From: Pimelobacter simplex
Lineage (GTDB): Bacteria; Actinomycetota; Actinomycetes; Propionibacteriales; Nocardioidaceae
Assembly (NCBI GenBank): GCA_016803235.1
Contig: JADCLI010000022.1
Span: 21,015-85,014, forward strand
DNA: 64,000 nt
Direction: 5' to 3'
Below the pieces are notes generated by a model. The model ran no database searches. It was given only the letters and a program-made list of their open reading frames with translations, and was not told the DNA's origin. The position numbers and the translations under genes are program-made. This document shows, in pieces, positions 1 through 64,000 of the stretch; position 1 is the first letter of the stretch; each line of letters starts with the position of its first letter.

Positions 1-720
1 GTCGAGGAGCTCGGCGGCCTGGCGGACCTCGTCCGCCGGCAGCGGCGGCGGGTCGGACCGGAGCCCGGAGACGACGTCGGCGACCCGGGCCTGCATGCCC
101 GGCCAGTCCTCGACCGAGGCGCGGACGTCGCCGAGCACGCGCAGGCAGTCGGCCACGACCTGCTCGGAGGTGTCGTCGCCCTCGCCGCTGAGCCGGCCGA
201 TCTCGATGTGCATCCAGGACTCGCGGATCGCGCCGTCGGCCGGCGCGGTCGAGCCCGAGGAGACCGGCTCGGCCGAGAGCAGGCGCCCGGTCTCGTCGCG
301 GCGCACGTCGAACGTCGGGTGCACGACCGTGCGGACGTCGTGGAGGCTGCGGGACAGCTCCATCGTCATCGAGTCGACGAGGAAGGGCATGTCGTCGACG
401 ACGACCTCGACGACGGAGTGACCGCCGGCGGACCAGCCGTTCTCGGCGACCGTCGGCGTGTGCACGCGGACCTTGGCCCGGCCCGGCGTCCGCTCGAGGG
501 CGAGGTGGTGGTGCGAGGCGAAGGCGCCGTACACGTCGAGGTCGGTGCGGGTCGCGAGCTCCTCGGTGGCCACGTGCCGGTAGTAGGCCGGGAGCAGCGC
601 GGGCAGCGCGTCACGGGGCGGCGCCCCCGGTCCCTTCGCGGGTCCGGCCGCTGCGGCGGCCTGCTCGAAGATGCGGTCGCGGTCAGCCCCCTGCGTCGAG
701 GGCAGCGTCGTCGTTGACAC
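1..720 (-). CDS. NAD-glutamate dehydrogenase, N-terminal part (cut by window edge)
   Basis: First 240 codons of a large bacterial NAD-specific glutamate dehydrogenase (Bac_GDH family, usually about 1600 residues), which deaminates glutamate to 2-oxoglutarate. Recognised from the N-terminal ACT-like segment: a YYRHVATEEL stretch, then RVHTPTVAENGWS, then VEVVVDDMPFLVDSMTMEL. The start is GTG at 720. No ribosome binding site precedes it, but TAGTGT lies six bases upstream, so translation is probably leaderless. It is divergent from the PucR regulator. The C-terminal catalytic part lies outside the window. Confidence 0.9.
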   Translation of the reverse strand, partial: MSTTTLPSTQGADRDRIFEQAAAAAGPAKGPGAPPRDALPALLPAYYRHVATEELATRTDLDVYGAFASHHHLALERTPGRAKVRVHTPTVAENGWSAGGHSVVEVVVDDMPFLVDSMTMELSRSLHDVRTVVHPTFDVRRDETGRLLSAEPVSSGSTAPADGAIRESWMHIEIGRLSGEGDDTSEQVVADCLRVLGDVRASVEDWPGMQARVADVVSGLRSDPPPLPADEVRQAAELLD

Positions 721-726
721 ACCTCG

Positions 727-732
727 ACACTA
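727..732 (-). promoter_or_regulatory. -10 element of the glutamate dehydrogenase gene (leaderless)
   Basis: TAGTGT on the minus strand, six bases before the GTG at 720, the same layout as at many other genes here. Inferred from sequence only. Confidence 0.5.
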
Positions 733-780
733 GGACCCCGCCGTTGCGGCCGACAACACTCCGCGCTCCCGGATTGTCTC

Positions 781-791
781 GTATCCGATAC
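781..791. promoter_or_regulatory. Short palindrome GTATC-C-GATAC between divergent genes
   Basis: Perfect 5-base arms around one base in the 129-base gap between the glutamate dehydrogenase and pucR genes. The embedded CGTAT also occurs in the palindrome at 2302-2317. Possibly a weak regulator site; short enough to be chance. Confidence 0.25.
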
Positions 792-820
792 ACGCGCAGC
801 GGACGACGCGGCGCGGCCGC

Positions 821-837
821 GTGTCCTGACAGGACAC
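821..837. promoter_or_regulatory. Operator-like palindrome GTGTCCT-GAC-AGGACAC before pucR
   Basis: Perfect 7-base arms with a 3-base centre, ending directly before the TAGGCT -10 element (838-843). It would therefore sit between the -35 and -10 regions of the pucR promoter, a typical autorepression position. The binding protein is not known; PucR itself is the obvious candidate. Confidence 0.5.
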
Positions 838-843
838 TAGGCT
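838..843 (+). promoter_or_regulatory. -10 element of the pucR-type gene (leaderless)
   Basis: TAGGCT six bases before the GTG at 850; no Shine-Dalgarno sequence is present. Confidence 0.5.
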
Positions 844-849
844 CGGGTC

Positions 850-2292
850 GTGACGTTCACGGTCGGGCAGCTGGTCGCGACCCCCGCTCTCGCCACCCGG
901 TCGCTGACCCCGGGCGTCGGCGAGTGGCGTCCCGTCGAGTGGGCGCACGTCTGCGAGCTGCGCGAGCCGTGGCAGTGGATCGGCGACGGCGCGCTGGTCA
1001 TGACGACCGGCCTCGCCGTACCGGCCGACGCCGCGGCGCAGTGCGCCTACGTCGAGGGCATGCAGGCTGCCGGGATCGTCGCGGTCGCGATCGGGCAGTC
1101 GATGTCCGCTCCCCCTCTCAGCGCCGAGATGCTCGAGCACGCGACCCGGCTGGACTTCCCGGTGCTCGAGACCGCCCTGGAGATGCCGTTCATCAAGGTC
1201 GCGATGGCGGTCGCCGAGGCCAACAGCCAGGAGAACCAGAAGCGGGTGCGCCTCACCGAGCGGCTGTACGCCGCCCTGCGCGCCCGCGCCGGCGACCTCG
1301 ACCTCGACGGCCTGGTCGACGACGTCGAGGAGCTGCTCGGCGCGGTGATCACGATCCACCCCGACGGCGCGCCCGGCGAACGGCGCAAGAGCCTCGGCGA
1401 GGTCGAGCACCCCGCACCGGGGGTGTTCGAGACCGCGCTCGTCGCCCCCGGCGAGCCCCGGCTCCGGGTCGAGTGCGCCGACGGCGGCACCCCCGACCAC
1501 GCGGTGCTGCAGCACGCCGCCGCCGTGGTCGGCAGCCTGCTCGCCGCACGGTCGGCAGCGAACCGGCAGGAGTGGCTGCACGGATCGCTGCTGCTCGGCG
1601 ACCTGCTCGACGCGGCGATCGCCTCGGAGCCCGCGACCCGCCTCCTCGACCCGCACCGGATCGCGCCGCCGTTCGTGATGGCCGCCTGGCGCGACGGCGC
1701 GATGGCCACCATCGAGGAGACCCACGTCGCCCTCGAGGCCGGCGGCGTCCGCAACCTGCTCACCACCAAGGACGGCCTGGTGGTGGTGCTCGCCCAGGCC
1801 GCGCAGCTGGAGACGGTGGAGGCCGGGCTCGCGCGCTTCGGACCGGTGGCCGTCAGCGCGCCGTTCGCGCAGGTCACCGACCTGCCGGAGGGCTATCGGC
1901 AGGTGCGCCTGCTGCTCGCGCGGGCCGAGCGAGCACCGGGCCGTGCGCCGGGCATCCTCCGTTTCACCGACGCCCGGCCGACCTCCCTGTTCCTGCCCGA
2001 CGACCCCCAACGGCTGCGCGAGGCCGCGACGGCCGTGCTCGGTCCCCTCGTCGACTACGACCGGGCGCGAGGCACGCAGCTCGTCGCGACCCTGCGCGTC
2101 TTCCTCGAGGAGAATCGCAGCTGGGTGCGCGCGGCCGACCGGCTCTACGTGCACCGGCAGACGCTGGTGTCGCGGATCGGCCGGATCGAGGAGATCACCG
2201 GCCAGCGGCTCAACACGATCAGCGGAGCGGCCGAGCTGTGGCAGGCCATCCAGGCCGCGATCGAGTGCGGGCTCCTGCCCCCGGCGGACTAG
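850..2292 (+). CDS. PucR-family transcriptional regulator
   Basis: Regulator of 480 residues with an N-terminal PucR ligand-sensing domain (about 5-125: GQLVATPAL, then GDGALVMTTG), a central GGDEF-like region, and a C-terminal HTH_30 domain (about 425-475: FLEENRSWVRAADRLYVHRQT). PucR proteins usually activate catabolic genes for nitrogen compounds. I recall a PucR-type activator of GABA use in Corynebacterium glutamicum. It lies directly upstream of the amine-catabolic operon in the same direction and probably controls it. The start is GTG at 850, leaderless, with a palindrome overlapping its promoter. The inducer is not evident. Confidence 0.85.
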   Translation: MTFTVGQLVATPALATRSLTPGVGEWRPVEWAHVCELREPWQWIGDGALVMTTGLAVPADAAAQCAYVEGMQAAGIVAVAIGQSMSAPPLSAEMLEHATRLDFPVLETALEMPFIKVAMAVAEANSQENQKRVRLTERLYAALRARAGDLDLDGLVDDVEELLGAVITIHPDGAPGERRKSLGEVEHPAPGVFETALVAPGEPRLRVECADGGTPDHAVLQHAAAVVGSLLAARSAANRQEWLHGSLLLGDLLDAAIASEPATRLLDPHRIAPPFVMAAWRDGAMATIEETHVALEAGGVRNLLTTKDGLVVVLAQAAQLETVEAGLARFGPVAVSAPFAQVTDLPEGYRQVRLLLARAERAPGRAPGILRFTDARPTSLFLPDDPQRLREAATAVLGPLVDYDRARGTQLVATLRVFLEENRSWVRAADRLYVHRQTLVSRIGRIEEITGQRLNTISGAAELWQAIQAAIECGLLPPAD

Positions 2293-2301
2293 CCGTCGGC
2301 G

Positions 2302-2317
2302 TCATACGAACGTATGA
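2302..2317. promoter_or_regulatory. Palindrome TCATACG-AA-CGTATGA upstream of the amine operon
   Basis: Perfect 7-base arms starting 10 bases after pucR. The likely operon -10 is TAGCGT at 2372-2377, which puts the palindrome near -80 to -65, typical for an activator. Candidate PucR site; inference. Confidence 0.5.
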
Positions 2318-2371
2318 GATGGGCGCCACATCCGTCACGTCCGTCTGATTCCCTCCCGCGGTGGCCGCACC

Positions 2372-2377
2372 TAGCGT
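2372..2377 (+). promoter_or_regulatory. -10 element of the amine-catabolic operon
   Basis: TAGCGT about 35 bases before the first ATG; unlike most promoters in this window it leaves a short leader with a good ribosome binding site (CAGGAGG at 2398-2404). Confidence 0.4.
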
Positions 2378-2411
2378 GACGCGCCGATCCACTGCTCAGG
2401 AGGCCACAGCC

Positions 2412-3848
2412 ATGCCAGCTTCAACCACCGCGGTCCGCGCCTACGTCAACGGCGAGTGGCGAACGGGCAGCGCGCCCGACGCGACCTACCGGGCGGCGTA
2501 CGACGGCGCCGAGCTCGGCTCGTTCGCCGTGTGCACCCCCGACGACGTCGACACCGCCGTGGCCGCGGCGCGCGCGGCCCAGGCCGACTGGGCGGCGACG
2601 CCGCTGCTCGACCGGGTCGACCTGATGTACCGCGCCTTCGAGGTCTGCGCAGGCAGGAACGAGGCGATCGCACGGGCGATCAGCGCCGAGATGGGCAAGA
2701 CCATCGCCGAGTCGCGCGAGGAGATGGTCGACTACGGCTGGGGCCACTTCCGCCGTGCAGCCGAGGACATGCTGCGCTTCCGCGGCCAGACGCTGCCCAA
2801 CAGCGAGACCCGCACGAACGCGATGCGGACGATGGTCTCGCACTACCCGCTCGGCGTGGTCGGCGTGATCTCGCCGTTCAACTTCCCGGTCGACATCGCG
2901 GCGATCGGCATCACCTACGCGCTGATCGCCGGCAACACCGTGGTCTGGAAGCCGTCGGAGCACTGCCCCGGCAGCACCGCGCTGTACGCCGGGATCTTCG
3001 AGGAGGCCGGCTTCCCGCCGGGTGTCTTCAACTTCGTCCCCGGGTACGGCGACGCCGGCGCCCGCCTCGTCGAGCACGACGACGTCGACGGCATCTTCTT
3101 CACCGGCAGCACCGGCGTCGGCCGCCGGATCAGCGAGCGGTCCGGCCTCAAGCGGCTGCTGCTCGAGCTCGGCGGCAACGGGCCGATCATCGTCCACGCC
3201 GACGCGGACGTCGACCGCGCGGTCGACGCGACGATCACCGGTTGCTTCTACATGGCTGGCCAGGTCTGCACCGCCGCCGAGCGGGTGCTGGTCCACGACG
3301 ACGTCCACGACGAGTTCGTCACCAAGCTGCTCGACCGGGTCCGCGACCTCAAGATCGGCAACCCGCTCGACGAGGCCACCGACATGGGGCCGCTGTGCAA
3401 CGACGCCACGCTGGAGAAGGTCCGCGGCCACGTCGACGGCGCGCGTGCCGACGGCGCGACCGTCCACCAGTTCCACGAGGCGTCCGGGCGGCTCTACCCG
3501 CCGACCGTCCTGACGGACGTCACCCCGTCGATGGAGATCGCGCGCCACGAGACCTTCGGCCCGGTCGCGCCGATCATCCGGTTCACCAGCCTCGACGAGG
3601 CGCTGGAGATCGCCAACGACACGGAGTTCGGCCTCAACGCCGCCGCCTTCACGGCCGACCTGCGCGACGCGTGGCGGTTCGTCGACGGCCTCCACCACGG
3701 GACCGTGCTGATCAACGAGACCACGAACTACTGGGACCAGCTGGCGCCGTTCGGGGGCGCCAAGGCCAGCGGCATCGGCCGCGAGCTCTCCACGGACGCG
3801 CTGCTCGCGTTCACGGAGAAGAAGACCATCGTCATGAACGTCGGCTGA
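2412..3848 (+). CDS. NAD(P)-dependent aldehyde dehydrogenase (semialdehyde type)
   Basis: ALDH-superfamily enzyme of 478 residues that oxidises an aldehyde to a carboxylate. It shows the Rossmann segment (GVISPFNFPVDIAAI), the FTGSTGVGRR cofactor loop, the general base Glu in LLELGGNGP, and the nucleophile Cys in GQVCTAAERV near residue 286. Its length is normal. The ATG at 2412 is set by a strong AGGAGG. It is first in a seven-gene unit with a permease and an amine oxidase, so its substrate is probably an amino-aldehyde or semialdehyde from amine oxidation. The exact substrate cannot be read from sequence. Confidence 0.88.
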   Translation: MPASTTAVRAYVNGEWRTGSAPDATYRAAYDGAELGSFAVCTPDDVDTAVAAARAAQADWAATPLLDRVDLMYRAFEVCAGRNEAIARAISAEMGKTIAESREEMVDYGWGHFRRAAEDMLRFRGQTLPNSETRTNAMRTMVSHYPLGVVGVISPFNFPVDIAAIGITYALIAGNTVVWKPSEHCPGSTALYAGIFEEAGFPPGVFNFVPGYGDAGARLVEHDDVDGIFFTGSTGVGRRISERSGLKRLLLELGGNGPIIVHADADVDRAVDATITGCFYMAGQVCTAAERVLVHDDVHDEFVTKLLDRVRDLKIGNPLDEATDMGPLCNDATLEKVRGHVDGARADGATVHQFHEASGRLYPPTVLTDVTPSMEIARHETFGPVAPIIRFTSLDEALEIANDTEFGLNAAAFTADLRDAWRFVDGLHHGTVLINETTNYWDQLAPFGGAKASGIGRELSTDALLAFTEKKTIVMNVG

Positions 3849-3863
3849 CGGGAGGGAACCCCG

Positions 3864-5336
3864 ATGACCACTGCAGTCCCGCGGGCGGCCGCCGTACCGA
3901 CGGCCGACCCCTCGCTCGGCACGATCGAGGCCCGCTCGATCGACTACGTGCCGCTCGCCGAGAGGAGCGGCCGGCTCAGCGACCAGGCGACGATCTGGTT
4001 CGGCGGCAGCGCGCACATCCTCAGCCTCGCCACGGGCGCCATCGGCATCGCGCTCGGCCTCAACCTGGTCTGGACGCTCATCGCGCTGGTCATCGGCACC
4101 GTCCTCGGGACGGCGCCGGTGGCGGCCCACGCCACGCAGGGCCCGCACCTGGGCCTGCCGCAGATGGTGCAGTCGCGTCCCCAGTTCGGCCGGTACGGCG
4201 CGCTGTTCATCTGGGCGATGGCCATCGCCGTCTACTGGGGCTACGTCGTGCTCGGTGAGAACCTGCTCGGCGCCACCGGCGAGCAGCTCGGCTGGGGCGG
4301 TGCCGTGCCGTGGACGATCATCGTCGGCGTCGTGTCGATCGTGCTCGCGATCTTCGGCTACCACTGGCTGCACGCCGCGCAGCGCTGGGTGAGCCTGGCG
4401 CTCGTCGTCGCGCTGGTCGTCTACGTCGGCGGTCTGGTCGCCGGCGGTCACATCCCGGCCTCGACGATGTCACTGGGCTCGTCCTTCTCGCTCGCCCCCT
4501 TCCTCGTCGTGGTGTCGGCGTCGGCGGCGTACCAGCTCTCCTGGGCCTTCTTCGTCTCCGACTACTCGCGCTACCTGCCCCCGGACACCGACAAGCGCAA
4601 GATCATGTCGTTCACCGCACTCGGCCTGTTCCTCGGCGTCCTCTCGTTCGAGGCCGTCGGCGCCATCTGTGCCGCGCTGCTGCCGTCCGAGTCGATCACG
4701 GCCGGGCTCGCGGACACCGGCGACCACGTCTTCGAGGGCTTCGGCAGCGTCCTTCTCGTCATCGGCGCACTCGGCCTGCTCGGCCTGATGGCGATGTGCG
4801 TGTACGGCGGCTCACTCACCCTGATCACGGCACTCGACAGCCTGCGGCCGGTGCGCCCGACCCGCGGCCTCAGGGTGGTGACCATCCTCCTCGTCGGCAT
4901 CACCGGCACCATCGCGGCGGCGTACGTGCCCGTCGACTTCCTCTACACCGACTTCTCCACGGTGCTCGCCGTGCTCGCGTACCTGATGGCGCCTTGGACC
5001 GCGGTCAACCTGGTCGACTTCTTCATGGTGCGCCGCGGTCAGTACTCGATCCGCGAGATCTTCAGCACCGACGGCATCTACGGCCGGTGGAACTGGCGCG
5101 GGATCACGGCGTACTGCGTCGCCTTCGTCGCGATGGTCCCCTTCATGTACCTGTCCTTCTACCAGGGTCCGGTCGCGAAGGCCCTCGACGGCGTCGACCT
5201 CGCCTTCTTCGTCGGGATCCCGGTGGGAGCCGTGGCCTACGCGCTGCTGTGCCGCGGCCTGGACCTGGCCGCGGAGCGTGCCGCGATCGCGGTCGCCGAC
5301 CGCGACCTGGACGCCGTCGCGGCACCCGTCGAGTGA
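3864..5336 (+). CDS. NCS1-family (cytosine permease-like) transporter
   Basis: Membrane protein of 490 residues with about twelve hydrophobic segments. The family is recognised from the opening DQATIWFGGSAHILSLATGA and the internal FFVSDYSRYLPPDT motif. NCS1 proteins import nucleobases, hydantoins, vitamins and related nitrogen compounds by cation symport. Its place in an amine-oxidase operon suggests it brings in the substrate. It starts 15 bases after the aldehyde dehydrogenase behind GGAGGG. The cargo is unknown. Confidence 0.85.
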   Translation: MTTAVPRAAAVPTADPSLGTIEARSIDYVPLAERSGRLSDQATIWFGGSAHILSLATGAIGIALGLNLVWTLIALVIGTVLGTAPVAAHATQGPHLGLPQMVQSRPQFGRYGALFIWAMAIAVYWGYVVLGENLLGATGEQLGWGGAVPWTIIVGVVSIVLAIFGYHWLHAAQRWVSLALVVALVVYVGGLVAGGHIPASTMSLGSSFSLAPFLVVVSASAAYQLSWAFFVSDYSRYLPPDTDKRKIMSFTALGLFLGVLSFEAVGAICAALLPSESITAGLADTGDHVFEGFGSVLLVIGALGLLGLMAMCVYGGSLTLITALDSLRPVRPTRGLRVVTILLVGITGTIAAAYVPVDFLYTDFSTVLAVLAYLMAPWTAVNLVDFFMVRRGQYSIREIFSTDGIYGRWNWRGITAYCVAFVAMVPFMYLSFYQGPVAKALDGVDLAFFVGIPVGAVAYALLCRGLDLAAERAAIAVADRDLDAVAAPVE

Positions 5337-5365
5337 CCGATCCCCGACAGATGCAGGAGGAGAGC

Positions 5366-6676
5366 ATGACCGCACACGACGTGGACGTCGTGGTGATCGG
5401 CGCCGGCTTCGCCGGGCTGGTCGCCGCACGGGAGCTGGGACGAGGGGGGCTCGACGTCGTGGTGATCGAGGCACGCGACCGCCTCGGCGGGCGCACCTGG
5501 ACCGACCACCGCCTCGGCCACGACCTCGAGTTCGGCGGGACCTGGGTGCACTGGGTGCAGCCGCACACCTGGGCCGAGCTGACCCGCTACGGTCTCGGCA
5601 TCGAGCGCACGCCGCCGGCCGAGGAGGCCTCGTGGCTGGGCGAGGACGGCGTACGGCGGCACGGCACGGTCGACGAGTTCATGACGCTCATCGAGGGCGG
5701 CCAGCAACGGATCGTGGACGACGTGCGCACGGCGATCCCGCGGGGCGTGGCCCCGACGGTCGGTGCGATCGAGCGGCTCGACGCGCTGAGCATCCAGGAC
5801 CGCTTCGACCAGCTCGGCCTGACCGGCGAGGAGCGCCTCGCCAACGAGGCGGTCTGGGTCGGCCACGTGAATGCACCCCTCGACCGGGTCGGGCTGTCCA
5901 GCGCGTTGCGCTGGGTCGCGGCCACCGGCGGTCACTGGCAGCTCATGCACGAGGCGTCGTCGACCTACCGGGTCGTGGGCGGGATGCGCGGATTCGTGGG
6001 TGCGATCGCAGCGGACGTGACCGGTGAGATCCGGCTGTCCACCGCGGTGACCGCCGTCGAACCGGGTGACGGCGTCGTCGCGGTCGGCTGCGCCGACGGC
6101 ACCGTCGTACGCGCCCGGCGGGTCGTGTGCACCCTGCCGGTCAACGCGGTCGGCAGCATCGCCTGGGGTGCCGAGCTGCCCGCGGCGTGGCGCCGGGCCG
6201 GCAAGGAGAGGGTCGCGTCACAGGGCCTCAAGATCTGGATCGAGGTGCGCGGCCGGGTGCCGCGGTTCGTCGGCTACACCAGCCAGCAGCATCCGGTCTC
6301 GGTGCTCAAGAGCGAGCTCGTCGGTGACGACAGCAGCGTGCTGGTCGGCTTCGGGCCGGACCACGCGGCGCTGGCTGCCGACGACCTCGCCCAGGTGCAG
6401 GCCGCCGTCGACGCCTTCCGCGACGACCTGGAGGTCGTCGACGCCACGGCGCACGACTGGATGGCCGACCCGTACGCCGCGACCACGTGGATGACCCACC
6501 GGCCCGGCCAGCTGACCCGCGACCTGGTCGAGCTGCAGGAGCCGTGGGGACAGGTCCACTTCGCCACCAGCGACAATGCCTCCTTGTGGGGTGGATTCAT
6601 CGACGGCGCGATCGAGAGCGGCCTGCGCGAGGCACGCCGGATCCTTGCCGGCACGACCGGGACGGGCAGCCGATGA
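5366..6676 (+). CDS. FAD-dependent amine oxidase (flavin monoamine oxidase family)
   Basis: Protein of 436 residues that oxidatively deaminates an amine to an aldehyde, ammonia and hydrogen peroxide. It has the N-terminal dinucleotide fold VVIGAGFAGLVAARELG, the following EARDRLGGRTWT, and the substrate-side loop DLEFGGTWVHW. The C-terminal FAD motif is in WGGFIDGAIESG. Family members include putrescine oxidase and 6-hydroxynicotine oxidase. The ATG at 5366 follows AGGAGG; the upstream in-frame ATG at 5351 overlaps that site and is less likely. The stop overlaps the next start by 4 bases. Confidence 0.88.
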   Translation: MTAHDVDVVVIGAGFAGLVAARELGRGGLDVVVIEARDRLGGRTWTDHRLGHDLEFGGTWVHWVQPHTWAELTRYGLGIERTPPAEEASWLGEDGVRRHGTVDEFMTLIEGGQQRIVDDVRTAIPRGVAPTVGAIERLDALSIQDRFDQLGLTGEERLANEAVWVGHVNAPLDRVGLSSALRWVAATGGHWQLMHEASSTYRVVGGMRGFVGAIAADVTGEIRLSTAVTAVEPGDGVVAVGCADGTVVRARRVVCTLPVNAVGSIAWGAELPAAWRRAGKERVASQGLKIWIEVRGRVPRFVGYTSQQHPVSVLKSELVGDDSSVLVGFGPDHAALAADDLAQVQAAVDAFRDDLEVVDATAHDWMADPYAATTWMTHRPGQLTRDLVELQEPWGQVHFATSDNASLWGGFIDGAIESGLREARRILAGTTGTGSR

Positions 6677-8160
6677 CCGAGACCTCCCACGACCCCCGCA
6701 CCGGAGCGGTCAACGGCGAGGTCGCCGAGTCGACGGTCGAGGAGGTCAGGTCCGCCGTCCGGGCCGCGGCGGCCGTCGCGCCCGTGGCGGCGGCGACCCC
6801 GCCTGACGTGCGCAGGGACTGGCTGGCCGCGGTCGCCGACGCCCTCGAGGCGGACCTCGAGGCACTGGTCGCGCTCGCCGACGCCGAGACCGCGCTGGGG
6901 GCCACCCGCCTGTCCGGCGAGGTCCAGCGGGCCGCGGGCCAGCTGCGGTTCTACGGCGCAGTGGCGGCCGACGGCGGCTACCTCCGCGCGGCCGTCGACA
7001 CCACGGGCGGCCAGCACCTGGCCCGCGTCGGTGTCCCGCTCGGGCCGGTCGCGGTGTTCGGGGCGAGCAACTTCCCCCTCGGGTTCGGGGTGGTCGGCAA
7101 CGACACCGCGTCCGCGCTGGCCGCCGGCTGCCCCGTGGTCGTCAAGGCCCACCCGGCCCACCCGTTGCTCAGCCTCCGTCTGGCGCGGTTGGCACAGGCC
7201 GCGCTGGCGGCCGCGGGTGCCCCCGACGGGCTCCTCGGCCTGGTCGTGGGCCACCGGGCCGGTGTCGACCTGGTCCGTGCGCCGGAGATCGCCGCCGTCG
7301 GCTTCACCGGCTCCCAGGCAGGTGGCCTGGCGCTGTGGCGGATCGCCAACGAGCGCGAGGTCGTCATCCCCGTGTACGCCGAGATGGGCACCGTCAACCC
7401 GGTCGTCGTCACCGAGGCCGCCGCCCCGCGGATGGCCGAGATCGCGGCGGGCTTCGTCGGCTCGGCCACCCTCGGCGCCGGCCAGTTCTGCACCAAGCCC
7501 GGGCTGCTCCTCGCACCGGCCGGCTCGCGCGCGGCCGAGGAGGTCGCGAAGGCCCTGCGGACGGCGGATCCCGCTCCGATCATGCTGACCGCCGCGATCG
7601 CCGAGGCGGTCAGCACGGGCATCGACGAGCTGGTCGCCGCCGGCGGTCGCCCGGTCGACCTCGTCGAGCCCTCCGGCCTCGGCTGGTCCGCGCCGGCCGC
7701 CGTGATCGAGGCGGACCCGGGCGACCTGCGCCCGGGCAGCCGACTGCTCGCGGAGTGCTTCGGGCCCGTCGTGGTCGTCGCCGAGTACGACGACGCTGCC
7801 GAGCGCGACGCCGTCCTGGCACGGCTGCAGGGGGCGCTCGCGGCGAGCCTGGTCACCGCAGGGCCCGACGACCCCGACGGCGCCGCGCTGGCACGGCGAC
7901 TCAGCGGCCAGGTCGGGCGGGTCGTCGTCGACGGCTGGCCGACCGGCGTCGCCTTCACCTGGGCCCAGCAGCACGGCGGCCCGTGGCCCGCGACGTCGGC
8001 GCCCACGGCGACGTCCGTCGGCGCGGCGGCGCTCGACCGGTTCGTGCGCCCGGTCGCCTTTCAGGACGTCCCCGACGCCTGGCTGCCACCGCCGGTCCAG
8101 CAGGCCAACCCGTGGCGGGTCCCCCGCCGGGTCGACGGCGTGCTGGAGGTGCCGCGATGA
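6673..8160 (+). CDS. Aldehyde dehydrogenase, ketoglutarate-semialdehyde-type
   Basis: ALDH of 495 residues from the branch that holds alpha-ketoglutarate semialdehyde dehydrogenases. Diagnostic stretches are VFGASNFPLGFGVVGNDT, VVKAHPAHP and the catalytic Cys in GAGQFCTKPG. That branch often oxidises C5 semialdehydes, which fits glutarate semialdehyde here, although the substrate is inferred. It shares ATGA overlaps with the amine oxidase upstream and the CoA-transferase downstream, so translation of all three is coupled. It is not a copy of the first aldehyde dehydrogenase; the two are distant family members. Confidence 0.87.
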   Translation: MTETSHDPRTGAVNGEVAESTVEEVRSAVRAAAAVAPVAAATPPDVRRDWLAAVADALEADLEALVALADAETALGATRLSGEVQRAAGQLRFYGAVAADGGYLRAAVDTTGGQHLARVGVPLGPVAVFGASNFPLGFGVVGNDTASALAAGCPVVVKAHPAHPLLSLRLARLAQAALAAAGAPDGLLGLVVGHRAGVDLVRAPEIAAVGFTGSQAGGLALWRIANEREVVIPVYAEMGTVNPVVVTEAAAPRMAEIAAGFVGSATLGAGQFCTKPGLLLAPAGSRAAEEVAKALRTADPAPIMLTAAIAEAVSTGIDELVAAGGRPVDLVEPSGLGWSAPAAVIEADPGDLRPGSRLLAECFGPVVVVAEYDDAAERDAVLARLQGALAASLVTAGPDDPDGAALARRLSGQVGRVVVDGWPTGVAFTWAQQHGGPWPATSAPTATSVGAAALDRFVRPVAFQDVPDAWLPPPVQQANPWRVPRRVDGVLEVPR

Positions 8161-9299
8161 GCGCGCCGCTCGACGGCGTCCTGGTCGCCGACCTGAGCCG
8201 GGTGCTGGCAGGACCGCTCGCCGCGACGATGCTCGCCGACCTCGGCGCCACCGTGATCAAGGTGGAGCGCCCCGGCGTGGGCGACGACACCCGGCAGTGG
8301 GGCCCACCGTGGACCGCCACCTCGAGCTCCTACTTCGAGTCGGCCAACCGGTCGAAGCAGTCCGTCGAGCTCGACCTCGACGACGCCGGGGACCGCCGGC
8401 TCGCGGCCGAGCTCACCCGTCGCGCGGACGTCGTCATCGAGAACCACCGCGCCGGCGCCCTCGAACGGCGCGGCCTCGGCTACGAGCAGGTGGCAGCGCG
8501 CAACCCGCGCGTGGTCTACGCCTCGATCAGCGGCTTCGGCTCCGAGGGCGGTCGCGAGCTGCCCGGGTACGACTTCCTGGTCCAGGCCGTCGGCGGGCTG
8601 ATGAGCATCACCGGCGACCCGGCCGAGCCGACGAAGGTCGGCGTCGCGCTGGTCGACGTCCTGACCGCCAAGGACGCGACCATCGGGATCCTGGCCGCGC
8701 TGCGCGAGCGCGAGACGAGCGGGCGCGGCCAGCGAGTCGAGGTCAACCTGCTCTCCAGCCTGCTCGGCTCACTGGCCAACCAGGCCTCGGGGTTCCTCAC
8801 GACCGGGCGCGCTCCGGTCGCGATGGGCAACCGGCACCCCTCGATCGCGCCGTACGAGACACTCGCGGCCGCCGACGGCCTGGTCGCCGTGTGCTGCGGC
8901 AACGACGGCCAGTTCCGCCGCCTCGCCGAGGTCCTCGGCTCCCCCGGCCTCGCCGACGACCCGCGGTTCGCGACCAACCCGGCCCGGGTCGAGCACCGGA
9001 CCGCGCTCGTGGCCGCGTTGGAGAAGGAGCTCGGCCAGGCCCCGGTCGCCCACTGGGTCGGGCTGCTCCGGACGGCCGGCGTGCCCGCCGGCGCGGTCGG
9101 CACCGTGGCCGACGGGTTCGCCCTGGCCGACCGGCTCGGCCTGCGCCCGACCGTCGACGTCGGCCCCGGCGCGCCGCCCCAGGTGCGCAACCCGATCACC
9201 CTCACCCGCACCCCCATCAGCCGGTACGCCGCACCGCCGCGGCTCGGCGAGCACACCAACGACGTCCGCCGCTGGCTGACCGAAGGAGAAGCACCATGA
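8157..9299 (+). CDS. CaiB/BaiF family III CoA-transferase
   Basis: Protein of 380 residues that moves CoA between carboxylic acids without a covalent acyl anhydride. Shown by the opening LDGVLVADLSRVLAGPLAATM, then IKVERPGVGDDTR and DVVIENHRAGALERRGLGY; the Asp of the VGVALVDVLT region is the usual catalytic residue. The human family member SUGCT makes glutaryl-CoA from glutarate. The gene directly precedes a glutaryl-CoA-dehydrogenase-like gene, which supports a similar role. ATGA overlaps on both sides. Confidence 0.88.
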   Translation: MSAPLDGVLVADLSRVLAGPLAATMLADLGATVIKVERPGVGDDTRQWGPPWTATSSSYFESANRSKQSVELDLDDAGDRRLAAELTRRADVVIENHRAGALERRGLGYEQVAARNPRVVYASISGFGSEGGRELPGYDFLVQAVGGLMSITGDPAEPTKVGVALVDVLTAKDATIGILAALRERETSGRGQRVEVNLLSSLLGSLANQASGFLTTGRAPVAMGNRHPSIAPYETLAAADGLVAVCCGNDGQFRRLAEVLGSPGLADDPRFATNPARVEHRTALVAALEKELGQAPVAHWVGLLRTAGVPAGAVGTVADGFALADRLGLRPTVDVGPGAPPQVRNPITLTRTPISRYAAPPRLGEHTNDVRRWLTEGEAP

Positions 9300-10474
9300 G
9301 CACGTCCCCCCTCGACCTCGCCGGGATCGACGACCTGCTGTCCGACGACGAGAAGGCCGTGCGCGCGTCGGTGCGCCAGCTCTGCGCCGACCGCGTCGAC
9401 CCCTACGTCGCCGACTGGTTCGAGCGCGGCCAGGTCGACGACATCCGCGGCCTGGCGAAGGACCTCGGGTCGCTGGGCCTGCTCGGCATGCACCTGACCG
9501 GCTACGGCTGCGCCGGCATGTCGGCCACCGAGTACGGACTGGCCTGCCTTGAGCTGGAGGCCTCCGACTCCGGCGTCCGCTCCCTGGTCAGCGTCCAGGG
9601 GTCGCTCGCGATGTTCGCGATCTGGCGGTGGGGCTCGGAGGAGCACAAGACCGAGTGGCTGCCGCGGATGGCAGCGGGCGAGGCGATCGGCTGCTTCGGC
9701 CTGACCGAGCCCGACATCGGCTCGGACCCGGGCAGCATGCGCACCCGGGCCCGCCGGGACGGGTCGGACTGGATCCTCGACGGCCGGAAGATGTGGATCA
9801 CGAACTCCTCGGTCGCCGACGTCGCCGTGGTGTGGGCGCAGACCGACGAGCCGTCGGGCGGCGTGCGTGGGTTCGTCGTACCGACCTCGACGCCGGGGTT
9901 CAGCGCGCCGGAGATCAAGCACAAGCAGTCGCTGCGGGCCTCGGTCACCGGCGAGATCGTCCTCGACGGCGTCCGGCTGCCCGACGCGGCGGCCTTCCCC
10001 GACGTCCGCGGGCTCAAGGGACCGCTGTCGTGCCTCAACGAGGCCCGCTACGGGATCGTGTGGGGCGCGCTGGGCGCCGCGCGGTCGTCGCTGCAGGCCG
10101 CACTGGACTATGCCAACCAGCGGATCCAGTTCGGCAAGCCGATCTCGGCGTTCCAGCTCACCCAGCAGAAGCTGGTCGACATGAACCTCGAGTACACCAA
10201 GGGGCTGCTGCTCGCCCTGCACCTCGGCCGCCGCAAGGACGCCGGCACCCTGCGGCCCGAGCAGGTCAGCCTCGGCAAGCTCAACAACGTCCGCGAGGCC
10301 CTGGAGATCTGCCGCACCGCCCGCACCGTCATGGGCGCCAACGGGATCTCGCTGGAGTACCCGGTGATCCGGCACGCCAACAACCTCGAGTCGGTCCTCA
10401 CCTACGAGGGCACCGTCGAGATGCACACCCTCGTCCTGGGGCAGGCGATGACGGGCCACGCCGCCTTCCGCTGA
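9296..10474 (+). CDS. Acyl-CoA dehydrogenase, glutaryl-CoA dehydrogenase-like
   Basis: Flavoprotein of 392 residues of the acyl-CoA dehydrogenase family. Characteristic parts are CFGLTEPDIGSDPGSM, DGRKMWITNSSVADV, the FAD/tetramer region RIQFGKPISAFQLTQQKL, and the catalytic Glu in TYEGTVEMHTLVLG. The last motif closely resembles glutaryl-CoA dehydrogenases, which oxidise and decarboxylate glutaryl-CoA to crotonyl-CoA. It ends the seven-gene unit; the next gene is separate. Activity as glutaryl-CoA dehydrogenase is likely but not proven by sequence alone. Confidence 0.87.
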   Translation: MSTSPLDLAGIDDLLSDDEKAVRASVRQLCADRVDPYVADWFERGQVDDIRGLAKDLGSLGLLGMHLTGYGCAGMSATEYGLACLELEASDSGVRSLVSVQGSLAMFAIWRWGSEEHKTEWLPRMAAGEAIGCFGLTEPDIGSDPGSMRTRARRDGSDWILDGRKMWITNSSVADVAVVWAQTDEPSGGVRGFVVPTSTPGFSAPEIKHKQSLRASVTGEIVLDGVRLPDAAAFPDVRGLKGPLSCLNEARYGIVWGALGAARSSLQAALDYANQRIQFGKPISAFQLTQQKLVDMNLEYTKGLLLALHLGRRKDAGTLRPEQVSLGKLNNVREALEICRTARTVMGANGISLEYPVIRHANNLESVLTYEGTVEMHTLVLGQAMTGHAAFR

Positions 10475-10512
10475 TTCCCCCACGCCGGCGCGGCGTACGA
10501 CATGATTCCCGC

Positions 10513-10995
10513 ATGCGATACAGCCGAGAGCTCGCCTACGACGCCCCACCGGAGGAGGTGTTCGCGATGCTCGCGGACCCCGCGTTCCGGGAGAAGGTCG
10601 GCGCCGCCCAGGACGTGGTGTCCATCGAGGTCACCCTCACCCCGGCCGGTGCCGGCTTCACGCTCGTCAGCGACCAGGTGCAGAACACCGCCGGGCTGCC
10701 CGCGATCGCCAAGAAGATCGCCGGCGACACCACTCAGGCGGTGGTCAAGGAGTCCTGGGACGACGCGACCTCCGGCACGATCGAGATCACCGCGCCCGGC
10801 AAGCCCACGAGGGCGACCGGGACGGTGCGGCTCACGCCGAGCGGCACCGGGACGACGTACGTCCAGGAGCTCGACGTGGTCGTCAAGGTCCCGCTCGTCG
10901 CGGGCAAGCTGGAGAAGCTGATGGCCGACAACATCGACGCAGGCCTCACGACCGAGCATGCTGTGGGCGTGGCCTGGCTGAAGGGAGACCGCTGA
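10513..10995 (+). CDS. DUF2505 family protein, first copy
   Basis: Protein of 160 residues from DUF2505, an actinobacterial family with a predicted START/SRPBCC-like ligand-binding fold and no known function. It opens YSRELAYDAPPEEVFAMLAD and has alternating strands typical of such domains. No signal peptide or membrane segment. A CATGAT hexamer lies six bases before the ATG, so it may be leaderless. A second copy follows after one base. Confidence 0.75.
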   Translation: MRYSRELAYDAPPEEVFAMLADPAFREKVGAAQDVVSIEVTLTPAGAGFTLVSDQVQNTAGLPAIAKKIAGDTTQAVVKESWDDATSGTIEITAPGKPTRATGTVRLTPSGTGTTYVQELDVVVKVPLVAGKLEKLMADNIDAGLTTEHAVGVAWLKGDR

Positions 10996-10996
10996 C

Positions 10997-11479
10997 ATGG
11001 CGACCAAGCTGACGCACGAGATGACGTACGACGCCCCCGCGATCGAGGTCGCGGCGATGTTGTCCGACCCGGTGTTCCGCGAGACCGTGTGCCGCAACCA
11101 GCGCGCCACGTCGTACAGCGTCGAGATCGAGGGCAACGTCGACGCGAAGGCCGTGCGCATCGAGATGGAGCAGCCGACCGACAAGGTGCCGGCCTTCGCG
11201 AAGAAGTTCATCGGCGACACCACCACGATCACGCAGACCGAGACCTGGTCGAGCCCGCTGAGGGCGACCGTCACCATCGGCATCCCCGGGAAGCCGGGCG
11301 AGATCAACGGGACGGCGACCCTGGTCGAGACCGACGGCGTGACGAAGGAGACCGTCGAGCTGGAGATCAAGGTCAAGATCCCGCTCGTGTCCGGCAAGAT
11401 CGAGGAGCTGCTGGCCAAGCTGCTCGGCAGCGCGCTGCGCGCCGAGGAGCGCACCGGCAAGGAGTGGCTCGCCGGCTAG
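10997..11479 (+). CDS. DUF2505 family protein, second copy
   Basis: Paralogue of the preceding gene with the same 160-residue length, starting one base after it behind AAGGGAGA. The two align along their whole length (opening TKLTHEMTYDAPAIEVAAML, later KVKIPLVSGKIEELL against KVPLVAGKLEKLM), so this is a tandem duplication that has diverged. Cytosolic by appearance; function unknown. The stop overlaps the end of a small convergent gene. Confidence 0.75.
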   Translation: MATKLTHEMTYDAPAIEVAAMLSDPVFRETVCRNQRATSYSVEIEGNVDAKAVRIEMEQPTDKVPAFAKKFIGDTTTITQTETWSSPLRATVTIGIPGKPGEINGTATLVETDGVTKETVELEIKVKIPLVSGKIEELLAKLLGSALRAEERTGKEWLAG

Positions 11480-11664
11480 TCCTTCTGCTGGCGGTCGTGC
11501 TCCTCCGCCTCGTCGAGGTCGTCGTGCTCGTCGCCGGCCTCGGCGCGGCGGCGGACCGCGATCACGATCCCCAGCACCACGAACGGCCCGAAGGCGAGCA
11601 CGATCGTGGCGATCTGCTCGACGGGGTGCAGGGCACCGAGATGCAGCGGGATCACGGGACCCAT
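11476..11664 (-). CDS. Small single-span membrane protein
   Basis: Hypothetical protein of 62 residues: one hydrophobic segment (about 15-39, VEQIATIVLAFGPFVVLGIV) followed by a basic then acidic, His/Asp/Glu-rich tail. It starts 8 bases downstream of the WS/DGAT stop on the same strand and is probably cotranscribed. The real coding status rests on the clean hydrophobic/charged pattern; function unknown. Confidence 0.5.
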   Translation of the reverse strand: MGPVIPLHLGALHPVEQIATIVLAFGPFVVLGIVIAVRRRAEAGDEHDDLDEAEEHDRQQKD

Positions 11665-11672
11665 GGTCCCAC

Positions 11673-13148
11673 TCAGTCCTGCGCGTCCTTCGCGGACCCC
11701 TTGCTGGTGGACTTCGTCGTGCGTCGGCCGCGCGGTGCGCGCTGCCGGCTCGCCGAGGACAGGTCGATCAGCTCGTCGAGCGCCTCCCGCAGGCAGGCGC
11801 CGAGCACCTCGGCGTCGGGGATCCAGTCCCGGTCGGCGGTGATGCCGTAGTAGACCCCGCCGTCGTACGACGTCACGCCGATCGCCAGCGGGTGCCCGGG
11901 CGTCAGCGGCGGAACCGGGTAGCTGGCGAGCATCCGGGCGCCGGCGGCGTACAGCGGGGCCTGCGGGCCGGGGACGTTGGTGACCGAGAGCTGGTAGCCA
12001 CGGCGCAGCTCGATCGACGCGACCCGCGACCCGATGGCGTGGAAGGTGGTCGGCGCGAATCCGGCGATGCCGGCGAGCCGGTTGGCGGCGACGCTGCGGC
12101 CGGTGTCCTTGTGGGCCTGGAACGAGTAGGACACCTGGTGCAGCCGCACCACGGGGCTCGGCTCCCCGATCGGCAGGTCGACGAAGTGCGCGGCGATCTG
12201 GGTGCCGAGGGAGGTCGCCTCGAGCTCCTCGTCGATGACCGAGACGGGGACGACGGCGCGCACCTGGCGCAGCCCGCCCATCGACTCCGAGCGGGTCATC
12301 AGCCAGGCGCGCAGGGCGCCGGTGACGGTGGCGAGGATGACGTCGTTGACGGTGCCGCCGTGCGCCTCCCGGATCCGGCGGTAGTCGGCGAGCCGGGTCT
12401 CGACGGTGACGACCCGGCGCTGCTGGGAGAGCGGGCCGTTGATCACACCGCGCGTCCTGGGCCGGCGCCCGGTCGCGGCGGCGAGGAAGGAGCGGGCCCG
12501 CTCGCTGCGCCGGTCGGCGGTGCGGGCCAGGGCGCGGGAGCCGGTGCGGACCGTGTCGAGCAGCTCGCCGGGGTCGGTGAGGTTCTCGCGCACCGCCGTG
12601 GCCAGCAGGTTGGCGGGGTTCGGCGAGCGGCGTGGCTGCCAGTCGTCGGGCTCGAGGGCACGCGCCTCGGGCTGCAGGTCGAGCAGCAGCTGGCCGAGGT
12701 CGACGGTGTGGACGCCGTCGACCAGCGCCTGGTGGGTCTTGGACAGCAGCGCGACCCGGCCGCCCTCCAGGCCCTCGACGAAGTAGATCTCCCACAGCGG
12801 CCGGGTGCGGTCGAGCGGACGGGAGACGATCCGCGACACCAGCTCGAGGAGCTGGGCGGAGGTGCCGGGCCGCGGCAGCGCGGAGCGTCGGACGTGGAAG
12901 CCGATGTCGAACTTCTCGTCGTCGACCCACACCGGGTTGGCCAGGTGTCCCGGCACCGCCTGCAGCCGCTGGCGGTAGCGCGGCACGAACGCGATCCGGT
13001 CACGGATCAGTCCGACGAGACGGGCGTGGTCGAACGCGTCCGCGCCCTCACCGGGATCGAAGATCTCGATGGTCGCGTTGTGCGCCGGGGTCTCGGCGGA
13101 CTCCTGCTCGAGGAACGTCAGGTCCCGAGGACGCACCCGATCCACCAC
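11673..13148 (-). CDS. WS/DGAT-family acyltransferase with altered HHxxxDG motif
   Basis: Protein of about 491 residues of the wax ester synthase/diacylglycerol acyltransferase family, which joins acyl-CoA to alcohols or diacylglycerol and helps form storage lipid in actinobacteria. Family signatures are DRTRPLWEIYFVEGL, NDVILATVTGALRAWL and the C-terminal SVTNVPGPQAPLY. The active-site motif reads HQALVDG (His139, Gln140, Asp144), so the second, normally catalytic His is Gln. GTG at 13148 fits the family's N-terminus; the frame stays open to an ATG at 13202. Confidence 0.85.
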   Translation of the reverse strand: MVDRVRPRDLTFLEQESAETPAHNATIEIFDPGEGADAFDHARLVGLIRDRIAFVPRYRQRLQAVPGHLANPVWVDDEKFDIGFHVRRSALPRPGTSAQLLELVSRIVSRPLDRTRPLWEIYFVEGLEGGRVALLSKTHQALVDGVHTVDLGQLLLDLQPEARALEPDDWQPRRSPNPANLLATAVRENLTDPGELLDTVRTGSRALARTADRRSERARSFLAAATGRRPRTRGVINGPLSQQRRVVTVETRLADYRRIREAHGGTVNDVILATVTGALRAWLMTRSESMGGLRQVRAVVPVSVIDEELEATSLGTQIAAHFVDLPIGEPSPVVRLHQVSYSFQAHKDTGRSVAANRLAGIAGFAPTTFHAIGSRVASIELRRGYQLSVTNVPGPQAPLYAAGARMLASYPVPPLTPGHPLAIGVTSYDGGVYYGITADRDWIPDAEVLGACLREALDELIDLSSASRQRAPRGRRTTKSTSKGSAKDAQD

Positions 13149-13290
13149 GTGGTTCCCCAGCCTCTCTGGTCGGATCCCCGATGCAGCGACGACCGGCCCC
13201 ATCCGGTCGCCTTGGGATCACATGAGATTCTGGCAGACGACATCGTGCATCCGTGGATTCGTCCGCGGATGTTCTGCGACAGGAGGAACC

Positions 13291-13677
13291 ATGCAGCGGC
13301 TGCCAGGGCGAGTGCGGGGGCGTGGGAGACACGCCCTTGGGGCGGCGCTCGCGGGGACCATGCTCCTCGGCACTGCGACGGCGTGCGGATCCGACGACGA
13401 GGCGGGCACCGACGAGAAGGTCGTCGTCGAGATCACGGTCGAGGGCGGCGAGATCACCCCGAAGGGGGACCGGGTCAAGGCCAGCACCGGCCAGCCGATC
13501 GACCTGGTGATCACCTCCGACACCGCCGGTTCGCTGCACATGCACTCCGACCCCGAGCAGGAGTTCCCCTACGACGTCGGGACGCAGACGATCCCGATCT
13601 CGATCGACCGCCCCGGCGTGATCGAGGTGGAGTCGCACGACCCGCCGCAGATCATCGTCCAGCTCGAAGTCCGATGA
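13291..13677 (+). CDS. Cupredoxin-like secreted lipoprotein
   Basis: Protein of 128 residues: basic N-terminus, hydrophobic signal segment ending TATACGSDDE (Cys is a plausible lipobox residue, though Leu at -3 is missing), then a compact beta-rich domain. The domain contains GSLHMHSDPEQEFPYDVGTQ and ends IIVQLEVR, resembling cupredoxin/EfeO-type domains. His and Met in LHMHSD could bind copper. AGGAGG at 13281 sets the ATG. Its stop overlaps the start of the next membrane protein, so the two are coupled. Confidence 0.7.
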   Translation: MQRLPGRVRGRGRHALGAALAGTMLLGTATACGSDDEAGTDEKVVVEITVEGGEITPKGDRVKASTGQPIDLVITSDTAGSLHMHSDPEQEFPYDVGTQTIPISIDRPGVIEVESHDPPQIIVQLEVR

Positions 13678-15008
13678 CCCCCGTCTCCGGCACCGTCGAA
13701 GCCCACGGCATCGGCGGTCAGGCCGACCTGCCGATCTCCCTCGAGCTCGCCGTGTCCGGTGCGGTCGCCGCGCTGGTCGTGTCCTTCACGGTCCTCGTCG
13801 TCGCCTGGCAGCGCCCGAGGTACGACGCAGGCGCGCACCCCGGCCGCCCGGCGCCGGGCTGGCTCGACCGGCTCACCGGATCGGCGGCGTTCCCGGTCGT
13901 GCTGCGGCTGGTCGGCATGGTCGTCGCGCTCTACACCGTGGCCACCGCGGTGTTCGGCCAGAACACCCTGACCAACCCGTTCTTCGGCATCTTCTACGTG
14001 TGGTGGTGGGTCGGCCTGGTCTTCGCCTCGGCGCTGTTCGGGCCGGTGTGGCGAGCGATCAGTCCGGTCCGCACCATCAACGCCGGCATCGCGAGGCTCG
14101 CGGGCGGCGACCCCGACGAAGGCCTGGTCCGCTACCCCGAGCGGCTGGGGTACTGGCCGGCCGCGCTCGGCCTCTTCGCGTTCGTCTGGCTGGAGCTGGC
14201 CTCCACCCATCCCACCGAGCTCGGCACCGTGCGCCTGTGGTGCGCGATCTACGTCGGCGCGATGCTCATCGGTGGCGCGGTCTTCGGCAACCGCTTCTAC
14301 GAGAACGCCGACCCGTTCGAGGTCTACTCCTCGCTCATCGCGAAGCTCTCGCCCTGGGCCCGGGTCGACGGCCGGCTGGTGCTGCGCAGCCCGCTCGCCA
14401 ACCTCGCCACCATCGCGCCCGTGCCCGGTCTGGTCGGCGTCGTCGCTGTGCTCTTCGGCAGCACCGCCTTCGACTCCTTCGCCGAGTCGTCCTTCTGGGT
14501 CAAGACCTACCAGAACGCGACCGTCAGCAAGTTCCTGCTCGACAACGTCGCCCTGGTGGTGTTCTGCCTGCTGGCCGGGCTGCTGTTCAGCATCGGCAGC
14601 GCCCTCACCCCGTCGCGGGCCGGCGTGCCGCGGCGCCGGCTGGCCCGGCACTATGCCCACTCGATCGTGCCGATCGTGCTCGGCTACATCGTCGCGCACT
14701 ACCTGACCCTGTTCATCGACGTCGGCACGCAGACCCTCGCCCGGGCCAGCGATCCCTTCGGCAAGGGGTGGGACATCCTCGGTACGGCGGCGGTGGAGCC
14801 GTCGTACTGGTTCTCCTACCATCCCGAGGTGCTGGCCACGATCAAGGTGCTGGCCGTCGTGGTCGGGCACGTGGTGGCCGCCGTCGCCGCGCACGACCGG
14901 GCACTGAGCCTGCTGCCCAAGCGCGACCAGATCACCGGGCAGCTGCCGCTGCTCGTCGTGATGGTGGGATTCACCGCGGGCGGGCTGTTCCTGCTGTTCA
15001 GCGCCTGA
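13674..15008 (+). CDS. Polytopic membrane protein (fenitrothion-hydrolase-annotated family)
   Basis: Integral membrane protein of 444 residues with about ten hydrophobic segments and conserved-looking loops such as PFFGIFYVWWWVGLVF, GNRFYENADPFEVYS and EPSYWFSYHPEVL. Relatives in actinobacteria are, as far as I recall, often labelled fenitrothion hydrolase by distant similarity; real function unknown. The 4-base overlap with the cupredoxin-like lipoprotein suggests a joint role at the cell surface, perhaps with copper; that is inference. Confidence 0.6.
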   Translation: MTPVSGTVEAHGIGGQADLPISLELAVSGAVAALVVSFTVLVVAWQRPRYDAGAHPGRPAPGWLDRLTGSAAFPVVLRLVGMVVALYTVATAVFGQNTLTNPFFGIFYVWWWVGLVFASALFGPVWRAISPVRTINAGIARLAGGDPDEGLVRYPERLGYWPAALGLFAFVWLELASTHPTELGTVRLWCAIYVGAMLIGGAVFGNRFYENADPFEVYSSLIAKLSPWARVDGRLVLRSPLANLATIAPVPGLVGVVAVLFGSTAFDSFAESSFWVKTYQNATVSKFLLDNVALVVFCLLAGLLFSIGSALTPSRAGVPRRRLARHYAHSIVPIVLGYIVAHYLTLFIDVGTQTLARASDPFGKGWDILGTAAVEPSYWFSYHPEVLATIKVLAVVVGHVVAAVAAHDRALSLLPKRDQITGQLPLLVVMVGFTAGGLFLLFSA

Positions 15009-16233
15009 CGGGCACGCCCGCCATGGCGTCGAGCAGCCGCGCGACACCCCGCGTCAGCGCGCACTCGCCGGACTCGACCAGCAGCCGGCCGGCGACCAGG
15101 GCCCGGTCGACGGCGGCCTGGTCGTCGGGCAGGAAGTGCACGTCGAGATGGGGACCGAAGCCGGCGAGCATGGTGACCACGTCGGCCTCGCGCCAGCCGA
15201 GGCTCGGGCGCATCCGGTTGACCACGACGCGCACGCGCGGGTCGGGGACGTGCTCGTGCAGCTCGGTCAGGGCCCGGGCCAGCCGGGCCAGCCCGACCGG
15301 GTCGGCGGAGCCGACGAGGACGACCTCGTCGGCCACCTCGAGCGCCTCGCGGGTCAGCCCGTTGCGCTCGGGGCGGGCGGTGACCTCGCCGACGTCGGGC
15401 TCGAGGCTGAAGCCGGTGTCGAGGACGACCTGGCCGTCCTGGCGGGCGCGCTCGACGATCGCGGTGAGGGTGCCGGGGCGCAGCTCGACCCAGCGGTCGG
15501 GGCGTGGGAGCCCGGTCAGCACCCGCAGGTGGTCGGAGAGCCGGCGCTGCACCGTCACGAAGCGCTCGTCGAGGGTGCCGGCCCCGACCAGCCGCGCGGC
15601 CGACAGGAGTCCGGAGACCTCGTCGAGGACCCCCAGCTGCTGGGCGACCGCGCCGCCGTGGGGATCGGCGTCGACGAGCAGCGTGGTCAGGCCGCGGCGG
15701 GCGAGCTCCCCGGCCAGGCCGGTCGCCAGCGTCGTGCGGCCGGGGGCTCCCCCGGCGCCCCACACCGCCAGCACCCGTCCGGCCGGGCCGTCGACCGGCC
15801 CCGCCGGCCGGTGGGACGCGTCGCCGGACGGGTCGAGCGCCGCCAGGGCGTCGTACGACGGGACGGGGTGGCTCGGGTCGGCCGGCAGGCCGGCGACCAG
15901 GTCGGCCAGCTCGGCGACGCGATCGGCGGCGAGCAGGGTGACCACGCCGATCCGGGAGGCACGCGGTCGGGCGAGCTCGGGATCGGCGGCGACACCGACC
16001 ACCCGCACGCCGTGTTGGAGCAGGTCGTCGACGACTCCGTGGTCGAGGCCCGGCAGGTCCGCTGCCACCACGGCGACGTCGGCCTGTCCGGTCCGGGCCG
16101 CGGCCATCAGGTCCGCGACGTCGACGCACCGCTTGAGCAGGACGGTGGCGGGGTGCTCGGTGAGCGTGGTCAGCGCCCGGGACTCCCAGGCGGCACCCGA
16201 GGACACCAGCAGGACGACGCTCACGCCGGCCAT
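14998..16233 (-). CDS. CpaE/MinD-like P-loop protein
   Basis: Protein of 411 residues: receiver-like N-terminal half (about 1-130), then a SIMIBI-class ATPase domain similar to CpaE/MinD proteins of pilus and cell-pole systems. The P-loop region reads GAGGAPGRTTLATG: both Lys of the deviant Walker A (KGGxGKT) are replaced, the second by Arg. TTLLVDADPHGGAVAQQLG and VVLVGSADPVGLARL are otherwise typical. It follows the SAF-domain gene by 7 bases, as in Flp-pilus-like clusters, but no secretion ATPase or pilin is nearby. Confidence 0.75.
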   Translation of the reverse strand: MAGVSVVLLVSSGAAWESRALTTLTEHPATVLLKRCVDVADLMAAARTGQADVAVVAADLPGLDHGVVDDLLQHGVRVVGVAADPELARPRASRIGVVTLLAADRVAELADLVAGLPADPSHPVPSYDALAALDPSGDASHRPAGPVDGPAGRVLAVWGAGGAPGRTTLATGLAGELARRGLTTLLVDADPHGGAVAQQLGVLDEVSGLLSAARLVGAGTLDERFVTVQRRLSDHLRVLTGLPRPDRWVELRPGTLTAIVERARQDGQVVLDTGFSLEPDVGEVTARPERNGLTREALEVADEVVLVGSADPVGLARLARALTELHEHVPDPRVRVVVNRMRPSLGWREADVVTMLAGFGPHLDVHFLPDDQAAVDRALVAGRLLVESGECALTRGVARLLDAMAGVPVRR

Positions 16234-16240
16234 GAGGCCC

Positions 16241-16918
16241 TCACGAGCGCTGCAGGATCCGGATCACCGGGTCCTGCAGGGCGCCGAGGAGCAGCTCGAA
16301 CTCCGCCGCCCGGTCGTCGTCGACCGCGACGACCAGCTGGCGGGCGCCGGTGACGGCGAAGGTGTCGTCGTACGCCGGCGCCGCCACGACCGTGACCCCG
16401 CTCAGCGCGGGCTCCTGGGCCGGCTTGCTCGCCGCATCGGCGGGCCCGGACCCGTCGGTCAGCCACACGTCGACGACCGACCCGGCCGCGACGTCGGGCG
16501 GCACGCGGTTGGGGTCGACCTCCAGCGGCACCCGCAGCACCGCCTCCTCGTCGGCCGGGCCGACCGCCGACCGGGCCAGCAGCTCGCCCTCCCCGACGCC
16601 GCGGACCAGCACCAGGTCGTCGGGGACGGGCTCCTCGGCGGCGAAGTAGCGCGCCAGCGTCGCGTCGTCGGCGAAACGGACCCGCTGCACGACGAGGTCC
16701 CCGGCCGCGACCGGCGTGCCGGCGCCCCGCTCCCCCGTCATCGCCCACACCGCCACGGTGTCGTCGGCGGCCGCGAGGACCCGCGCCCCGAGGACGACCG
16801 AGCCGGTCACGAGCAGCACGCCGAGCCACAGCCGCGGGTCACGCCAGGCCGGCCGGGCCACCCGGAGGGCGACCGGAGGGACAGGCGTGCCCGTCGAGTT
16901 CCCGAGATCTCTGGACAC
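16241..16918 (-). CDS. SAF-domain membrane protein (CpaB/RcpC-like)
   Basis: Protein of 225 residues with one N-terminal membrane span (about 30-50, WLGVLLVTGSVVLGARVLAA) and an extracytoplasmic SAF domain (GTPVAAGDLVVQRVRF, GELLARSAVG). Such proteins pair with CpaE-like ATPases in Flp-pilus assembly loci; here the pair stands alone. Start GTG at 16918 with CATGAT six bases upstream and no ribosome binding site, so probably leaderless. Confidence 0.75.
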   Translation of the reverse strand: MSRDLGNSTGTPVPPVALRVARPAWRDPRLWLGVLLVTGSVVLGARVLAAADDTVAVWAMTGERGAGTPVAAGDLVVQRVRFADDATLARYFAAEEPVPDDLVLVRGVGEGELLARSAVGPADEEAVLRVPLEVDPNRVPPDVAAGSVVDVWLTDGSGPADAASKPAQEPALSGVTVVAAPAYDDTFAVTGARQLVVAVDDDRAAEFELLLGALQDPVIRILQRS

Positions 16919-17019
16919 GGGGTCATCATGCAGGGCGAACCGACCGGCGTCACCTGGCCGTCCACAGGCACAGCGCGGCCCGGGCTGCGGAGGTCGGGAC
17001 CGGATGCGACGATGGGACC

Positions 17020-17271
17020 ATGTCAGACGGTCCCGCCCAGCCCGGCAGCCCGCGCTTCCTGACGCTCGCCGACGTCGCCGAGGTGCTCAACACCTCGAGC
17101 GCTCAGGTCTACGCCCTCGTGCGCCGCGGCGAGCTGCCCGCCATCAAGATCGGCGGGCGAGGGCAGTGGCGCGTGGAGGCCAGCCGGCTCGAGGACTACA
17201 TCGCGCAGCAGTACCGGCACACCGAGCAGTACGTCGCCGACCACCCGTTCGTCGAGTCCGAGGTCGACTGA
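17020..17271 (+). CDS. Small helix-turn-helix protein, BldC/excisionase type
   Basis: Protein of 83 residues made mostly of one MerR-like HTH_17 domain: LTLADVAEVLNTSSAQVYAL followed by the wing VRRGELPAIKIGGRGQWRVE and a final helix. This class includes actinobacterial BldC-like developmental regulators and phage excisionases; no integrase is nearby, so a chromosomal regulator is more likely. Target unknown. Confidence 0.8.
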   Translation: MSDGPAQPGSPRFLTLADVAEVLNTSSAQVYALVRRGELPAIKIGGRGQWRVEASRLEDYIAQQYRHTEQYVADHPFVESEVD

Positions 17272-17299
17272 CCCCGGTCCCGGTCCCGGCCCGGCGGGC

Positions 17300-18673
17300 C
17301 TAGCCGTCCTCGCCGTCGAGGGTGACGGCGACCTTCCTCTCGTTCGAGCCGCGGTCGACGGTGAACTCGATGGTCTGACCCGGCTGGTAGGTCCGGATCG
17401 CGACGATCAGCGCGGTGCCGTCGGCGACCCGGCTGCCGTTGACGTGGGTGATGACGTCGCCGCGACGCAGGCCGGCCTTCTCGGCGGGGCTGTCCGCGAT
17501 GATCTCGTCGAGCTCCGCGCCCTCGCCGGACGGGACCCCGCCGGTCTTCACCTTGGCGCCGATGACCGGGTACTGCGCCTTGCCGGTCTTCAGGATCTGG
17601 TCGGCGGTGACCCGCACCTGCTCCACGGGGATCGCGAAGCCCACACCGATGTTGCCGGCCTCGGAGTCGACGGAGCCGCCGCCGGCGGTGGCGATCGCGG
17701 AGTTGACGCCGATCACCTCGCCCTTCTGGTTGACCAGCGGGCCGCCCGAGTTGCCCGGGTTGATCGCGGCGTCGGTCTGGATCGCGTCGATCCAGGAGGA
17801 GTCCTCGGCGGTGGAGCCGGTGGTGACCGGTCGGTGGAGATAGCTCACGATGCCCGAGGTGACGGTGGAGGGCAGGCTCAGCGGTGAGCCGATCGCCACG
17901 ACCGGCTCACCGACCTGGAGCTTCGCGGCGTAGCCGAGCTTGGCGGGCTTGAGGCTGTCGTGCTTCTCGACGTACAGCACCGCGAGGTCGTAGATCGGGC
18001 TGCGGCCGACGACCTCGGCGTCGTACCGGTTGCGGTCGTGGTCGACCACGACGATCGGCCCCTTGTCCTTGGCGGCCTCGGCGACCACGTGGTTGTTGGT
18101 GACGATGTGGCCGTCGCCGTCCATGACCCAGCCGGAGCCGGTCGCGCCGGCGGCCTCGCCGCCGTACTCGGCGATGATCTGGACGGTGCTGGGCAGCACC
18201 GCCTGGGCGACGTCGGCGACCGAGCCGGGCGCGGCCAGCGGCGGGTCCTTCTCGAGGTCGACGCCGGAGAGGCCCTCGCCCGAGTAGCCGGAGCCCGTCG
18301 GGGAGTCGTCGGAGAGCTGGTCGTAGGCCAGGGCGCCGAGCAGCCCGCCGCTGAGGCCGACCACCAGGGCGACCGCCGCCACGACCGGGAGCACCCAGCC
18401 GGCGAGCCTCGCACCGCCGCGCTCGGCGCTGGGGGCGGGCATCCGCACCGTGAGGTCGGGAGCGGGCGGCGGCGGCGCCAGCGAGGGCGCCAGGCCCGGC
18501 AGCGGCGTGGTGGGCTCGGGAGCCGGGTCCGGCAGCGGTGCGGCACCGGGCGACGGGGGCGCCCACTGGGTGTGCGGCCGCTCCGGGGTGGTCTCGGACG
18601 ACGGCACGTCGAGCGGCGCCAGGGGCGCGAGCGGCTCGGTGGGCTCGTGGTCGGGGTCGTGCGCGTCGGTCAC
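17300..18673 (-). CDS. htrA: HtrA-like membrane-anchored serine protease
   Basis: Protein of 457 residues that degrades misfolded envelope proteins. A Pro-rich cytosolic N-terminus (1-85) is followed by one membrane span (about 90-115), a trypsin-like domain with triad His195 (TNNHVV), Asp229 (YDLAVL) and Ser309 (GNSGGPL), and a C-terminal PDZ domain (about 355-450). It is downstream of sigE and its anti-sigma gene, as in mycobacteria, where HtrA belongs to the SigE stress response. GTG start at 18673 with CATGAT six bases upstream suggests its own leaderless promoter. No tatB follows it, unlike in M. tuberculosis. Confidence 0.92.
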   Translation of the reverse strand: MTDAHDPDHEPTEPLAPLAPLDVPSSETTPERPHTQWAPPSPGAAPLPDPAPEPTTPLPGLAPSLAPPPPAPDLTVRMPAPSAERGGARLAGWVLPVVAAVALVVGLSGGLLGALAYDQLSDDSPTGSGYSGEGLSGVDLEKDPPLAAPGSVADVAQAVLPSTVQIIAEYGGEAAGATGSGWVMDGDGHIVTNNHVVAEAAKDKGPIVVVDHDRNRYDAEVVGRSPIYDLAVLYVEKHDSLKPAKLGYAAKLQVGEPVVAIGSPLSLPSTVTSGIVSYLHRPVTTGSTAEDSSWIDAIQTDAAINPGNSGGPLVNQKGEVIGVNSAIATAGGGSVDSEAGNIGVGFAIPVEQVRVTADQILKTGKAQYPVIGAKVKTGGVPSGEGAELDEIIADSPAEKAGLRRGDVITHVNGSRVADGTALIVAIRTYQPGQTIEFTVDRGSNERKVAVTLDGEDG

Positions 18674-18727
18674 GGGACCATCATGTCCGATCGCTCCACA
18701 CCGGCCCCTGACGGGGACGCCGGGCGA

Positions 18728-19222
18728 TCAGGGCAGCATCCGGCGCAGCTCGACCGGCGCGAGCGGGCCGAGCACGGGCGTGGGCCGGTTGCGGGAGGTC
18801 CCGGTGGAGCCGGACGGCGGCGTCGGGACGACGGTGTCGATCTGCGTGGCCGGTGGCCGGCGGTCGGCGGGCGGGGTGGAGCCCGGCGCGAAGCCGAGCG
18901 CCAGGACGCCGAGCATGGCGGCGCCGATCGCGCTGCCGCCGATCATCACCGCGCCCGTCGTACGACGGTGCGGCGGGTGCGACTCGGGGTCGAGCAGCGC
19001 GTCCCCGGGCGGCATGCTGAGCAGCGAGCCCTTGAGGTCGGAGGGGGCGCCGCGCTCGGCGCCGCACAGCCCGGCGAGCCGGGTCTTCACCCAGCCCTCG
19101 CGCTCGACGAGGTCACGGCACGCGTGGCAGGCGTAGACGTGGGCCCACGCCTCCTCGGTATCCCGGGCCGAGAGCTGTCCGTCGAGGAGCGCGCTCACCC
19201 GGTTGCCGAGGTGGCCGATCAC
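18728..19222 (-). CDS. rseA: Zinc-binding anti-sigma factor of SigE (RseA-like)
   Basis: Protein of 164 residues with an N-terminal zinc-associated anti-sigma domain: [12 protein letters not shown] supplies the His-x3-Cys-x2-Cys motif. A moderately hydrophobic segment lies at about 77-97 ([20 protein letters not shown]), so it may be membrane-attached, followed by a Pro-rich tail. GTG at 19222 overlaps the sigma stop by 4 bases (GTGA), giving coupled translation with its partner. Gene order matches mycobacterial sigE-rseA-htrA. Confidence 0.85.
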
Positions 19223-19863
19223 GTCGCCACTCCCCCGCCGACGACGAGCGGCGCGGGACCGGCGTACCGGGTCCGGCCGGCCGTGGGGGCGCGGTGGGCC
19301 AGCGCGGTGCGCAGCAGGGCGCGGCCGCGGTGGATCCGGGAGCGGACCGTGCCGAGCTTGGCACCGAGGATCTCGGCGATCTCCTCGTAGGTGAGGCCCT
19401 CGATGTCGCACAGCACGACGGCGGCCCGGAAGTCCGGAGGCAGGGACGCCAGCGCGGCGGCGACGTCCTCGTCGAAGGTCTGGTCGGCGTACGCCAGGTC
19501 GGGCGCGGGCGAGGCGCTCGCGAGCCGGGCCGCACGCTCGTCGGACAGGGCGTCGAACCGGATCCGCTGCTTGCGGCGGGCCTGGTCGAGGAACAGGTTG
19601 GTCGTGATCCGGTGCAGCCAGCCCTCGAACGTGCCGGGGGTGTAGGTGTGCAGCGAGCGGAAGACGCGCACGAAGACCTCCTGGGTGAGGTCCTCGGCGT
19701 CGTGGCGGTTGCCCGTCAGGCGCAGCGCGAGACGGTAGACGCGGTCGGAGTGCTCCTCGACGATGGTCCCCCAGTCCAGGTCGGACTGCCCCGGCCCGGC
19801 GGGCTGGGGGTGGGGATCGACGGGCTCCTTCATGGCGGCCTTCTTCCGCTGGATCAGTGCCAA
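19219..19863 (-). CDS. sigE: ECF sigma factor SigE
   Basis: Sigma factor of 214 residues. Region 2 (about 35-105) includes [20 protein letters not shown] and [20 protein letters not shown]; region 4 (about 135-190) has [20 protein letters not shown] and [20 protein letters not shown]. It controls envelope-stress genes in related organisms. Two starts are possible: TTG at 19863 with GAGGAG upstream, or ATG at 19833. A promoter matching the mycobacterial SigE pattern lies upstream, suggesting autoregulation. Confidence 0.9.
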
Positions 19864-19932
19864 GTGGCCTGGCTCCTCTCACCGTAGGGACAACTCCTGA
19901 GGGTTCCCTGTGAACTCCCCCATCATTCGGCA

Positions 19933-19961
19933 ACAACGATCGACGAGGATCGGGTGTTCCC
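19933..19961 (-). promoter_or_regulatory. SigE-type promoter of sigE (GGGAAC-N17-CGTTGT)
   Basis: On the minus strand GGGAAC (19961-19956) and CGTTGT (19938-19933) are separated by 17 bases, close to the GGAAC/CGTT pattern reported for mycobacterial SigE promoters. Transcription would start near 19926. Confidence 0.55.
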
Positions 19962-19995
19962 GGCGACGGTCCACGGTCCCGGGCACTCTCCACAC

Positions 19996-20001
19996 TAGGC
20001 T
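19996..20001 (+). promoter_or_regulatory. -10 element of the O-methyltransferase gene (leaderless)
   Basis: TAGGCT six bases before the GTG at 20008, identical in sequence and spacing to the pucR promoter. Confidence 0.5.
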
Positions 20002-20007
20002 GAACCC

Positions 20008-20664
20008 GTGGCTCCGACACCGATCAACGCGACCAGCTGGACCTTCGCCGACGCCTACGTCGGGGAGGACGACGTCCTCGCCGCGGCTCGTACGCGTGCC
20101 GAGGAGGTCGGGGTGACCCCCATCGGCGCCGGCACCGGCGCCACGCTGCGCTTCCTCGCGGCCGCGCTCGAGGCGCGCGCGGTCGTCGAGATCGGCACCG
20201 GCACCGGCGTCTCCGGTGTCTGGCTGCTGCGCGGCATGCGCCCCGACGGCGTGCTGACCACGGTCGACGTCGAGGCCGAGCACCAGCGCCTGGCGAAGGA
20301 GTCGTTCAAGGACGCCGGCGTCGCGCCGCAGCGGGTCCGCACCATCGCCGGTTCGGCGCTCGACGTGCTCCCCCGGCTGACCGACGGTCACTACGACATC
20401 GTGTTCGCCGACGGCGACAAGCGGGAGTACGGCGCCTACCTGTCCGAGGCGCTGCGCCTGCTCCGTCCCGGGGGCGTGGTCGCGTTCGACAACGCGCTGT
20501 GGCACGACCGCGTCGCCGACCCGGCCCAGCGCGACGACGAGACGGTCGCCATCCGCGAGCTCGTACAGCAGGTCGCGGCCACCGACGGACTGGTCCCGGC
20601 GCTGCTGCCCGTGGGCGACGGGCTCCTGGTCGCCAAGAAGGAATGGGTCCCCGAGGCGGACTGA
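20008..20664 (+). CDS. SAM-dependent O-methyltransferase (Rv1220c-like)
   Basis: Protein of 218 residues of the class I O-methyltransferase_3 family. Motif I is VVEIGTGTGVSGVWLLRGM, with DIVFADGDKREYGAYL and LLRPGGVVAFDNALW further on. Its placement divergent from sigE is the same as Rv1220c in M. tuberculosis. Substrate unknown (family members act on catechol-like compounds). GTG start at 20008 is probably leaderless. Confidence 0.88.
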   Translation: MAPTPINATSWTFADAYVGEDDVLAAARTRAEEVGVTPIGAGTGATLRFLAAALEARAVVEIGTGTGVSGVWLLRGMRPDGVLTTVDVEAEHQRLAKESFKDAGVAPQRVRTIAGSALDVLPRLTDGHYDIVFADGDKREYGAYLSEALRLLRPGGVVAFDNALWHDRVADPAQRDDETVAIRELVQQVAATDGLVPALLPVGDGLLVAKKEWVPEAD

Positions 20665-20724
20665 CGAGTGGTAGGAAGGGGGTGAGCCTCGGCCCCCGAG
20701 CCGGCCGGGAGAAACGAGTGCGTC

Positions 20725-21687
20725 ATGACCAGCACCGGGACCACCGCGCCGCGCCACCTCCTCGAGGATCTCGAGCCCGTCGTGGCGGCCAACCTCGACC
20801 GGCACCTCGCGATCGCGCAGGAGTGGCACCCGCACGACTACATCCCCTGGAGCCGTGGTCGTGACTTCGCGATGCTCGGCGGCGAGGACTACTCCCCCGA
20901 GCAGTCCGAGCTCTCGGACGTCGCCAAGGCGGCGATGTTCACCAACCTCCTGACCGAGGACAACCTGCCGTCGTACCACCGGGAGATCGCCACCCGCTTC
21001 GGCCGGGACGGCGCCTGGGGCACGTGGGTCGGGCGGTGGACCGCGGAGGAGAACCGGCACGGCATCGCGCTGCGCGACTACCTCGTCGTGACGCGCGGCG
21101 TGGACCCGGTCGAGCTCGAGCGGGCGCGGATGGACTACATGACCACCGGCTACGACTCAGGCGACAAGACCGCGCTCGAGGCGGTCGCGTACGTGTCCTT
21201 CCAGGAGCTCGCGACCCGGGTCTCGCACCGCAACACCGGCAGGGCCACCGACGATCCGGTCGCGGACGCCCTCCTCGCGCGGATCGCCAAGGACGAGAAC
21301 CTGCACATGATCTTCTACCGCAACATCGTCGCCGCGGCACTGGAGATCGCCCCGGACCAGACCATGCGTGCGATCGCCGACGAGGTGATCGGCTTCGAGA
21401 TGCCGGGCGCCACCATGGCCGGGTTCCGCCGGAGCTCGATGATCATCGCCAAGGCGGGCATCTACGACCTGCGGTTGCACCACGACGAGGTGATCATGCC
21501 CGTCCTGCGCCACTGGAACGTCTTCGGCCGCTCCGGGCTCGGTCCTGTCGGCGAGCAGGCGCGCGAGGAGCTGGGCACCTTCCTCGCGGCGCTCGACGAG
21601 CAGGCGACCGCCTTCGTCGACCGGCGCGCGGAGCAGCGTGCCCGGCAGGCCGCCGGCTCGGACCGGCCGCAGGTCATCGTCTCCTGA
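20725..21687 (+). CDS. Acyl-ACP desaturase (stearoyl-ACP desaturase family)
   Basis: Soluble diiron enzyme of 320 residues that inserts a double bond into a carrier-bound fatty acyl chain. Iron ligands are visible in WTAEENRHGIALRDY (E-x2-H), in SFQELATRVSHRN, and in AKDENLHMIFYR (E-x2-H). Closest in type to actinobacterial DesA1/DesA2. Start ATG at 20725; GGGAGA lies about 15 bases upstream. Likely part of membrane-lipid synthesis; the redox partner could be the ferredoxin at 37504, but that is a guess. Confidence 0.9.
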   Translation: MTSTGTTAPRHLLEDLEPVVAANLDRHLAIAQEWHPHDYIPWSRGRDFAMLGGEDYSPEQSELSDVAKAAMFTNLLTEDNLPSYHREIATRFGRDGAWGTWVGRWTAEENRHGIALRDYLVVTRGVDPVELERARMDYMTTGYDSGDKTALEAVAYVSFQELATRVSHRNTGRATDDPVADALLARIAKDENLHMIFYRNIVAAALEIAPDQTMRAIADEVIGFEMPGATMAGFRRSSMIIAKAGIYDLRLHHDEVIMPVLRHWNVFGRSGLGPVGEQAREELGTFLAALDEQATAFVDRRAEQRARQAAGSDRPQVIVS

Positions 21688-21697
21688 GCGTGCGGGC

Positions 21698-23261
<1,564 letters not shown>

Positions 23262-23275
<14 letters not shown>

Positions 23276-23429
23276 TGTGGAGCGCATCGCCGAGCGCGGC
23301 AGCCTCCTCGGCGTTGAGCTCGACCACGAGCCGGCCACCACCCTCGAGCGGGACGCGCATCACGATGCCGCGACCCTCCTTGGTGACCTCGAGCGGACCG
23401 TCGCCGGTCCGAGGCTTCATCGCCGCCAT
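23262..23429 (-). CDS. DUF3117 small conserved protein
   Basis: Protein of 55 residues, nearly invariant in actinobacteria: MKPRTGDGPLEVTKEGRGIV then VPLEGGGRLVVELNAEEA. Function unknown (Rv1211-type). Start ATG at 23429 with GAGGGG upstream; the longer frame to 23498 is not needed. Cotranscribed with the aminopeptidase. Confidence 0.88.
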
Positions 23430-23564
23430 GCGGCACCCCTCTTCCACTACCTCTGCGAGCCGCCGGAGCCCTGTGCCACCGACTGTGCGCAGAATCATTA
23501 TTCCCCATGCCCCACCAGCCGCGCAGTCGAGGCACGATCATCCCGGGCCCCGAGGCGGCCCCGA

Positions 23565-24248
23565 TCAGCCCGGATTCACCCCGTCGGCGGCCAGTGCGGC
23601 GTCGACGAAGGCGATGACGCTGTCACTCTCGTCGCCGTCGAAACGGGCCATGGCGCGGCCGATCGGGTCCGCCACGCTCCCCGACGGCAGCGCCACGACG
23701 GGGATGCCGTCGCTCCCTCGGCCGGTCGACCACGCGGCCCCGGGCACCGTGCGGACCAGGACCTCGCCGAGATAGGCGCCGGCGGCCCAGACGTCGGCCT
23801 CGGCCACGGCCGGGCCGTGCCCCGGGCGACGCGACCACTGGTCGAGGGACGACTCCACCTGGTCGACGCTCTCGGCGGAGAAGTCGAGGATGTCGCTGCC
23901 GGCGGGGTGCTCGGCCGCCCACTTCTCGGCCATCACCCGCGCGAGCGCCGACGGCGCGGAGGACTCGGACGGCGGGGACGCAGCGGCCGGCCGGTCGCCC
24001 TCCATCTCGCGGGCGAGGCGGCTGAGCAGCGTGTCGACCTCGGACATCCGGTAGCCGCGCAGCGCGAGCGAGAAGCGCACCCGGCGCAGGTCGTCGGCCC
24101 GGACGGGGCGCGTCGCCGGCACGAGCGCGTCCGGCCGGTCGTCGTACGCCGGCGCCATCGGCTCCCCGCGGCCGGAGGCGAGCAGGGCGACCCCACCCAT
24201 GGCCAGCACGATGAGTACCGCGAACACCCACATCATCGGGTGGGACAT
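23565..24248 (-). CDS. DivIVA-domain membrane protein
   Basis: Protein of 227 residues: N-terminal membrane span (about 5-25), then a DivIVA-type motif (RVRFSLALRGYRMSEVDTLL, about 57-76) that in this family marks coiled-coil polar or septal proteins, then a C-terminal region without recognised fold. It follows the LOG gene by 10 bases on the same strand. In mycobacteria a similar DivIVA-motif gene lies near dapE and LOG. Role in cell wall or growth is inferred. Confidence 0.7.
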   Translation of the reverse strand: MSHPMMWVFAVLIVLAMGGVALLASGRGEPMAPAYDDRPDALVPATRPVRADDLRRVRFSLALRGYRMSEVDTLLSRLAREMEGDRPAAASPPSESSAPSALARVMAEKWAAEHPAGSDILDFSAESVDQVESSLDQWSRRPGHGPAVAEADVWAAGAYLGEVLVRTVPGAAWSTGRGSDGIPVVALPSGSVADPIGRAMARFDGDESDSVIAFVDAALAADGVNPG

Positions 24249-24258
24249 CGGCGACGCC

Positions 24259-24987
24259 TCAGCCGTGCTGGTCGCGGGCCGCGACCATCAGCGCCACGGC
24301 CTCGTCGACGTCGTCGGTGAGGGTGAGCATGTCGACGTCGGACTGCTTGATGCGCGCGTCCTCGAGCATCGATCCCTGCATCCAGTCGAGCAGGCCCTGC
24401 CAGTGCTCGACGCCCATGAGGACGATCGGGAACTGGGTGATCTTCAGGGTCTGCGCGAGCGTCATCGCCTCGAACAGCTCGTCGAGCGTGCCGAGGCCGC
24501 CCGGCAGGACGACGTAGCCCTGGCTGTACTTCACGAACATCATCTTGCGGACGAAGAAGTAGCGGAAGTTGAGACCGAAGTTGACGTAGTCGTTGAGCTT
24601 GGCCTCCCACGGCAGCTCGATGCCCAGACCGATGCTCTCGCCACCGGCCTCCGTCGCGCCCCGGTTGGCGGCCTCCATCGCGCCCGGCCCGCCACCGGTG
24701 ATGACCGCGAACCCGGCCTTCGCCAGCGCCGAGCCGACCCGCACCCCGATGTCGTACGCCGCGTGCGTGTCCGGGATCCGCGCGGACCCGAACACCGAGA
24801 TCGCCGGCCCCACCTCGGCGAGGTCGTTGAAGCCCTCGACGAACTCGGCCTGGATCTTGAGCACCCGCCACGGGTCGGTGTGGACCCAGTCGGCGTCGCC
24901 GCGGGTGTCGAGCAGCCGCTGGTCGGTGGTCGATCCCACGGGACGTCCCGCGCTCGGGCGAGGTCCGGGTCCGCTGCGCCTGGTCAT
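24259..24987 (-). CDS. LOG-family nucleotide phosphoribohydrolase (TIGR00730)
   Basis: Protein of 242 residues with the Rossmann-like LYSINE DECARBOXYLASE-like fold of LOG proteins. Signatures are [33 protein letters not shown] and the PGGxGTxxE motif in [19 protein letters not shown] enzymes release free cytokinin-type bases from nucleotide monophosphates (Rv1205 in M. tuberculosis). ATG at 24987, preceded by AGGAGGAG, overlaps the dapE stop by 4 bases. Confidence 0.9.
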
Positions 24988-26081
24988 GACTGCTCCTCCT
25001 GGGGGGTGGTGAGCCACTGCCGCAGCTGCTGCTCGCAGCGCACGATCTGGGCGACCTCGACGTGCTCGTCCTGCTTGTGGGCCAGCATCGGGTCACCGGG
25101 GCCGTAGTTGACCGCTGGCACGCCGAGCACGGTGAACCGGGCGACGTCGGTCCAGCCGAACTTCGGCGCGACCTGTCCGCCGACGGCGGCGACGAACGCC
25201 TTCGCCGCCGGCCGGTCCAGGCCGGGCAGGGCACCCGGGGCGGTGTCGGTGAGGGTGACCTCGAAGCCGGCGAAGAAGTCCTCGACGAAGGCCAGCGCCT
25301 CGGCCTCGGAGCGGTCGGGGGCGAAGCGGTAGTTGACGGTCACCACGCACTCGTCGGGGATCACGTTGCCCGCGACGCCACCACGGATCCCGACCGCGCT
25401 GAGCCCCTCGTGGTACTCCAGCCCGTCGATGACCGGCTTGCGGGCGTCGTACGCGGTGAGCCGGGTGAGGATCTCCGCGGCGCCGTGGATCGCGTTGACG
25501 CCGCGCCAGCTGCGCGCGGAGTGCGCGCGCTCGCCGCGGGTGCGGACCTCCACTCGCAGCGTGCCCTGGCAGCCCGCCTCGACACCGGCGTTGGACGGCT
25601 CCATCAGGATCGCGAAGTCGGCCTCGAGTAGGTGCGGGTCGGACTCCCCCAGCAGCCGCAGGCCGTTGTACGCCGAGTCGATCTCCTCGGCCTCGTAGAG
25701 CACGTAGGTGACGTCGTGGACCGGCGCGGTGAGGGTGGCCGCGAGCTTGAGGATGACCGCGTCGCCCCCCTTCATGTCGCAGGTGCCGAGCCCGTGCAGG
25801 ACGCCCGCCGCCTCGTCGTACCGGCTCGGGAGGTTGTCGTTGACCGGCACCGTGTCGAGGTGCCCCGCGATGACGACGCGGCCCGGGCGGCCGAGGTCGG
25901 TGCGCGCGACCACCGTGTGCCCGCGGCGGGTGACCGTGAGGTGGGGCAGGGCCCGCAGGGCGGCCTCGACGGCGTCCGCGATCGCCTGCTCGTCGCGGCT
26001 GACCGACTCGATGTCGACCAGCCGGCGGGTCAGGGTGACGACGTCGGTGGTCAGGTCGAGCTGGATCGGTGAGCCGGGCAC
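24984..26081 (-). CDS. dapE: Succinyl-diaminopimelate desuccinylase
   Basis: Zinc peptidase-like enzyme of 365 residues (M20 fold) that removes succinate from N-succinyl-diaminopimelate in lysine/peptidoglycan precursor synthesis. Metal motifs are [25 protein letters not shown] and LYEAEEIDS. It heads dapE-LOG-DivIVA-domain transcription. Start GTG at 26081 without a clear ribosome binding site. dapD (32075) and dapC (36381) are also in this window, so three of the succinylase-branch steps are within about 12 kb. Confidence 0.92.
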
Positions 26082-26152
26082 AGGTGACAGTCAACCAGCG
26101 TGCCGGGCAGCGCCGGCCGACCGGTGCCCGTGTCGCCGCGGCCCGACCTGGC

Positions 26153-26539
26153 TCAGGCGCTCTCCTCGCGGGCCCAGCGGCGCTTCGGCTTGTCGACGTG
26201 GCGGCAGACGGTGCGACTGATGTAGTCCCACGGGTAGTAGCGGTAGGTGCACCGGAACTTCCCCTGCCGGAAGGTCGCCCGGTACGCCTGGCACTCGCCG
26301 CCGGTGTCGTTGGCGTGGGCGCACTCGCTGCTCTCGTACTGTGCCTGCCCGATGTCGACGGCGTCGGCGATCAGGCGCCTCGCGGACCGGCAGGTCATCC
26401 CCTGTGCCTCGAGGACGTATTCGACGTCCTCGACGCAGGTGCGTCCGGCCGCCTGGGCAGGTGCGCCGACGACGGACAGGGTCGCGCCGACGAGCGTGCT
26501 GAGCACGGCGAGCTGGATCCAGCGCAGGAAGGTCCCCAT
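26153..26539 (-). CDS. Secreted Cys-rich protein of unknown function
   Basis: Protein of 128 residues with a clear signal peptide (FLRWIQLAVLSTLVGATLSV, cleavage after AQA near 32) and seven Cys in the mature part, likely in disulfides; it ends with a basic tail (KPKRRWAREESA). I recognise no domain. Start ATG at 26539 preceded by TAGCGT and seven bases, so probably leaderless. Confidence 0.7.
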   Translation of the reverse strand: MGTFLRWIQLAVLSTLVGATLSVVGAPAQAAGRTCVEDVEYVLEAQGMTCRSARRLIADAVDIGQAQYESSECAHANDTGGECQAYRATFRQGKFRCTYRYYPWDYISRTVCRHVDKPKRRWAREESA

Positions 26540-26546
26540 GCGGCGG

Positions 26547-26552
26547 ACGCTA
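26547..26552 (-). promoter_or_regulatory. -10 element of the secreted Cys-rich protein gene (leaderless)
   Basis: TAGCGT on the minus strand, seven bases before the ATG at 26539. Confidence 0.45.
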
Positions 26553-26729
26553 GCGCAAGCACCTTCTCGGCGTCCGGCCTTCGCTCGAGCTCGGTGGAGG
26601 ATCCGGCTGGTCACCTGCGCCATCGCGGGGACCTGCTCGTCGGTCCCGCGGACGACGACCTGGCTGTGCGTCGTCGATCCAGGTGCGGGCGGGGGTGTGC
26701 ATGGCGCCATCGTCTGCGGGCGCCACGAC

Positions 26730-26762
26730 GGCCGGCCATGACCCCGTGGGTCATGACCGGCC
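26730..26762 (-). terminator. Hairpin downstream of ileS
   Basis: Arms of 15 bases with one mismatch around a 3-base loop, about 20 bases past the ileS stop. No T-run follows on the minus strand, as is common for actinobacterial terminators. Confidence 0.55.
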
Positions 26763-26780
26763 GCTCGCAGCAGCGTCGCG

Positions 26781-29700
26781 TCAGGCGAGCTCGACCGCGA
26801 TCGCCGCCTTCTCGCCGTCGCCGACGACGACCTCGGTGGCGCCGGCGGGCGCCTCCTCCGCGACGGTGTACGACGTCGCGAGGGTCTCCCCCGCGATCAG
26901 CGCCTCGTGGGCACGGGCCGCGGCGAGCACCGGCGCGGGTCCCGAGACCACCAGCTCGATCCGGTCGGTGACCTGGAAGTCCGCGTCGCGCCGTGCCTGC
27001 TGGACGGCACGGACCAGGTCGCGGGCCAGGCCCTCCTCGGCGAGCTCGGGCGTGACGACGGTGTCGAGCACGACGAAGCCGCCGCCCGGCAGCATGCCGG
27101 TGGCGGTGCCCTCGGCCGCGTCGCCGGCAACGGTCTCCAGCGTGTACTCACCCTCGACGAGGGCCAAGCCGCCGGCGGTGACGGTGCCGTCGGCGGCGAC
27201 CGACCAGTCGCCGGACTTCGAGCCCTTGATGGCGAGCTGGACGTCCTTGCCGAGGCGCGGTCCGGCGGCGCGGGCGTTGACGCTGAGCTTCTGCTCGACG
27301 CCGTAGCCGGCGGCCTCGTCGGAGTCGGCGCCGACGAGCCGGACGGCCTTGAGGTTCAGCTCGTCGGCGACGATCGCGGCGAACGGCTCGAGCGCGGCCG
27401 GGTCGGACACGACGACGGTCAGGCCCGACAGCGGCAGGCGGTTGCGGAGCTTGGCGGCCTTGCGCAGCGCGGACGTGGTCGAGCAGACCTCGCGCACCTC
27501 GTCCATCGCGGCGACCAGCGAGTCGTCCGACGGGAGGGCCGAGACGTCCGGCCAGTCGGCGAGGTGCACCGAGCGCCCGCCGGTCAGGCCGCGCCAGATC
27601 TCCTCGGTCGTCAGCGGCAGCAGCGGCGCCACGGCCCGGCAGACCACGTCGAGGACGGCGGCGAGGGTCTCGAACGCCTCCGGCTTGCCCTCCCAGAACC
27701 GCTCACGCGAGCGGCGGACGTACCAGTTCGTGAGCACGTCGAGGAAGGACCGCGTGGTCTCGCAGGCGTCGGCGATCGCGTAGTCGTCGAGCTCGGCGGT
27801 GAGCTTCTCGACGAACTGGCGCGTCTTGGCGAGCAGGTAGCGGTCGAGCGGGTCCTTGCTGTCGGTCGAGCCCTGGGCGTCGTACTGCTCGGCGTTGGCG
27901 TAGAGCGCGAAGAAGTACCACGTGTTCCACAGCGGGATCATCACCTGGCGCACGGCGTCGCGGATGCCCTGCTCGGTGACGACCAGGTTGCCGCCGCGCA
28001 GGATCGGCGAGGCCATCAGGAACCAGCGCATCGCGTCGGCGCCGTCGCGGTCGAAGACCTCGGAGACGTCGGGGTAGTTGCGCAGCGACTTCGACATCTT
28101 GTTGCCGTCGGAGCCGAGCACGATGCCGTGGCTGATGCACGACGAGAACGCCGGCTTGTCGAACAGCGCGGTGGCCAGGATGTGCAGCGTGTAGAACCAG
28201 CCACGGGTCTGGCCGATGTACTCGACGATGAAGTCGGCCGGGAAGTGGTTCTCGAACCACTCCTTGTTCTCGAACGGGTAGTGCACCTGCCCGAACGACA
28301 TCGAGCCCGAGTCGAACCACACGTCGAGGACGTCGGCGACGCGGCGCATCGTCGACCGACCGGTCGGGTCGTCCGGGTTGGGCCGGGTCAGGTCGTCGAT
28401 CCACGGCCGGTGCAGGTCGGGCTGGCCCTGCGCGTTGAGCGGTAGGCGGCCGAAGTCGCGCTCGATCTCCTCGAAGGAGCCGTAGACGTCGATGCGGGGG
28501 TACGCCGGGTCGTCGGACTTCCACACCGGGACGGGCGATCCCCAGAACCGGTTGCGGGTGATCGACCAGTCGCGGGCGTTGTCGACCCACTTGCCGAACT
28601 GGCCGTCCTTGATGTGCTCGGGGACCCAGCGGATCTCCTGGTTGAGCTCGGCCATCCGCTGCTTGAACGCGGTGACCTCGACGAACCAGCTGCTCACGCC
28701 CTTGTAGATCAGGGGCTCCCGGCAACGCCAGCAGTGCGGGTAGGAGTGGTCGTAGGTCTCGCGGCGCAGCAGCACCGTGCCGGGCGTGACCGCGCCGGTG
28801 CGGGCCTTGAGGTCGTCGATGATGTGCGGGTTGGCGTCGAAGACCAGCATCCCGGCGTACTCGCTGACGGGCGCGGTGAACCGGCCGTCCTTGCCGACCG
28901 GCATGACCGCCTCGATGCCCTCGCGGTCGGTCACCTCCTTGTCGACCTCACCGAACGCGCCGGCGCTGTGCACCAGCCCGGAGCCGTCGGTCGTGGTGAC
29001 GGCCTCGTCGGCGGCCACGACACGGAAGGCGTTCTCGTGCCCGGCGAAGTAGGAGAACGGCGGCGCGTAGGCGAGTCCGAGCAGGTCGGAGCCCTTGCCC
29101 CGCCAGGTGGTCGTGGGCTCGTCGCCGAGCTCGCGGGCGTACGCCGGCAGCCGGGCCTCGGCCAGCACGAACCGCTCACCGTCGTGGTCGACGACGACGT
29201 AGTCGATGTCGGAGCCGACCATGACCGCGAGGTTGCTGGGCAGCGTCCACGGGGTCGTGGTCCAGATCAGCAGCTTGGCGCCCTGGAAGTCGCCGGGGGT
29301 GGTGACCTCGAAGCCGACGGTCACCGCCGGGTCCTGCCGCATCTGGTAGACGTCGTCGTCCATCCGCAGCTCGTGGTTGGACAGCGGGGTCTCGTCGTTC
29401 CAGCAGTACGGCAGGACGCGGAAGCCCTCGTAGACCAGGCCCTTGTCGAACAGGCTCTTGAACGCCCACAGCACCGACTCCATGAACTCGGGGTTCATGG
29501 TCTTGTAGTCGTTGTCGAAGTCGACCCAGCGCGCCTGGCGGGTGACGTAGTCGCGCCACTCGCCGGTGTACTTGAGCACCGACGCCCGGCAGGCGTCGTT
29601 GAACTTGTCGATGCCCATCTCGACGATCTCGTCGGTGGTCTTGATGCCGTTGAGCCGCATCGCCTCGAGCTCGGCGGGCAGGCCGTGGGTGTCCCAGCCG

Positions 29701-30008
29701 AAGCGGCGCTCGACCCGCTTGCCGCGCATCGTCTGGTAGCGCGGCACGATGTCCTTGACGTACCCGGTCAGCAGGTGGCCGTAGTGCGGCAGGCCGTTGG
29801 CGAACGGCGGGCCGTCGTAGAAGACGAACTCGTTCTCGCCGTTGGCGCCGGGGTCGCGCTGCTCGACGCTCGCGCGGAAGGTGTCGTCCTCGGCCCAGTA
29901 GGCGAGGACCCCCTCCTCGATGCGGGGGAACCGCGGCGAGCTCGGGACGGCTCGGTGCTCGGCGGTGGGTCCGGCGGTCGGGTCGGTGGTGACCTTCGGG
30001 TAGGTCAT
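26781..30008 (-). CDS. ileS: Isoleucyl-tRNA synthetase
   Basis: Class I synthetase of 1075 residues that charges tRNA-Ile. The HIGH motif appears as [15 protein letters not shown] as [11 protein letters not shown], and the editing domain lies between. Its length and motifs fit the longer, eukaryote-like IleS type found in actinobacteria. ATG at 30008 (opening [10 protein letters not shown]) is chosen because the frame upstream crosses a T-box leader; AGGAG sits 11 bases before it. Confidence 0.95.
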
Positions 30009-30019
30009 CGGGCTTCGGT

Positions 30020-30210
30020 CTCCTGCGTCGTCGTTGCTGACACGAGGACGACGTCTGCCGCGGTACCACCTCGCTTGCCGTCCCGCCGAGTGCACGGGGC
30101 GACCGCTCGTTCACGGCTGTGACGGGCCTGCCCGCCGGGTTCTACTCGCCCCTGCTGGCTGCTGGCGGCTTTCTTCCCGGAGCTCGCCGCTGATGACGGC
30201 TCGAACGCTG
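30020..30210 (-). promoter_or_regulatory. T-box riboswitch leader of ileS
   Basis: On the minus strand the conserved T-box core GGTGGTACCGCGG lies at 30070-30058 and an ATC (Ile) specifier triplet at 30194-30192 inside a stem (GAGC/GCTC arms). Actinobacterial ileS T-boxes bind uncharged tRNA-Ile and free a masked ribosome binding site; the AGGAG at 30024-30020 is next to the core, so translational control is likely. Boundaries are approximate. Confidence 0.88.
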
Positions 30211-30266
30211 TGCCCCAAGCGTACGGCGAGCGGGCGCCGTACCGGAAACCGGATTGCACGGCGTCC

Positions 30267-30272
30267 TACGGT
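30267..30272 (+). promoter_or_regulatory. -10 element of the DinB-family gene (leaderless)
   Basis: TACGGT six bases before the ATG at 30279. Confidence 0.45.
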
Positions 30273-30278
30273 GAGTCC

Positions 30279-30761
30279 ATGACCGGCGAGCTGGCGAACC
30301 TGCGCGAGTACCTCACCCACTACCGCGAGACCCTGGAGCGCAAGTGCGCCGGCCTCACCCCGGAGCAGCTGGCGACCCGCTCCGTGCCACCGAGCACGAT
30401 GAGCCTGCTCGGCATGGTGCGGCACCTGGCGCGGGTCGAGCACTTCTGGTTCCAGCGGGCGCTCGTCGAGGTCGAGGGCGAGCGCATCCACGACGACGGG
30501 GACGCCGGGTTCGCCGTGGTCGAGCCGACCGAGACGGCCGTGGCCGAGGCGTGGGCGGCGTGGCGCGAGCAGGTCGCCCTCGCCGACGCCTGGCTGGACG
30601 GGCAGAGCGACGACGGCCTCGGCCGGGTGGTGACCTTCCGCCAGGGCACCGAGACCTCGAGCATCCGCGACATCCTGCTGCACATGGTCGAGGAGTACGC
30701 CCGGCACTGCGGGCACGCCGACCTGCTGCGCGAGTGCATCGACGGCGTCACCGGGGAGTGA
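30279..30761 (+). CDS. DinB/DUF664 family protein
   Basis: Four-helix DinB-fold protein of 160 residues, a superfamily of metal-dependent, often thiol-linked enzymes. Potential metal ligands are His in GMVRHLARVEHFWF and in LHMVEEYARHCGHAD, matching the usual three-His pattern. Start ATG at 30279 is favoured over a longer frame because TACGGT lies six bases upstream. Function unknown; it is divergent from the ileS leader. Confidence 0.85.
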   Translation: MTGELANLREYLTHYRETLERKCAGLTPEQLATRSVPPSTMSLLGMVRHLARVEHFWFQRALVEVEGERIHDDGDAGFAVVEPTETAVAEAWAAWREQVALADAWLDGQSDDGLGRVVTFRQGTETSSIRDILLHMVEEYARHCGHADLLRECIDGVTGE

Positions 30762-30807
30762 CGACTGCCACGTCGTCGCTGTCCGCGCGCTCCGGCACGA
30801 TGGAGGG

Positions 30808-31602
30808 GTGAGCCACCTCCTCGACGACGCCGTGGCGTCGGAGCCCCGCGGCGACGGCGTGCACCGGGTCCAGGTCACCGCCGACTGGAACACCGCCAAC
30901 CAGACGCCCAACGGCGGCTACGTCCTCGCGTTGCTGCAGCACGCCGTGCTGCAGGAGTCGGCGCACCCCGACGCGCTGAGCATCTCGATCACCTACTTCC
31001 GCCCCGCGCTCCCCGGCCCGGCCGACATCCGGGTCCGCGAGGTGCGCAAGGGCCGGCGCGTGTCGACGTACGACGCCGTGCTGGTCCAGGCCGGCAAGGA
31101 GGTCGCGCACGCGGTGGTCAGCACCCACGACTGGGACGCCACCGGGACCGTCGAGCACACCCCGCACGCGGCGCCCGTCGTCCCCCTCCCCGAGGAGTGT
31201 GCCGACGCGAGCGAGCTGATCCCGGCCGGGATGGTGCCGATCCTCGACCGCTACAGCTACCGCGCTCCTGTCGTCGCCGGCTGGCTGCGCGGCGAGCCGA
31301 CCGGCGTCACCGAGTCGCTGTGCTGGATCCGTGCCGTCGACGAGCGGCCGGTCGACGCCCTGCTCGCCGGGGCGATGATCGACGCGTTCCCGCCCGTGAC
31401 CGCCGAGATCGGCCACCTCGCCTCCGCCACCATCCAGCTCACGGTCCACTACCGCCGGCGCCCCGACACCGTGTGGGCGCTGGGCCACGTCGTCACCCGT
31501 CACGTCATCGCCGGCTATCACGACGAGGACGTCGAGCTGTGGGACGAGCAGGGCAGGCTGATCGCGCAGGGGCGCCAACTGGCGATCCTGGCGGAGGGCT
31601 GA
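30808..31602 (+). CDS. Acyl-CoA thioesterase, double hotdog (TesB-like)
   Basis: Protein of 264 residues with two hotdog halves: the first has the [19 protein letters not shown] helix and [11 protein letters not shown] strand; the second has [13 protein letters not shown] and ends [16 protein letters not shown]. Typical of TesB-like thioesterases that hydrolyse acyl-CoA; substrate chain length unknown. GTG at 30808 has GGAGG close by and a CACGAT six bases upstream, so either leadered or leaderless initiation is possible. Confidence 0.82.
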
Positions 31603-32016
31603 TCACCGCTCCGCGACGCTGACCGTCGTCCCACCGTCGAGGGTCGGCGTCCCGAACGAGACCGAGCCACCCCGGTCCAGCGAGAACTCGGTGCGCGGGT
31701 GGAGCAGGTCCGAGCCGCCTCCGTCCCCTTCACCGGCCATCGGCGCGCTGGTCTCCAGTGCCACCTCGCCCCCGTCGACCTGGACCACGGTGACGACCAC
31801 CTCGTCGTCGCCGATCACCTCGACGGTGAACGCGTCGCCCTCCGAGAGCTCGTGCGTCGTCACGACCGGCTCGGGCTGCTCCTCCGACCAACCGGTCCAG
31901 TCCTGCACGCTGACCTCGAGCCGCACCGGTCCGTCGTCGCCGCACCCCGCCAGCGCGAGCAGCGGGAGCACGGTGAGCAGCACGGGCGCCAGCAGGGGGC
32001 GAGGTCCGGGACGCAT
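31603..32016 (-). CDS. Small lipoprotein
   Basis: Lipoprotein of 137 residues: signal segment [20 protein letters not shown] with a textbook lipobox (LAGC), then a beta-rich, acidic domain without a family I recognise. It converges with the thioesterase (end to end) and diverges from dapD. Located at the outer face of the membrane. Confidence 0.75.
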
Positions 32017-32060
32017 GTCCGTCGGACGGCGCCGGGCACCGGCCGGTTCCGACGACCACC

Positions 32061-32066
32061 TAGAAT
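32061..32066 (+). promoter_or_regulatory. -10 element of dapD (leaderless)
   Basis: TAGAAT eight bases before the GTG at 32075; no ribosome binding site. Confidence 0.55.
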
Positions 32067-32074
32067 CTCCCCAC

Positions 32075-33013
32075 GTGACTGCCGCTTGGGGCTTCGGCCT
32101 GACGACCTACGCCGCCGACCAGACCGTCCTCGACACCTGGTTCCCCGCCCCCGCGCTGGGCGAGAAGCCCGCCGACGCGCAGGCTCCCGCCGAGCTGGTC
32201 GCGCTCGAGGGCGCCGACGAGGCTCGGGGCGTCACCCGCAAGGTCAACCTGGTCGAGATCGCCGACCTGGCGGCCCCGCCCGCCGACACCGTCGACGTCT
32301 GGCTGCGTCTCCACCTGCTCTCGCACCGCCTGGTGCAGCCGCACGGTCAGAGCCTGGACGGCGTGTTCGGCCTGCTGACCAACGTCGTGTGGACCTCCGC
32401 GGGTCCGTGCGCGGTCGAGGGCTTCGAGCTCACCAGGCTGCGGCTGCAGGCCGCGGGCCAGCACGTCACCGTGTACGGCGTCGACAAGTTCCCTCGCCTG
32501 GTCGACTACGTCATCCCCGCCGGGGTCCGGATCGCCGACGCCGACCGGGTCCGCCTCGGCGCGCACCTCGCCGCCGGCACCACCGTCATGCACGAGGGCT
32601 TCGTCAACTTCAACGCCGGCACGCTCGGCACCTCGATGGTCGAGGGCCGGATCTCGGCCGGCGTGGTCGTGGGCGACGGGTCCGACATCGGCGGCGGCGC
32701 CTCGATCATGGGCACCCTGTCCGGGGGCGGCAAGCAGGTCATCTCGGTCGGCCAGCGCTGCCTGCTCGGCGCCAACGCCGGCATCGGCATCTCGCTCGGC
32801 GACGACTGCGTCGTCGAGGCGGGCTGCTACGTCACCGCCGGCACCAAGGTCACCGTGCTCGAGCCCGGCAAGGACGCCCGCGTCGTGAAGGCCGCCGAGC
32901 TCTCCGGTGCGAGCAACGTGCTGTTCCGCCGCAACTCCGTCTCCGGCACGATCGAGGCGGTTCCGTGGCAGGGCGAGGGCATCGCCCTCAACGCAGCACT
33001 CCACGCCAACTGA
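32075..33013 (+). CDS. dapD: Tetrahydrodipicolinate N-succinyltransferase
   Basis: Protein of 312 residues that transfers succinate from succinyl-CoA to tetrahydrodipicolinate, the first succinylase-branch step of lysine/diaminopimelate synthesis. The actinobacterial type is shown by [20 protein letters not shown] followed by left-handed hexapeptide repeats ([35 protein letters not shown]). GTG at 32075 is fixed by the TAGAAT eight bases upstream; the frame remains open further back but would run through the promoter. Confidence 0.93.
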
Positions 33014-33065
33014 GCCCGCCGCTCGTCGTACCGCCGCGTCACCAGCCCCCACGCACACTGGATCC

Positions 33066-34025
33066 GTGAAGCGCAGGGCCTGGGGCGTCGTCGTCGCCGT
33101 CACGGTCCTCGCCACCGTGGTGGCGATCGGCATCGGCGTGCTCCGGGCAACCGAGGAGCTCGTCGGCGGACCGAGCGGGGACTGCACGGTCACCGTCGCC
33201 GACCACACCGTCGACGTCAGCGGGGAGCAGGCCGAGAACGCGGCACTGATCGCGTCGATCGCCGTACGCCGGGGGCTGCCCGCGCGCGCGACCTCCATCG
33301 CGCTCGCGACGGCGTACCAGGAGTCGAAGCTGCAGAACATCGACTACGGCGACCGCGACTCGCTCGGCCTCTTCCAGCAGCGCCCGTCGCAGGGCTGGGG
33401 CACCCCCGAGCAGGTCCTCGACCCGGTCTACGCGACCAACGCGTTCTTCGACGCGCTGGTGAAGGTCGACGGCTACGAGTCGATGGAGATCACGGTCGCG
33501 GCCCAGGAGGTGCAGCGCTCGGCCTTCCCGGACGCGTACGCCGACCACGAGGCCGACGGGCGCGCCCTGGCCTCCGCGCTCACCGGCCACTCCCCCGCCA
33601 CCTTCAGCTGCGACCTCGGCGGCGGCGCCCCGACCGCCAACGCCGAGCTGGTCGCGAGCGGGCTGACCCCGCGGGCCGACACCGTGCGCACCGAGCTGCT
33701 CACCCGCTTCGGCCGACTGCAGCTCGGCGGGTTCGAGCCGGACGGCGTCTCGGACGGGCACATGGAGGGCTCCGCGCACTACGACGGCCGCGCCATCGAC
33801 GTCTTCGTCCGCCCGATCAACCGGGCCAACAAGACCAGGGGCTGGGCGATCGCGCACTGGTCGGTGGCCAACGCCGCTCGTCTCGGCATCCGCACGGTGA
33901 TCTTCGACGACCGGATCTGGACCGCCGGCCGGGAGGGCTGGCGCGACTACGACCCGCCGTCCTCCTCCGGGGACCGGCGGATCCTCGAGCACCGCGACCA
34001 CGTGCACGTCGACGTGTTCAGGTGA
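33066..34025 (+). CDS. Secreted cell-wall protein with lytic-like and M15-like domains
   Basis: Protein of 319 residues: N-terminal membrane anchor (about 4-26), a region rich in QESKLQNIDYGDRDSLGLFQ that resembles lysozyme/transglycosylase-like folds, and a C-terminal domain with HYDGRAIDVFV and DHVHVDVF, the pattern of zinc D-Ala-D-Ala peptidases (M15). Probably acts on peptidoglycan outside the cell. GTG start at 33066; there is no obvious ribosome binding site. Domain calls are by motif only. Confidence 0.65.
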   Translation: MKRRAWGVVVAVTVLATVVAIGIGVLRATEELVGGPSGDCTVTVADHTVDVSGEQAENAALIASIAVRRGLPARATSIALATAYQESKLQNIDYGDRDSLGLFQQRPSQGWGTPEQVLDPVYATNAFFDALVKVDGYESMEITVAAQEVQRSAFPDAYADHEADGRALASALTGHSPATFSCDLGGGAPTANAELVASGLTPRADTVRTELLTRFGRLQLGGFEPDGVSDGHMEGSAHYDGRAIDVFVRPINRANKTRGWAIAHWSVANAARLGIRTVIFDDRIWTAGREGWRDYDPPSSSGDRRILEHRDHVHVDVFR

Positions 34026-35919
34026 CGACCTCCCACGCCAGCGGCACCACCGGGTCCGGCACGTAGCTGCAGCAGGAGCCGGTGCGCACCGCCCGGCTCA
34101 GGTGCCCTCCGAGCTCGGGCTGCACCTCCACGACCCGTGCCAGCGCGTAGCGCAGCGACCGGGTGACGCTGGTCCGCGCCCGCTCCGCGGTCCCCCGGGT
34201 GGCCCGCGCCCGGCCGCCGAGGCCGAACGCGCCGGCCAGCTCGGCGAGGAGGTACTCCCGGTCCCGCTCCGCCAGCTGCCGCCGCGCCTCGTCGTGGTCG
34301 CGCGCGGCCTCGGCCAGGTCGTCCTCGACCTCCCCCAGCCGGCGCCGGTACGACGCCCGCGCCTCCTCGTCCAGGACCGGCAGCCCCGGCTCGACGACCC
34401 CGGCCCCGGCGAGGTCGAGCGCGTGCACCTCCCGGCCGGGGCTGGCCAGCAGGACGGCGAGCAGCTGCACGCCCTTGAGGTCGGGCAGCCAGGCCTCGGC
34501 GCCGTCGTAGCCCAGACGCCAGCGGTCGCCCTCGCGCACCAGCGAGGCGGTGCGGGTCGGGCGTGCCCCGGCCACGCCGGGGCGGCCGGCGTGGCCGGCG
34601 TGGCCGGCGGCGCCGAAGGCGGCGAAGGCCGAGGCCGCCGCGTCCTCCTCGAGGCGGGCCAGGTCGTCGTCCCCGCCCGCACGGTGGGCCCGGGCGAGGA
34701 CCAGGCGCGCGCACGCGGCGTCGTACGGCGCGGCCACATCGGTCCACGCGGCGACGGCCGCGCGGGCCGGTCCCACCGCCTGCGACGGGTCGGGTCCCAA
34801 CAGGGCCGCGCGGGCGCGGGCGAGCACGGCATCGGCCCGCAGCGCGTCGCCCGGGTAGCGCACGACGATCCGGTCGAGCTCGTCGGCCGCCTCCCCCGCC
34901 GACACGGCGTCGCCGGCCTCCAGCGCGATCTCGGCCTGGGCGGCGAGCAGCGGCACCAGCCGCAGGTCGCCGAACGGCGGGCGCTCCTTCCACGGGACGT
35001 CCATCGGGTGGGCGATCTCGTCGCGCACCATCGCGGCAGCACCGGCGACGTCACCGCGGGCCAGGCGCAGCAGCGCCAGCCCGGGCTGGGGCGACCAGGC
35101 GTGCTCGTGTGCCTCCCGGAAGGCGGCCTCCGCGCCGTCGAGGTCACCACGACGCAGCCGGATGTTGCCGAGCTCGACGAGCGGCCAGCCGTACTCGCGG
35201 CGCATCCAGGGGCGCAGCTCCGCACAGGCCGCCAGGGCCTCCTCCTCGGCCGCATCGGCAGGTCCGGAGAACCGGAGCAGCTCCGCGCGGTGGACCCGGC
35301 AGCGGCCGTGGGTCGCACCGAACGCCGGGCCGTGCCGCCACCGCTCCATGACATCGGTCCACTCCCGGGCCCGGTCGTGGCGGCCGAGCCAGAGTGCGGC
35401 GCAGATCAGCTCGCAGTACACGTTGCCGGTCGTCAGCGGGTCGAAGGACCCGGCGGCGAGGTCGACGGCGAGCTCGTCGAGCAGGTCGATGCCCTCCTCG
35501 ACCTCGCCGCGGTGGATCGCGAGCCGTGCCACCGCGACCCGGCCGAGCCCGCGGGCCGGGTCGACGCCGAACTCCTCGCCGAGCGCGACCGCCAGCCGCG
35601 CCGGCTCCAGGGCGCTGTCGGGGTCACCGGACAGGAAGCGCTCGTAGGTCGTGATGATCGCGAGCAGGGCGTGCACCGGTCCGCGATCGGCGTCGCCGAG
35701 GAGCCGGCGGACCCGCGCGACCCAGCCCCGCACGGGCGCGAGCAGGCCGGTCTCGCAGAGCAGGTTGAGCGCCACCAGCGCGCCGGCTCGGGCAGCGGGG
35801 AGGGTCTCGCCGGCGGCCAGATGGGCGGCGTACAGCTGCTCGAAGGCGCCGATCGCCCCCTCCAGGTCACCGGCGGCGTAGCGCTCGAACGCCTGCTGCT
35901 CGAGGTCGTCGGCGGTCAT
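34018..35919 (-). CDS. TPR-rich protein with C-terminal regulatory-type domain
   Basis: Protein of 633 residues made mainly of helical repeats of TPR type (about 1-440, for example FERYAAGDLEGAIGAFEQL). The C-terminal part (about 475-600) contains WLPDLKGVQLLAVLLASPGR, a segment also seen after the ATPase/TPR regions of large actinobacterial adenylate-cyclase- and LuxR-like proteins, followed by a charged coiled region. No DNA-binding or catalytic domain is recognised. ATG at 35919 faces a cupin gene across an operator-like palindrome; the 3' end overlaps the previous gene by 8 bases. Confidence 0.7.
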   Translation of the reverse strand: MTADDLEQQAFERYAAGDLEGAIGAFEQLYAAHLAAGETLPAARAGALVALNLLCETGLLAPVRGWVARVRRLLGDADRGPVHALLAIITTYERFLSGDPDSALEPARLAVALGEEFGVDPARGLGRVAVARLAIHRGEVEEGIDLLDELAVDLAAGSFDPLTTGNVYCELICAALWLGRHDRAREWTDVMERWRHGPAFGATHGRCRVHRAELLRFSGPADAAEEEALAACAELRPWMRREYGWPLVELGNIRLRRGDLDGAEAAFREAHEHAWSPQPGLALLRLARGDVAGAAAMVRDEIAHPMDVPWKERPPFGDLRLVPLLAAQAEIALEAGDAVSAGEAADELDRIVVRYPGDALRADAVLARARAALLGPDPSQAVGPARAAVAAWTDVAAPYDAACARLVLARAHRAGGDDDLARLEEDAAASAFAAFGAAGHAGHAGRPGVAGARPTRTASLVREGDRWRLGYDGAEAWLPDLKGVQLLAVLLASPGREVHALDLAGAGVVEPGLPVLDEEARASYRRRLGEVEDDLAEAARDHDEARRQLAERDREYLLAELAGAFGLGGRARATRGTAERARTSVTRSLRYALARVVEVQPELGGHLSRAVRTGSCCSYVPDPVVPLAWEVVT

Positions 35920-35927
35920 GTCGCATT

Positions 35928-35944
35928 GTGACACCGCTTGTCAC
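35928..35944. promoter_or_regulatory. Palindrome GTGACA-CCGCT-TGTCAC between divergent genes
   Basis: Perfect 6-base arms, 5-base centre, in the 64-base gap between the TPR protein and cupin starts. It could control both; binding protein unknown. Confidence 0.4.
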
Positions 35945-35983
35945 GCCTCAGGGGGTGAACCACTCCCCGAGGAAGGAACCGTC

Positions 35984-36373
35984 ATGCACGTGAAGACCAG
36001 CGACCTGCCGATCAAGATGAATGCCCTCGGCGCCACCGCCCGCCACCTCGGCGACTTCGGCAGCGCCCACGGCCCGCTCGCCGCCGAGCACCTCCACCTC
36101 GCGGCCGGCGTCGACGTCGCTCCCCTGCTCGCCGGGCTCGACGACGGCCTGTGCTTCTCCGCGCACTGGGGCTACCTGGTGCGGGGCCGCGTCGTCGTGA
36201 CGTACGGCGACGGCTCGACCGAGACCTGCGCGGCCGGCGAGGTGGTGCACTGGCCGGCCGGTCACACCGTGCGGGTCGAGGAGGACACCGAGCTGGTGAT
36301 GTTCAGCCCGGCGGCCGAGCACCTCGCGGTGATGAACCACATGCTCGGGGTGCTCGCGACGATCCCGGCCTAG
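35984..36373 (+). CDS. Cupin-fold protein
   Basis: Small beta-barrel protein of 129 residues. The cupin pattern is visible as FSAHWGYLVRGRVVVTYGDG, then CAAGEVVHWPAGHTVRVEED. Only part of the usual metal-ligand set is evident (His in SAHWG and in VHWPAGH). No signal peptide. ATG at 35984 with GGAAGGAA upstream. Divergent from the TPR protein; function unknown. Confidence 0.75.
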   Translation: MHVKTSDLPIKMNALGATARHLGDFGSAHGPLAAEHLHLAAGVDVAPLLAGLDDGLCFSAHWGYLVRGRVVVTYGDGSTETCAAGEVVHWPAGHTVRVEEDTELVMFSPAAEHLAVMNHMLGVLATIPA

Positions 36374-36380
36374 ACCCTCC

Positions 36381-37493
36381 TCACGCCGTGAGGCGCGCGG
36401 CCGCCGCCGCGATCCGCTCGTCCGTCGCGGTCAGCGCGATCCGGACGTGGTGGGACCCGGCGGCGCCGTAGAAGGCGCCCGGCGCGACCAGGATCCCCTG
36501 CGCGGCGAGCTCGGCGACCAGCTGCCAGCAGTCCGGGCCGTCGGGGCCCTTCGTGGTCCACAGGTAGAGCGACGCCTCGGAGTGCTCGATCGTGTAGCCC
36601 GCGGCCTCGAGCGCGGTCCGGAGCGTCGTACGACGGGCGCGGTAGCGCTCGTGCTGCTCCTTGACGTGCGCCTCGTCGCCGAGGACGGCGGCCATGGCGT
36701 GCTGCTGCGGCGCGGGCATCATCAGGCCCATGTTCTTGCGGACCGCGAGCAGCTCGGCGATCACCTCGCGGTCTCCGGCGACGAAGGCGCAGCGGTAGCC
36801 CGCGAGGTTGGAGCGCTTCGACAGCGAGTGGACGACGAGGATGCCCTCGGCCGATCCGCCGCAGACGTCGGGGTGCAGCACCGAGAAGGCCTCGGCCTCC
36901 CAGACGCAGTCGAGATAGCACTCGTCCGAGACGAGCAGCACGCCCCGCTCCCGGCACCAGTCGACGACCTTCTTGAGGTGCTCCTTGGGCAGCACCCGGC
37001 CGGACGGGTTCGACGGCGAGTTGACCCACAGCAGCGTCGGGGTCTCGGGACCGAAGGTGGTGAGCGCGTCGGTCGCGACGGCCTTCGCACCGACCAGCGC
37101 GGCGCCGACCTCGTAGGTCGGGTAGGCCAGCGCCGGGTAGCCGATCAGGTCGCCCGGCCCGAGGCCGAGGTAGGTCGGCAGCGAGGCGATGAACTCCTTG
37201 GAGCCGATCAGCGGGAGGACCTGGTCGAGGTCCAGCCCGGTGACGCCGTGGGTGCCGGCGAGCCAGTCGACGACGGACTGCCGGACCTCGGGGGTGCCGG
37301 CGGTGAACGGGTACCCCGGGGCGTCGACCGCCTCCGCCAGCGCGGCCCGCGCGACCTGCGGCGTCGGGTCGACCGGCGTCCCGATCGACAGGTCGACGAT
37401 CCCGTCGGCGTGCTCACGCGCCTGCGCGGCGTACTGGGTCAGCTTGTCCCAGGGGAAGTCGGGCAGCCGGCCCGAGACGGCTCCCGGCGTCAC
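36381..37493 (-). CDS. dapC: Succinyl-diaminopimelate aminotransferase
   Basis: PLP aminotransferase (class I/II fold) of about 370 residues that makes N-succinyl-diaminopimelate. Motifs: LWVNSPSNPSGRVLP, LVSDECYLDCVWE, and the PLP Lys in VVHSLSKRSNLAGYR. It follows the ferredoxin gene by 10 bases, the same pair as fdxC-dapC in mycobacteria. The start is taken as GTG at 37493 (opening TPGAVSGRLPDFPWD); no strong ribosome binding site supports it and TTG at 37496 is possible. Confidence 0.9.
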   Translation of the reverse strand: MTPGAVSGRLPDFPWDKLTQYAAQAREHADGIVDLSIGTPVDPTPQVARAALAEAVDAPGYPFTAGTPEVRQSVVDWLAGTHGVTGLDLDQVLPLIGSKEFIASLPTYLGLGPGDLIGYPALAYPTYEVGAALVGAKAVATDALTTFGPETPTLLWVNSPSNPSGRVLPKEHLKKVVDWCRERGVLLVSDECYLDCVWEAEAFSVLHPDVCGGSAEGILVVHSLSKRSNLAGYRCAFVAGDREVIAELLAVRKNMGLMMPAPQQHAMAAVLGDEAHVKEQHERYRARRTTLRTALEAAGYTIEHSEASLYLWTTKGPDGPDCWQLVAELAAQGILVAPGAFYGAAGSHHVRIALTATDERIAAAAARLTA

Positions 37494-37503
37494 CAAGGCG
37501 GGC

Positions 37504-37830
37504 TCAGTGATCCTGGTTCTGCGGCTCGAGCGCAGCGATGAACTCGGCGTCCTTGTCGATCTCGCCCATCTTGGCGGCACCGCCGGGCGAGCCGAGGTCG
37601 TCGAAGAACTTCACGTTGGCGTCGTAGTAGTCCTTCCACTCCTCCGGGACGTCGTCCTCGTAGAAGATCGCCTCGACCGGGCAGACCGGCTCGCAGGCAC
37701 CACAGTCGACGCACTCGTCGGGGTGGATGTAGAGCATCCGCTTGCCCTCGTAGATGCAGTCGACGGGACACTCGTCGACGCACGCACGGTCCTTGACGTC
37801 GACGCACGGCTGCGAGATGACGTAGGTCAT
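37504..37830 (-). CDS. Ferredoxin, 7Fe-8S type
   Basis: Ferredoxin of 108 residues, an electron carrier. First cluster region [17 protein letters not shown] carries the spacing of a 3Fe-4S/4Fe-4S ferredoxin; second is [12 protein letters not shown]. The acidic C-terminal extension is standard for actinobacterial FdxA/FdxC. ATG at 37830 follows AGGAGG. It heads the ferredoxin-dapC unit; a 27-base palindrome lies between it and its probable promoter. Confidence 0.92.
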
Positions 37831-37862
37831 CGATTCCTCCTGAGACCAACGAGCGCGGATTG

Positions 37863-37889
37863 CTCGACACGAAAGTGTTTCGTGTCGAG
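37863..37889. promoter_or_regulatory. 27-base palindrome with 12-base arms between ferredoxin and GNAT genes
   Basis: Arms of 12 bases (CTCGACACGAAA and its exact complement) around GTG. It lies 33 bases before the ferredoxin ATG and just upstream of the -10 boxes of both divergent genes (TAGGCT on minus at 37899-37894, TAGTAT on plus at 37898-37903). It could be an operator for both genes or a hairpin at the 5' end of the ferredoxin mRNA. Confidence 0.6.
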
Positions 37890-37893
37890 GCTC

Positions 37894-37899
37894 AGCCTA
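37894..37899 (-). promoter_or_regulatory. -10 element of the ferredoxin-dapC unit
   Basis: TAGGCT on the minus strand, overlapping the plus-strand TAGTAT by two bases. Transcription would start inside the palindrome. Confidence 0.4.
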
Positions 37900-37903
37900 G
37901 TAT
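37898..37903 (+). promoter_or_regulatory. -10 element of the acetyltransferase gene (leaderless)
   Basis: TAGTAT seven bases before the GTG at 37911. Confidence 0.5.
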
Positions 37904-37910
37904 CCCCGTC

Positions 37911-38876
37911 GTGCCGGACGCGTCAGGACCCCAGGAAAATGGACACGAGGCGGGCCAGCACCTGCTCGGTCCCCACGTCGTGGGCCAGCGCGTCGTCGTA
38001 CGTCGGCTGCTGCGCGGCGAGACCGGTCCTACCGGGGGTCCGGCCTTCACGGACGTGCTCGGGGTGTGCCTGTCCTGGACCGAGGGCACGTGCGTCGTCC
38101 AGCCGGAGACGGGTGCCGCGGTGAGGATCGCGATCACCGACATCGTGTCCGGCAAGCCGGTGCCGCCGCGCCCGGCCGCCCGGTTGCGCGTGGGCGTGCG
38201 GGACGCGGAGTCCCGCACGGGCGGCCTGTGGACCACCGTCGACCGCGAGCCGGTCGGCGACTGGGAGCTGCGCTCGGACCGGGCACCCGTGGGGCGGTTG
38301 CTCAAGCGGGCCAACTCCTGCCTGGCCATCGGCGACCCCGGCCGTCCCTTCCCCGAGGCACTGGCCGCCGTCGAGACGTTCTACGCCGACCGCGGCCGCG
38401 ACCCGCTCGTCCAGGTCGAGGCGGGCTCCGCGGTCGAGGAGGCGTTCGCGGGGGCGGGCTGGCAGCCCCTCGGGTACGGCGAGTCGGACTTCCTGCTCGC
38501 TTCGGTGGCCCGGCTGCGGCGGTCGCTGCCGACGTCGCCGCACACCGTCGAGCTCTCCGCCGACGGCGTCCGGGCGGTGGCGTCCGTGGACGCCGGGTGC
38601 GACCCGGTGGCCGAGGCGCAGGCCACCGTCGACGGTGACTGGGTCGGGCTGCACGGCCTCACCGTCGACCCGGCGCACCGCCGCCGCGGCCTGGCGACGG
38701 CAGTGGTCGGCGAGCTCCTCGGGTGGGCCGCGGAGCAGGGCGCGATGACCGCCTGGCTGCACGTCGAGGCCGACAACGCCGGCGGGCGGGCGTTCTGGGA
38801 GGCGCTGGGCTTCGCCGTCCACCACACCTGCCGCTACTACGCGCCGCGCACCTCAGCCACGTGGCGCCGCCCCTGA
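37911..38876 (+). CDS. GNAT-family acetyltransferase
   Basis: Protein of 321 residues. The C-terminal half (about 190-315) is a GNAT domain with the acetyl-CoA loop LTVDPAHRRRGLATAVVGEL and the closing ENAxRxxFWE-like motif ADNAGGRAFWEALGFAVH. The N-terminal part (about 1-85) looks like a small beta domain (RRLLRGETGPTGGPAFTDVL) often fused in such actinobacterial proteins. Substrate unknown. GTG at 37911 is set by TAGTAT seven bases upstream. Confidence 0.8.
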   Translation: MPDASGPQENGHEAGQHLLGPHVVGQRVVVRRLLRGETGPTGGPAFTDVLGVCLSWTEGTCVVQPETGAAVRIAITDIVSGKPVPPRPAARLRVGVRDAESRTGGLWTTVDREPVGDWELRSDRAPVGRLLKRANSCLAIGDPGRPFPEALAAVETFYADRGRDPLVQVEAGSAVEEAFAGAGWQPLGYGESDFLLASVARLRRSLPTSPHTVELSADGVRAVASVDAGCDPVAEAQATVDGDWVGLHGLTVDPAHRRRGLATAVVGELLGWAAEQGAMTAWLHVEADNAGGRAFWEALGFAVHHTCRYYAPRTSATWRRP

Positions 38877-38878
38877 CG

Positions 38879-38884
38879 TAGCCT
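38879..38884 (+). promoter_or_regulatory. -10 element of the iron-permease-like gene (leaderless)
   Basis: TAGCCT six bases before the ATG at 38891. Confidence 0.45.
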
Positions 38885-38890
38885 CCCGCC

Positions 38891-39286
38891 ATGGAGGAGA
38901 ACCCCGCAGCGAAGTCCCGCCACAGCACCAGCGGACGGGGAGGCTTCGAGCGCTTCGTCGACGCGATCAACCTCAGGATCAGCCGGGCGCCGTTCTTCGG
39001 CGTCATCCTCGTCGCGCTGCTGGCGTGGGCGGTCAGCAAGCCCCTGTGGGGCAGCACCACCAAGTGGGAGCTCGGCCTGCACACCGGCTCCGCGATCCTG
39101 TCCCTGCTCCTGCTCGTGCTCCTCGAGAACGCGAGCCGCCGGGGGCAGGAGACGGCGCAGGAGAAGCTCAACGTGATCGCCGAGGCGCTGTCGGACCTGA
39201 TGACGCACCACGCCGACGACTCCGAGGACCTGCGGGCGTCCGTGCGCCGTCTCCGCGAGGCCGTCGGCCTCGAGGAGCGTCACTGA
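38891..39286 (+). CDS. Low-affinity iron permease family membrane protein
   Basis: Protein of 131 residues with two membrane segments (about 37-55 and 66-85) and a charged C-terminal helix. The pattern of a first span followed by W-x4-KWELGLHTGSAI, then ILSLLLLVLLENASRR and ETAQEKLNVIAEALSDL, is that of the low-affinity iron permease family (PF04120). Actual transport function in bacteria is unproven. It overlaps the end of the convergent acetyltransferase gene by 7 bases. Confidence 0.75.
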   Translation: MEENPAAKSRHSTSGRGGFERFVDAINLRISRAPFFGVILVALLAWAVSKPLWGSTTKWELGLHTGSAILSLLLLVLLENASRRGQETAQEKLNVIAEALSDLMTHHADDSEDLRASVRRLREAVGLEERH

Positions 39287-39795
39287 GGGACGGACCGCTC
39301 GTCCGCCGCGAGGTCTGCCAGTGCCGGGCCGGTGAGCCGGTACGTCGACCACTCCTGCATCGGGCGCGCACCGAGCGACTCGTAGAACTCGATCGACGGG
39401 GTGTTCCAGTCGAGCACCGCCCACTCGACGCGGCGGTAGCCGCGCTCGACGGCGATCCGGGCGAGCCTCGCCAGCAACGCCTTGCCAAGGCCGCTGCCCC
39501 GCTGGTCGGGCTGGACGAAGAGGTCCTCGAGGTAGATCCCCGGCGTGCCGGTCCAGGTCGAGTAGGTCCGGAACCACAGCGCCATCCCGACCACCCGACG
39601 CTGCGGGCCGCCGTCCTCGGCGACGAGGACGCTGGCCACCGGGTCGGGGCCGAACAGCCAACGTTGCAGGTCCTCCTCCGTGGTCTCCACGGCGTCCGCC
39701 TCCCGCTCGTAGTCGGCGAGGGCACGGATCAGCCGGAGGACGTCGGGGACGTCCTCCGGCGTCGCCGCACGGACCAGGTCGGCTGCGTCAGCCAC
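39280..39795 (-). CDS. GNAT acetyltransferase, diamine/thialysine acetyltransferase-like
   Basis: GNAT protein of 171 residues. The acetyl-CoA motif is LEDLFVQPDQRGSGLGKALL, preceded by YSTWTGTPGIY and followed by WNTPSIEFYESLGAR, a layout close to spermidine/spermine- and thialysine-acetyltransferases (SAT family). Its ATG overlaps the cystathionine beta-synthase stop by 8 bases, so both come from one transcript; a link to sulfur amino acids (thialysine-like substrates) is tempting but inferred. Confidence 0.82.
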   Translation of the reverse strand: MADAADLVRAATPEDVPDVLRLIRALADYEREADAVETTEEDLQRWLFGPDPVASVLVAEDGGPQRRVVGMALWFRTYSTWTGTPGIYLEDLFVQPDQRGSGLGKALLARLARIAVERGYRRVEWAVLDWNTPSIEFYESLGARPMQEWSTYRLTGPALADLAADERSVPQ

Positions 39796-41173
39796 GCGCG
39801 AGGAAGTTGAGCAGGTCGTGACGGGTGAGCACCCCGACCGGCTTGCCGTCCTCGTGGACCAGCACCGCGTCCGCGGACTCGAGCAGGGGGACGGCGGCCG
39901 TCGCGTCCTCGGTGGACCCGATGGTCGGCAGGGCCGCGGACATGTGCTGCTCGACGGAGTCGGTGAGCTTCGCCTTGCCGGTGAACAGCGCGTCGAGCAG
40001 CGCCCGCTCGGAGACCGAGCCGGCGACCTCGGCCGCCACGATCGGCGGCTCCGCGCGCACGACGGGCATCTGCGAGACGCCGTACTCCTGGAGGATCTGG
40101 ACCGCCTCGGCGATGGTCTCGTTGGGGTGGGTGTGCACCAGGGCGGGCATGCCCTTCGACTTGCTGCGCAGCACCTCGCCGATGGTCTGGGCCGGACGGG
40201 GCTGGCCGGTGCTGAAGCCGTACTGGGCCAGCCAGTCGTCGTTGAAGACCTTGCTGAGGTAGCCGCGGCCGGAGTCGGGCAGCAGCACGACGATCACCGC
40301 GTCGTTCCTGCCGTCGGCGGCGAGCTCCTGCGCGAGCTGGCGCGCGGCGTACGCGGCCATGCCGGAGGAACCGCCCACCAGCAGGGCCTCCTCGCGGGCG
40401 AGGCGGCGCGTGAAGGCGAACGAGTCGGCGTCGGAGACCTCGATGATCCGGTCGGCCACGCCACGGTCGTAGGTCTCGGGCCAGAAGTCCTCGCCGACGC
40501 CCTCGACGAGGTACGGGCGGCCGGTGCCGCCGGAGTAGACCGAGCCGGCCGGGTCGGCGCCGACGACCTGGACGTCGCCGTTCTGCTCCTTGAGGTACCG
40601 GCCGATGCCGGAGATGGTGCCGCCGGTGCCGACGCCCGCGACGAAGTGGGTGATCCGCCCCTCGGTCTGGCGCCACAGCTCGGGGCCGGTCTCCTCGTAG
40701 TGGGAGCGCGGGTTGTGCGGGTTGGAGTACTGGTCGGGCTTCCATGCCCCCGGCTCGTTGGCCAGCCGGTCGGACACGTTGTAGTAGGAGTCGGGGTGCT
40801 CGGGGGCGACCGCCGTCGGGCAGACGACCACCTCGGCGCCGTACGCCTTGAGGACGTTGCGCTTGTCCTCGCTGACCTTGTCGGGGCACACGAAGATGCA
40901 CTTGTAGCCCTTCTGCTGGGCCACCATCGCCAGTCCGACACCGGTGTTGCCGGACGTCGGCTCGACGATCGTGCCCCCGGGCTTCAGGGCGCCGGATGCC
41001 TCGGCGGCCTCGATCATCCGGGTGGCGATCCGGTCCTTCACCGAACCGCCGGGGTTGAGGTACTCCACCTTGGCCAGCACCAACGGTCCGTCGGCGGGCA
41101 GGTCGAGGGAACGGTTGAGCCGGACCAGCGGGGTGTTGCCGATCAGCTCCAGCAGGGACTCGACGTACTCCAT
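39788..41173 (-). CDS. cbs: Cystathionine beta-synthase
   Basis: PLP enzyme of 461 residues that condenses serine with homocysteine (transsulfuration). PLP Lys in NPGGSVKDRIATRM, SGNTGVGLAMVA, and the phosphate loop GVGTGGTISGIG; two C-terminal CBS domains (about 335-460) typical of the full-length actinobacterial form (Rv1077). Start ATG at 41173 with TACGGT six bases upstream, so leaderless. Divergent from a GDSL hydrolase with only 37 bases between starts, as in mycobacteria. Confidence 0.93.
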   Translation of the reverse strand: MEYVESLLELIGNTPLVRLNRSLDLPADGPLVLAKVEYLNPGGSVKDRIATRMIEAAEASGALKPGGTIVEPTSGNTGVGLAMVAQQKGYKCIFVCPDKVSEDKRNVLKAYGAEVVVCPTAVAPEHPDSYYNVSDRLANEPGAWKPDQYSNPHNPRSHYEETGPELWRQTEGRITHFVAGVGTGGTISGIGRYLKEQNGDVQVVGADPAGSVYSGGTGRPYLVEGVGEDFWPETYDRGVADRIIEVSDADSFAFTRRLAREEALLVGGSSGMAAYAARQLAQELAADGRNDAVIVVLLPDSGRGYLSKVFNDDWLAQYGFSTGQPRPAQTIGEVLRSKSKGMPALVHTHPNETIAEAVQILQEYGVSQMPVVRAEPPIVAAEVAGSVSERALLDALFTGKAKLTDSVEQHMSAALPTIGSTEDATAAVPLLESADAVLVHEDGKPVGVLTRHDLLNFLARG

Positions 41174-41179
41174 GCCACC

Positions 41180-41185
41180 ACCGTA
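41180..41185 (-). promoter_or_regulatory. -10 element of cbs (leaderless)
   Basis: TACGGT on the minus strand, six bases before the ATG at 41173. Confidence 0.5.
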
Positions 41186-41197
41186 TCGGTGGATCCG

Positions 41198-41203
41198 TAG
41201 AGT
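41198..41203 (+). promoter_or_regulatory. -10 element of the GDSL hydrolase gene (leaderless)
   Basis: TAGAGT seven bases before the GTG at 41211. Its promoter overlaps that of cbs on the other strand. Confidence 0.5.
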
Positions 41204-41210
41204 TGCCGCC

Positions 41211-42230
41211 GTGAGCAAGGCGTCCGCAGCCCGCAAGCTCGCCGCCGCCGCGCTGTACGGCGGGGGCGGGCTGTCTGCCCTCGGGGCCGGTCTCTACGGC
41301 GTGCTGTCCGCCGAGGCGAGGATCGCGCGCAAGACGATCGGCCCCGCACGCGACGAGCCGCCGCCCGACGCGACGGGCTGGTACGGCCGCGGCCGCCCCG
41401 GCCCGGCGATCCGGATCGCCGTGCTGGGCGACTCCAGCGCGGCCGGGTACGGCGTCGAGCGGGTCGAGGACACGCCGGGCGCGCTGATCGGAACTGCCGT
41501 GGCCGAGCACGCCGACCGGCGTGTCTACGTGCGCGAGTTCTGCGTCGTCGGCGCCAAGTCCTCCGACCTCGCCGCCCAGGTCGACCGGGCGCTGCCCATC
41601 GAGCCCGAGGTCGCGATCATCCTGATCGGCGGCAACGACGTCACCCACACCGTGCGCCCCTCGCACTCGGTGCGCGCGCTGGCCGACGGCGTACGACGGC
41701 TCATCGCCGCCGGCGCCACCGTGGTCGTCGGCACCTGCCCCGACCTCGGCACCATCCAGCCGATCGCTCCCCCGCTGCGCCAGGTCGCCCGGGCCTGGTC
41801 GCGCCGGCTCGCCGCGGCCCAGACCATCGCCGTCGTCGAGGAGGGTGGCCGCACCGTCTCGCTCGGCGACATCCTCGGCCCGGAGTTCGCCGCCGCCCCG
41901 GCGCTGCTGTTCGGCCCGGACCAGTTCCACCCGTCGGCCGAGGGCTACCGGGCCCTCGCCGGCGTGCTGGTGCCGTCGGTGCTGGCCGCCCTGGAGCCGA
42001 CCGGCGAGGAGACGGGGCTCGAGGCGTACCGCGGCGAGGGCGTGCTGCCGGTCACCCGGGCGGCCGTGCAGGCCGTCAACGAGCCCGGCACCGAGCTGGG
42101 CGGCACCGAGGTCGGCGGCCGCCGGGCCGGCGTGCGCGGCCTGTGGGTCGAGCTGCGGCACCGCCGCTCGCGCCGGCACGTCCCCGGCGAGGCGCCCGAG
42201 GAGCACGAGAGCGCCCCCGACCCGGTCTGA
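41211..42230 (+). CDS. SGNH/GDSL-type hydrolase, membrane-anchored
   Basis: Protein of 339 residues with an N-terminal hydrophobic anchor (about 8-30) and an SGNH esterase domain: nucleophile in IAVLGDSSAAGYGVE, Gly/Asn block in ILIGGNDVTHTV, and the Asp-x-x-His motif in FGPDQFHPSAEGYRAL. Homologous in position to the GDSL esterase beside cbs in mycobacteria (Rv1075c). Substrate unknown. The charged C-terminal tail is disordered. Confidence 0.87.
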   Translation: MSKASAARKLAAAALYGGGGLSALGAGLYGVLSAEARIARKTIGPARDEPPPDATGWYGRGRPGPAIRIAVLGDSSAAGYGVERVEDTPGALIGTAVAEHADRRVYVREFCVVGAKSSDLAAQVDRALPIEPEVAIILIGGNDVTHTVRPSHSVRALADGVRRLIAAGATVVVGTCPDLGTIQPIAPPLRQVARAWSRRLAAAQTIAVVEEGGRTVSLGDILGPEFAAAPALLFGPDQFHPSAEGYRALAGVLVPSVLAALEPTGEETGLEAYRGEGVLPVTRAAVQAVNEPGTELGGTEVGGRRAGVRGLWVELRHRRSRRHVPGEAPEEHESAPDPV

Positions 42231-42262
42231 GCGGGGACGCGGTCGGTTGGTCGGTCGGCTCG

Positions 42263-42328
42263 GGTTCGGTTCAACTACCGAATTCGTCGCGTCTTCGCCG
42301 ATGCCGGAGCGAATTCGGTAGTTGGACC
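42263..42328. repeat. Left hairpin repeat beside the DUF559-like gene
   Basis: Starts with GGTTCGGTTCAACTACCG. The arms 42268-42286 and 42310-42328 are complementary over 19 bases with one mismatch, around a 23-base loop. The same opening and the same arm sequence recur at 43457-43523 after the gene. No T-run follows, so it is not a standard terminator. Confidence 0.75.
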
Positions 42329-42394
42329 GCCCGCGCCCCTAGCCGCCTGTGGAGAGGCAACCCGGTCTGCGGCCGGTACGCCGATGCTGGGCGA

Positions 42395-43438
42395 ATGGAA
42401 CTGGATGTCGAGCGCCGAGATGTCGTGGTCCCCGTGCGGGTCGATCCGCTCGGGATCGACGGGCCGACACCGGGGCAGGCACGTGGGCCCCGGTGGCGTC
42501 GTACGCCGGGCCCCGGGCTCTTCGTCCCGTCGTCGGTGCCCGTCGACAGCGGGTTCCAGCGCATCGTCGAGGCGGTCGCGGGAGCTCCCGAGGGCTCGGG
42601 AGCCACCGGCTGGGCGGCTCTGCACTGGCAGCGCGCTCGCTGGTTCACGGGCCGCACCGCCCACGGTGATCCCCTGCCCGTGCCGCTGGCCCTCGGTGAC
42701 ACCGCGCACCTTGCTCCACGTGCCGGAGTCCAGCTGCACCGGGACTGGCTGTTCGACGGCGACATCATCCACGTCGACGGCCTGCCCATCACCCGCGCCG
42801 AGCGCTCCATCTGCACAGCGGCCCTGCGTGCCCGCTCCCTCGAGGACACCGTCCGCATCATCTGCATGGCGATGGCCGACGACCTCGCCAGCCTCAGCGA
42901 GCTCCGTTCCTACGCTGCCCGCATCAAGGGCCGACCGCACACCCGCCGTCTCAACGACGCGATCGAGCTGTCCGACGAGAACATCTGGTCACCGCAGGAA
43001 GTCACCTTGATGATGCGGTGGCGGCAGCAGCGGCCAGGATGCGTGCCGCTGTGCAACCCGCCGATCTTCGACCGACGGGGCACCCACCTGCTCACGCCCG
43101 ACCTCCTCGACGCGCGAGCCGGGGTGATCGGTCAGTACGACGGGCTGCTCCACGAGTGCACACGGGTGCGGCGTCGGGACCTCGAGGTCGAGGAGGTGTG
43201 CCGCGAGCTCGGCCTCGAGGTGGTGACGATGCTCTCGAGCGACCTGCGCGACCTGCGCTCCTTCGACCGCAGGTTGGCGGCGGCGTACGAACGGGCCGCT
43301 CCCCGATGCCGTGACCACTCCGAACGCGCGTGGACGCTCGACCAGCCCTGGTGGTGGATCGACACCTCGACCGTCGCCCGCCGGCGCGCACTCGACGAGA
43401 CGGACCGCAGGATCTGGCTGCGACGGCAGGTCGCCTGA
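42395..43438 (+). CDS. DUF559-like nuclease-fold protein of the AbiEi-type actinobacterial group
   Basis: Protein of 347 residues. The middle contains the DGLPITRAERSICTAALRAR segment seen in actinobacterial AbiEi-like proteins; the C-terminal third looks like a DUF559 (PD-D/E-XK) domain: IWSPQEVTLMMRWR, TPDLLDARAGVIGQYDGLLH, RRRDLEVEEVCRELGLEVV. Where such domains have EYDG this one has QYDG, so the nuclease core may be weakened. No N-terminal HTH is evident. The gene is bracketed by matching hairpin repeats. Function unknown; a defence or toxin-antitoxin link is inference. Confidence 0.65.
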   Translation: MELDVERRDVVVPVRVDPLGIDGPTPGQARGPRWRRTPGPGLFVPSSVPVDSGFQRIVEAVAGAPEGSGATGWAALHWQRARWFTGRTAHGDPLPVPLALGDTAHLAPRAGVQLHRDWLFDGDIIHVDGLPITRAERSICTAALRARSLEDTVRIICMAMADDLASLSELRSYAARIKGRPHTRRLNDAIELSDENIWSPQEVTLMMRWRQQRPGCVPLCNPPIFDRRGTHLLTPDLLDARAGVIGQYDGLLHECTRVRRRDLEVEEVCRELGLEVVTMLSSDLRDLRSFDRRLAAAYERAAPRCRDHSERAWTLDQPWWWIDTSTVARRRALDETDRRIWLRRQVA

Positions 43439-43456
43439 CGGTCGCGGGCCCGGATC

Positions 43457-43523
43457 GGTTCGGTTCAACTACCGGATCTGCTGCCGAAGAGCCGCGAACG
43501 CGACGAATTCGGTAGTTGAACCG
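43457..43523. repeat. Right hairpin repeat beside the DUF559-like gene
   Basis: Begins with the same 18 bases (GGTTCGGTTCAACTACCG) as the left repeat; arms CGGTTCAACTACCG (43461-43474) and its exact complement (43510-43523) enclose a loop different from the left copy. The left and right units are direct repeats of each other as well as internal palindromes. Confidence 0.75.
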
Positions 43524-43525
43524 AA

Positions 43526-43572
43526 AAACCACGACGGCCCCGGTCCCACCGAGGCGGGGCCGGGGCCGTCGT
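43526..43572 (-). terminator. Rho-independent terminator of the Bax-inhibitor gene
   Basis: 13-base perfect GC-rich arms (43531-43543 and 43560-43572); on the minus strand the hairpin is followed by GGTTTTTC. It lies 24 bases after the stop at 43596. Confidence 0.85.
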
Positions 43573-43595
43573 ACGACGCGGAGGCGTCGGTCAGG

Positions 43596-44447
43596 TCAGT
43601 CCTGCTGGAGGATCGCGAGGATCCGGAGCAGGTTGGTGTAGATCCAGACCAGGCTGACGAGCAGGCCGAAGGAGGCCCGCCAGGACTCGCGCTCCGGGAT
43701 GCCGTTGGCGATGCCCTGCTCGACGAAGTCGAAGTCGAGGATCAGCATGAACACACCGAGGACGAGACCGGCGACCGCGAACAGCAGGCCGAGGGTGCCG
43801 TTCTCGAAGATGCCGACGCCGCCGCCGAACAGGCCGAGCACGAGCTCCATCAGGCTGAGCGCCACCATGCCGAACATCGCGGCGATCACGAAGGTGCGGA
43901 ACTTCTGGCCGACCTTGATGTCGAAGAACTTGTACGCCGCGAGCGTGCCACCGAAGGCGGCGAAGGTGCCGATGACCGCCTGGACGACGATGCCGCCCAT
44001 GCCGGCCGACTCGGCGCCGTAGACCGCGTCGTACAGCTTGCTCAGACCACCGAGGGCGACGCCCTCGGCGAGCGCGAACGCCATCACCAGACCGGGGCTG
44101 ATCACCCGCTTGAAGGAGTTGACCAGCGACAGGATGAACGCCGCGCCGGCGCCGACGATCATGATGCCGGACAGCGTGCCGACGGCGTCGGCGCTGTCGA
44201 GGTCGGGGGTGAGGAACCACGTCGCGGCGGCAGCGAGGATGGTGATGCCGAGCGTGATCGCGGTCGACTGCACGACCGAGTCGATGGTCATCCGGCCCTG
44301 GCGGACCGGGGTGGCCGGGCTCTCGGGCGCCGGGTAGCCGGGCTGGGCGTAGCCGCCGTACTGCGGCTCGCCGAAGCCCTGGTAGGCAGCGGCGCCGGAA
44401 CGGTTGAACTCCTCCGAGCGCCGGAACACCGGGTTGTTGCTCTGCAT
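43596..44447 (-). CDS. Bax inhibitor-1/YccA family membrane protein
   Basis: Protein of 283 residues with a Tyr/Gly/Pro-rich N-terminal cytosolic stretch (about 1-50) and seven hydrophobic segments. BI-1 landmarks include GVALGGLSKLYDAVYGA and the C-terminal IFENGTLGLLFAVAGLVLG followed by ILDFDFVEQGIANG with its conserved Asp pair. Family members are pH-sensitive calcium-leak channels or protease modulators. ATG at 44447 follows GGAGGAG. It has its own promoter and terminator. Confidence 0.88.
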   Translation of the reverse strand: MQSNNPVFRRSEEFNRSGAAAYQGFGEPQYGGYAQPGYPAPESPATPVRQGRMTIDSVVQSTAITLGITILAAAATWFLTPDLDSADAVGTLSGIMIVGAGAAFILSLVNSFKRVISPGLVMAFALAEGVALGGLSKLYDAVYGAESAGMGGIVVQAVIGTFAAFGGTLAAYKFFDIKVGQKFRTFVIAAMFGMVALSLMELVLGLFGGGVGIFENGTLGLLFAVAGLVLGVFMLILDFDFVEQGIANGIPERESWRASFGLLVSLVWIYTNLLRILAILQQD

Positions 44448-44500
44448 GGTCTCCTCCGCAGGCTTGCGAGTCAGCCGGGCGGCCACGGTGGCTGCCCTTC

Positions 44501-44517
44501 CACCTACAGTCTAGGTG
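44501..44517 (-). promoter_or_regulatory. Promoter of the Bax-inhibitor gene with overlapping palindrome
   Basis: TAGACT on the minus strand (44513-44508) is a likely -10; it lies within the palindrome CACCTA-CAGTC-TAGGTG (44501-44517), so a regulator could compete with polymerase. Leader of about 55 bases. Confidence 0.4.
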
Positions 44518-44530
44518 TCTCGATGCTGGT

Positions 44531-44566
44531 GCAACGCCCCAGCGTTGCCAAAGGTTCCCGGGAACC
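44531..44566 (-). terminator. Double hairpin after the methyltransferase gene
   Basis: Palindrome GGTTCCCGGGAACC (44553-44566) followed on the minus strand by TTT, then a second hairpin GCAACG/CGTTGC (44531-44548). Placed 17 bases after the stop of the methyltransferase. Confidence 0.5.
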
Positions 44567-44582
44567 CCTCGCAACCTCCCGC

Positions 44583-45266
44583 TCAGCGCCGCCGCAGGCG
44601 CACCACCGTGTCGCGGACGAGCAGCGGGCCGTCGGGGGTGGCCTGCTCACGGACGGGCGTGTCGGCGACCTCGACCTCCCACGCGCTGTCGGGTTGGCCG
44701 GCGCCGAGCACCTCCAGCACCCGGTCCGGCTCGAACATCAGGCCCGGGCCGTGGTCGTGGCGGGCGCCGGTGGTGACGTCGTCGGGGTGGTGCGCGGTGA
44801 CGAGGAGCCGGCCGCCCGGCGCCACGGCGTCGGCGATGCCCCGGTAGATCGCGGGGAAGTCCGGGAGCGGGACGTGGAGGAAGCTGACCGTGACCAGGTC
44901 GAAGGTACGACGGCCCGCGGGTCGCGGGTCGGCCAGCGCGTCGTAGAAGCCGAGCCGGACCCGGTCCTCGACTCCCCGCTCCTCGGCGTGCGTGGCGACC
45001 CTGGCCAGGGCGACCTGCGAGACGTCGACCGCGGTCACCTGCCAACCCTGCTCGGCGAGCCACAGGGCGTCGCCACCCTCGCCGCACGCCACGTCGAGCG
45101 CGGTGCCGGGCGCGAGGTCGGCGACCTGCTCGACCAGCCGCTGGTTGGGCCGGCCGCTCCAGACGCGGTCCGTGCCGCCGTACCGCTCGTCCCAGAAGCC
45201 GGCGGTCAGGGCGTCGCGCAGCTCGGCGAGGGTCTGCTCGTGCTGGTGGTGCTCGTGACGGTGCAT
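44583..45266 (-). CDS. Class I SAM-dependent methyltransferase
   Basis: Protein of 227 residues. Methyltransferase motif I is ALDVACGEGGDALWLAEQG, then VTAVDVSQVALARV and VTVSFLHVPL. The His-rich N-terminus and the WSGRPNQRLVEQV stretch match the tellurite-resistance/thiopurine-methyltransferase-like group. No specific substrate can be assigned. ATG at 45266, GACAGT six bases upstream. Divergent from the clpP operon. Confidence 0.82.
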   Translation of the reverse strand: MHRHEHHQHEQTLAELRDALTAGFWDERYGGTDRVWSGRPNQRLVEQVADLAPGTALDVACGEGGDALWLAEQGWQVTAVDVSQVALARVATHAEERGVEDRVRLGFYDALADPRPAGRRTFDLVTVSFLHVPLPDFPAIYRGIADAVAPGGRLLVTAHHPDDVTTGARHDHGPGLMFEPDRVLEVLGAGQPDSAWEVEVADTPVREQATPDGPLLVRDTVVRLRRR

Positions 45267-45305
45267 GGCACCACTGTCCCGCTTCAGGTGGACATGAAGT
45301 CAAGC

Positions 45306-45332
45306 GCTGCTGTCGGCAGCGTCCTGCTGCCG
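45306..45332. promoter_or_regulatory. Repeated GCTGC/GCAGC half-sites upstream of clpP operon
   Basis: CGGCAGC-GTCCT-GCTGCCG is a perfect palindrome (45314-45332), and a further GCTGC at 45306 extends it, giving half-sites every 10 bases. It lies about 50 bases before the first clpP start. Candidate site for the small XRE regulator at 46608-46913; inference. Confidence 0.4.
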
Positions 45333-45382
45333 TGGGCGGATCCGCCTTCTCCGCCCCGCGCCGGGCGCCGACAGTGGGCGCC

Positions 45383-46009
45383 ATGAGCGACGACAACCGA
45401 CCCCGCACCTTCGACGACCGGGTACGACGCGAGCTGCTCCAGCAGCGCGTGCTGGTGCTCGACGGCCCCCTCGACGACGACAACGGCATGCTGCTGACCA
45501 GCCAGCTGGTGGCGCTCGCCGCGGACGACCCCGGCGCCGACATCGCGCTGTGGATCCACTCGCCCGGCGGATCCGTGCCGGCGATGCTCGCTATCCGCGA
45601 CGTCATGCGCCTGGTGCCGTGCGACGTGGCGACGCTGGCGCTCGGCATCGCCTGCAGCGCCGGGCAGTTCCTGCTCTCCTCGGGGACCCGCGGCAAGCGC
45701 CGGGCGCTCCCCCACGCGCGGGTCCTCATGCACCAGGGCTCGGCCGGCATCGGCGGCACCGCGGTCGACATCGAGCTGCAGGCACAGGACCTGCGCCAGA
45801 CGCGCGACACGGTGCTCGCGCTGATCGCCGAGGACACCGGGCAGCCGCTGGAACGGGTCTTCGAGGACTCGCTGCACGACCGGTGGTACTCCGCCCAGCA
45901 GGCACTGGAGTACGGCTTCGTCGACGAGATCGTCGCGTCGTACGACGTCCTGGTGCCCCCGCGCCGCGCGCCCCTGGGGCTGGGCAGCCTCGCGGGGGTG
46001 GCCCGATGA
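45383..46009 (+). CDS. ClpP protease subunit, catalytically complete
   Basis: ClpP-family peptidase of 208 residues with an intact triad: Ser92 (GIACSAGQFLL), His117 (HARVLMHQG), Asp166 (HDRWYSAQQA). It would form the proteolytic chamber of a Clp complex with an unfoldase such as ClpX or ClpC. ATG at 45383. It is translationally coupled to a second ClpP (ATGA overlap). With no clpX or tig next to it, the pair resembles the accessory clpP3-clpP4 operon of Streptomyces rather than the essential clpP1P2. Confidence 0.88.
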   Translation: MSDDNRPRTFDDRVRRELLQQRVLVLDGPLDDDNGMLLTSQLVALAADDPGADIALWIHSPGGSVPAMLAIRDVMRLVPCDVATLALGIACSAGQFLLSSGTRGKRRALPHARVLMHQGSAGIGGTAVDIELQAQDLRQTRDTVLALIAEDTGQPLERVFEDSLHDRWYSAQQALEYGFVDEIVASYDVLVPPRRAPLGLGSLAGVAR

Positions 46010-46632
46010 GCAGCTACCTGGTGCCCAATGTGATCATGCAGCACCCGCGCGGCGAGCGGATCATGGACGTCTACTCACACCTGCTCACCGAGCGGGTGGT
46101 CTACCTCGGCACCGCGATCGACGCCGGTGTCGCCAACTCCCTCGTGGCCCAGCTGCTGCACCTCGAGGCCGACAACCCGGACCGCGACATCCAGCTCTAC
46201 ATCAACTGCGAGGGCGGCGACCCGAGCGCGATGCTGGCCGTGCACGACACGATGCAGTTCATCCGACCGCAGGTCGCGACCACCTGCATCGGGCAGGCGA
46301 TCGCGGTCGGCGCGGTGCTGCTGGCCTCGGGCGCCGCCGGCAAGCGCTCCGCGCTCCCCCACGCCCGGGTGGTGCTGCACCAGCCGGCCGCCCAGGGCCG
46401 CGGCGCCATCCCGGACCTGATCCTGCAGGCCGACGAGGTGGTGCGGGTGCGTGCCGACATCGAGCAGATCCTGTCGCGGCACACAGGGCAGGACACCGCC
46501 ACGCTGCGCGCCGACACCGACCACGACCGGGTCTTCACCGCCTCGGGGGCGCGGGAGTACGGCCTGATCGACCACGTGATCGAGGAGCGTGGCCCCGCGG
46601 TCGTTGCTCAGGCGGCGAGCGCCAGGGCGTAG
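46006..46632 (+). CDS. ClpP-like subunit lacking the catalytic serine
   Basis: ClpP-family protein of 208 residues, coupled to the active ClpP by a 4-base overlap. The nucleophile position is Ala100 (GCG codon at 46303-46305): the segment reads TTCIGQAIAVGAVLLASG where active ClpPs have Ser. His125 (ARVVLHQPA) and Asp174 (HDRVFTASGA) are kept, and the rest is well conserved. It is therefore predicted to be a structural, non-proteolytic partner like ClpR of plastids and cyanobacteria. The frame is intact, so it is not a decaying gene. Confidence 0.88.
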   Translation: MSSYLVPNVIMQHPRGERIMDVYSHLLTERVVYLGTAIDAGVANSLVAQLLHLEADNPDRDIQLYINCEGGDPSAMLAVHDTMQFIRPQVATTCIGQAIAVGAVLLASGAAGKRSALPHARVVLHQPAAQGRGAIPDLILQADEVVRVRADIEQILSRHTGQDTATLRADTDHDRVFTASGAREYGLIDHVIEERGPAVVAQAASARA

Positions 46633-46913
46633 GAACCGCCGACCTCGACGGGGACGGCGAGCGGCCGGAGGTCGCCGGCGACGGAGGTGGTGAGGTCGAG
46701 CAGGGTCGTGCCGAGGGCCCCGAGCACCGCCGCGATCATCTCGCTGCTCGGCTCCTTGACGCCACGCTCGATCTCGGAGAGGTACTGCGGCGAGATGCCG
46801 GCCCGGCCCGCGGTCTCGGTCAGCGTCTCGCCGCGCTCCCGGCGCAGGTCACGCAGTCGTCGCCCCACCAGGTCCCGCCACAGCGGCTCCGCCCCGTTCC
46901 GATCCTCGGCCAT
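46608..46913 (-). CDS. Small XRE regulator of ClgR/PopR type
   Basis: Protein of 101 residues with one XRE helix-turn-helix (about 13-72: RLRDLRRERGETLTETAGRA, then QYLSEIERGVKEPSSEM), very like ClgR/PopR, the activators of clp genes in Streptomyces and Corynebacterium. It ends LALAA; in Streptomyces, as I recall, the final Ala-Ala of these regulators is needed for their breakdown by ClpP. It converges with and overlaps the second clpP by 25 bases. TACGAT five bases before the ATG suggests leaderless expression. Confidence 0.82.
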   Translation of the reverse strand: MAEDRNGAEPLWRDLVGRRLRDLRRERGETLTETAGRAGISPQYLSEIERGVKEPSSEMIAAVLGALGTTLLDLTTSVAGDLRPLAVPVEVGGSYALALAA

Positions 46914-46918
46914 GCCTC

Positions 46919-46924
46919 ATCGTA
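46919..46924 (-). promoter_or_regulatory. -10 element of the XRE regulator gene (leaderless)
   Basis: TACGAT on the minus strand, five bases before the ATG at 46913. Confidence 0.4.
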
Positions 46925-46982
46925 GGTCGGAGGACCTGCCCGTCCGGGGCGTCGGCCCACAGTTCTGCTCTGAGCAGAAGGG

Positions 46983-47056
46983 TGCCCCCGCTGGGGCTCG
47001 AACCCAGACTGCGCCGCTTTTAAGGCGGCTTCCTCTGCCGGTTGGGATACGGGGGC
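46983..47056 (-). tRNA. tRNA with anticodon UAA, class I shape
   Basis: A 74-base cloverleaf: acceptor GCCCCCG/CGGGGGC with discriminator A, anticodon stem GCCGC/GCGGC around loop CTTAAAA (anticodon TAA, reading UUA), and T arm CTGGG-TTCGAGC-CCCAG. The variable loop has only 5 bases, unlike normal tRNA-Leu, which has a long variable arm. The D-stem is weak (TCC/GGA). CCA is not encoded. The anticodon says Leu, the body does not; charging identity is uncertain. Confidence 0.8.
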
Positions 47057-47073
47057 CGTCCCTGCAGGCGGGC

Positions 47074-47628
47074 CTACAGGTAGGTCTGGCGAGGATAGAT
47101 CGCGTGCGCCCCGGCGACCCGGTCGAGGAACAGGAAGCCGTCGGTGTGGTCGATCTCGTGCTGCAGGGCCCGCGCCTCGAACGCGTCGGTCGAGAAGGAC
47201 ACGGTCTCACCCGTCCCCGGCAGCTGACCGCGGACGGTCAGCCGGGAGGCACGCTTCACGTCGCCGGTCAGGTCGGGGACGCTCATGCAGCCCTCGCGGG
47301 CCTTCTCGTTGCGGCTGGACTCGACGACCTCGGCGTTGCAGAGCACGAAGGTGCCGTGCCCGGTCCGGGTCTTCGGGTGCTCGGTGACGTCGACGCAGAA
47401 CACCCGCACGCCGACGCCGACCTGGTTGGCGGCGAGGCCGACGCAGCCGGGGCTGACCCGCATCGTCGCGACGAGGTCGGCGGCGAGCTGGACGACGTCC
47501 GGGGCGGTGGGGTCGACGTCGGAGCCGCGGGCGGAGAGCACCCCCTCGGGCGCCCGTACGACGTCGAGCACCCGCCCCTCGACCGCGAGCTCGGTCTCGG
47601 ACCAGGCCGCGACGCGCTCGCTGCTCAC
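47074..47628 (-). CDS. def: Peptide deformylase
   Basis: Metalloenzyme of 184 residues that removes the formyl group from nascent proteins. The three family motifs are present: GCVGLAANQVGVG, EGCMSVPDL and QHEIDHTDG. GTG at 47628 overlaps the stop of the upstream ACT-domain gene by 4 bases, so translation is coupled. It stands apart from fmt, so it may be an extra deformylase copy; the genome would have to be checked. Confidence 0.9.
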   Translation of the reverse strand: MSSERVAAWSETELAVEGRVLDVVRAPEGVLSARGSDVDPTAPDVVQLAADLVATMRVSPGCVGLAANQVGVGVRVFCVDVTEHPKTRTGHGTFVLCNAEVVESSRNEKAREGCMSVPDLTGDVKRASRLTVRGQLPGTGETVSFSTDAFEARALQHEIDHTDGFLFLDRVAGAHAIYPRQTYL

Positions 47629-48149
47629 AGCTCGTCGGCCTCGGCGGGGCGCAGGGTGGCGGTGACGCCGACCCGCTCGGCCGAGGCCCGGATGGCGTCC
47701 TCGACCGCCGCGACGTCGGCCTCGGCGGGCAGGTCGAGCTCGGCGACGAGCAGGTAGAGGTCGCCGACCAGGCGGGTGGTGAGGTCGGTGATGTTGCCGC
47801 CGGCCGCGGCGACCTCGGCGACGACGGCCGAGACGATCCCGGACCGGTCGCCGCCGTGCACGGTGAGCACCCAAGCGCTGCCCCCCGCGGCAGGCGTCGG
47901 CTCGTCGGCGACGGGCCGGACCGCGACGTCGAGGTCACCGGCGGCGGCGAGCGGCGCGAGGGCACGCTCGATCGCAGCCGTCTCCGAGGCGCCACGGCAC
48001 AGCAGCATCATCGCGAACTGGCCCCGCAGCAGCGTCATCGTGGAGTCCTCGATGTTGAGCCCGAGCTCCGCGAGGCCGGCCGTGGTGGCGGCGATGATGC
48101 CGGGACGGTCGTGGCCGAGGACGGTGACGGCGTACAGGTCGGTGCTCAC
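47625..48149 (-). CDS. Two-ACT-domain regulatory protein (GcvR-like)
   Basis: Protein of 174 residues with two ACT domains: first (about 5-80) YAVTVLGHDRPGIIAATTAG; second (about 92-170) WVLTVHGGDRSGIVSAVVAE. This arrangement is that of GcvR-type amino-acid-sensing proteins. No DNA-binding domain, so it probably acts by binding another protein. Start GTG at 48149 with GATGAT six bases upstream. Coupled with peptide deformylase downstream, a pairing whose meaning is unclear. Confidence 0.8.
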   Translation of the reverse strand: MSTDLYAVTVLGHDRPGIIAATTAGLAELGLNIEDSTMTLLRGQFAMMLLCRGASETAAIERALAPLAAAGDLDVAVRPVADEPTPAAGGSAWVLTVHGGDRSGIVSAVVAEVAAAGGNITDLTTRLVGDLYLLVAELDLPAEADVAAVEDAIRASAERVGVTATLRPAEADEL

Positions 48150-48198
48150 GCCGCGATCATCCCAGCCGGGACGCCGCCGACGCGCCCGGGTCCCGGCC

Positions 48199-48774
48199 TC
48201 AGGAACGGAGGTCGAGGACCGCCCGGACCCGGGTGGCCCCGGAGGTCAGCCACAGCTCGTCGACCTCGACGGGCAGCCCGAGCGCCTCGAACCGGCCGTC
48301 GGGTGCGGTACGGACCGCGCGCCGCAGGGCGCCCTTCGCCAGGAATGCGAGGTCGACGCCGGCGACACCGGGTGGCTGCAGGACCAGGCCCTCGACGTCG
48401 ACCTCACCGGCGCGGGCCGGCATCGCATCGACGACGAAGCGGCCCAGGTCGCTCTCGAAGGCCAGGTGCACGCCGCCCGACCTCGCACGGTCGCGGGCGT
48501 CGTGCAGCAGTGTGGCGTCGCACCAGTCCCGACCGGCCCGGGGGCGGTGCAGGCGGTCGAAGATGCCGCGCAACCGGCCGCCGAGCTCGGGCGGGGGCTG
48601 CTCGAGCGGCATGGAGACGGCTCCGTCGACGAACCCGAGGATCCACTCGACGCTCTCGAGGGTCTGCGGGTCGCCCTCGGCGACGTACGACGCCACGGCC
48701 TCGGCCTCGTCGACGTCCAGGCGGCCGTCGAGCCAGTCGACGAGCTCGGTGAAGCTGGGCCGGACGGTCGTCAC
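48199..48774 (-). CDS. Probable partner (anti-sigma-like) of the second ECF sigma factor
   Basis: Protein of 191 residues starting GTG at 48774, overlapping the sigma stop by 4 bases. The N-terminal part (TVRPSFTELVDWLDGRLDVDEAEAV) has the acidic helical pattern of anti-sigma domains, but the zinc-binding His/Cys set and a membrane span are missing. The C-terminal half is a beta-rich region without a family I recognise. The partner role is inferred from coupling with the sigma gene. Confidence 0.55.
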   Translation of the reverse strand: MTTVRPSFTELVDWLDGRLDVDEAEAVASYVAEGDPQTLESVEWILGFVDGAVSMPLEQPPPELGGRLRGIFDRLHRPRAGRDWCDATLLHDARDRARSGGVHLAFESDLGRFVVDAMPARAGEVDVEGLVLQPPGVAGVDLAFLAKGALRRAVRTAPDGRFEALGLPVEVDELWLTSGATRVRAVLDLRS

Positions 48775-49397
48775 GCCTCCGCCCCCATGATCATCCGCAG
48801 CTCCTCGAGACAGCTGCCGCGCAGGGGGCCGATCGCCCCGGCCGGGCGGCCGAAGCGTGGCGCGAGCGCCGCGTGGCTCGGGACCTTCCTCTCGAAGTAG
48901 AGGGCGAGGAGGAGCTCGCGGCTCGTGCCGCCGAGCACAGCGAGGGCGTCGTGCAGCGCCGTCGTGGTCTCCCAGTCGTCGAAGGGGTCGGTGGCGGGCT
49001 CGCCGGCGACGTCGAGCGGTGTGTTCGGCCCCTTCTGGTTGCGGCTGCTCCAGGTCCGCCGGCGAGCCACGGTCATCAGCCACGACGCGAGCCGCTCGTC
49101 GTCCGGCAGCCGGTCGAGGGCGTCGGCGAGGGCCACGAACGTCGCGTGCGCGACGTCCGCGGCATCCTCGGCGCCGAGGCCGCCGCGCCGGGCCACGGTG
49201 TAGACGAGCCGCTCGTAGCGGCTCACCAGCTCGGCCCAGGCCTCCGGGTCGCGGCGGCGGCATCTCCGCAGGAGGTCGGCATCGGTGACCACCGCCTCAC
49301 CGCGCCCGTCCCCACGGCGCGGTGCGGCGGCGGTCTCGATCCGGCCCACGTGCTCCAAGGTCGCGACGCGCGTCAGGCCCTCGCTCAAAGACGTCAT
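48771..49397 (-). CDS. ECF-family sigma factor
   Basis: Sigma factor of 208 residues. Region 2: DAWAELVSRY-like segment (RRDPEAWAELVSRYERLVYT), then AEDAADVAHATFVALADAL and RLASWLMTVARRR. Region 4 is less typical: LGGTSRELLLALYFERKVPS, PRFGRPAGAIGPLRGSCLEE. Start ATG at 49397 with GGGGGA upstream; the frame is open further back to 49559 and GTG starts downstream are possible. Coupled to its probable partner gene. Confidence 0.75.
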   Translation of the reverse strand: MTSLSEGLTRVATLEHVGRIETAAAPRRGDGRGEAVVTDADLLRRCRRRDPEAWAELVSRYERLVYTVARRGGLGAEDAADVAHATFVALADALDRLPDDERLASWLMTVARRRTWSSRNQKGPNTPLDVAGEPATDPFDDWETTTALHDALAVLGGTSRELLLALYFERKVPSHAALAPRFGRPAGAIGPLRGSCLEELRMIMGAEA

Positions 49398-49935
49398 GCG
49401 GTCCCCCAGGACATGAAGGAACGCCCGGGCACGTTCCGGCGATGAGAAGCCAAGGCCGCCGTCCTGGGCCGTCCGCCCTGACGAGGAGTCATCGAGCGGG
49501 AGGGCCGGTGATGGCCTCGGGTGCGTTCGACGATAGGCGGCAGATCCCGGCGTCCACAAGCGATTCCGGAAGGCCGGGACCGGCCTGGCGCGGCCCTGGC
49601 GGGCGCGACGGGGGCCACGGCCTCGCTAGCATCACGTCCCGACGTCGGCGCTCCTGCCCGACGCTCGCCGGGCCTCCACGACAGCTCGCGGGCCACCCCA
49701 GGGACGCAGGTCACTCCCCCGCGAACCGGCACCGCGGTCCGACGCGCCGGCAGGCACGTCGTCCGGGAACGCCGGCCGTCGGCGCGACGGCCGTCCTTGC
49801 CAGGTCGGAGTCGCCAGTTGCCCCAATGGCATTCCGAAAATTGCCAGGATGTGACAGCCTCGAAGGCAAGTCTCGGGCCCCACCCATGCACCACCGGTCG
49901 ACGAACGTCGGTCGGACACCACCAGGAGATCCCGA
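49398..49935. other. Intergenic region between the ECF sigma gene and the small peptide gene
   Basis: 538 bases without a convincing gene. On the minus strand TATCGT (49535-49530) could be a -10 for the sigma operon with a leader of about 130 bases. On the plus strand the part before the peptide gene holds an AT-richer stretch (around 49825-49850) with the small palindrome TGCC-CCAAT-GGCA. Frames on both strands have no credible start or family. Confidence 0.4.
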
Positions 49936-50061
49936 ATGAAGACTCGCAAGCTCCTCGCCGCCACCGCCGCCGCCCTCGCCGCCACCCTTGCGGCGACCCT
50001 GGGCGCACCGTCGACGGGCCCGTCGGTCGTGCTCGCCGACCGTCCGTCCGGCTGCTGCTAG
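49936..50061 (+). CDS. Small secreted peptide of 41 residues ending in Cys-Cys
   Basis: ATG at 49936 is preceded by AGGAG (49924-49928) at a 7-base distance. The product has a basic start (MKTRK), an Ala/Leu-rich hydrophobic segment (about 6-23), then LGAPSTGPSVVLADRPSGCC to the end: a signal peptide plus a mature tail of perhaps 15-20 residues with a Cys pair. It faces an HTH-TPR regulator gene, with only 7 bases between the two stops. The layout recalls peptide-pheromone/receptor pairs (RNPP type). No homologue is recognised. Confidence 0.6.
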   Translation: MKTRKLLAATAAALAATLAATLGAPSTGPSVVLADRPSGCC

Positions 50062-50068
50062 CAGTCGC

Positions 50069-51445
50069 CTAGACCGTCTCCCCCGACCGGGACCTCCGGC
50101 GACTCCGGCCGCGCAGCCGGAGCCCGCTGGCATTCGCCGCCGCCTTGAAGGCACGGTGTGCGCCCTCGGCATCCCCCAACCCGTCCAGCAGCTCGGCAAG
50201 CTCGCACCAGGCCTGCGCCACCCACCGGTCGGTGCCCTCGAGAGCGGCCAGGAAGCTCGCCGCCTCGCCGCAGACGGCGACCGCCTCCTCGTCGCGACCG
50301 AGCTCGGCCAGCGCCTCGGCATGCGCGAGCGCCGCTTCTGCGGCACCGAGAGGGGACAGCTCGGGGTTGGCGGCCCGGGCCGTCGCGGCGACCTCGAGTG
50401 CCCGCTCGGGGCGGCCGTCCACCACCAGCGCGCGGGCCATCAGGACCTGGGCCTGCGCGATCTCGACGAGCGATGCACTGGTGCCGCGCAGCTCGTCGTT
50501 CGCTCGCTCGAGCTGGTCGAGCGCGGCCACCGGGTCCGGCCCCTCGAGCTGGAGCTGGAGCCGGCCGAGCTCGAGGCGGAGCCGGGCGAGGTTGCGGGCG
50601 TCCTGGCCCTCCCCGAGCAGGGCGAGCGCCCGTGTGGCGAGGGTGAGGGCGGACTGGGTCTCCCCGCGCTCGGAGTAGGCGATGCTCGCGTTCCAGTACG
50701 CCGCGCTGCGGGCGACCGGCGAGGCCATCTCCTCGGCGAGCTCGATCGTCTCGGTGCAGATCAGGGTGGCCCGGCTGAGGTCACCACGCTCGATGTGCGC
50801 GAGTGCCACGGTCATCGCGAGCTGGACGGCCTCGTCGGTGCGCTCGAGACCGCTCTCGACGATGTCCGGACGGATCCGGTCGCCGACCTCGATGGCGAGG
50901 GCGAGGTCTCCCGCCTCGCGGTAGCAGCGGCTCAGCGCGATGCCGCACCTGATCGCCGCCAGGCCGCCGACGTCGGCGAGCAGCGACTCGAGCTCGCGGA
51001 TGGCGTCGTCCAGCTGGCCCATCGTCTCCAGCGAGCGGGCCACGACGAAGCGTCCGCGGGTGGTCAGGTCGGCGAGCGAGGCCCCCTCGGCGCGGGCGAG
51101 CGCGGCCCGGGCCTGGTGCTCGGCGTCGAGCGCCTCGCCGTTCTCGAGGGCGAGCTCGGCGTAGCTCAGGGCCAGCCGGATCTCGTCGACCTCCTCCGCG
51201 GAGGCGCCGGTCAGCAGCTCCACCACCGGCAGTCCCAGCCGCTCACTGAGCGCGGTGAGCGCGGCCAGGGTCGGGCGCCGGCTCCCGGACTCGATGCGCG
51301 ACACGTAGCCCACGGAGCAGGCGTCCCCGGCCAGGGCGGCCTGGTTCATGCCGAGCGCGCGTCGGGCCGCGCGCACGCGAGAACCGAGGACGACGGGGTC
51401 GACCGTCCTCAGCAGCTCCTCGCTCCGCGTGTCGACGTGACTCAT
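50069..51445 (-). CDS. XRE-HTH regulator with TPR repeats
   Basis: Protein of 458 residues. The N-terminal helix-turn-helix (about 17-80: LGSRVRAARRALGMNQAALA, CSVGYVSRIESGSRRPTLAA) is followed by TPR-type helical repeats to the end, as in RNPP peptide receptors and in many actinobacterial regulators. No membrane part. ATG at 51445 is preceded by TAGCCT and eight bases, so it may be leaderless. The tail-to-tail small secreted-peptide gene is a candidate ligand source. Confidence 0.8.
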   Translation of the reverse strand: MSHVDTRSEELLRTVDPVVLGSRVRAARRALGMNQAALAGDACSVGYVSRIESGSRRPTLAALTALSERLGLPVVELLTGASAEEVDEIRLALSYAELALENGEALDAEHQARAALARAEGASLADLTTRGRFVVARSLETMGQLDDAIRELESLLADVGGLAAIRCGIALSRCYREAGDLALAIEVGDRIRPDIVESGLERTDEAVQLAMTVALAHIERGDLSRATLICTETIELAEEMASPVARSAAYWNASIAYSERGETQSALTLATRALALLGEGQDARNLARLRLELGRLQLQLEGPDPVAALDQLERANDELRGTSASLVEIAQAQVLMARALVVDGRPERALEVAATARAANPELSPLGAAEAALAHAEALAELGRDEEAVAVCGEAASFLAALEGTDRWVAQAWCELAELLDGLGDAEGAHRAFKAAANASGLRLRGRSRRRSRSGETV

Positions 51446-51453
51446 CACTCGGA

Positions 51454-51459
51454 AGGCTA
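51454..51459 (-). promoter_or_regulatory. -10 element of the HTH-TPR regulator gene (leaderless)
   Basis: TAGCCT on the minus strand, eight bases before the ATG at 51445. Confidence 0.4.
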
Positions 51460-51714
51460 GGCGAATTCTCGTCGCCTCCACGGACAAATGTCGGGAAGGA
51501 TCCCCGTCGACGCCGAGAGTGTCCGGTGACCGGGTCCCCTCGCCGAGGCTCTCGGCCGGGACGGACTGAAGGGCGGGCCCGGGCGGCCGCGCACCCGCCG
51601 AGAGGTGCGCCTGCGAACCGTCCCGGAGGGCGTTCGAATCCGGCCCGACGCACCCCGGAGCCCCTGGGACGACGCGCCGACGGCGAAAGTAAAATTTTCG
51701 GAGGAAGGGTCGGA

Positions 51715-52455
51715 TCAGGGACCCTCCCGGGCCATTTGGCCCGCCCTCCGGAAGACCTCGTCCGTCATCTGCTCGGTCAGCCGACCGGTGAAGGTGTTGT
51801 GCGGGCTCGGGTGGAAGGAGCCCAGGAGCGTCACGTCCTGGCCCCGCGTGGCCCGTCCGGAAGGCGCGGACCTCGCCAGCCCGGCCTCCACGCCGTGGCC
51901 GAACCGAGGTCGCGGGCGGGGTACGGTCCACCCGGCCCGGTCGAGGGCGTCGAGCGACGCCTGCCACCCGATGGCGCCGAGCGCGACCACCACGCGCAGG
52001 CTCGGCGCCAGGATCGCCAGCTCCCGGTCGAGCCACGGCGCGCACGTCGATCGCTCCTGCGGCGTCGGCTTGTTGGCGGGTGGGGCGCACCGCACCGGTG
52101 CCGCCATCCGCAGGTCGTGGAGCACCATGCCGTCGTCGCGGGCGACGCTCTCCGGCTGGTTGGCCAGCCCGACCCGGTGCAGCGACGCGAACAGCCAGTC
52201 ACCCGAGCGGTCACCGGTGAACATCCGCCCCGTGCGGTTGGCCCCGTGGGCCGCGGGGGCGAGCCCGACGACCAGGATCCGCGCGTCCGCCGGTCCGAAG
52301 CCGGGGACGGGTCGGGCCCAGTAGTCCTCGTCGGCGTACGCCGCCCGCTTCTCCCGCGCGACCTGCTCACGCCAGGCGACCAGGCGCGGGCACCTCCGGC
52401 AGCCGGCGATCCGCGCGTCGAGCCGCGCCATCGCCTCCGCCGGGTCGCCGCTCAT
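51715..52455 (-). CDS. Uracil-DNA glycosylase, family 5 (UDGb)
   Basis: Protein of 246 residues that removes uracil and related bases from DNA. Family 5 traits: four-Cys iron-sulfur ligands (ARIAGCRRCPRL and two later Cys), the active-site loop ILVVGLAPAAHGANRTGRMF, and LLGSFHPSPHNTFTG. ATG at 52455 overlaps the ppx stop by 4 bases, so it is the last gene of a chain reaching from ftsB. Confidence 0.9.
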   Translation of the reverse strand: MSGDPAEAMARLDARIAGCRRCPRLVAWREQVAREKRAAYADEDYWARPVPGFGPADARILVVGLAPAAHGANRTGRMFTGDRSGDWLFASLHRVGLANQPESVARDDGMVLHDLRMAAPVRCAPPANKPTPQERSTCAPWLDRELAILAPSLRVVVALGAIGWQASLDALDRAGWTVPRPRPRFGHGVEAGLARSAPSGRATRGQDVTLLGSFHPSPHNTFTGRLTEQMTDEVFRRAGQMAREGP

Positions 52456-53384
52456 GACACCAGGGACCAGGCGATCCCGTCGAGGATGTCGGTCTCGGCG
52501 ACGGTGACGGTGTCGACCGAGAGACGCATCAGGACCCGCGCGACGATGAGCGCGCCGGCGTCGATCACGTCGGCCCGCCCCGGGTGCATCCAGCCGAGGG
52601 CGCGCCGCTCGGCGACGGTCATCACGAGCAGTCGGTCGACCTGGGCGAGGACGTCGGGCACCGGGAGCACACGGGCGTGGATCAGGTCGCGGTCGTAGGC
52701 GGCGAGGCCGAGGGTGCCGGCGGCGATCGTCGTGTTCGTGCCGGCGACCGCGATCACGGACCGGGCGGCGGCCGGGTCGACCGGGCAGGCGTCGAGCGCG
52801 GCGTCGATGTCGGCGACGACGGCGGCGACCTCGTCGTCGGTGACCGGGTCGTGGCGCACGTGCCGCTCGTGGAGCCGCACCGAGCCGATGTCCATCGAGT
52901 GCGCCGCGGTGGGCCCGGTCGTCGGGGCGCCGAGGATCAGCTCGGTGGAGCCGCCGCCGATGTCGACCACGAGTGCTGGGCCGTGCACCTCGACCGCGGC
53001 GGCGGTGAGTCCGCGGACCGCGCCGTCGAAGGCGAGGCGGGCTTCCTCCTCGCCCGAGAGCACCTCGGGGTCGATCCCGAGCCGGGCGCGGACGCCCGCG
53101 GTGAAGTCGGCGGCGTTGGACGCGTCGCGGGTCGCGGAGGTCGCGCAGAACCGGATCCGGTCCACGCCGACGCCGGCCTCGCGGATGATGCCGGCGTACT
53201 CGTCGATGGCCGCCCATGCCCGCTGCAGCGCCTCCGGTGCCAGCCGGCCGGTCGCGTCGACGCCCTGGCCGAGGCGGATCATCCGGCTCTCGCGGCGCAC
53301 CCCGTCGGGCTCGTCGGCCGGGTCGCCGACCAGCAGCTTGATGGTGTTGGTGCCGCAGTCGATCGCGGCGAGCGCGTCACTCAT
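52452..53384 (-). CDS. ppx: Exopolyphosphatase (Ppx/GppA family)
   Basis: Protein of 310 residues that releases phosphate from polyphosphate or hydrolyses pppGpp. The ASKHA fold is shown by AAIDCGTNTIKLLVGD (phosphate 1) and VVDIGGGSTELILG (phosphate 2). It is of the short actinobacterial type (Rv1026). ATG at 53384 overlaps DUF501 by 8 bases. Conserved order eno-ftsB-DUF501-ppx. Confidence 0.92.
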   Translation of the reverse strand: MSDALAAIDCGTNTIKLLVGDPADEPDGVRRESRMIRLGQGVDATGRLAPEALQRAWAAIDEYAGIIREAGVGVDRIRFCATSATRDASNAADFTAGVRARLGIDPEVLSGEEEARLAFDGAVRGLTAAAVEVHGPALVVDIGGGSTELILGAPTTGPTAAHSMDIGSVRLHERHVRHDPVTDDEVAAVVADIDAALDACPVDPAAARSVIAVAGTNTTIAAGTLGLAAYDRDLIHARVLPVPDVLAQVDRLLVMTVAERRALGWMHPGRADVIDAGALIVARVLMRLSVDTVTVAETDILDGIAWSLVS

Positions 53385-53907
53385 CCGGCTCGTCGGCGCC
53401 GGGCGCGACGCACGGCCCCTTGGCCCACCAGTCACCGAGGATCGCCAAGACCTCGTCGCCGAGCGGGTTGACGCCCGGCCCGGCCGCGAGCGCATGGCCG
53501 GCCAGGACATGCAGGCACTTGACCCGGTCGGGCATGCCGCCGGCGGAGATGCCCTCGATCTCGGGGACGTCGAAGCCGCCGGCCTCGCCGATCGCGGCCC
53601 GGTCGGCGAGGTAGGCCTCGTGGGCGGCCCGGTAGGCGGCGGCGAGCTCGGGGTCGGTGCCGAGCCGGTCCTGCATCTCCCGCATCAGCCCGGATGCCTC
53701 CAGGGTGCCGATCTTCGAGTTCACCCGCGGGCAGGTCAGGTAGTACGTCGTCGGGAACGGCGTCCCGTTGGGGAGCCGCGGCTCGGTGGCCACGACGTCG
53801 GGGTTGCCGCACGGGCAGCGGTGGCCGATCGCGTGGACACCCCGCGGGGGCCTCCCGAGCTGGGCCGCGATGACCGCCTCGTCCGTGCTGGTCATGGCGT
53901 CGCTCAC
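53377..53907 (-). CDS. DUF501 family protein
   Basis: Protein of about 176 residues, conserved in actinobacteria beside ppx and ftsB (Rv1025). Recognisable by LGRPPRGVHAIGHRCPCGNP and GFDVPEIEGISAGGMPDRVK; Cys/His in HRCPCG and VKCLHVLAGH could bind metal. GTG at 53907 overlaps the ftsB-like stop by 4 bases; ATG at 53895 is the alternative start. Function unknown. Confidence 0.85.
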   Translation of the reverse strand: MSDAMTSTDEAVIAAQLGRPPRGVHAIGHRCPCGNPDVVATEPRLPNGTPFPTTYYLTCPRVNSKIGTLEASGLMREMQDRLGTDPELAAAYRAAHEAYLADRAAIGEAGGFDVPEIEGISAGGMPDRVKCLHVLAGHALAAGPGVNPLGDEVLAILGDWWAKGPCVAPGADEPDE

Positions 53908-54503
53908 TGCTCGAGGTCCTCCTTGGGAGCCTTGATCTGGTCCTTGGGGTCGCGCACCTTCGTCGGCGGGTTGCCGGCGATCTTCATGGAGTCCCACGCG
54001 TCCTCGTACCAGGTCTGCTTGTCGGGGTCGTCGACCTCCGCCGGGTCACCGAGCTCGGCGGAGGCGTCGAGCGGGTTGCCGTCGGCGTCGACCACCACGA
54101 ACGGCGTCTCGCCCTTGGCGACGTACCCGAACCGGGCCCGGGCCTGCTGCGCGACGTACGCCGGGTCGTCCCAGCGCTTCTTCTCGTCGCGCAGGTCGTC
54201 GATCTTCGCCTCGCGCTGGGAGATCTGTGCCTCGAGCGCGTTGATGTTGCCGCGCTGTTGCAGGTAGGCCCGCAGCGAGGAGGCGTAGGAGACCGCCAGC
54301 ACGGCGAGCACGAGCACCAGGATCGCGGCGCGACTGGTCAGCCGGGCCTTGTGCTGGTGCTCGGCCCGCGCCCGGACCAGGGCGGCCTCGCGCTCGCGGG
54401 CGGCCTTCTTGCGCTCGGCCTTGAGCCGCTCGGCGTACCGCGGCCCGGACCGCCCCGAGACAGGGCGGCCGGGCTTGCGGGACGTTCGGCGGTCGTCGGC
54501 CAT
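53904..54503 (-). CDS. Septum formation initiator (FtsB/DivIC-like)
   Basis: Divisome membrane protein of 199 residues: long basic N-terminal tail (1-55), one membrane span (about 58-77), and a short coiled coil (NINALEAQISQREAKIDDLR) followed by the FtsB-type ARARFGYVAKGETPFVVVD motif. C-terminal acidic tail. AGGAG lies upstream of ATG 54503. Located downstream of enolase as in most actinobacteria. Confidence 0.9.
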   Translation of the reverse strand: MADDRRTSRKPGRPVSGRSGPRYAERLKAERKKAAREREAALVRARAEHQHKARLTSRAAILVLVLAVLAVSYASSLRAYLQQRGNINALEAQISQREAKIDDLRDEKKRWDDPAYVAQQARARFGYVAKGETPFVVVDADGNPLDASAELGDPAEVDDPDKQTWYEDAWDSMKIAGNPPTKVRDPKDQIKAPKEDLEQ

Positions 54504-54526
54504 CACGTGGCTCCTGGTCGGAGGGG

Positions 54527-55853
<1,327 letters not shown>

Positions 55854-55915
55854 ACCGCCGCGGGTGCGGTTCCCGGCAGCACCCACCCGGCGTGGGACAG
55901 CCGGTGGGAGATGCT

Positions 55916-56317
55916 GTGACCGTGGCCGCACCCGAGCACCCCGAGGCGACGCCTCGCACGCGTCGTCGTCCGCACCGCGTGTACGGCGTCGGGCGGGACC
56001 CCGAGGCACGCGACTCGCTCGCCAACGAGCGCACCTTCCTGGCCTGGGTGCGCACCTCGCTCGCGCTCGTGGCGGGCGCCGTCGCGGTCAGCTCCCCGGC
56101 CCTGGAGTTCTCGCTCCCGGCCCGGCTGGTGCTGTCGCTGGGCTTGGTACTGGTGGCCGCCGTGGCTCTCGGCGTGGGCTGGCACCGCTGGACCCGCACC
56201 GAGATCGCGATGCGGACCGGCGGCGTGCGGCCGGGGTTCACCGGCGGCATGGTCGTGCTCGGCGCGGTCGGACTGCTGATGGCCGGCGCTCTGGCCAGCA
56301 CGATCATCAGCCACTAG
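55916..56317 (+). CDS. DUF202 (YidH-type) membrane protein
   Basis: Protein of 133 residues with three membrane spans and the DUF202 motif ARDSLANERTFLAWVRTSLA (about 33-52). Such proteins occur in membranes of many bacteria; function unknown. GTG at 55916 follows GGTGGGAG. Its 3' end overlaps the convergent TetR gene by 11 bases. Confidence 0.85.
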   Translation: MTVAAPEHPEATPRTRRRPHRVYGVGRDPEARDSLANERTFLAWVRTSLALVAGAVAVSSPALEFSLPARLVLSLGLVLVAAVALGVGWHRWTRTEIAMRTGGVRPGFTGGMVVLGAVGLLMAGALASTIISH

Positions 56318-56951
56318 GCACCGTTCGGTCAGTGTCGGGCGAAACCCCGAACACCGCGCCGAACAGCCGCTCGCAGCGTGCGCTCATCTCCTCCGGAGCC
56401 ATCCCCGGGTGGTCGCACCACCAGGTGACCAGCGAGCCGAAGACGGTGCTCCACACCGCGGTCATCGCATCGAGGTCGAGGGCGTCGTCGGCGCCCGAGA
56501 GGGCGAGCAGCTCGCCGACGCCCTCGCGGGCCAGCTCCTCGAGCCGGCGCCGGTAGGCACCCATCAGCTCGCCGGGCGCGTCGGCCACGGGCGCGGTCGG
56601 GTCGTTCGCGACCCGCCAGGGCCAGGTCCGGTCGTCGAGCACCCGGAAGACGCCGTCGAGGGTCGCCAGGGCGCGGGCGAGGCCGACGGCGCCGAGAGCG
56701 GCTGACCGCTCGATCTCACCGATCAGGAGGCTGGAGGCCTCCCGCAGGCAGCGCTCGAAGAGTCCCTCCTTGGAGCCGAAGTAGTTGTAGATCAGCGGCT
56801 TGGAGATGCCCGCGGCCGCGGCGATGTCGGCGACCGAGGTGGCGGCGAAGCCACGCTCCCCGAACACCCGGCCGGCGACCTCGAGGATCTGCTGCTCGCG
56901 GTCGGCGCGCGCGACGCCCTTCGTCCCGGAGCGGCGTACCGACGACGTCAT
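56307..56951 (-). CDS. TetR-family repressor
   Basis: Regulator of 214 residues: N-terminal TetR HTH (about 14-60: QQILEVAGRVFGERGFAATS, AAGISKPLIYNYFGSKEGLF) and a helical ligand-binding domain. Divergent from a fatty-acid-hydroxylase-like gene, with a long palindrome between them, so it probably represses that gene and itself. ATG at 56951 is preceded by TAGGGT and seven bases (leaderless). Confidence 0.88.
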   Translation of the reverse strand: MTSSVRRSGTKGVARADREQQILEVAGRVFGERGFAATSVADIAAAAGISKPLIYNYFGSKEGLFERCLREASSLLIGEIERSAALGAVGLARALATLDGVFRVLDDRTWPWRVANDPTAPVADAPGELMGAYRRRLEELAREGVGELLALSGADDALDLDAMTAVWSTVFGSLVTWWCDHPGMAPEEMSARCERLFGAVFGVSPDTDRTVPSG

Positions 56952-56958
56952 GCGGATC

Positions 56959-56964
56959 ACCCTA
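56959..56964 (-). promoter_or_regulatory. -10 element of the TetR gene (leaderless)
   Basis: TAGGGT on the minus strand, seven bases before the ATG at 56951. Confidence 0.5.
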
Positions 56965-56968
56965 GCGC

Positions 56969-57009
56969 TCGATATGACCTCGTAGTAACTTACCCGAGAG
57001 TCATATCGA
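56969..57009. promoter_or_regulatory. Operator candidate: inverted TCGATATGAC / GTCATATCGA
   Basis: Perfect 10-base arms (56969-56978 and 57000-57009), starts 31 bases apart, enclosing the promoter region of the hydroxylase gene (TAGTAACTTAC between them). The left arm abuts the TetR -10. Probably two half-sites or two operators for the TetR protein. Confidence 0.6.
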
Positions 57010-57019
57010 AGGAGCCGCC

Positions 57020-57919
57020 ATGCAGGACCTGCTCGACCCGATGAAGAACCCGGTGACCTACGCCGTCCCGTTCTTCGTCCTCAGCGTGCTCGTCGAGCTG
57101 GCCGCGCTGAAGTGGCTCGACCACGACGACAACCTGACCGGCTACTCCCTCAAGGACGCGCGCACGTCGATCTCGATGGGGATCGGCTCACTGTTCTTCC
57201 TGACCGTCTTCAAGGTCGGCACCTTCGTCGTCTACTCCGCGGTCTCGACCCATCTCGCGCCGTTCCACCTGCCCACCGACACCTGGTGGTACTGGGTGCT
57301 GCTCATCGTGGTCCTCGACCTCGCCTACTACGGCAACCACCGCTTCGTGCACCGGGTCAACATCGGCTGGGCCGCGCACCAGGCACACCACTCCAGCGAG
57401 TACATGAACTTCACGACCGCGCTGCGGCAGAAGTGGAATCCGTGGTTCGAGTTCTTCTTCTGGCTGCCGCTGCCGTTCCTCGGCTTCGCGCCGTGGACCC
57501 TCTACGTCGCCTTCTCGATCAACCTCGTCTACCAGTTCTTCGTGCACACCGAGACGATCGACCGGCTCCCCCGCCCGATCGAGCTGGTCTTCAACACCCC
57601 CTCCCACCACCGCGTGCACCACGGCTCGGACCCGGAGTACCTCGACAGGAACTACGCCGGGATCCTGATCGTCTGGGACCGGCTGTTCGGCACCTTCCAG
57701 CCCGAGGTCCAGCGCCCGACGTACGGCCTGACCAAGCCGGTCGACACCTACAACCTGGTCCGGCTGGAGTACGGCGACTACGCCGCCATCGCGCGCAAGG
57801 TGCGGGCGGCGCGGGGCTGGCGGGAGCGGCTGGGCTACCTGTTCGGGCCCCCGGGATGGGCGCCGGCGGCCGCTTCCACGACGGCCGCGCCGGAGCTCAG
57901 CGGCACAGGTGCCGACTGA
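57020..57919 (+). CDS. Sterol desaturase/fatty acid hydroxylase family membrane enzyme
   Basis: Membrane diiron enzyme of 299 residues with about four hydrophobic segments and the expected His boxes: GNHRFVHRVNIGWAAHQAHH (HxxxH and HxxHH) and SHHRVHHGSDPEYLDRNY. Hydroxylates or desaturates a lipid; substrate unknown. ATG at 57020 follows AAGGAG. Controlled by the divergent TetR by inference. Similar genes are sometimes used in alkylglycerol or carotenoid chemistry. Confidence 0.88.
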   Translation: MQDLLDPMKNPVTYAVPFFVLSVLVELAALKWLDHDDNLTGYSLKDARTSISMGIGSLFFLTVFKVGTFVVYSAVSTHLAPFHLPTDTWWYWVLLIVVLDLAYYGNHRFVHRVNIGWAAHQAHHSSEYMNFTTALRQKWNPWFEFFFWLPLPFLGFAPWTLYVAFSINLVYQFFVHTETIDRLPRPIELVFNTPSHHRVHHGSDPEYLDRNYAGILIVWDRLFGTFQPEVQRPTYGLTKPVDTYNLVRLEYGDYAAIARKVRAARGWRERLGYLFGPPGWAPAAASTTAAPELSGTGAD

Positions 57920-57925
57920 GGGGGC

Positions 57926-58627
57926 TCAGGCCTCGAGGCCGAGCTCGGACATCCGGGCCATGTGCCGCTCGGTGAGCCGGGTGAACATCCGGCCCATCGC
58001 GGCCAGGTCGAGGCCGGGGCGGTCGACACCGCCGGCGAGCAGCGCGGTCAGGGCGTCGCGATCGGCGGCGACCCGCTGGGCCTGGGTGAGCGCCTCCCCC
58101 ATCAGCCGGCGGCCCCACAGCGCGAGCCGGCCACCGAGGCGGGCGTCCTCGGCGATGGCGGCGCGGACCCGGTCGACGACGAAGGTCGCGTGGGTGCCCT
58201 CCTCCATCGTGGAGATCACGAGGTCACGGGTCTCGGGGTCGAGGTAGGCCGCGATCTCCCGGTAGAAGTCGTTGGCGAGACCGTCCCCGACGTACGCCTT
58301 GACCAGGCCCTCGTACCAGTCGGCCGGCGCCGTGTGCCGGTGGAACTCGTCGAGCGGCTCGCGGAACGGGAGCATGGCCTCGAACGGGTCGGCGTCGAAG
58401 TCGCGGATCCGGGCGTGGAGGGCGTGCACCTTGGTGAGCTCGCCGCTCGCCATCGTCGCGAGGTCGACCTTGTCGGCCAGGCTCGGCGCCAGCTTGGCGT
58501 CCTCGGCCAGGCGCTCGAAGGCCGAGATCTCGCCGTACGCGATCGCCGCCAGGAGGTCGACCACGGCCTCGCGGTAGGCCGGGTCGGCGTCGGCGGAGGG
58601 GGTGGTCGCGTCGGCGGATTCAGCCAT
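57926..58627 (-). CDS. Ferritin-like-fold protein
   Basis: Helical protein of 233 residues of the actinobacterial ferritin-like group related to tRNA-(ms2io6A)-hydroxylase (MiaE-like). Possible diiron ligands lie in AIAYGEISAFERLAED, GELTKVHALHARI and STMEEGTHATFVVDRV. No signal peptide. ATG at 58627, with TACGCT six bases upstream, suggests leaderless initiation. Divergent from the DEAD-box helicase; function not established. Confidence 0.75.
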   Translation of the reverse strand: MAESADATTPSADADPAYREAVVDLLAAIAYGEISAFERLAEDAKLAPSLADKVDLATMASGELTKVHALHARIRDFDADPFEAMLPFREPLDEFHRHTAPADWYEGLVKAYVGDGLANDFYREIAAYLDPETRDLVISTMEEGTHATFVVDRVRAAIAEDARLGGRLALWGRRLMGEALTQAQRVAADRDALTALLAGGVDRPGLDLAAMGRMFTRLTERHMARMSELGLEA

Positions 58628-58633
58628 GCGCTG

Positions 58634-58639
58634 AGCGTA
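58634..58639 (-). promoter_or_regulatory. -10 element of the ferritin-like gene (leaderless)
   Basis: TACGCT on the minus strand, six bases before the ATG at 58627. Confidence 0.45.
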
Positions 58640-58746
58640 CAAGTAGACTCGACCGCGGCGAGAGCCTGCCTGCACCCCCACGGGAGCGCGCCGGCCCGCC
58701 CGGGCACCCGCCCACGTATGTGCGCGGCTGAGTGTGAACAGCCGCA

Positions 58747-60360
58747 TTGATCTGGCGCCATGCCGACCGGCTGACGACACTCACGAAAGCGAACAGAACA
58801 CTGACTTCCAACGACACCACCGCTGCGTCCACCACCGAGACCGACGCGGCGGCGTCCCCCACGTTCCGCGACCTCGGCGTGATGCCGAAGATCTGCGACG
58901 CACTCGAGCGGGCCGGGATCACCCACCCGTTCGCGATCCAGGAGATGACCCTCTCCGTCGCGCTGATGGGCACCGACCTGATCGGCCAGGCCCGCACCGG
59001 CACCGGCAAGACCCTCGCGTTCGGCATCCCGGTGATCCAGCGCAGCGTCGCGCCGTCCGACCCCGACTACTCCGAGCTCCCGCAGGGCAAGCCGCAGGCG
59101 CTGATCGTCGCGCCGACCCGCGAGCTCGCGCTCCAGGTCTCCAGCGACATCGAGATCGCCAGCCGCGATCGCGGCCTGCGCGTCCTCACCATCTACGGCG
59201 GGGTCGGCTACGAGCCCCAGATCGAGGCCCTCGAGACCGGTGTCGACATCGTCATCGGTACGCCGGGCCGGTTGATCGACCTGGCCAACCGCAAGGTCCT
59301 CGACCTCTCGCACGTGCACGCCCTGGTCCTCGACGAGGCCGACGAGATGCTCGACCTCGGCTTCCTTCCCGACGTCGAGAAGCTGCTCCGGCTCACCCCC
59401 GAGACCCGGCAGACGATGCTCTTCTCGGCAACCATGCCCTCCGCGATCGTCTCGCTGGCCCGCATGCACATGCGGCACCCGATGAACATCCGGGCGGAGT
59501 CGTCGTACGAGAACGCCACGGTGCCCGCCACCGCGCAGTTCATCTACCTGGCCCACGACCTCGACAAGCCGGAGATCCTCGGTCGCCTGCTGCAGGCCGA
59601 GGACGCCGACAAGATGATCGTGTTCACCCGCACCAAGCGGCAGGCCCAGCGCGTCGCCGACGACCTGGTCGAGCGCGGCTTCAAGGCCAGCCCGCTGCAC
59701 GGTGACATGGCGCAGGTCGCCCGCGAGAAGGCGCTGACGAGGTTCCGCGAGGACAAGATCAAGGTCCTCGTCGCCACGGACGTCGCCGCCCGCGGCATCG
59801 ACGTGTCCGGCGTGAGCCATGTGGTCAACTACACCTGCCCCGAGGACGACAAGACCTACGTGCACCGCATCGGCCGCACCGGCCGCGCCGGGGCCTCCGG
59901 CATCGCGATCACGCTGGTCGACGCGACCGACGTGCACCGCTGGAAGATGATCAACAAGGCGCTCGACCTGCCCTTCGACGAGCCGGTCGAGACCTACTCG
60001 ACCTCCGAGCACCTCTACCACGACCAGGGCATCGTCCCCGGCACCAAGGGTCGGATCGCTCCCCCGGCTCCGCCGGCGCCCAGGGGCGAGCGGTCGGAGC
60101 GGTCGGAGCGGTCGGCCGAGCGTTCGGAACGACGCTCCGGCGACCGCAACCGCACGCGCACCCGGACCCGCACCCGCGGCGGCAAGCCCGTCGAGGGCGG
60201 CGCCGAGGCCCCGGCGGCCCAGGCGACCGAGGGTTCCGAGAGCGCCCCTGCCGAGGGCGGCGAGCGCCCGGCCAACCGCAACCGGCGGCGTCGTCGCCGC
60301 AGCGGCGGTGGCGGCAACGGCGGCGGCGCGAGCACGCCGGCGGAGACGCCGAGCGCCTGA
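58747..60360 (+). CDS. DEAD-box RNA helicase
   Basis: ATP-dependent RNA helicase of up to 537 residues. Motifs: Q motif ITHPFAIQEM, Walker A GQARTGTGKTLA, VLDEADEML, LFSATMP, and the C-terminal VATDVAARGID and HRIGRTGRAG. The tail (about 440-537) is basic and low-complexity: RSE repeats, RTRTRTRTR, then Gly-rich. The N-terminal start is unsure: TTG at 58747 is the first in-frame candidate without a ribosome binding site; homology begins at TFRDLGV (58861). Similar to cold-shock/ribosome-assembly helicases. Confidence 0.9.
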   Translation: MIWRHADRLTTLTKANRTLTSNDTTAASTTETDAAASPTFRDLGVMPKICDALERAGITHPFAIQEMTLSVALMGTDLIGQARTGTGKTLAFGIPVIQRSVAPSDPDYSELPQGKPQALIVAPTRELALQVSSDIEIASRDRGLRVLTIYGGVGYEPQIEALETGVDIVIGTPGRLIDLANRKVLDLSHVHALVLDEADEMLDLGFLPDVEKLLRLTPETRQTMLFSATMPSAIVSLARMHMRHPMNIRAESSYENATVPATAQFIYLAHDLDKPEILGRLLQAEDADKMIVFTRTKRQAQRVADDLVERGFKASPLHGDMAQVAREKALTRFREDKIKVLVATDVAARGIDVSGVSHVVNYTCPEDDKTYVHRIGRTGRAGASGIAITLVDATDVHRWKMINKALDLPFDEPVETYSTSEHLYHDQGIVPGTKGRIAPPAPPAPRGERSERSERSAERSERRSGDRNRTRTRTRTRGGKPVEGGAEAPAAQATEGSESAPAEGGERPANRNRRRRRRSGGGGNGGGASTPAETPSA

Positions 60361-60522
60361 GCGACGTACCCGCACCCAGCGCCACACGGTCCCCGGAGAA
60401 GGTTCCGTCGCGCCGCCCGCCGTTTCCGGACGGCGGAGCGAGCGAGGAACGAGCGAGCGGGGGAGGAAGAAGCGGCGTCGGCAGGCGGCGCGACGTGCGC
60501 GAGCGAAGCGAGCGCCAAGACG

Positions 60523-60551
60523 AAGGAGCCCGGGCAGTGCCCGGGCTCCTT
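60523..60551. terminator. Bidirectional hairpin between the helicase and nuclease-fold genes
   Basis: Perfect 13-base arms around a 3-base loop AGT, ending CTCCTT on both strands, between convergent genes. The preceding 60425-60512 contains imperfect GAGCGA repeats and no gene. Confidence 0.8.
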
Positions 60552-60566
60552 GCCTCTTCCGACTGA

Positions 60567-61409
60567 TCAGGCGGGCTTGGGCTCCACCCAGACGTTGCCG
60601 ACCAGCACGGGGTGGTCGCTGATGCCGTTGTAGATCTTGGCGTAGTCGCTGAACTTGGTGCCCGTCCACGTGGCGAGCATCCAGTCCGGGCCGGCCTTGG
60701 GCGGCACGGGGCACGGCTTGCGCTTCGTGCCGCCGAGTGAGACCAGGTCGGTGGCCTTGGCGACGCGCTGGCAGAACTCGACGCGCTCGTTCATGTCGCC
60801 CATGACCAGGACCGGGTGGCCCTTGGCCCCGAGGCGCTTGATCAGCTTGATCTCGCGCTCGGTCGAGACGTCGCGCTCGTGCTCGAGGCCGCCGGGGGCG
60901 TTGTGGATCGCCACGACGGAGATCACCCGCTTGGTGGCGCGGTGCTTGAGCTTGACCCACGGAATGGCACGCATCTTGCCCATCGACGGGCGGTAGATCT
61001 CGCCCTTGTCGATCGCGTCGTACTCGTCGGTCTTCCAGGCGACCTGGATCGCGCCGCTGAAGTTGTCGAGGCTGCGGCGGGGGTAGAACTTGAACCGCGG
61101 CAGACGGTGGCGCAGCACCTTCAGCTGGGACTGGTGGACCTCCTGGAAGGCGACCACGGTGCGATTGCGCTGCTGGACCTGCGTGGCGGCGGCGTTCGCG
61201 CGGCCGATGCCGCCGGGCGCCATCGAGGCGGTGAGGATGTTGAAGGTCATGGCGCGGATCTCGAACCCGCCGCCCTTCTGCGACGCGGCCGGAGCGGGCT
61301 CGGCCGGCGCCGCCGTGGCGGTCTGGGTGTGCGCCAGCGAGGCGCCGAGGGCGAGGACCATCAGCGCGGCGCAGATCTTGGCAAGGTGCTTCCCGTACGT
61401 GGCGAGCAT
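60567..61409 (-). CDS. Secreted endonuclease/exonuclease/phosphatase-fold protein
   Basis: Protein of 280 residues with a signal peptide (about 1-34, ALMVLALGASLAHTQTATAA) and an EEP domain: MTFNIL, VVAFQEVHQ, AIHNAPGG, VMGDMNERVEF, PDWMLATW and the closing SDHPVL. These place the metal and catalytic residues of DNase I-like enzymes; the real substrate (DNA, lipid or sugar phosphate) is open. ATG at 61409 with TAGGGT six bases upstream. Confidence 0.87.
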   Translation of the reverse strand: MLATYGKHLAKICAALMVLALGASLAHTQTATAAPAEPAPAASQKGGGFEIRAMTFNILTASMAPGGIGRANAAATQVQQRNRTVVAFQEVHQSQLKVLRHRLPRFKFYPRRSLDNFSGAIQVAWKTDEYDAIDKGEIYRPSMGKMRAIPWVKLKHRATKRVISVVAIHNAPGGLEHERDVSTEREIKLIKRLGAKGHPVLVMGDMNERVEFCQRVAKATDLVSLGGTKRKPCPVPPKAGPDWMLATWTGTKFSDYAKIYNGISDHPVLVGNVWVEPKPA

Positions 61410-61415
61410 CCGGGC

Positions 61416-61421
61416 ACCCTA
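61416..61421 (-). promoter_or_regulatory. -10 element of the EEP-fold gene (leaderless)
   Basis: TAGGGT on the minus strand, six bases before the ATG at 61409. Confidence 0.45.
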
Positions 61422-61495
61422 GGCAGAGGCCCCCTGATCAGGGCAAATCGGCCGACGGCCGCCATGGGGCTGGTGAGACCGGCGGGACACGTGGG

Positions 61496-62272
61496 TCAGG
61501 CGGTGACGACGACGGTGGTGCCGATGGGCGCGAAGTCCCACAGCGCGATCGCGTTCGGCCGATCCTGGCGGATGCAGCCGTGCGAGAGCGGGGTGCCGAG
61601 CTGGGCCCTGGTCTGCACCGGCTTGCCCTCGTCGACGGGGATCGTGTGGAAGCCGATCGCTGCGCCCCGGGTGCCCTGGGTGAAGCGGACGAAGTACTCC
61701 ATCGTGCCGGAGTCGTCGATGCCGATGGCGTGGCGGCTGCGGGAGTAGACCTCGTACGTGCCGGGGTCGAGGTTGTCCTCGATGCTGCCGGAGACGAGGT
61801 AGGTCCGTTCGACCTCGCCGTCGCTGTCGACCAGCCAGACCCGCTGGCGGCCCTCGCTGAACACGATCCGGCGGCCGGTCCCGGATCCGGCCGGCAGCTC
61901 GGTCGAGCCCGAGACCGCTGCGATCCGCGTGCTCACGTCGGCCAGGTCGCCGGTCAGCGGCCCGGACAGGGCCGTGACGTCATCGGGCTTCGGGGAGTCC
62001 TTCACGACCGGGTCCGCAGCCGGGGCGCTCGCGGTGTCCGTCGCGGTAGCGGCGGCCGGTGTCGTCGGGGTGGCGCCGACGGCGGACGTCTCCTCGGGCC
62101 CGCCGGGGAGCAGACCGACGCCGCCCGCCAGCGCCACCGTGGTCACGGTGAGCGCCGCGGCGACCGCGGTGATCCGTCCGTACCGCGGCCGGACCGGCGT
62201 GGCGCGACGTCGGCCGGGCTGCTGCCGGGCGCGGTGGCGTCCGGTGTCGCGGCGCGCAGCGTGCTTGGACAC
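61496..62272 (-). CDS. L,D-transpeptidase family protein (YkuD domain)
   Basis: Membrane-anchored cell-wall enzyme of 258 residues: basic cytosolic tail (1-28), one membrane span (about 32-55), a Thr/Ala-rich linker, and a YkuD domain (about 125-258) with IGFHTIPVDEG and the catalytic SHGCIRQDR. It makes 3-3 peptidoglycan links or attaches proteins. GTG at 62272 starts 6 bases after the ParA stop on the same strand, so it is likely in the same transcript. Confidence 0.88.
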   Translation of the reverse strand: MSKHAARRDTGRHRARQQPGRRRATPVRPRYGRITAVAAALTVTTVALAGGVGLLPGGPEETSAVGATPTTPAAATATDTASAPAADPVVKDSPKPDDVTALSGPLTGDLADVSTRIAAVSGSTELPAGSGTGRRIVFSEGRQRVWLVDSDGEVERTYLVSGSIEDNLDPGTYEVYSRSRHAIGIDDSGTMEYFVRFTQGTRGAAIGFHTIPVDEGKPVQTRAQLGTPLSHGCIRQDRPNAIALWDFAPIGTTVVVTA

Positions 62273-62278
62273 CGGGGC

Positions 62279-63070
62279 TCAGCGGGCCGATCGGGCGAGC
62301 AGGGAGCCCGCCACCTCGCGATAGGCCTCGGCGCCCTTGCTCGTGCGGCTCGTGGCGAGGATCGACCGGCCTGCCGCCGGCGCCTCGGCGAACTTGATGG
62401 TCTTGGGGATCGGCGGCTCGACCACCTCGAGCTCGTAGGTCTCCGAGATCGTGTCGAGCACGGCGCGCGCGTGGTTGGTGCGGCCGTCGTACAACGTCGG
62501 AAGCACGCCCCACACCGCGAGGTCGCGGTTGGTGAACCGGCGCACGTCATGGACGGTGTCGAGCAGCTGGCCGACGCCGCGGTGGGACAGCGTCTCGCAC
62601 TGCAGCGGGATGAGGACGCCGGTCGCGGCCGTCAGCGCGGCGACGGTGAGCACGCCCAGCGAGGGCGGGCAGTCGAGCAGCACCCAGTCGTAGCTGCGCC
62701 CGCTCGCCTGGAGGTCCTCCATCACCCCGCGCAGGACGTGCTCGCGGCCGGTGCGGGTGAGCAGGTCGGCCTCGGCACGGGCCAGCTCGATCGTGGCCGG
62801 CAGCAGGTCGACGCCGTCGTCGGTCTCGAGGATCACCTCGTCGACCGCGGTGCCCTTGGTGAGCACGTGGTGCACCGACAGCTCGAGGTCCTCGGGGTCG
62901 ATGCCCAGCGAGAACGTCAGGCAGGCCTGGGGGTCGAGGTCGACGAGAAGGACGCGCTGTCCCCGCTCGGCGAGGGCCGCACCGATCGACGCGACACTGG
63001 TCGTCTTCGCGACGCCGCCCTTCTGGTTGGCGACAGCGAGGATCGTGGGAGCCGCCTGCACGCTGTTCAT
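62279..63070 (-). CDS. ParA-family ATPase
   Basis: Protein of 263 residues with the deviant Walker A ILAVANQKGGVAKTTSVASI, Walker A' VLLVDLDPQACLT and switch VLLDCPPSLGVLTV. ParA/Soj-type ATPases position chromosomes or protein complexes. No parB or parS is adjacent, so this is an orphan ParA, not the main chromosomal one. ATG at 63070 (opening NSVQAAPTIL); an ATG at 63082 is in frame, and CATGAT lies seven bases upstream of the chosen start. Confidence 0.88.
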   Translation of the reverse strand: MNSVQAAPTILAVANQKGGVAKTTSVASIGAALAERGQRVLLVDLDPQACLTFSLGIDPEDLELSVHHVLTKGTAVDEVILETDDGVDLLPATIELARAEADLLTRTGREHVLRGVMEDLQASGRSYDWVLLDCPPSLGVLTVAALTAATGVLIPLQCETLSHRGVGQLLDTVHDVRRFTNRDLAVWGVLPTLYDGRTNHARAVLDTISETYELEVVEPPIPKTIKFAEAPAAGRSILATSRTSKGAEAYREVAGSLLARSAR

Positions 63071-63096
63071 CGGCACCATCATGCCCGATCGCCTCC

Positions 63097-63102
63097 TAAG
63101 GT
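63097..63102 (+). promoter_or_regulatory. -10 element of the SDR gene (leaderless)
   Basis: TAAGGT six bases before the ATG at 63109. Confidence 0.5.
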
Positions 63103-63108
63103 TGCGGC

Positions 63109-63870
63109 ATGCCCACAGCTCTCGTGACCGGCGCCACCGCCGGCATCGGCCTCGAGTTCGCCCGCCAGCTGGCCGCCCGCGGCAACGACCTGGTCCTGGT
63201 GGCCCGCGACGAGGTGCGGCTCGCCTCCGTCGCCGGGGAGCTGCGCTCGTCGTACGGCGTCGGGGTGGACGTGCTGCCCGGCGACCTGACCGCGCCCGAC
63301 GCGCTGGCCCGGGTCGAGGCAAGGCTGGCCGATCGCGGCGCCCCGGTGGACCTGCTCGTCAACAACGCCGGCTTCGGGCTCAAGGAGCGCTTCCTCGACA
63401 ACCCGGTCGATGTCGAGCAGGCCCAGCAGGACGTGCTCGTGCGGGCCGTCCTGCGGCTGACGCACGCCGCGCTCGGGGGCATGGTCGAGCGCGGGCACGG
63501 CGGCGTGATCAACGTGTCGAGCGTGGCGGCCTTCCTGCCGCGCGGCACCTACAGCGCGGCGAAGGCGTGGGTGAACTCGTTCAGCGCCTGGGCGCACCAA
63601 GAGTACGCCGGGCAGGGCGTCACCGTGATGGCGCTGTGCCCGGGCTTCGTGAGGACCGAGTTCCACGAGCGCCTCGGCATCGACCGCGACGCCTCCGCGC
63701 CCCGGGTGCTGTGGCTGGAGCCGGACCGGCTGGTCCGCGACGCGCTCGCCGACTTCGACCGGGGCCGGGCGATGTCGATCCCGTCGAAGCGCTACAAGGC
63801 GATCGTCACCGCCAGCAGGCTGGTCCCCCGCCCCGCCCTGCAGCGGCTGCAGTCGCTCGGTCGGAAGTAG
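63109..63870 (+). CDS. Short-chain dehydrogenase/reductase
   Basis: Classical SDR of 253 residues: cofactor loop TGATAGIGLEFARQLAARG, NNAG in LLVNNAGFGL, the active-site Ser in NVSSVAAF and YxxxK in YSAAKAWVNS. The ARD after the second strand (LVARDEVRL) suggests NADP preference. C-terminal SKRYKAIVTASRLVPRP resembles the YqjQ/DltE-like group. Substrate unknown. Leaderless start. Confidence 0.88.
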   Translation: MPTALVTGATAGIGLEFARQLAARGNDLVLVARDEVRLASVAGELRSSYGVGVDVLPGDLTAPDALARVEARLADRGAPVDLLVNNAGFGLKERFLDNPVDVEQAQQDVLVRAVLRLTHAALGGMVERGHGGVINVSSVAAFLPRGTYSAAKAWVNSFSAWAHQEYAGQGVTVMALCPGFVRTEFHERLGIDRDASAPRVLWLEPDRLVRDALADFDRGRAMSIPSKRYKAIVTASRLVPRPALQRLQSLGRK

Positions 63871-63936
63871 GGCCGGGTGTCCGCGTGGCCTAGCTGTTCT
63901 GACCACGGACGTTAGGTACGGCGGGTCGGCTGGACC

Positions 63937-63957
63937 ATGACGAATACCTCCGGGTGA
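63937..63957 (+). other. Possible 6-codon leader ORF before an off-window gene
   Basis: ATG at 63937 encodes MTNTSG and stops at 63957, right where a hairpin begins. It could be a leader peptide or chance; no ribosome binding site is visible before it. Confidence 0.25.
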
Positions 63958-64000
63958 GGTGTGGAGCTACCACGCACCCACACTCACCACGGAGGTCTTC
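63953..64000 (+). promoter_or_regulatory. Hairpin and ribosome binding site of a gene starting beyond the window
   Basis: Arms 63953-63964 and 63978-63988 pair over 11 bases with one bulge. GGAGG follows at 63991-63995 with five bases to the window edge, so a start codon is expected at about 64001. The next gene, possibly a mobile-element gene, cannot be seen. Confidence 0.4.

Follow-up and report, generated by a model that had tools for sequence, protein, structure and literature searches.

A Cys-Cys-ended peptide gene beside a PlcR-like XRE-TPR regulator in Pimelobacter simplex and other Actinomycetota: a candidate peptide-signaling pair

Peptide communication in which a gene-encoded signal is read by a cytoplasmic HTH-TPR receptor has been described for Bacillota. 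In the Bacillus cereus group, the gene for PlcR, an XRE-HTH regulator with TPR repeats, lies beside that for the small propeptide PapR, and the same arrangement is found at the locus analyzed here. The locus likewise resembles the Rgg-SHP and ComR-ComS systems of streptococci, each of which couples an HTH-TPR-type regulator to a small peptide partner. According to the introduction of a large RRNPP survey (PMC10075063), the signals typical of Actinomycetota are small molecules, and the sections of the same survey available to us give Firmicutes and viruses as the only groups searched (PMC10075063). Among the titles and abstract openings of the open-licence literature, we found no description of such pairs in Actinomycetota. 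The present study describes a pair of this kind in Pimelobacter simplex, located in a stretch of 64,000 nucleotides (the window) that includes the following features.

49841-49869, no strand assigned: conserved inverted repeat resembling an operator, TTGCCA-N17-aGGCAA, placed 66 bases ahead of the peptide gene's ATG
49924-49928, plus strand: ribosome binding site AGGAG, 7 bases from the ATG
49936-50061, plus strand: propeptide gene, 41 aa, MKTRKLLAATAAALAATLAATLGAPSTGPSVVLADRPSGCC
51445-50069, minus strand: gene for an XRE-HTH and TPR regulator of 458 aa, the presumed receptor (Pfam HTH_3 and TPR_12)

The two genes stand tail to tail across a gap of 7 bases (50062-50068), and the sequence bears out the initial annotation, which had described a 41-residue ORF with a signal peptide and the ending DRPSGCC facing an XRE-HTH/TPR gene at this distance. 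The propeptide has a basic N terminus, a hydrophobic core, and a C-terminal Cys-Cys; its signal was judged from charge, hydrophobicity, and the AxA motif, without SignalP. Signal peptidase is likely to cut between VLA and DRPSGCC, as read by eye from a (V/I)xA motif, and in the clade of the window a cut at this motif, also placed by eye, leaves seven residues. Neither the window's peptide nor the relatives' peptides submitted had a Pfam or NCBIfam match over the cut-off. Within the 64-kb window, this ORF is the only match to a filter for 26-75 aa, a hydrophobic N-terminal part, and CC in the last four residues. The same filter returned one match in 290,860 bases lying off the pairs in the loci of 35 relatives, nearly all of the same family, and this lone match is a genuine peptide belonging to a regulator array.

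The regulator matches HTH_3 at E 1.5e-10 and TPR_12 at E 4.1e-07 (30.5 bits, against a cut-off of 30.1). Its nearest named relatives, at 74-78% identity, are found in Nocardioides sp. SLBN-35, N. albidus, N. carbamazepini, and Nocardioides sp. LHD-245, by which the window's genus is taken here as Nocardioides. In a search of the same genome for other full-length copies, only the match in the window, out of 40 weak ones, spanned model positions 1-42. When a profile of the regulator family was compared with the PDB, PlcR was the top natural match over HTH plus TPR among the matches listed, with E 1.8e-13 over positions 14-240 and, for a wider profile, 3.2e-14 over 2-230; the alignment covers the HTH and the first half of the TPR region, and designed TPR proteins outscore PlcR on the repeats. 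RNPP/RRNPP systems are recognized by an N-terminal XRE-type HTH followed by TPR repeats in a receptor of 250-500 aa (the size rule as given in the available text of PMC10075063), by an adjacent small propeptide gene with a Sec signal, and by sequence kinship beyond the HTH. The pair in the window has all of these, the signal being read from charge, hydrophobicity, and AxA and the kinship from the PlcR alignment.

Outside cellular genomes, seven IMG/VR loci matched the regulator, in each case only over short segments of the HTH region (within residues 15-81). An unverified and unannotated "Bacteriophage sp." record from human feces (MT836207.1, our locus L294) ends within a gene for a 47% identical regulator and may be a bacterial contig. 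In-frame stops in regulators of the family coded f20 were considered and rejected, as in the three such loci read (L180, L181, and L188) the profile extends beyond the natural stop.

The pair recurs well beyond P. simplex. A regulator homolog at E <= 1e-30 is present in 100 of 215 genomes of the genus. The loci compared contain 125 regulator ORFs, 124 of them with a stop; beside 90 of these 124, a convergent downstream ORF combines a hydrophobic start with a final Cys-Cys. When signal-like small ORFs of any ending were compared by position in the same loci, the CC end was found in 102 of 118 that were convergent and downstream, vs. 5 of 58 elsewhere. Profile searches were then extended to overlapping samples of the family (76 of 245 genomes matching at E <= 1e-40), the class (68 of 394, same threshold), and the phylum (40 of 396 at E <= 1e-25). 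Of 234 regulators, the final survey kept the 217 that were complete and had 400 or more bases on either side; the other 17 were dropped for truncation or short flanks. All 29 non-genus matches in the family were retrieved; outside the family, the survey took in regulators from 38 of 79 class-search matches and 28 of 49 phylum-search matches, so that shares per family there are based on a subset of the matches. A peptide with CC in its last four residues lies beside 149 of the 217 complete regulators: 107 are convergent, 36 divergent, 5 upstream on the same strand, and 1 downstream on the same strand. In these counts the L265 peptide is entered twice, once for each of two regulators, and the second regulator of L254, labeled divergent, has a convergent peptide of its own as well. 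The CC is exactly terminal in 137 of the 149, and the remaining 12 tails extend one or two residues past it.

CC peptides occur in nine family codes, three of which (f12, f24, and f30) contribute one example each. Within the class these are f1, f12 (1/1), f17 (4/4), f23 (12/12), f24 (1/1), f29 (3/4), f30 (1/1), and f41 (3/5); outside it, f51 has the peptide beside 2 of 6 regulators. Single further cases were seen beside a plasmid regulator of Streptomyces goshikiensis, where the neighbor is a 71-aa ORF annotated as hypothetical, and beside a Nonomuraea regulator. No CC peptide was found beside the regulators examined in f20 (0/5), f22 (0/7), f40 (0/2), f57 (0/5), f74 (0/1), f88 (0/6), or f92 (0/2). 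Across the survey, 57 of the 217 complete regulators have no recognizable peptide, including 22 of 123 in the genus (the window's own excluded), 9 of 27 among the family's other members, and all those examined in f20, f22, and f40; some of the 57 stand in arrays with one peptide, and most do not. The initial annotation had named absence or frameshifting of the small ORF beside close orthologs as grounds against the pair; the ORF is kept beside all 10 of the closest regulators (72-100% identity, window included). Its proposal of an RNPP-type signaling pair gains support from the recurrence beyond the genus and from PlcR as top natural PDB match, and the Cys pair to which it drew attention proves to be the conserved feature of the peptides.

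Several variants of this arrangement were observed. Two to four regulator paralogs form tandem arrays in L135, L137, L140, and L265, with one CC peptide gene at the array end in L135 and L137, one between two regulators in L265, and none seen in L140. In one clade of the same family (L260, L261, L266, L267, and L273), the peptide gene lies upstream on the same strand and the peptides end in CCR, CCRR, or CCK. Beside 11 of the 217 regulators there is instead a short peptide with Trp near its end, a class set up after inspection, so that the count is descriptive; these are divergent in L300-L302, L304, L305, L307, L310, and L318 and on the same strand in L313, L314, and L320. These very short, secreted-looking peptides come from other classes of the phylum and have Trp near the end (FPWGGT, NWPHH, and SWPDGN), often as Trp-Pro; two more, in L316 and L319, contain CC (PFPGCCG and PWPHCC). 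In f22, the loci L315, L321, L322, L324, and L325 have a divergent signal-like small ORF with a common AA(N/A)(A/I)GP stretch and no CC, possibly a further branch. In a tree of 164 regulators (thinned from 217, actinobacterial family only), the peptide labels follow clades, with 42 changes vs. a shuffled mean of 78.6 and 0 of 200 shuffles as low, a grouping to be expected of near relatives anyway.

The peptides are constant at their end and variable before it. Of 158 distinct peptides that carry CC at or near the end, it is exactly terminal in 146; 81 of these 146 have Trp directly before it (related peptides not thinned), and AxA occurs at residues 17-38 in 111, a motif that Ala-rich cores can produce by chance. 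The final hexamers take 99 different forms among the CC peptides, those of the genus including RPSGCC, RTGWCC, RNVWCC, GDSWCC, and DPYWCC. The predicted mature parts, with a median of 16 aa after the first AxA and 7 aa by eye in the window's peptide, vary apart from the CC end. In 17 close peptide-gene pairs sharing no locus, differences outside the last six codons number 53/40/121 at codon positions 1/2/3, a third-position bias that, on this comparison of sequences, shows coding constraint; the last six codons, at 9/12/11, have no such bias. Between species, the last six codons hold 15 nonsynonymous and 6 synonymous differences, vs. 73 and 90 in the rest (p 0.035), which may point, if weakly, to diversification just before the invariant CC. 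Ten loci (L047, L056, L062, L063, L068, L071, L076, L080, L125, and L129) have two or three tandem peptide genes, and the last six residues are nearly constant inside each locus; the copies differ at 3 of 96 positions there vs. 42 of 583 elsewhere, a difference that is not significant (p 0.18).

Distances between tails are correlated with those between TPR domains (Spearman 0.200, a value reached in 0 of 500 permutations, independent pairs being few). Because leader distance correlates equally with TPR distance (0.191), this needs no more than shared ancestry. Among the results listed, a Mantel test and independent-pair tests on the columns with the strongest enrichment for Trp at -3 showed nothing past ancestry.

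A second conserved element lies upstream of the peptide gene. Alignment of 10 close loci left a footprint of TTGCCA-N17-TGGCAA-like DNA before it, and a pattern derived from this site (at most three mismatches) has one match in each of 8 of those 10 genomes, always before the peptide gene, while a reversed control pattern has none in the 8 genomes searched. TTGCCA precedes 46 of 79 nonredundant peptide genes at convergent loci, mostly of the genus, vs. 8.0 expected. Compared with shuffled sequence, the palindrome TTGNCAA is found 66 times before convergent peptide genes in 89 sequences (4.2 shuffled), 11 times before the regulators of convergent pairs (3.0), and 7 times between divergent pairs (0.8); it was not found inside the genes, and two control palindromes were not enriched (1 vs. 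2.6 and 1 vs. 2.2). This enrichment before the peptide genes suggests that the signal may be autoregulated. Some copies of the element may be promoter -35 boxes, which TTGACA-like hexamers resemble.

Little else is shared around the pair. In 40 neighborhoods, the window included, the regulator cluster is present in 39 and is the only protein cluster present in most, and a CC peptide lies beside the regulator in 35 (loci matched to the survey). The next clusters occur in nine and six loci, some from close genomes, and by eye comprise PAS/GGDEF-type and response-regulator proteins. Across the 40, no importer, protease, modifying enzyme, export, or immunity gene is conserved beside the pair, and neighbors as parts of the system were rejected on the ground that most neighborhoods share the regulator alone. 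In the window, two further genes precede the pair.

48771-49397, minus strand: gene for an ECF-type sigma factor, 208 aa (Sigma70_r2, E 1.3e-09)
48199-48774, minus strand: gene for a protein of 191 aa that matches no Pfam family over cut-off; the gene overlaps the sigma gene's end

The sigma gene is back to back with the peptide gene and transcribed away from it in the window, L214, L216, and L217, and is not beside the pair in L215. A gene for a protein of about 200 aa follows it in all four contexts; in L214, L216, and L217, but not in the window, this is followed in turn by a longer protein, with a CHAT domain in both proteins tested (L214 and L217). Where tested, the longer protein is TPR-CHAT, and the module of sigma factor, about 200-aa protein, and, in the relatives, longer protein is found next to the pair in at least two genomic contexts. 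The ECF sigma gene is a plausible candidate for a further target in this subclade. Elsewhere in the window (45383-46913), two adjacent genes appear by eye to be ClpP-like, and a small XRE gene on the other strand overlaps the end of the second, an arrangement resembling the known ClgR-clp one.

Collectively, these data probably describe the precursor of a pheromone together with the cytoplasmic receptor that reads it, a system operating in the manner of RNPP/PlcR in Bacillota. This reading is drawn from the match of the regulator profile to PlcR; eight oligopeptide-binding proteins (SBP_bac_5) over the cut-off in the same genome add weak evidence for it, as the family is common. On the established ground of the genes, their linkage, the conserved tail, and the conserved upstream element, we infer export, processing, import, binding, and a direction of regulation that would run as follows. 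Sec would export the precursor, which signal peptidase would cut, here probably to the heptapeptide DRPSGCC. The peptide would re-enter the cell, probably via an oligopeptide permease, and bind the TPR groove of the XRE-TPR regulator, altering how the latter holds the palindromic TTGNCAA-type sites upstream of the peptide gene and creating a potential feedback loop, with the neighboring ECF sigma factor perhaps an additional target in this subclade. The Cys-Cys would be the end by which the signal is recognized, perhaps in the form of a vicinal disulfide.

An unlikely alternative, which overlaps this reading, is that the signal is a modified peptide, e.g., lipidated or crosslinked at the Cys pair by an enzyme encoded elsewhere. 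Certain other proteins and peptides carry modifications at a C-terminal Cys-Cys or at Trp, and the Cys-Cys end and the Trp often before it (81 of 146) would suit such chemistry; however, an enzyme gene is not conserved beside the pair in the 40 neighborhoods, and 12 of 149 tails go one or two residues past the CC. We consider it quite unlikely that the peptide serves as a secreted effector with an antimicrobial, metal-binding, or cell-envelope redox function, its gene simply being controlled by a regulator whose TPR domain senses something else. A small, apparently secreted peptide with a Cys-Cys end would fit this role, the upstream element is compatible with control by the regulator, and tandem copies could increase dose, but the predicted mature parts are short and variable except for the CC end, the 40 neighborhoods keep no export, immunity, or modification gene, and the partner comes from a single HTH-TPR family, the closest natural PDB protein to which is PlcR, itself a peptide receptor. 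That a small hydrophobic peptide adjoins an XRE protein also recalls type I or II toxin-antitoxin pairs with an XRE antitoxin, a highly improbable reading given AxA at residues 17-38 in 111 of 146 peptides with a tail beyond the hydrophobic core, a partner of 458 aa with TPR repeats, and four different gene orders. The chance of a random ORF beside an ordinary regulator is negligible even in high-G+C DNA, where spurious ORFs abound, as the background is about nil, 149 of 217 regulators are linked to a peptide, and there is third-position bias outside the tail.

If the peptides are pheromones read by their neighboring receptors, a wider picture can tentatively be drawn, in which we place low confidence: Actinomycetota may have their own widespread PlcR-like family of peptide communication, whose pheromones end in a vicinal Cys-Cys that might cycle between a disulfide ring outside the cell and a dithiol inside, so that the receptor would read both cell density and redox state, the Trp-Pro tails of other classes (e.g., NWPHH and PWPHCC) representing deeper branches of the family. 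The chemical signature, fixed in nine family codes, would allow such signals to be found in any genome, and the pair would supply synthetic peptides for testing on strains that attract broad interest for their development and metabolite production.

Compared with PlcR-PapR, the present pair occurs in Actinomycetota, and its receptor has 458 aa vs. 293 in the PlcR PDB chain; the pairs described here may be convergent, divergent, or co-directional, and their signal ends in Cys-Cys. ComR, by comparison, matches the family profile over the HTH only, and the NsdA family TPR-like regulators (NCBIfam NF053720) give a weak TPR match (E 9.6e-07, 28.6 bits) far under the 75-bit cut-off. To our knowledge, neither SHP nor ComS peptides end in Cys-Cys. 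PapR7, given as ADLPFEF in the portion of PMC6568020 available to us, likewise lacks this end. The pair would be a Cys-Cys-ended variant of the RNPP/PlcR-like pheromone-receptor pair and an apparently undescribed kind of cell-to-cell signal.
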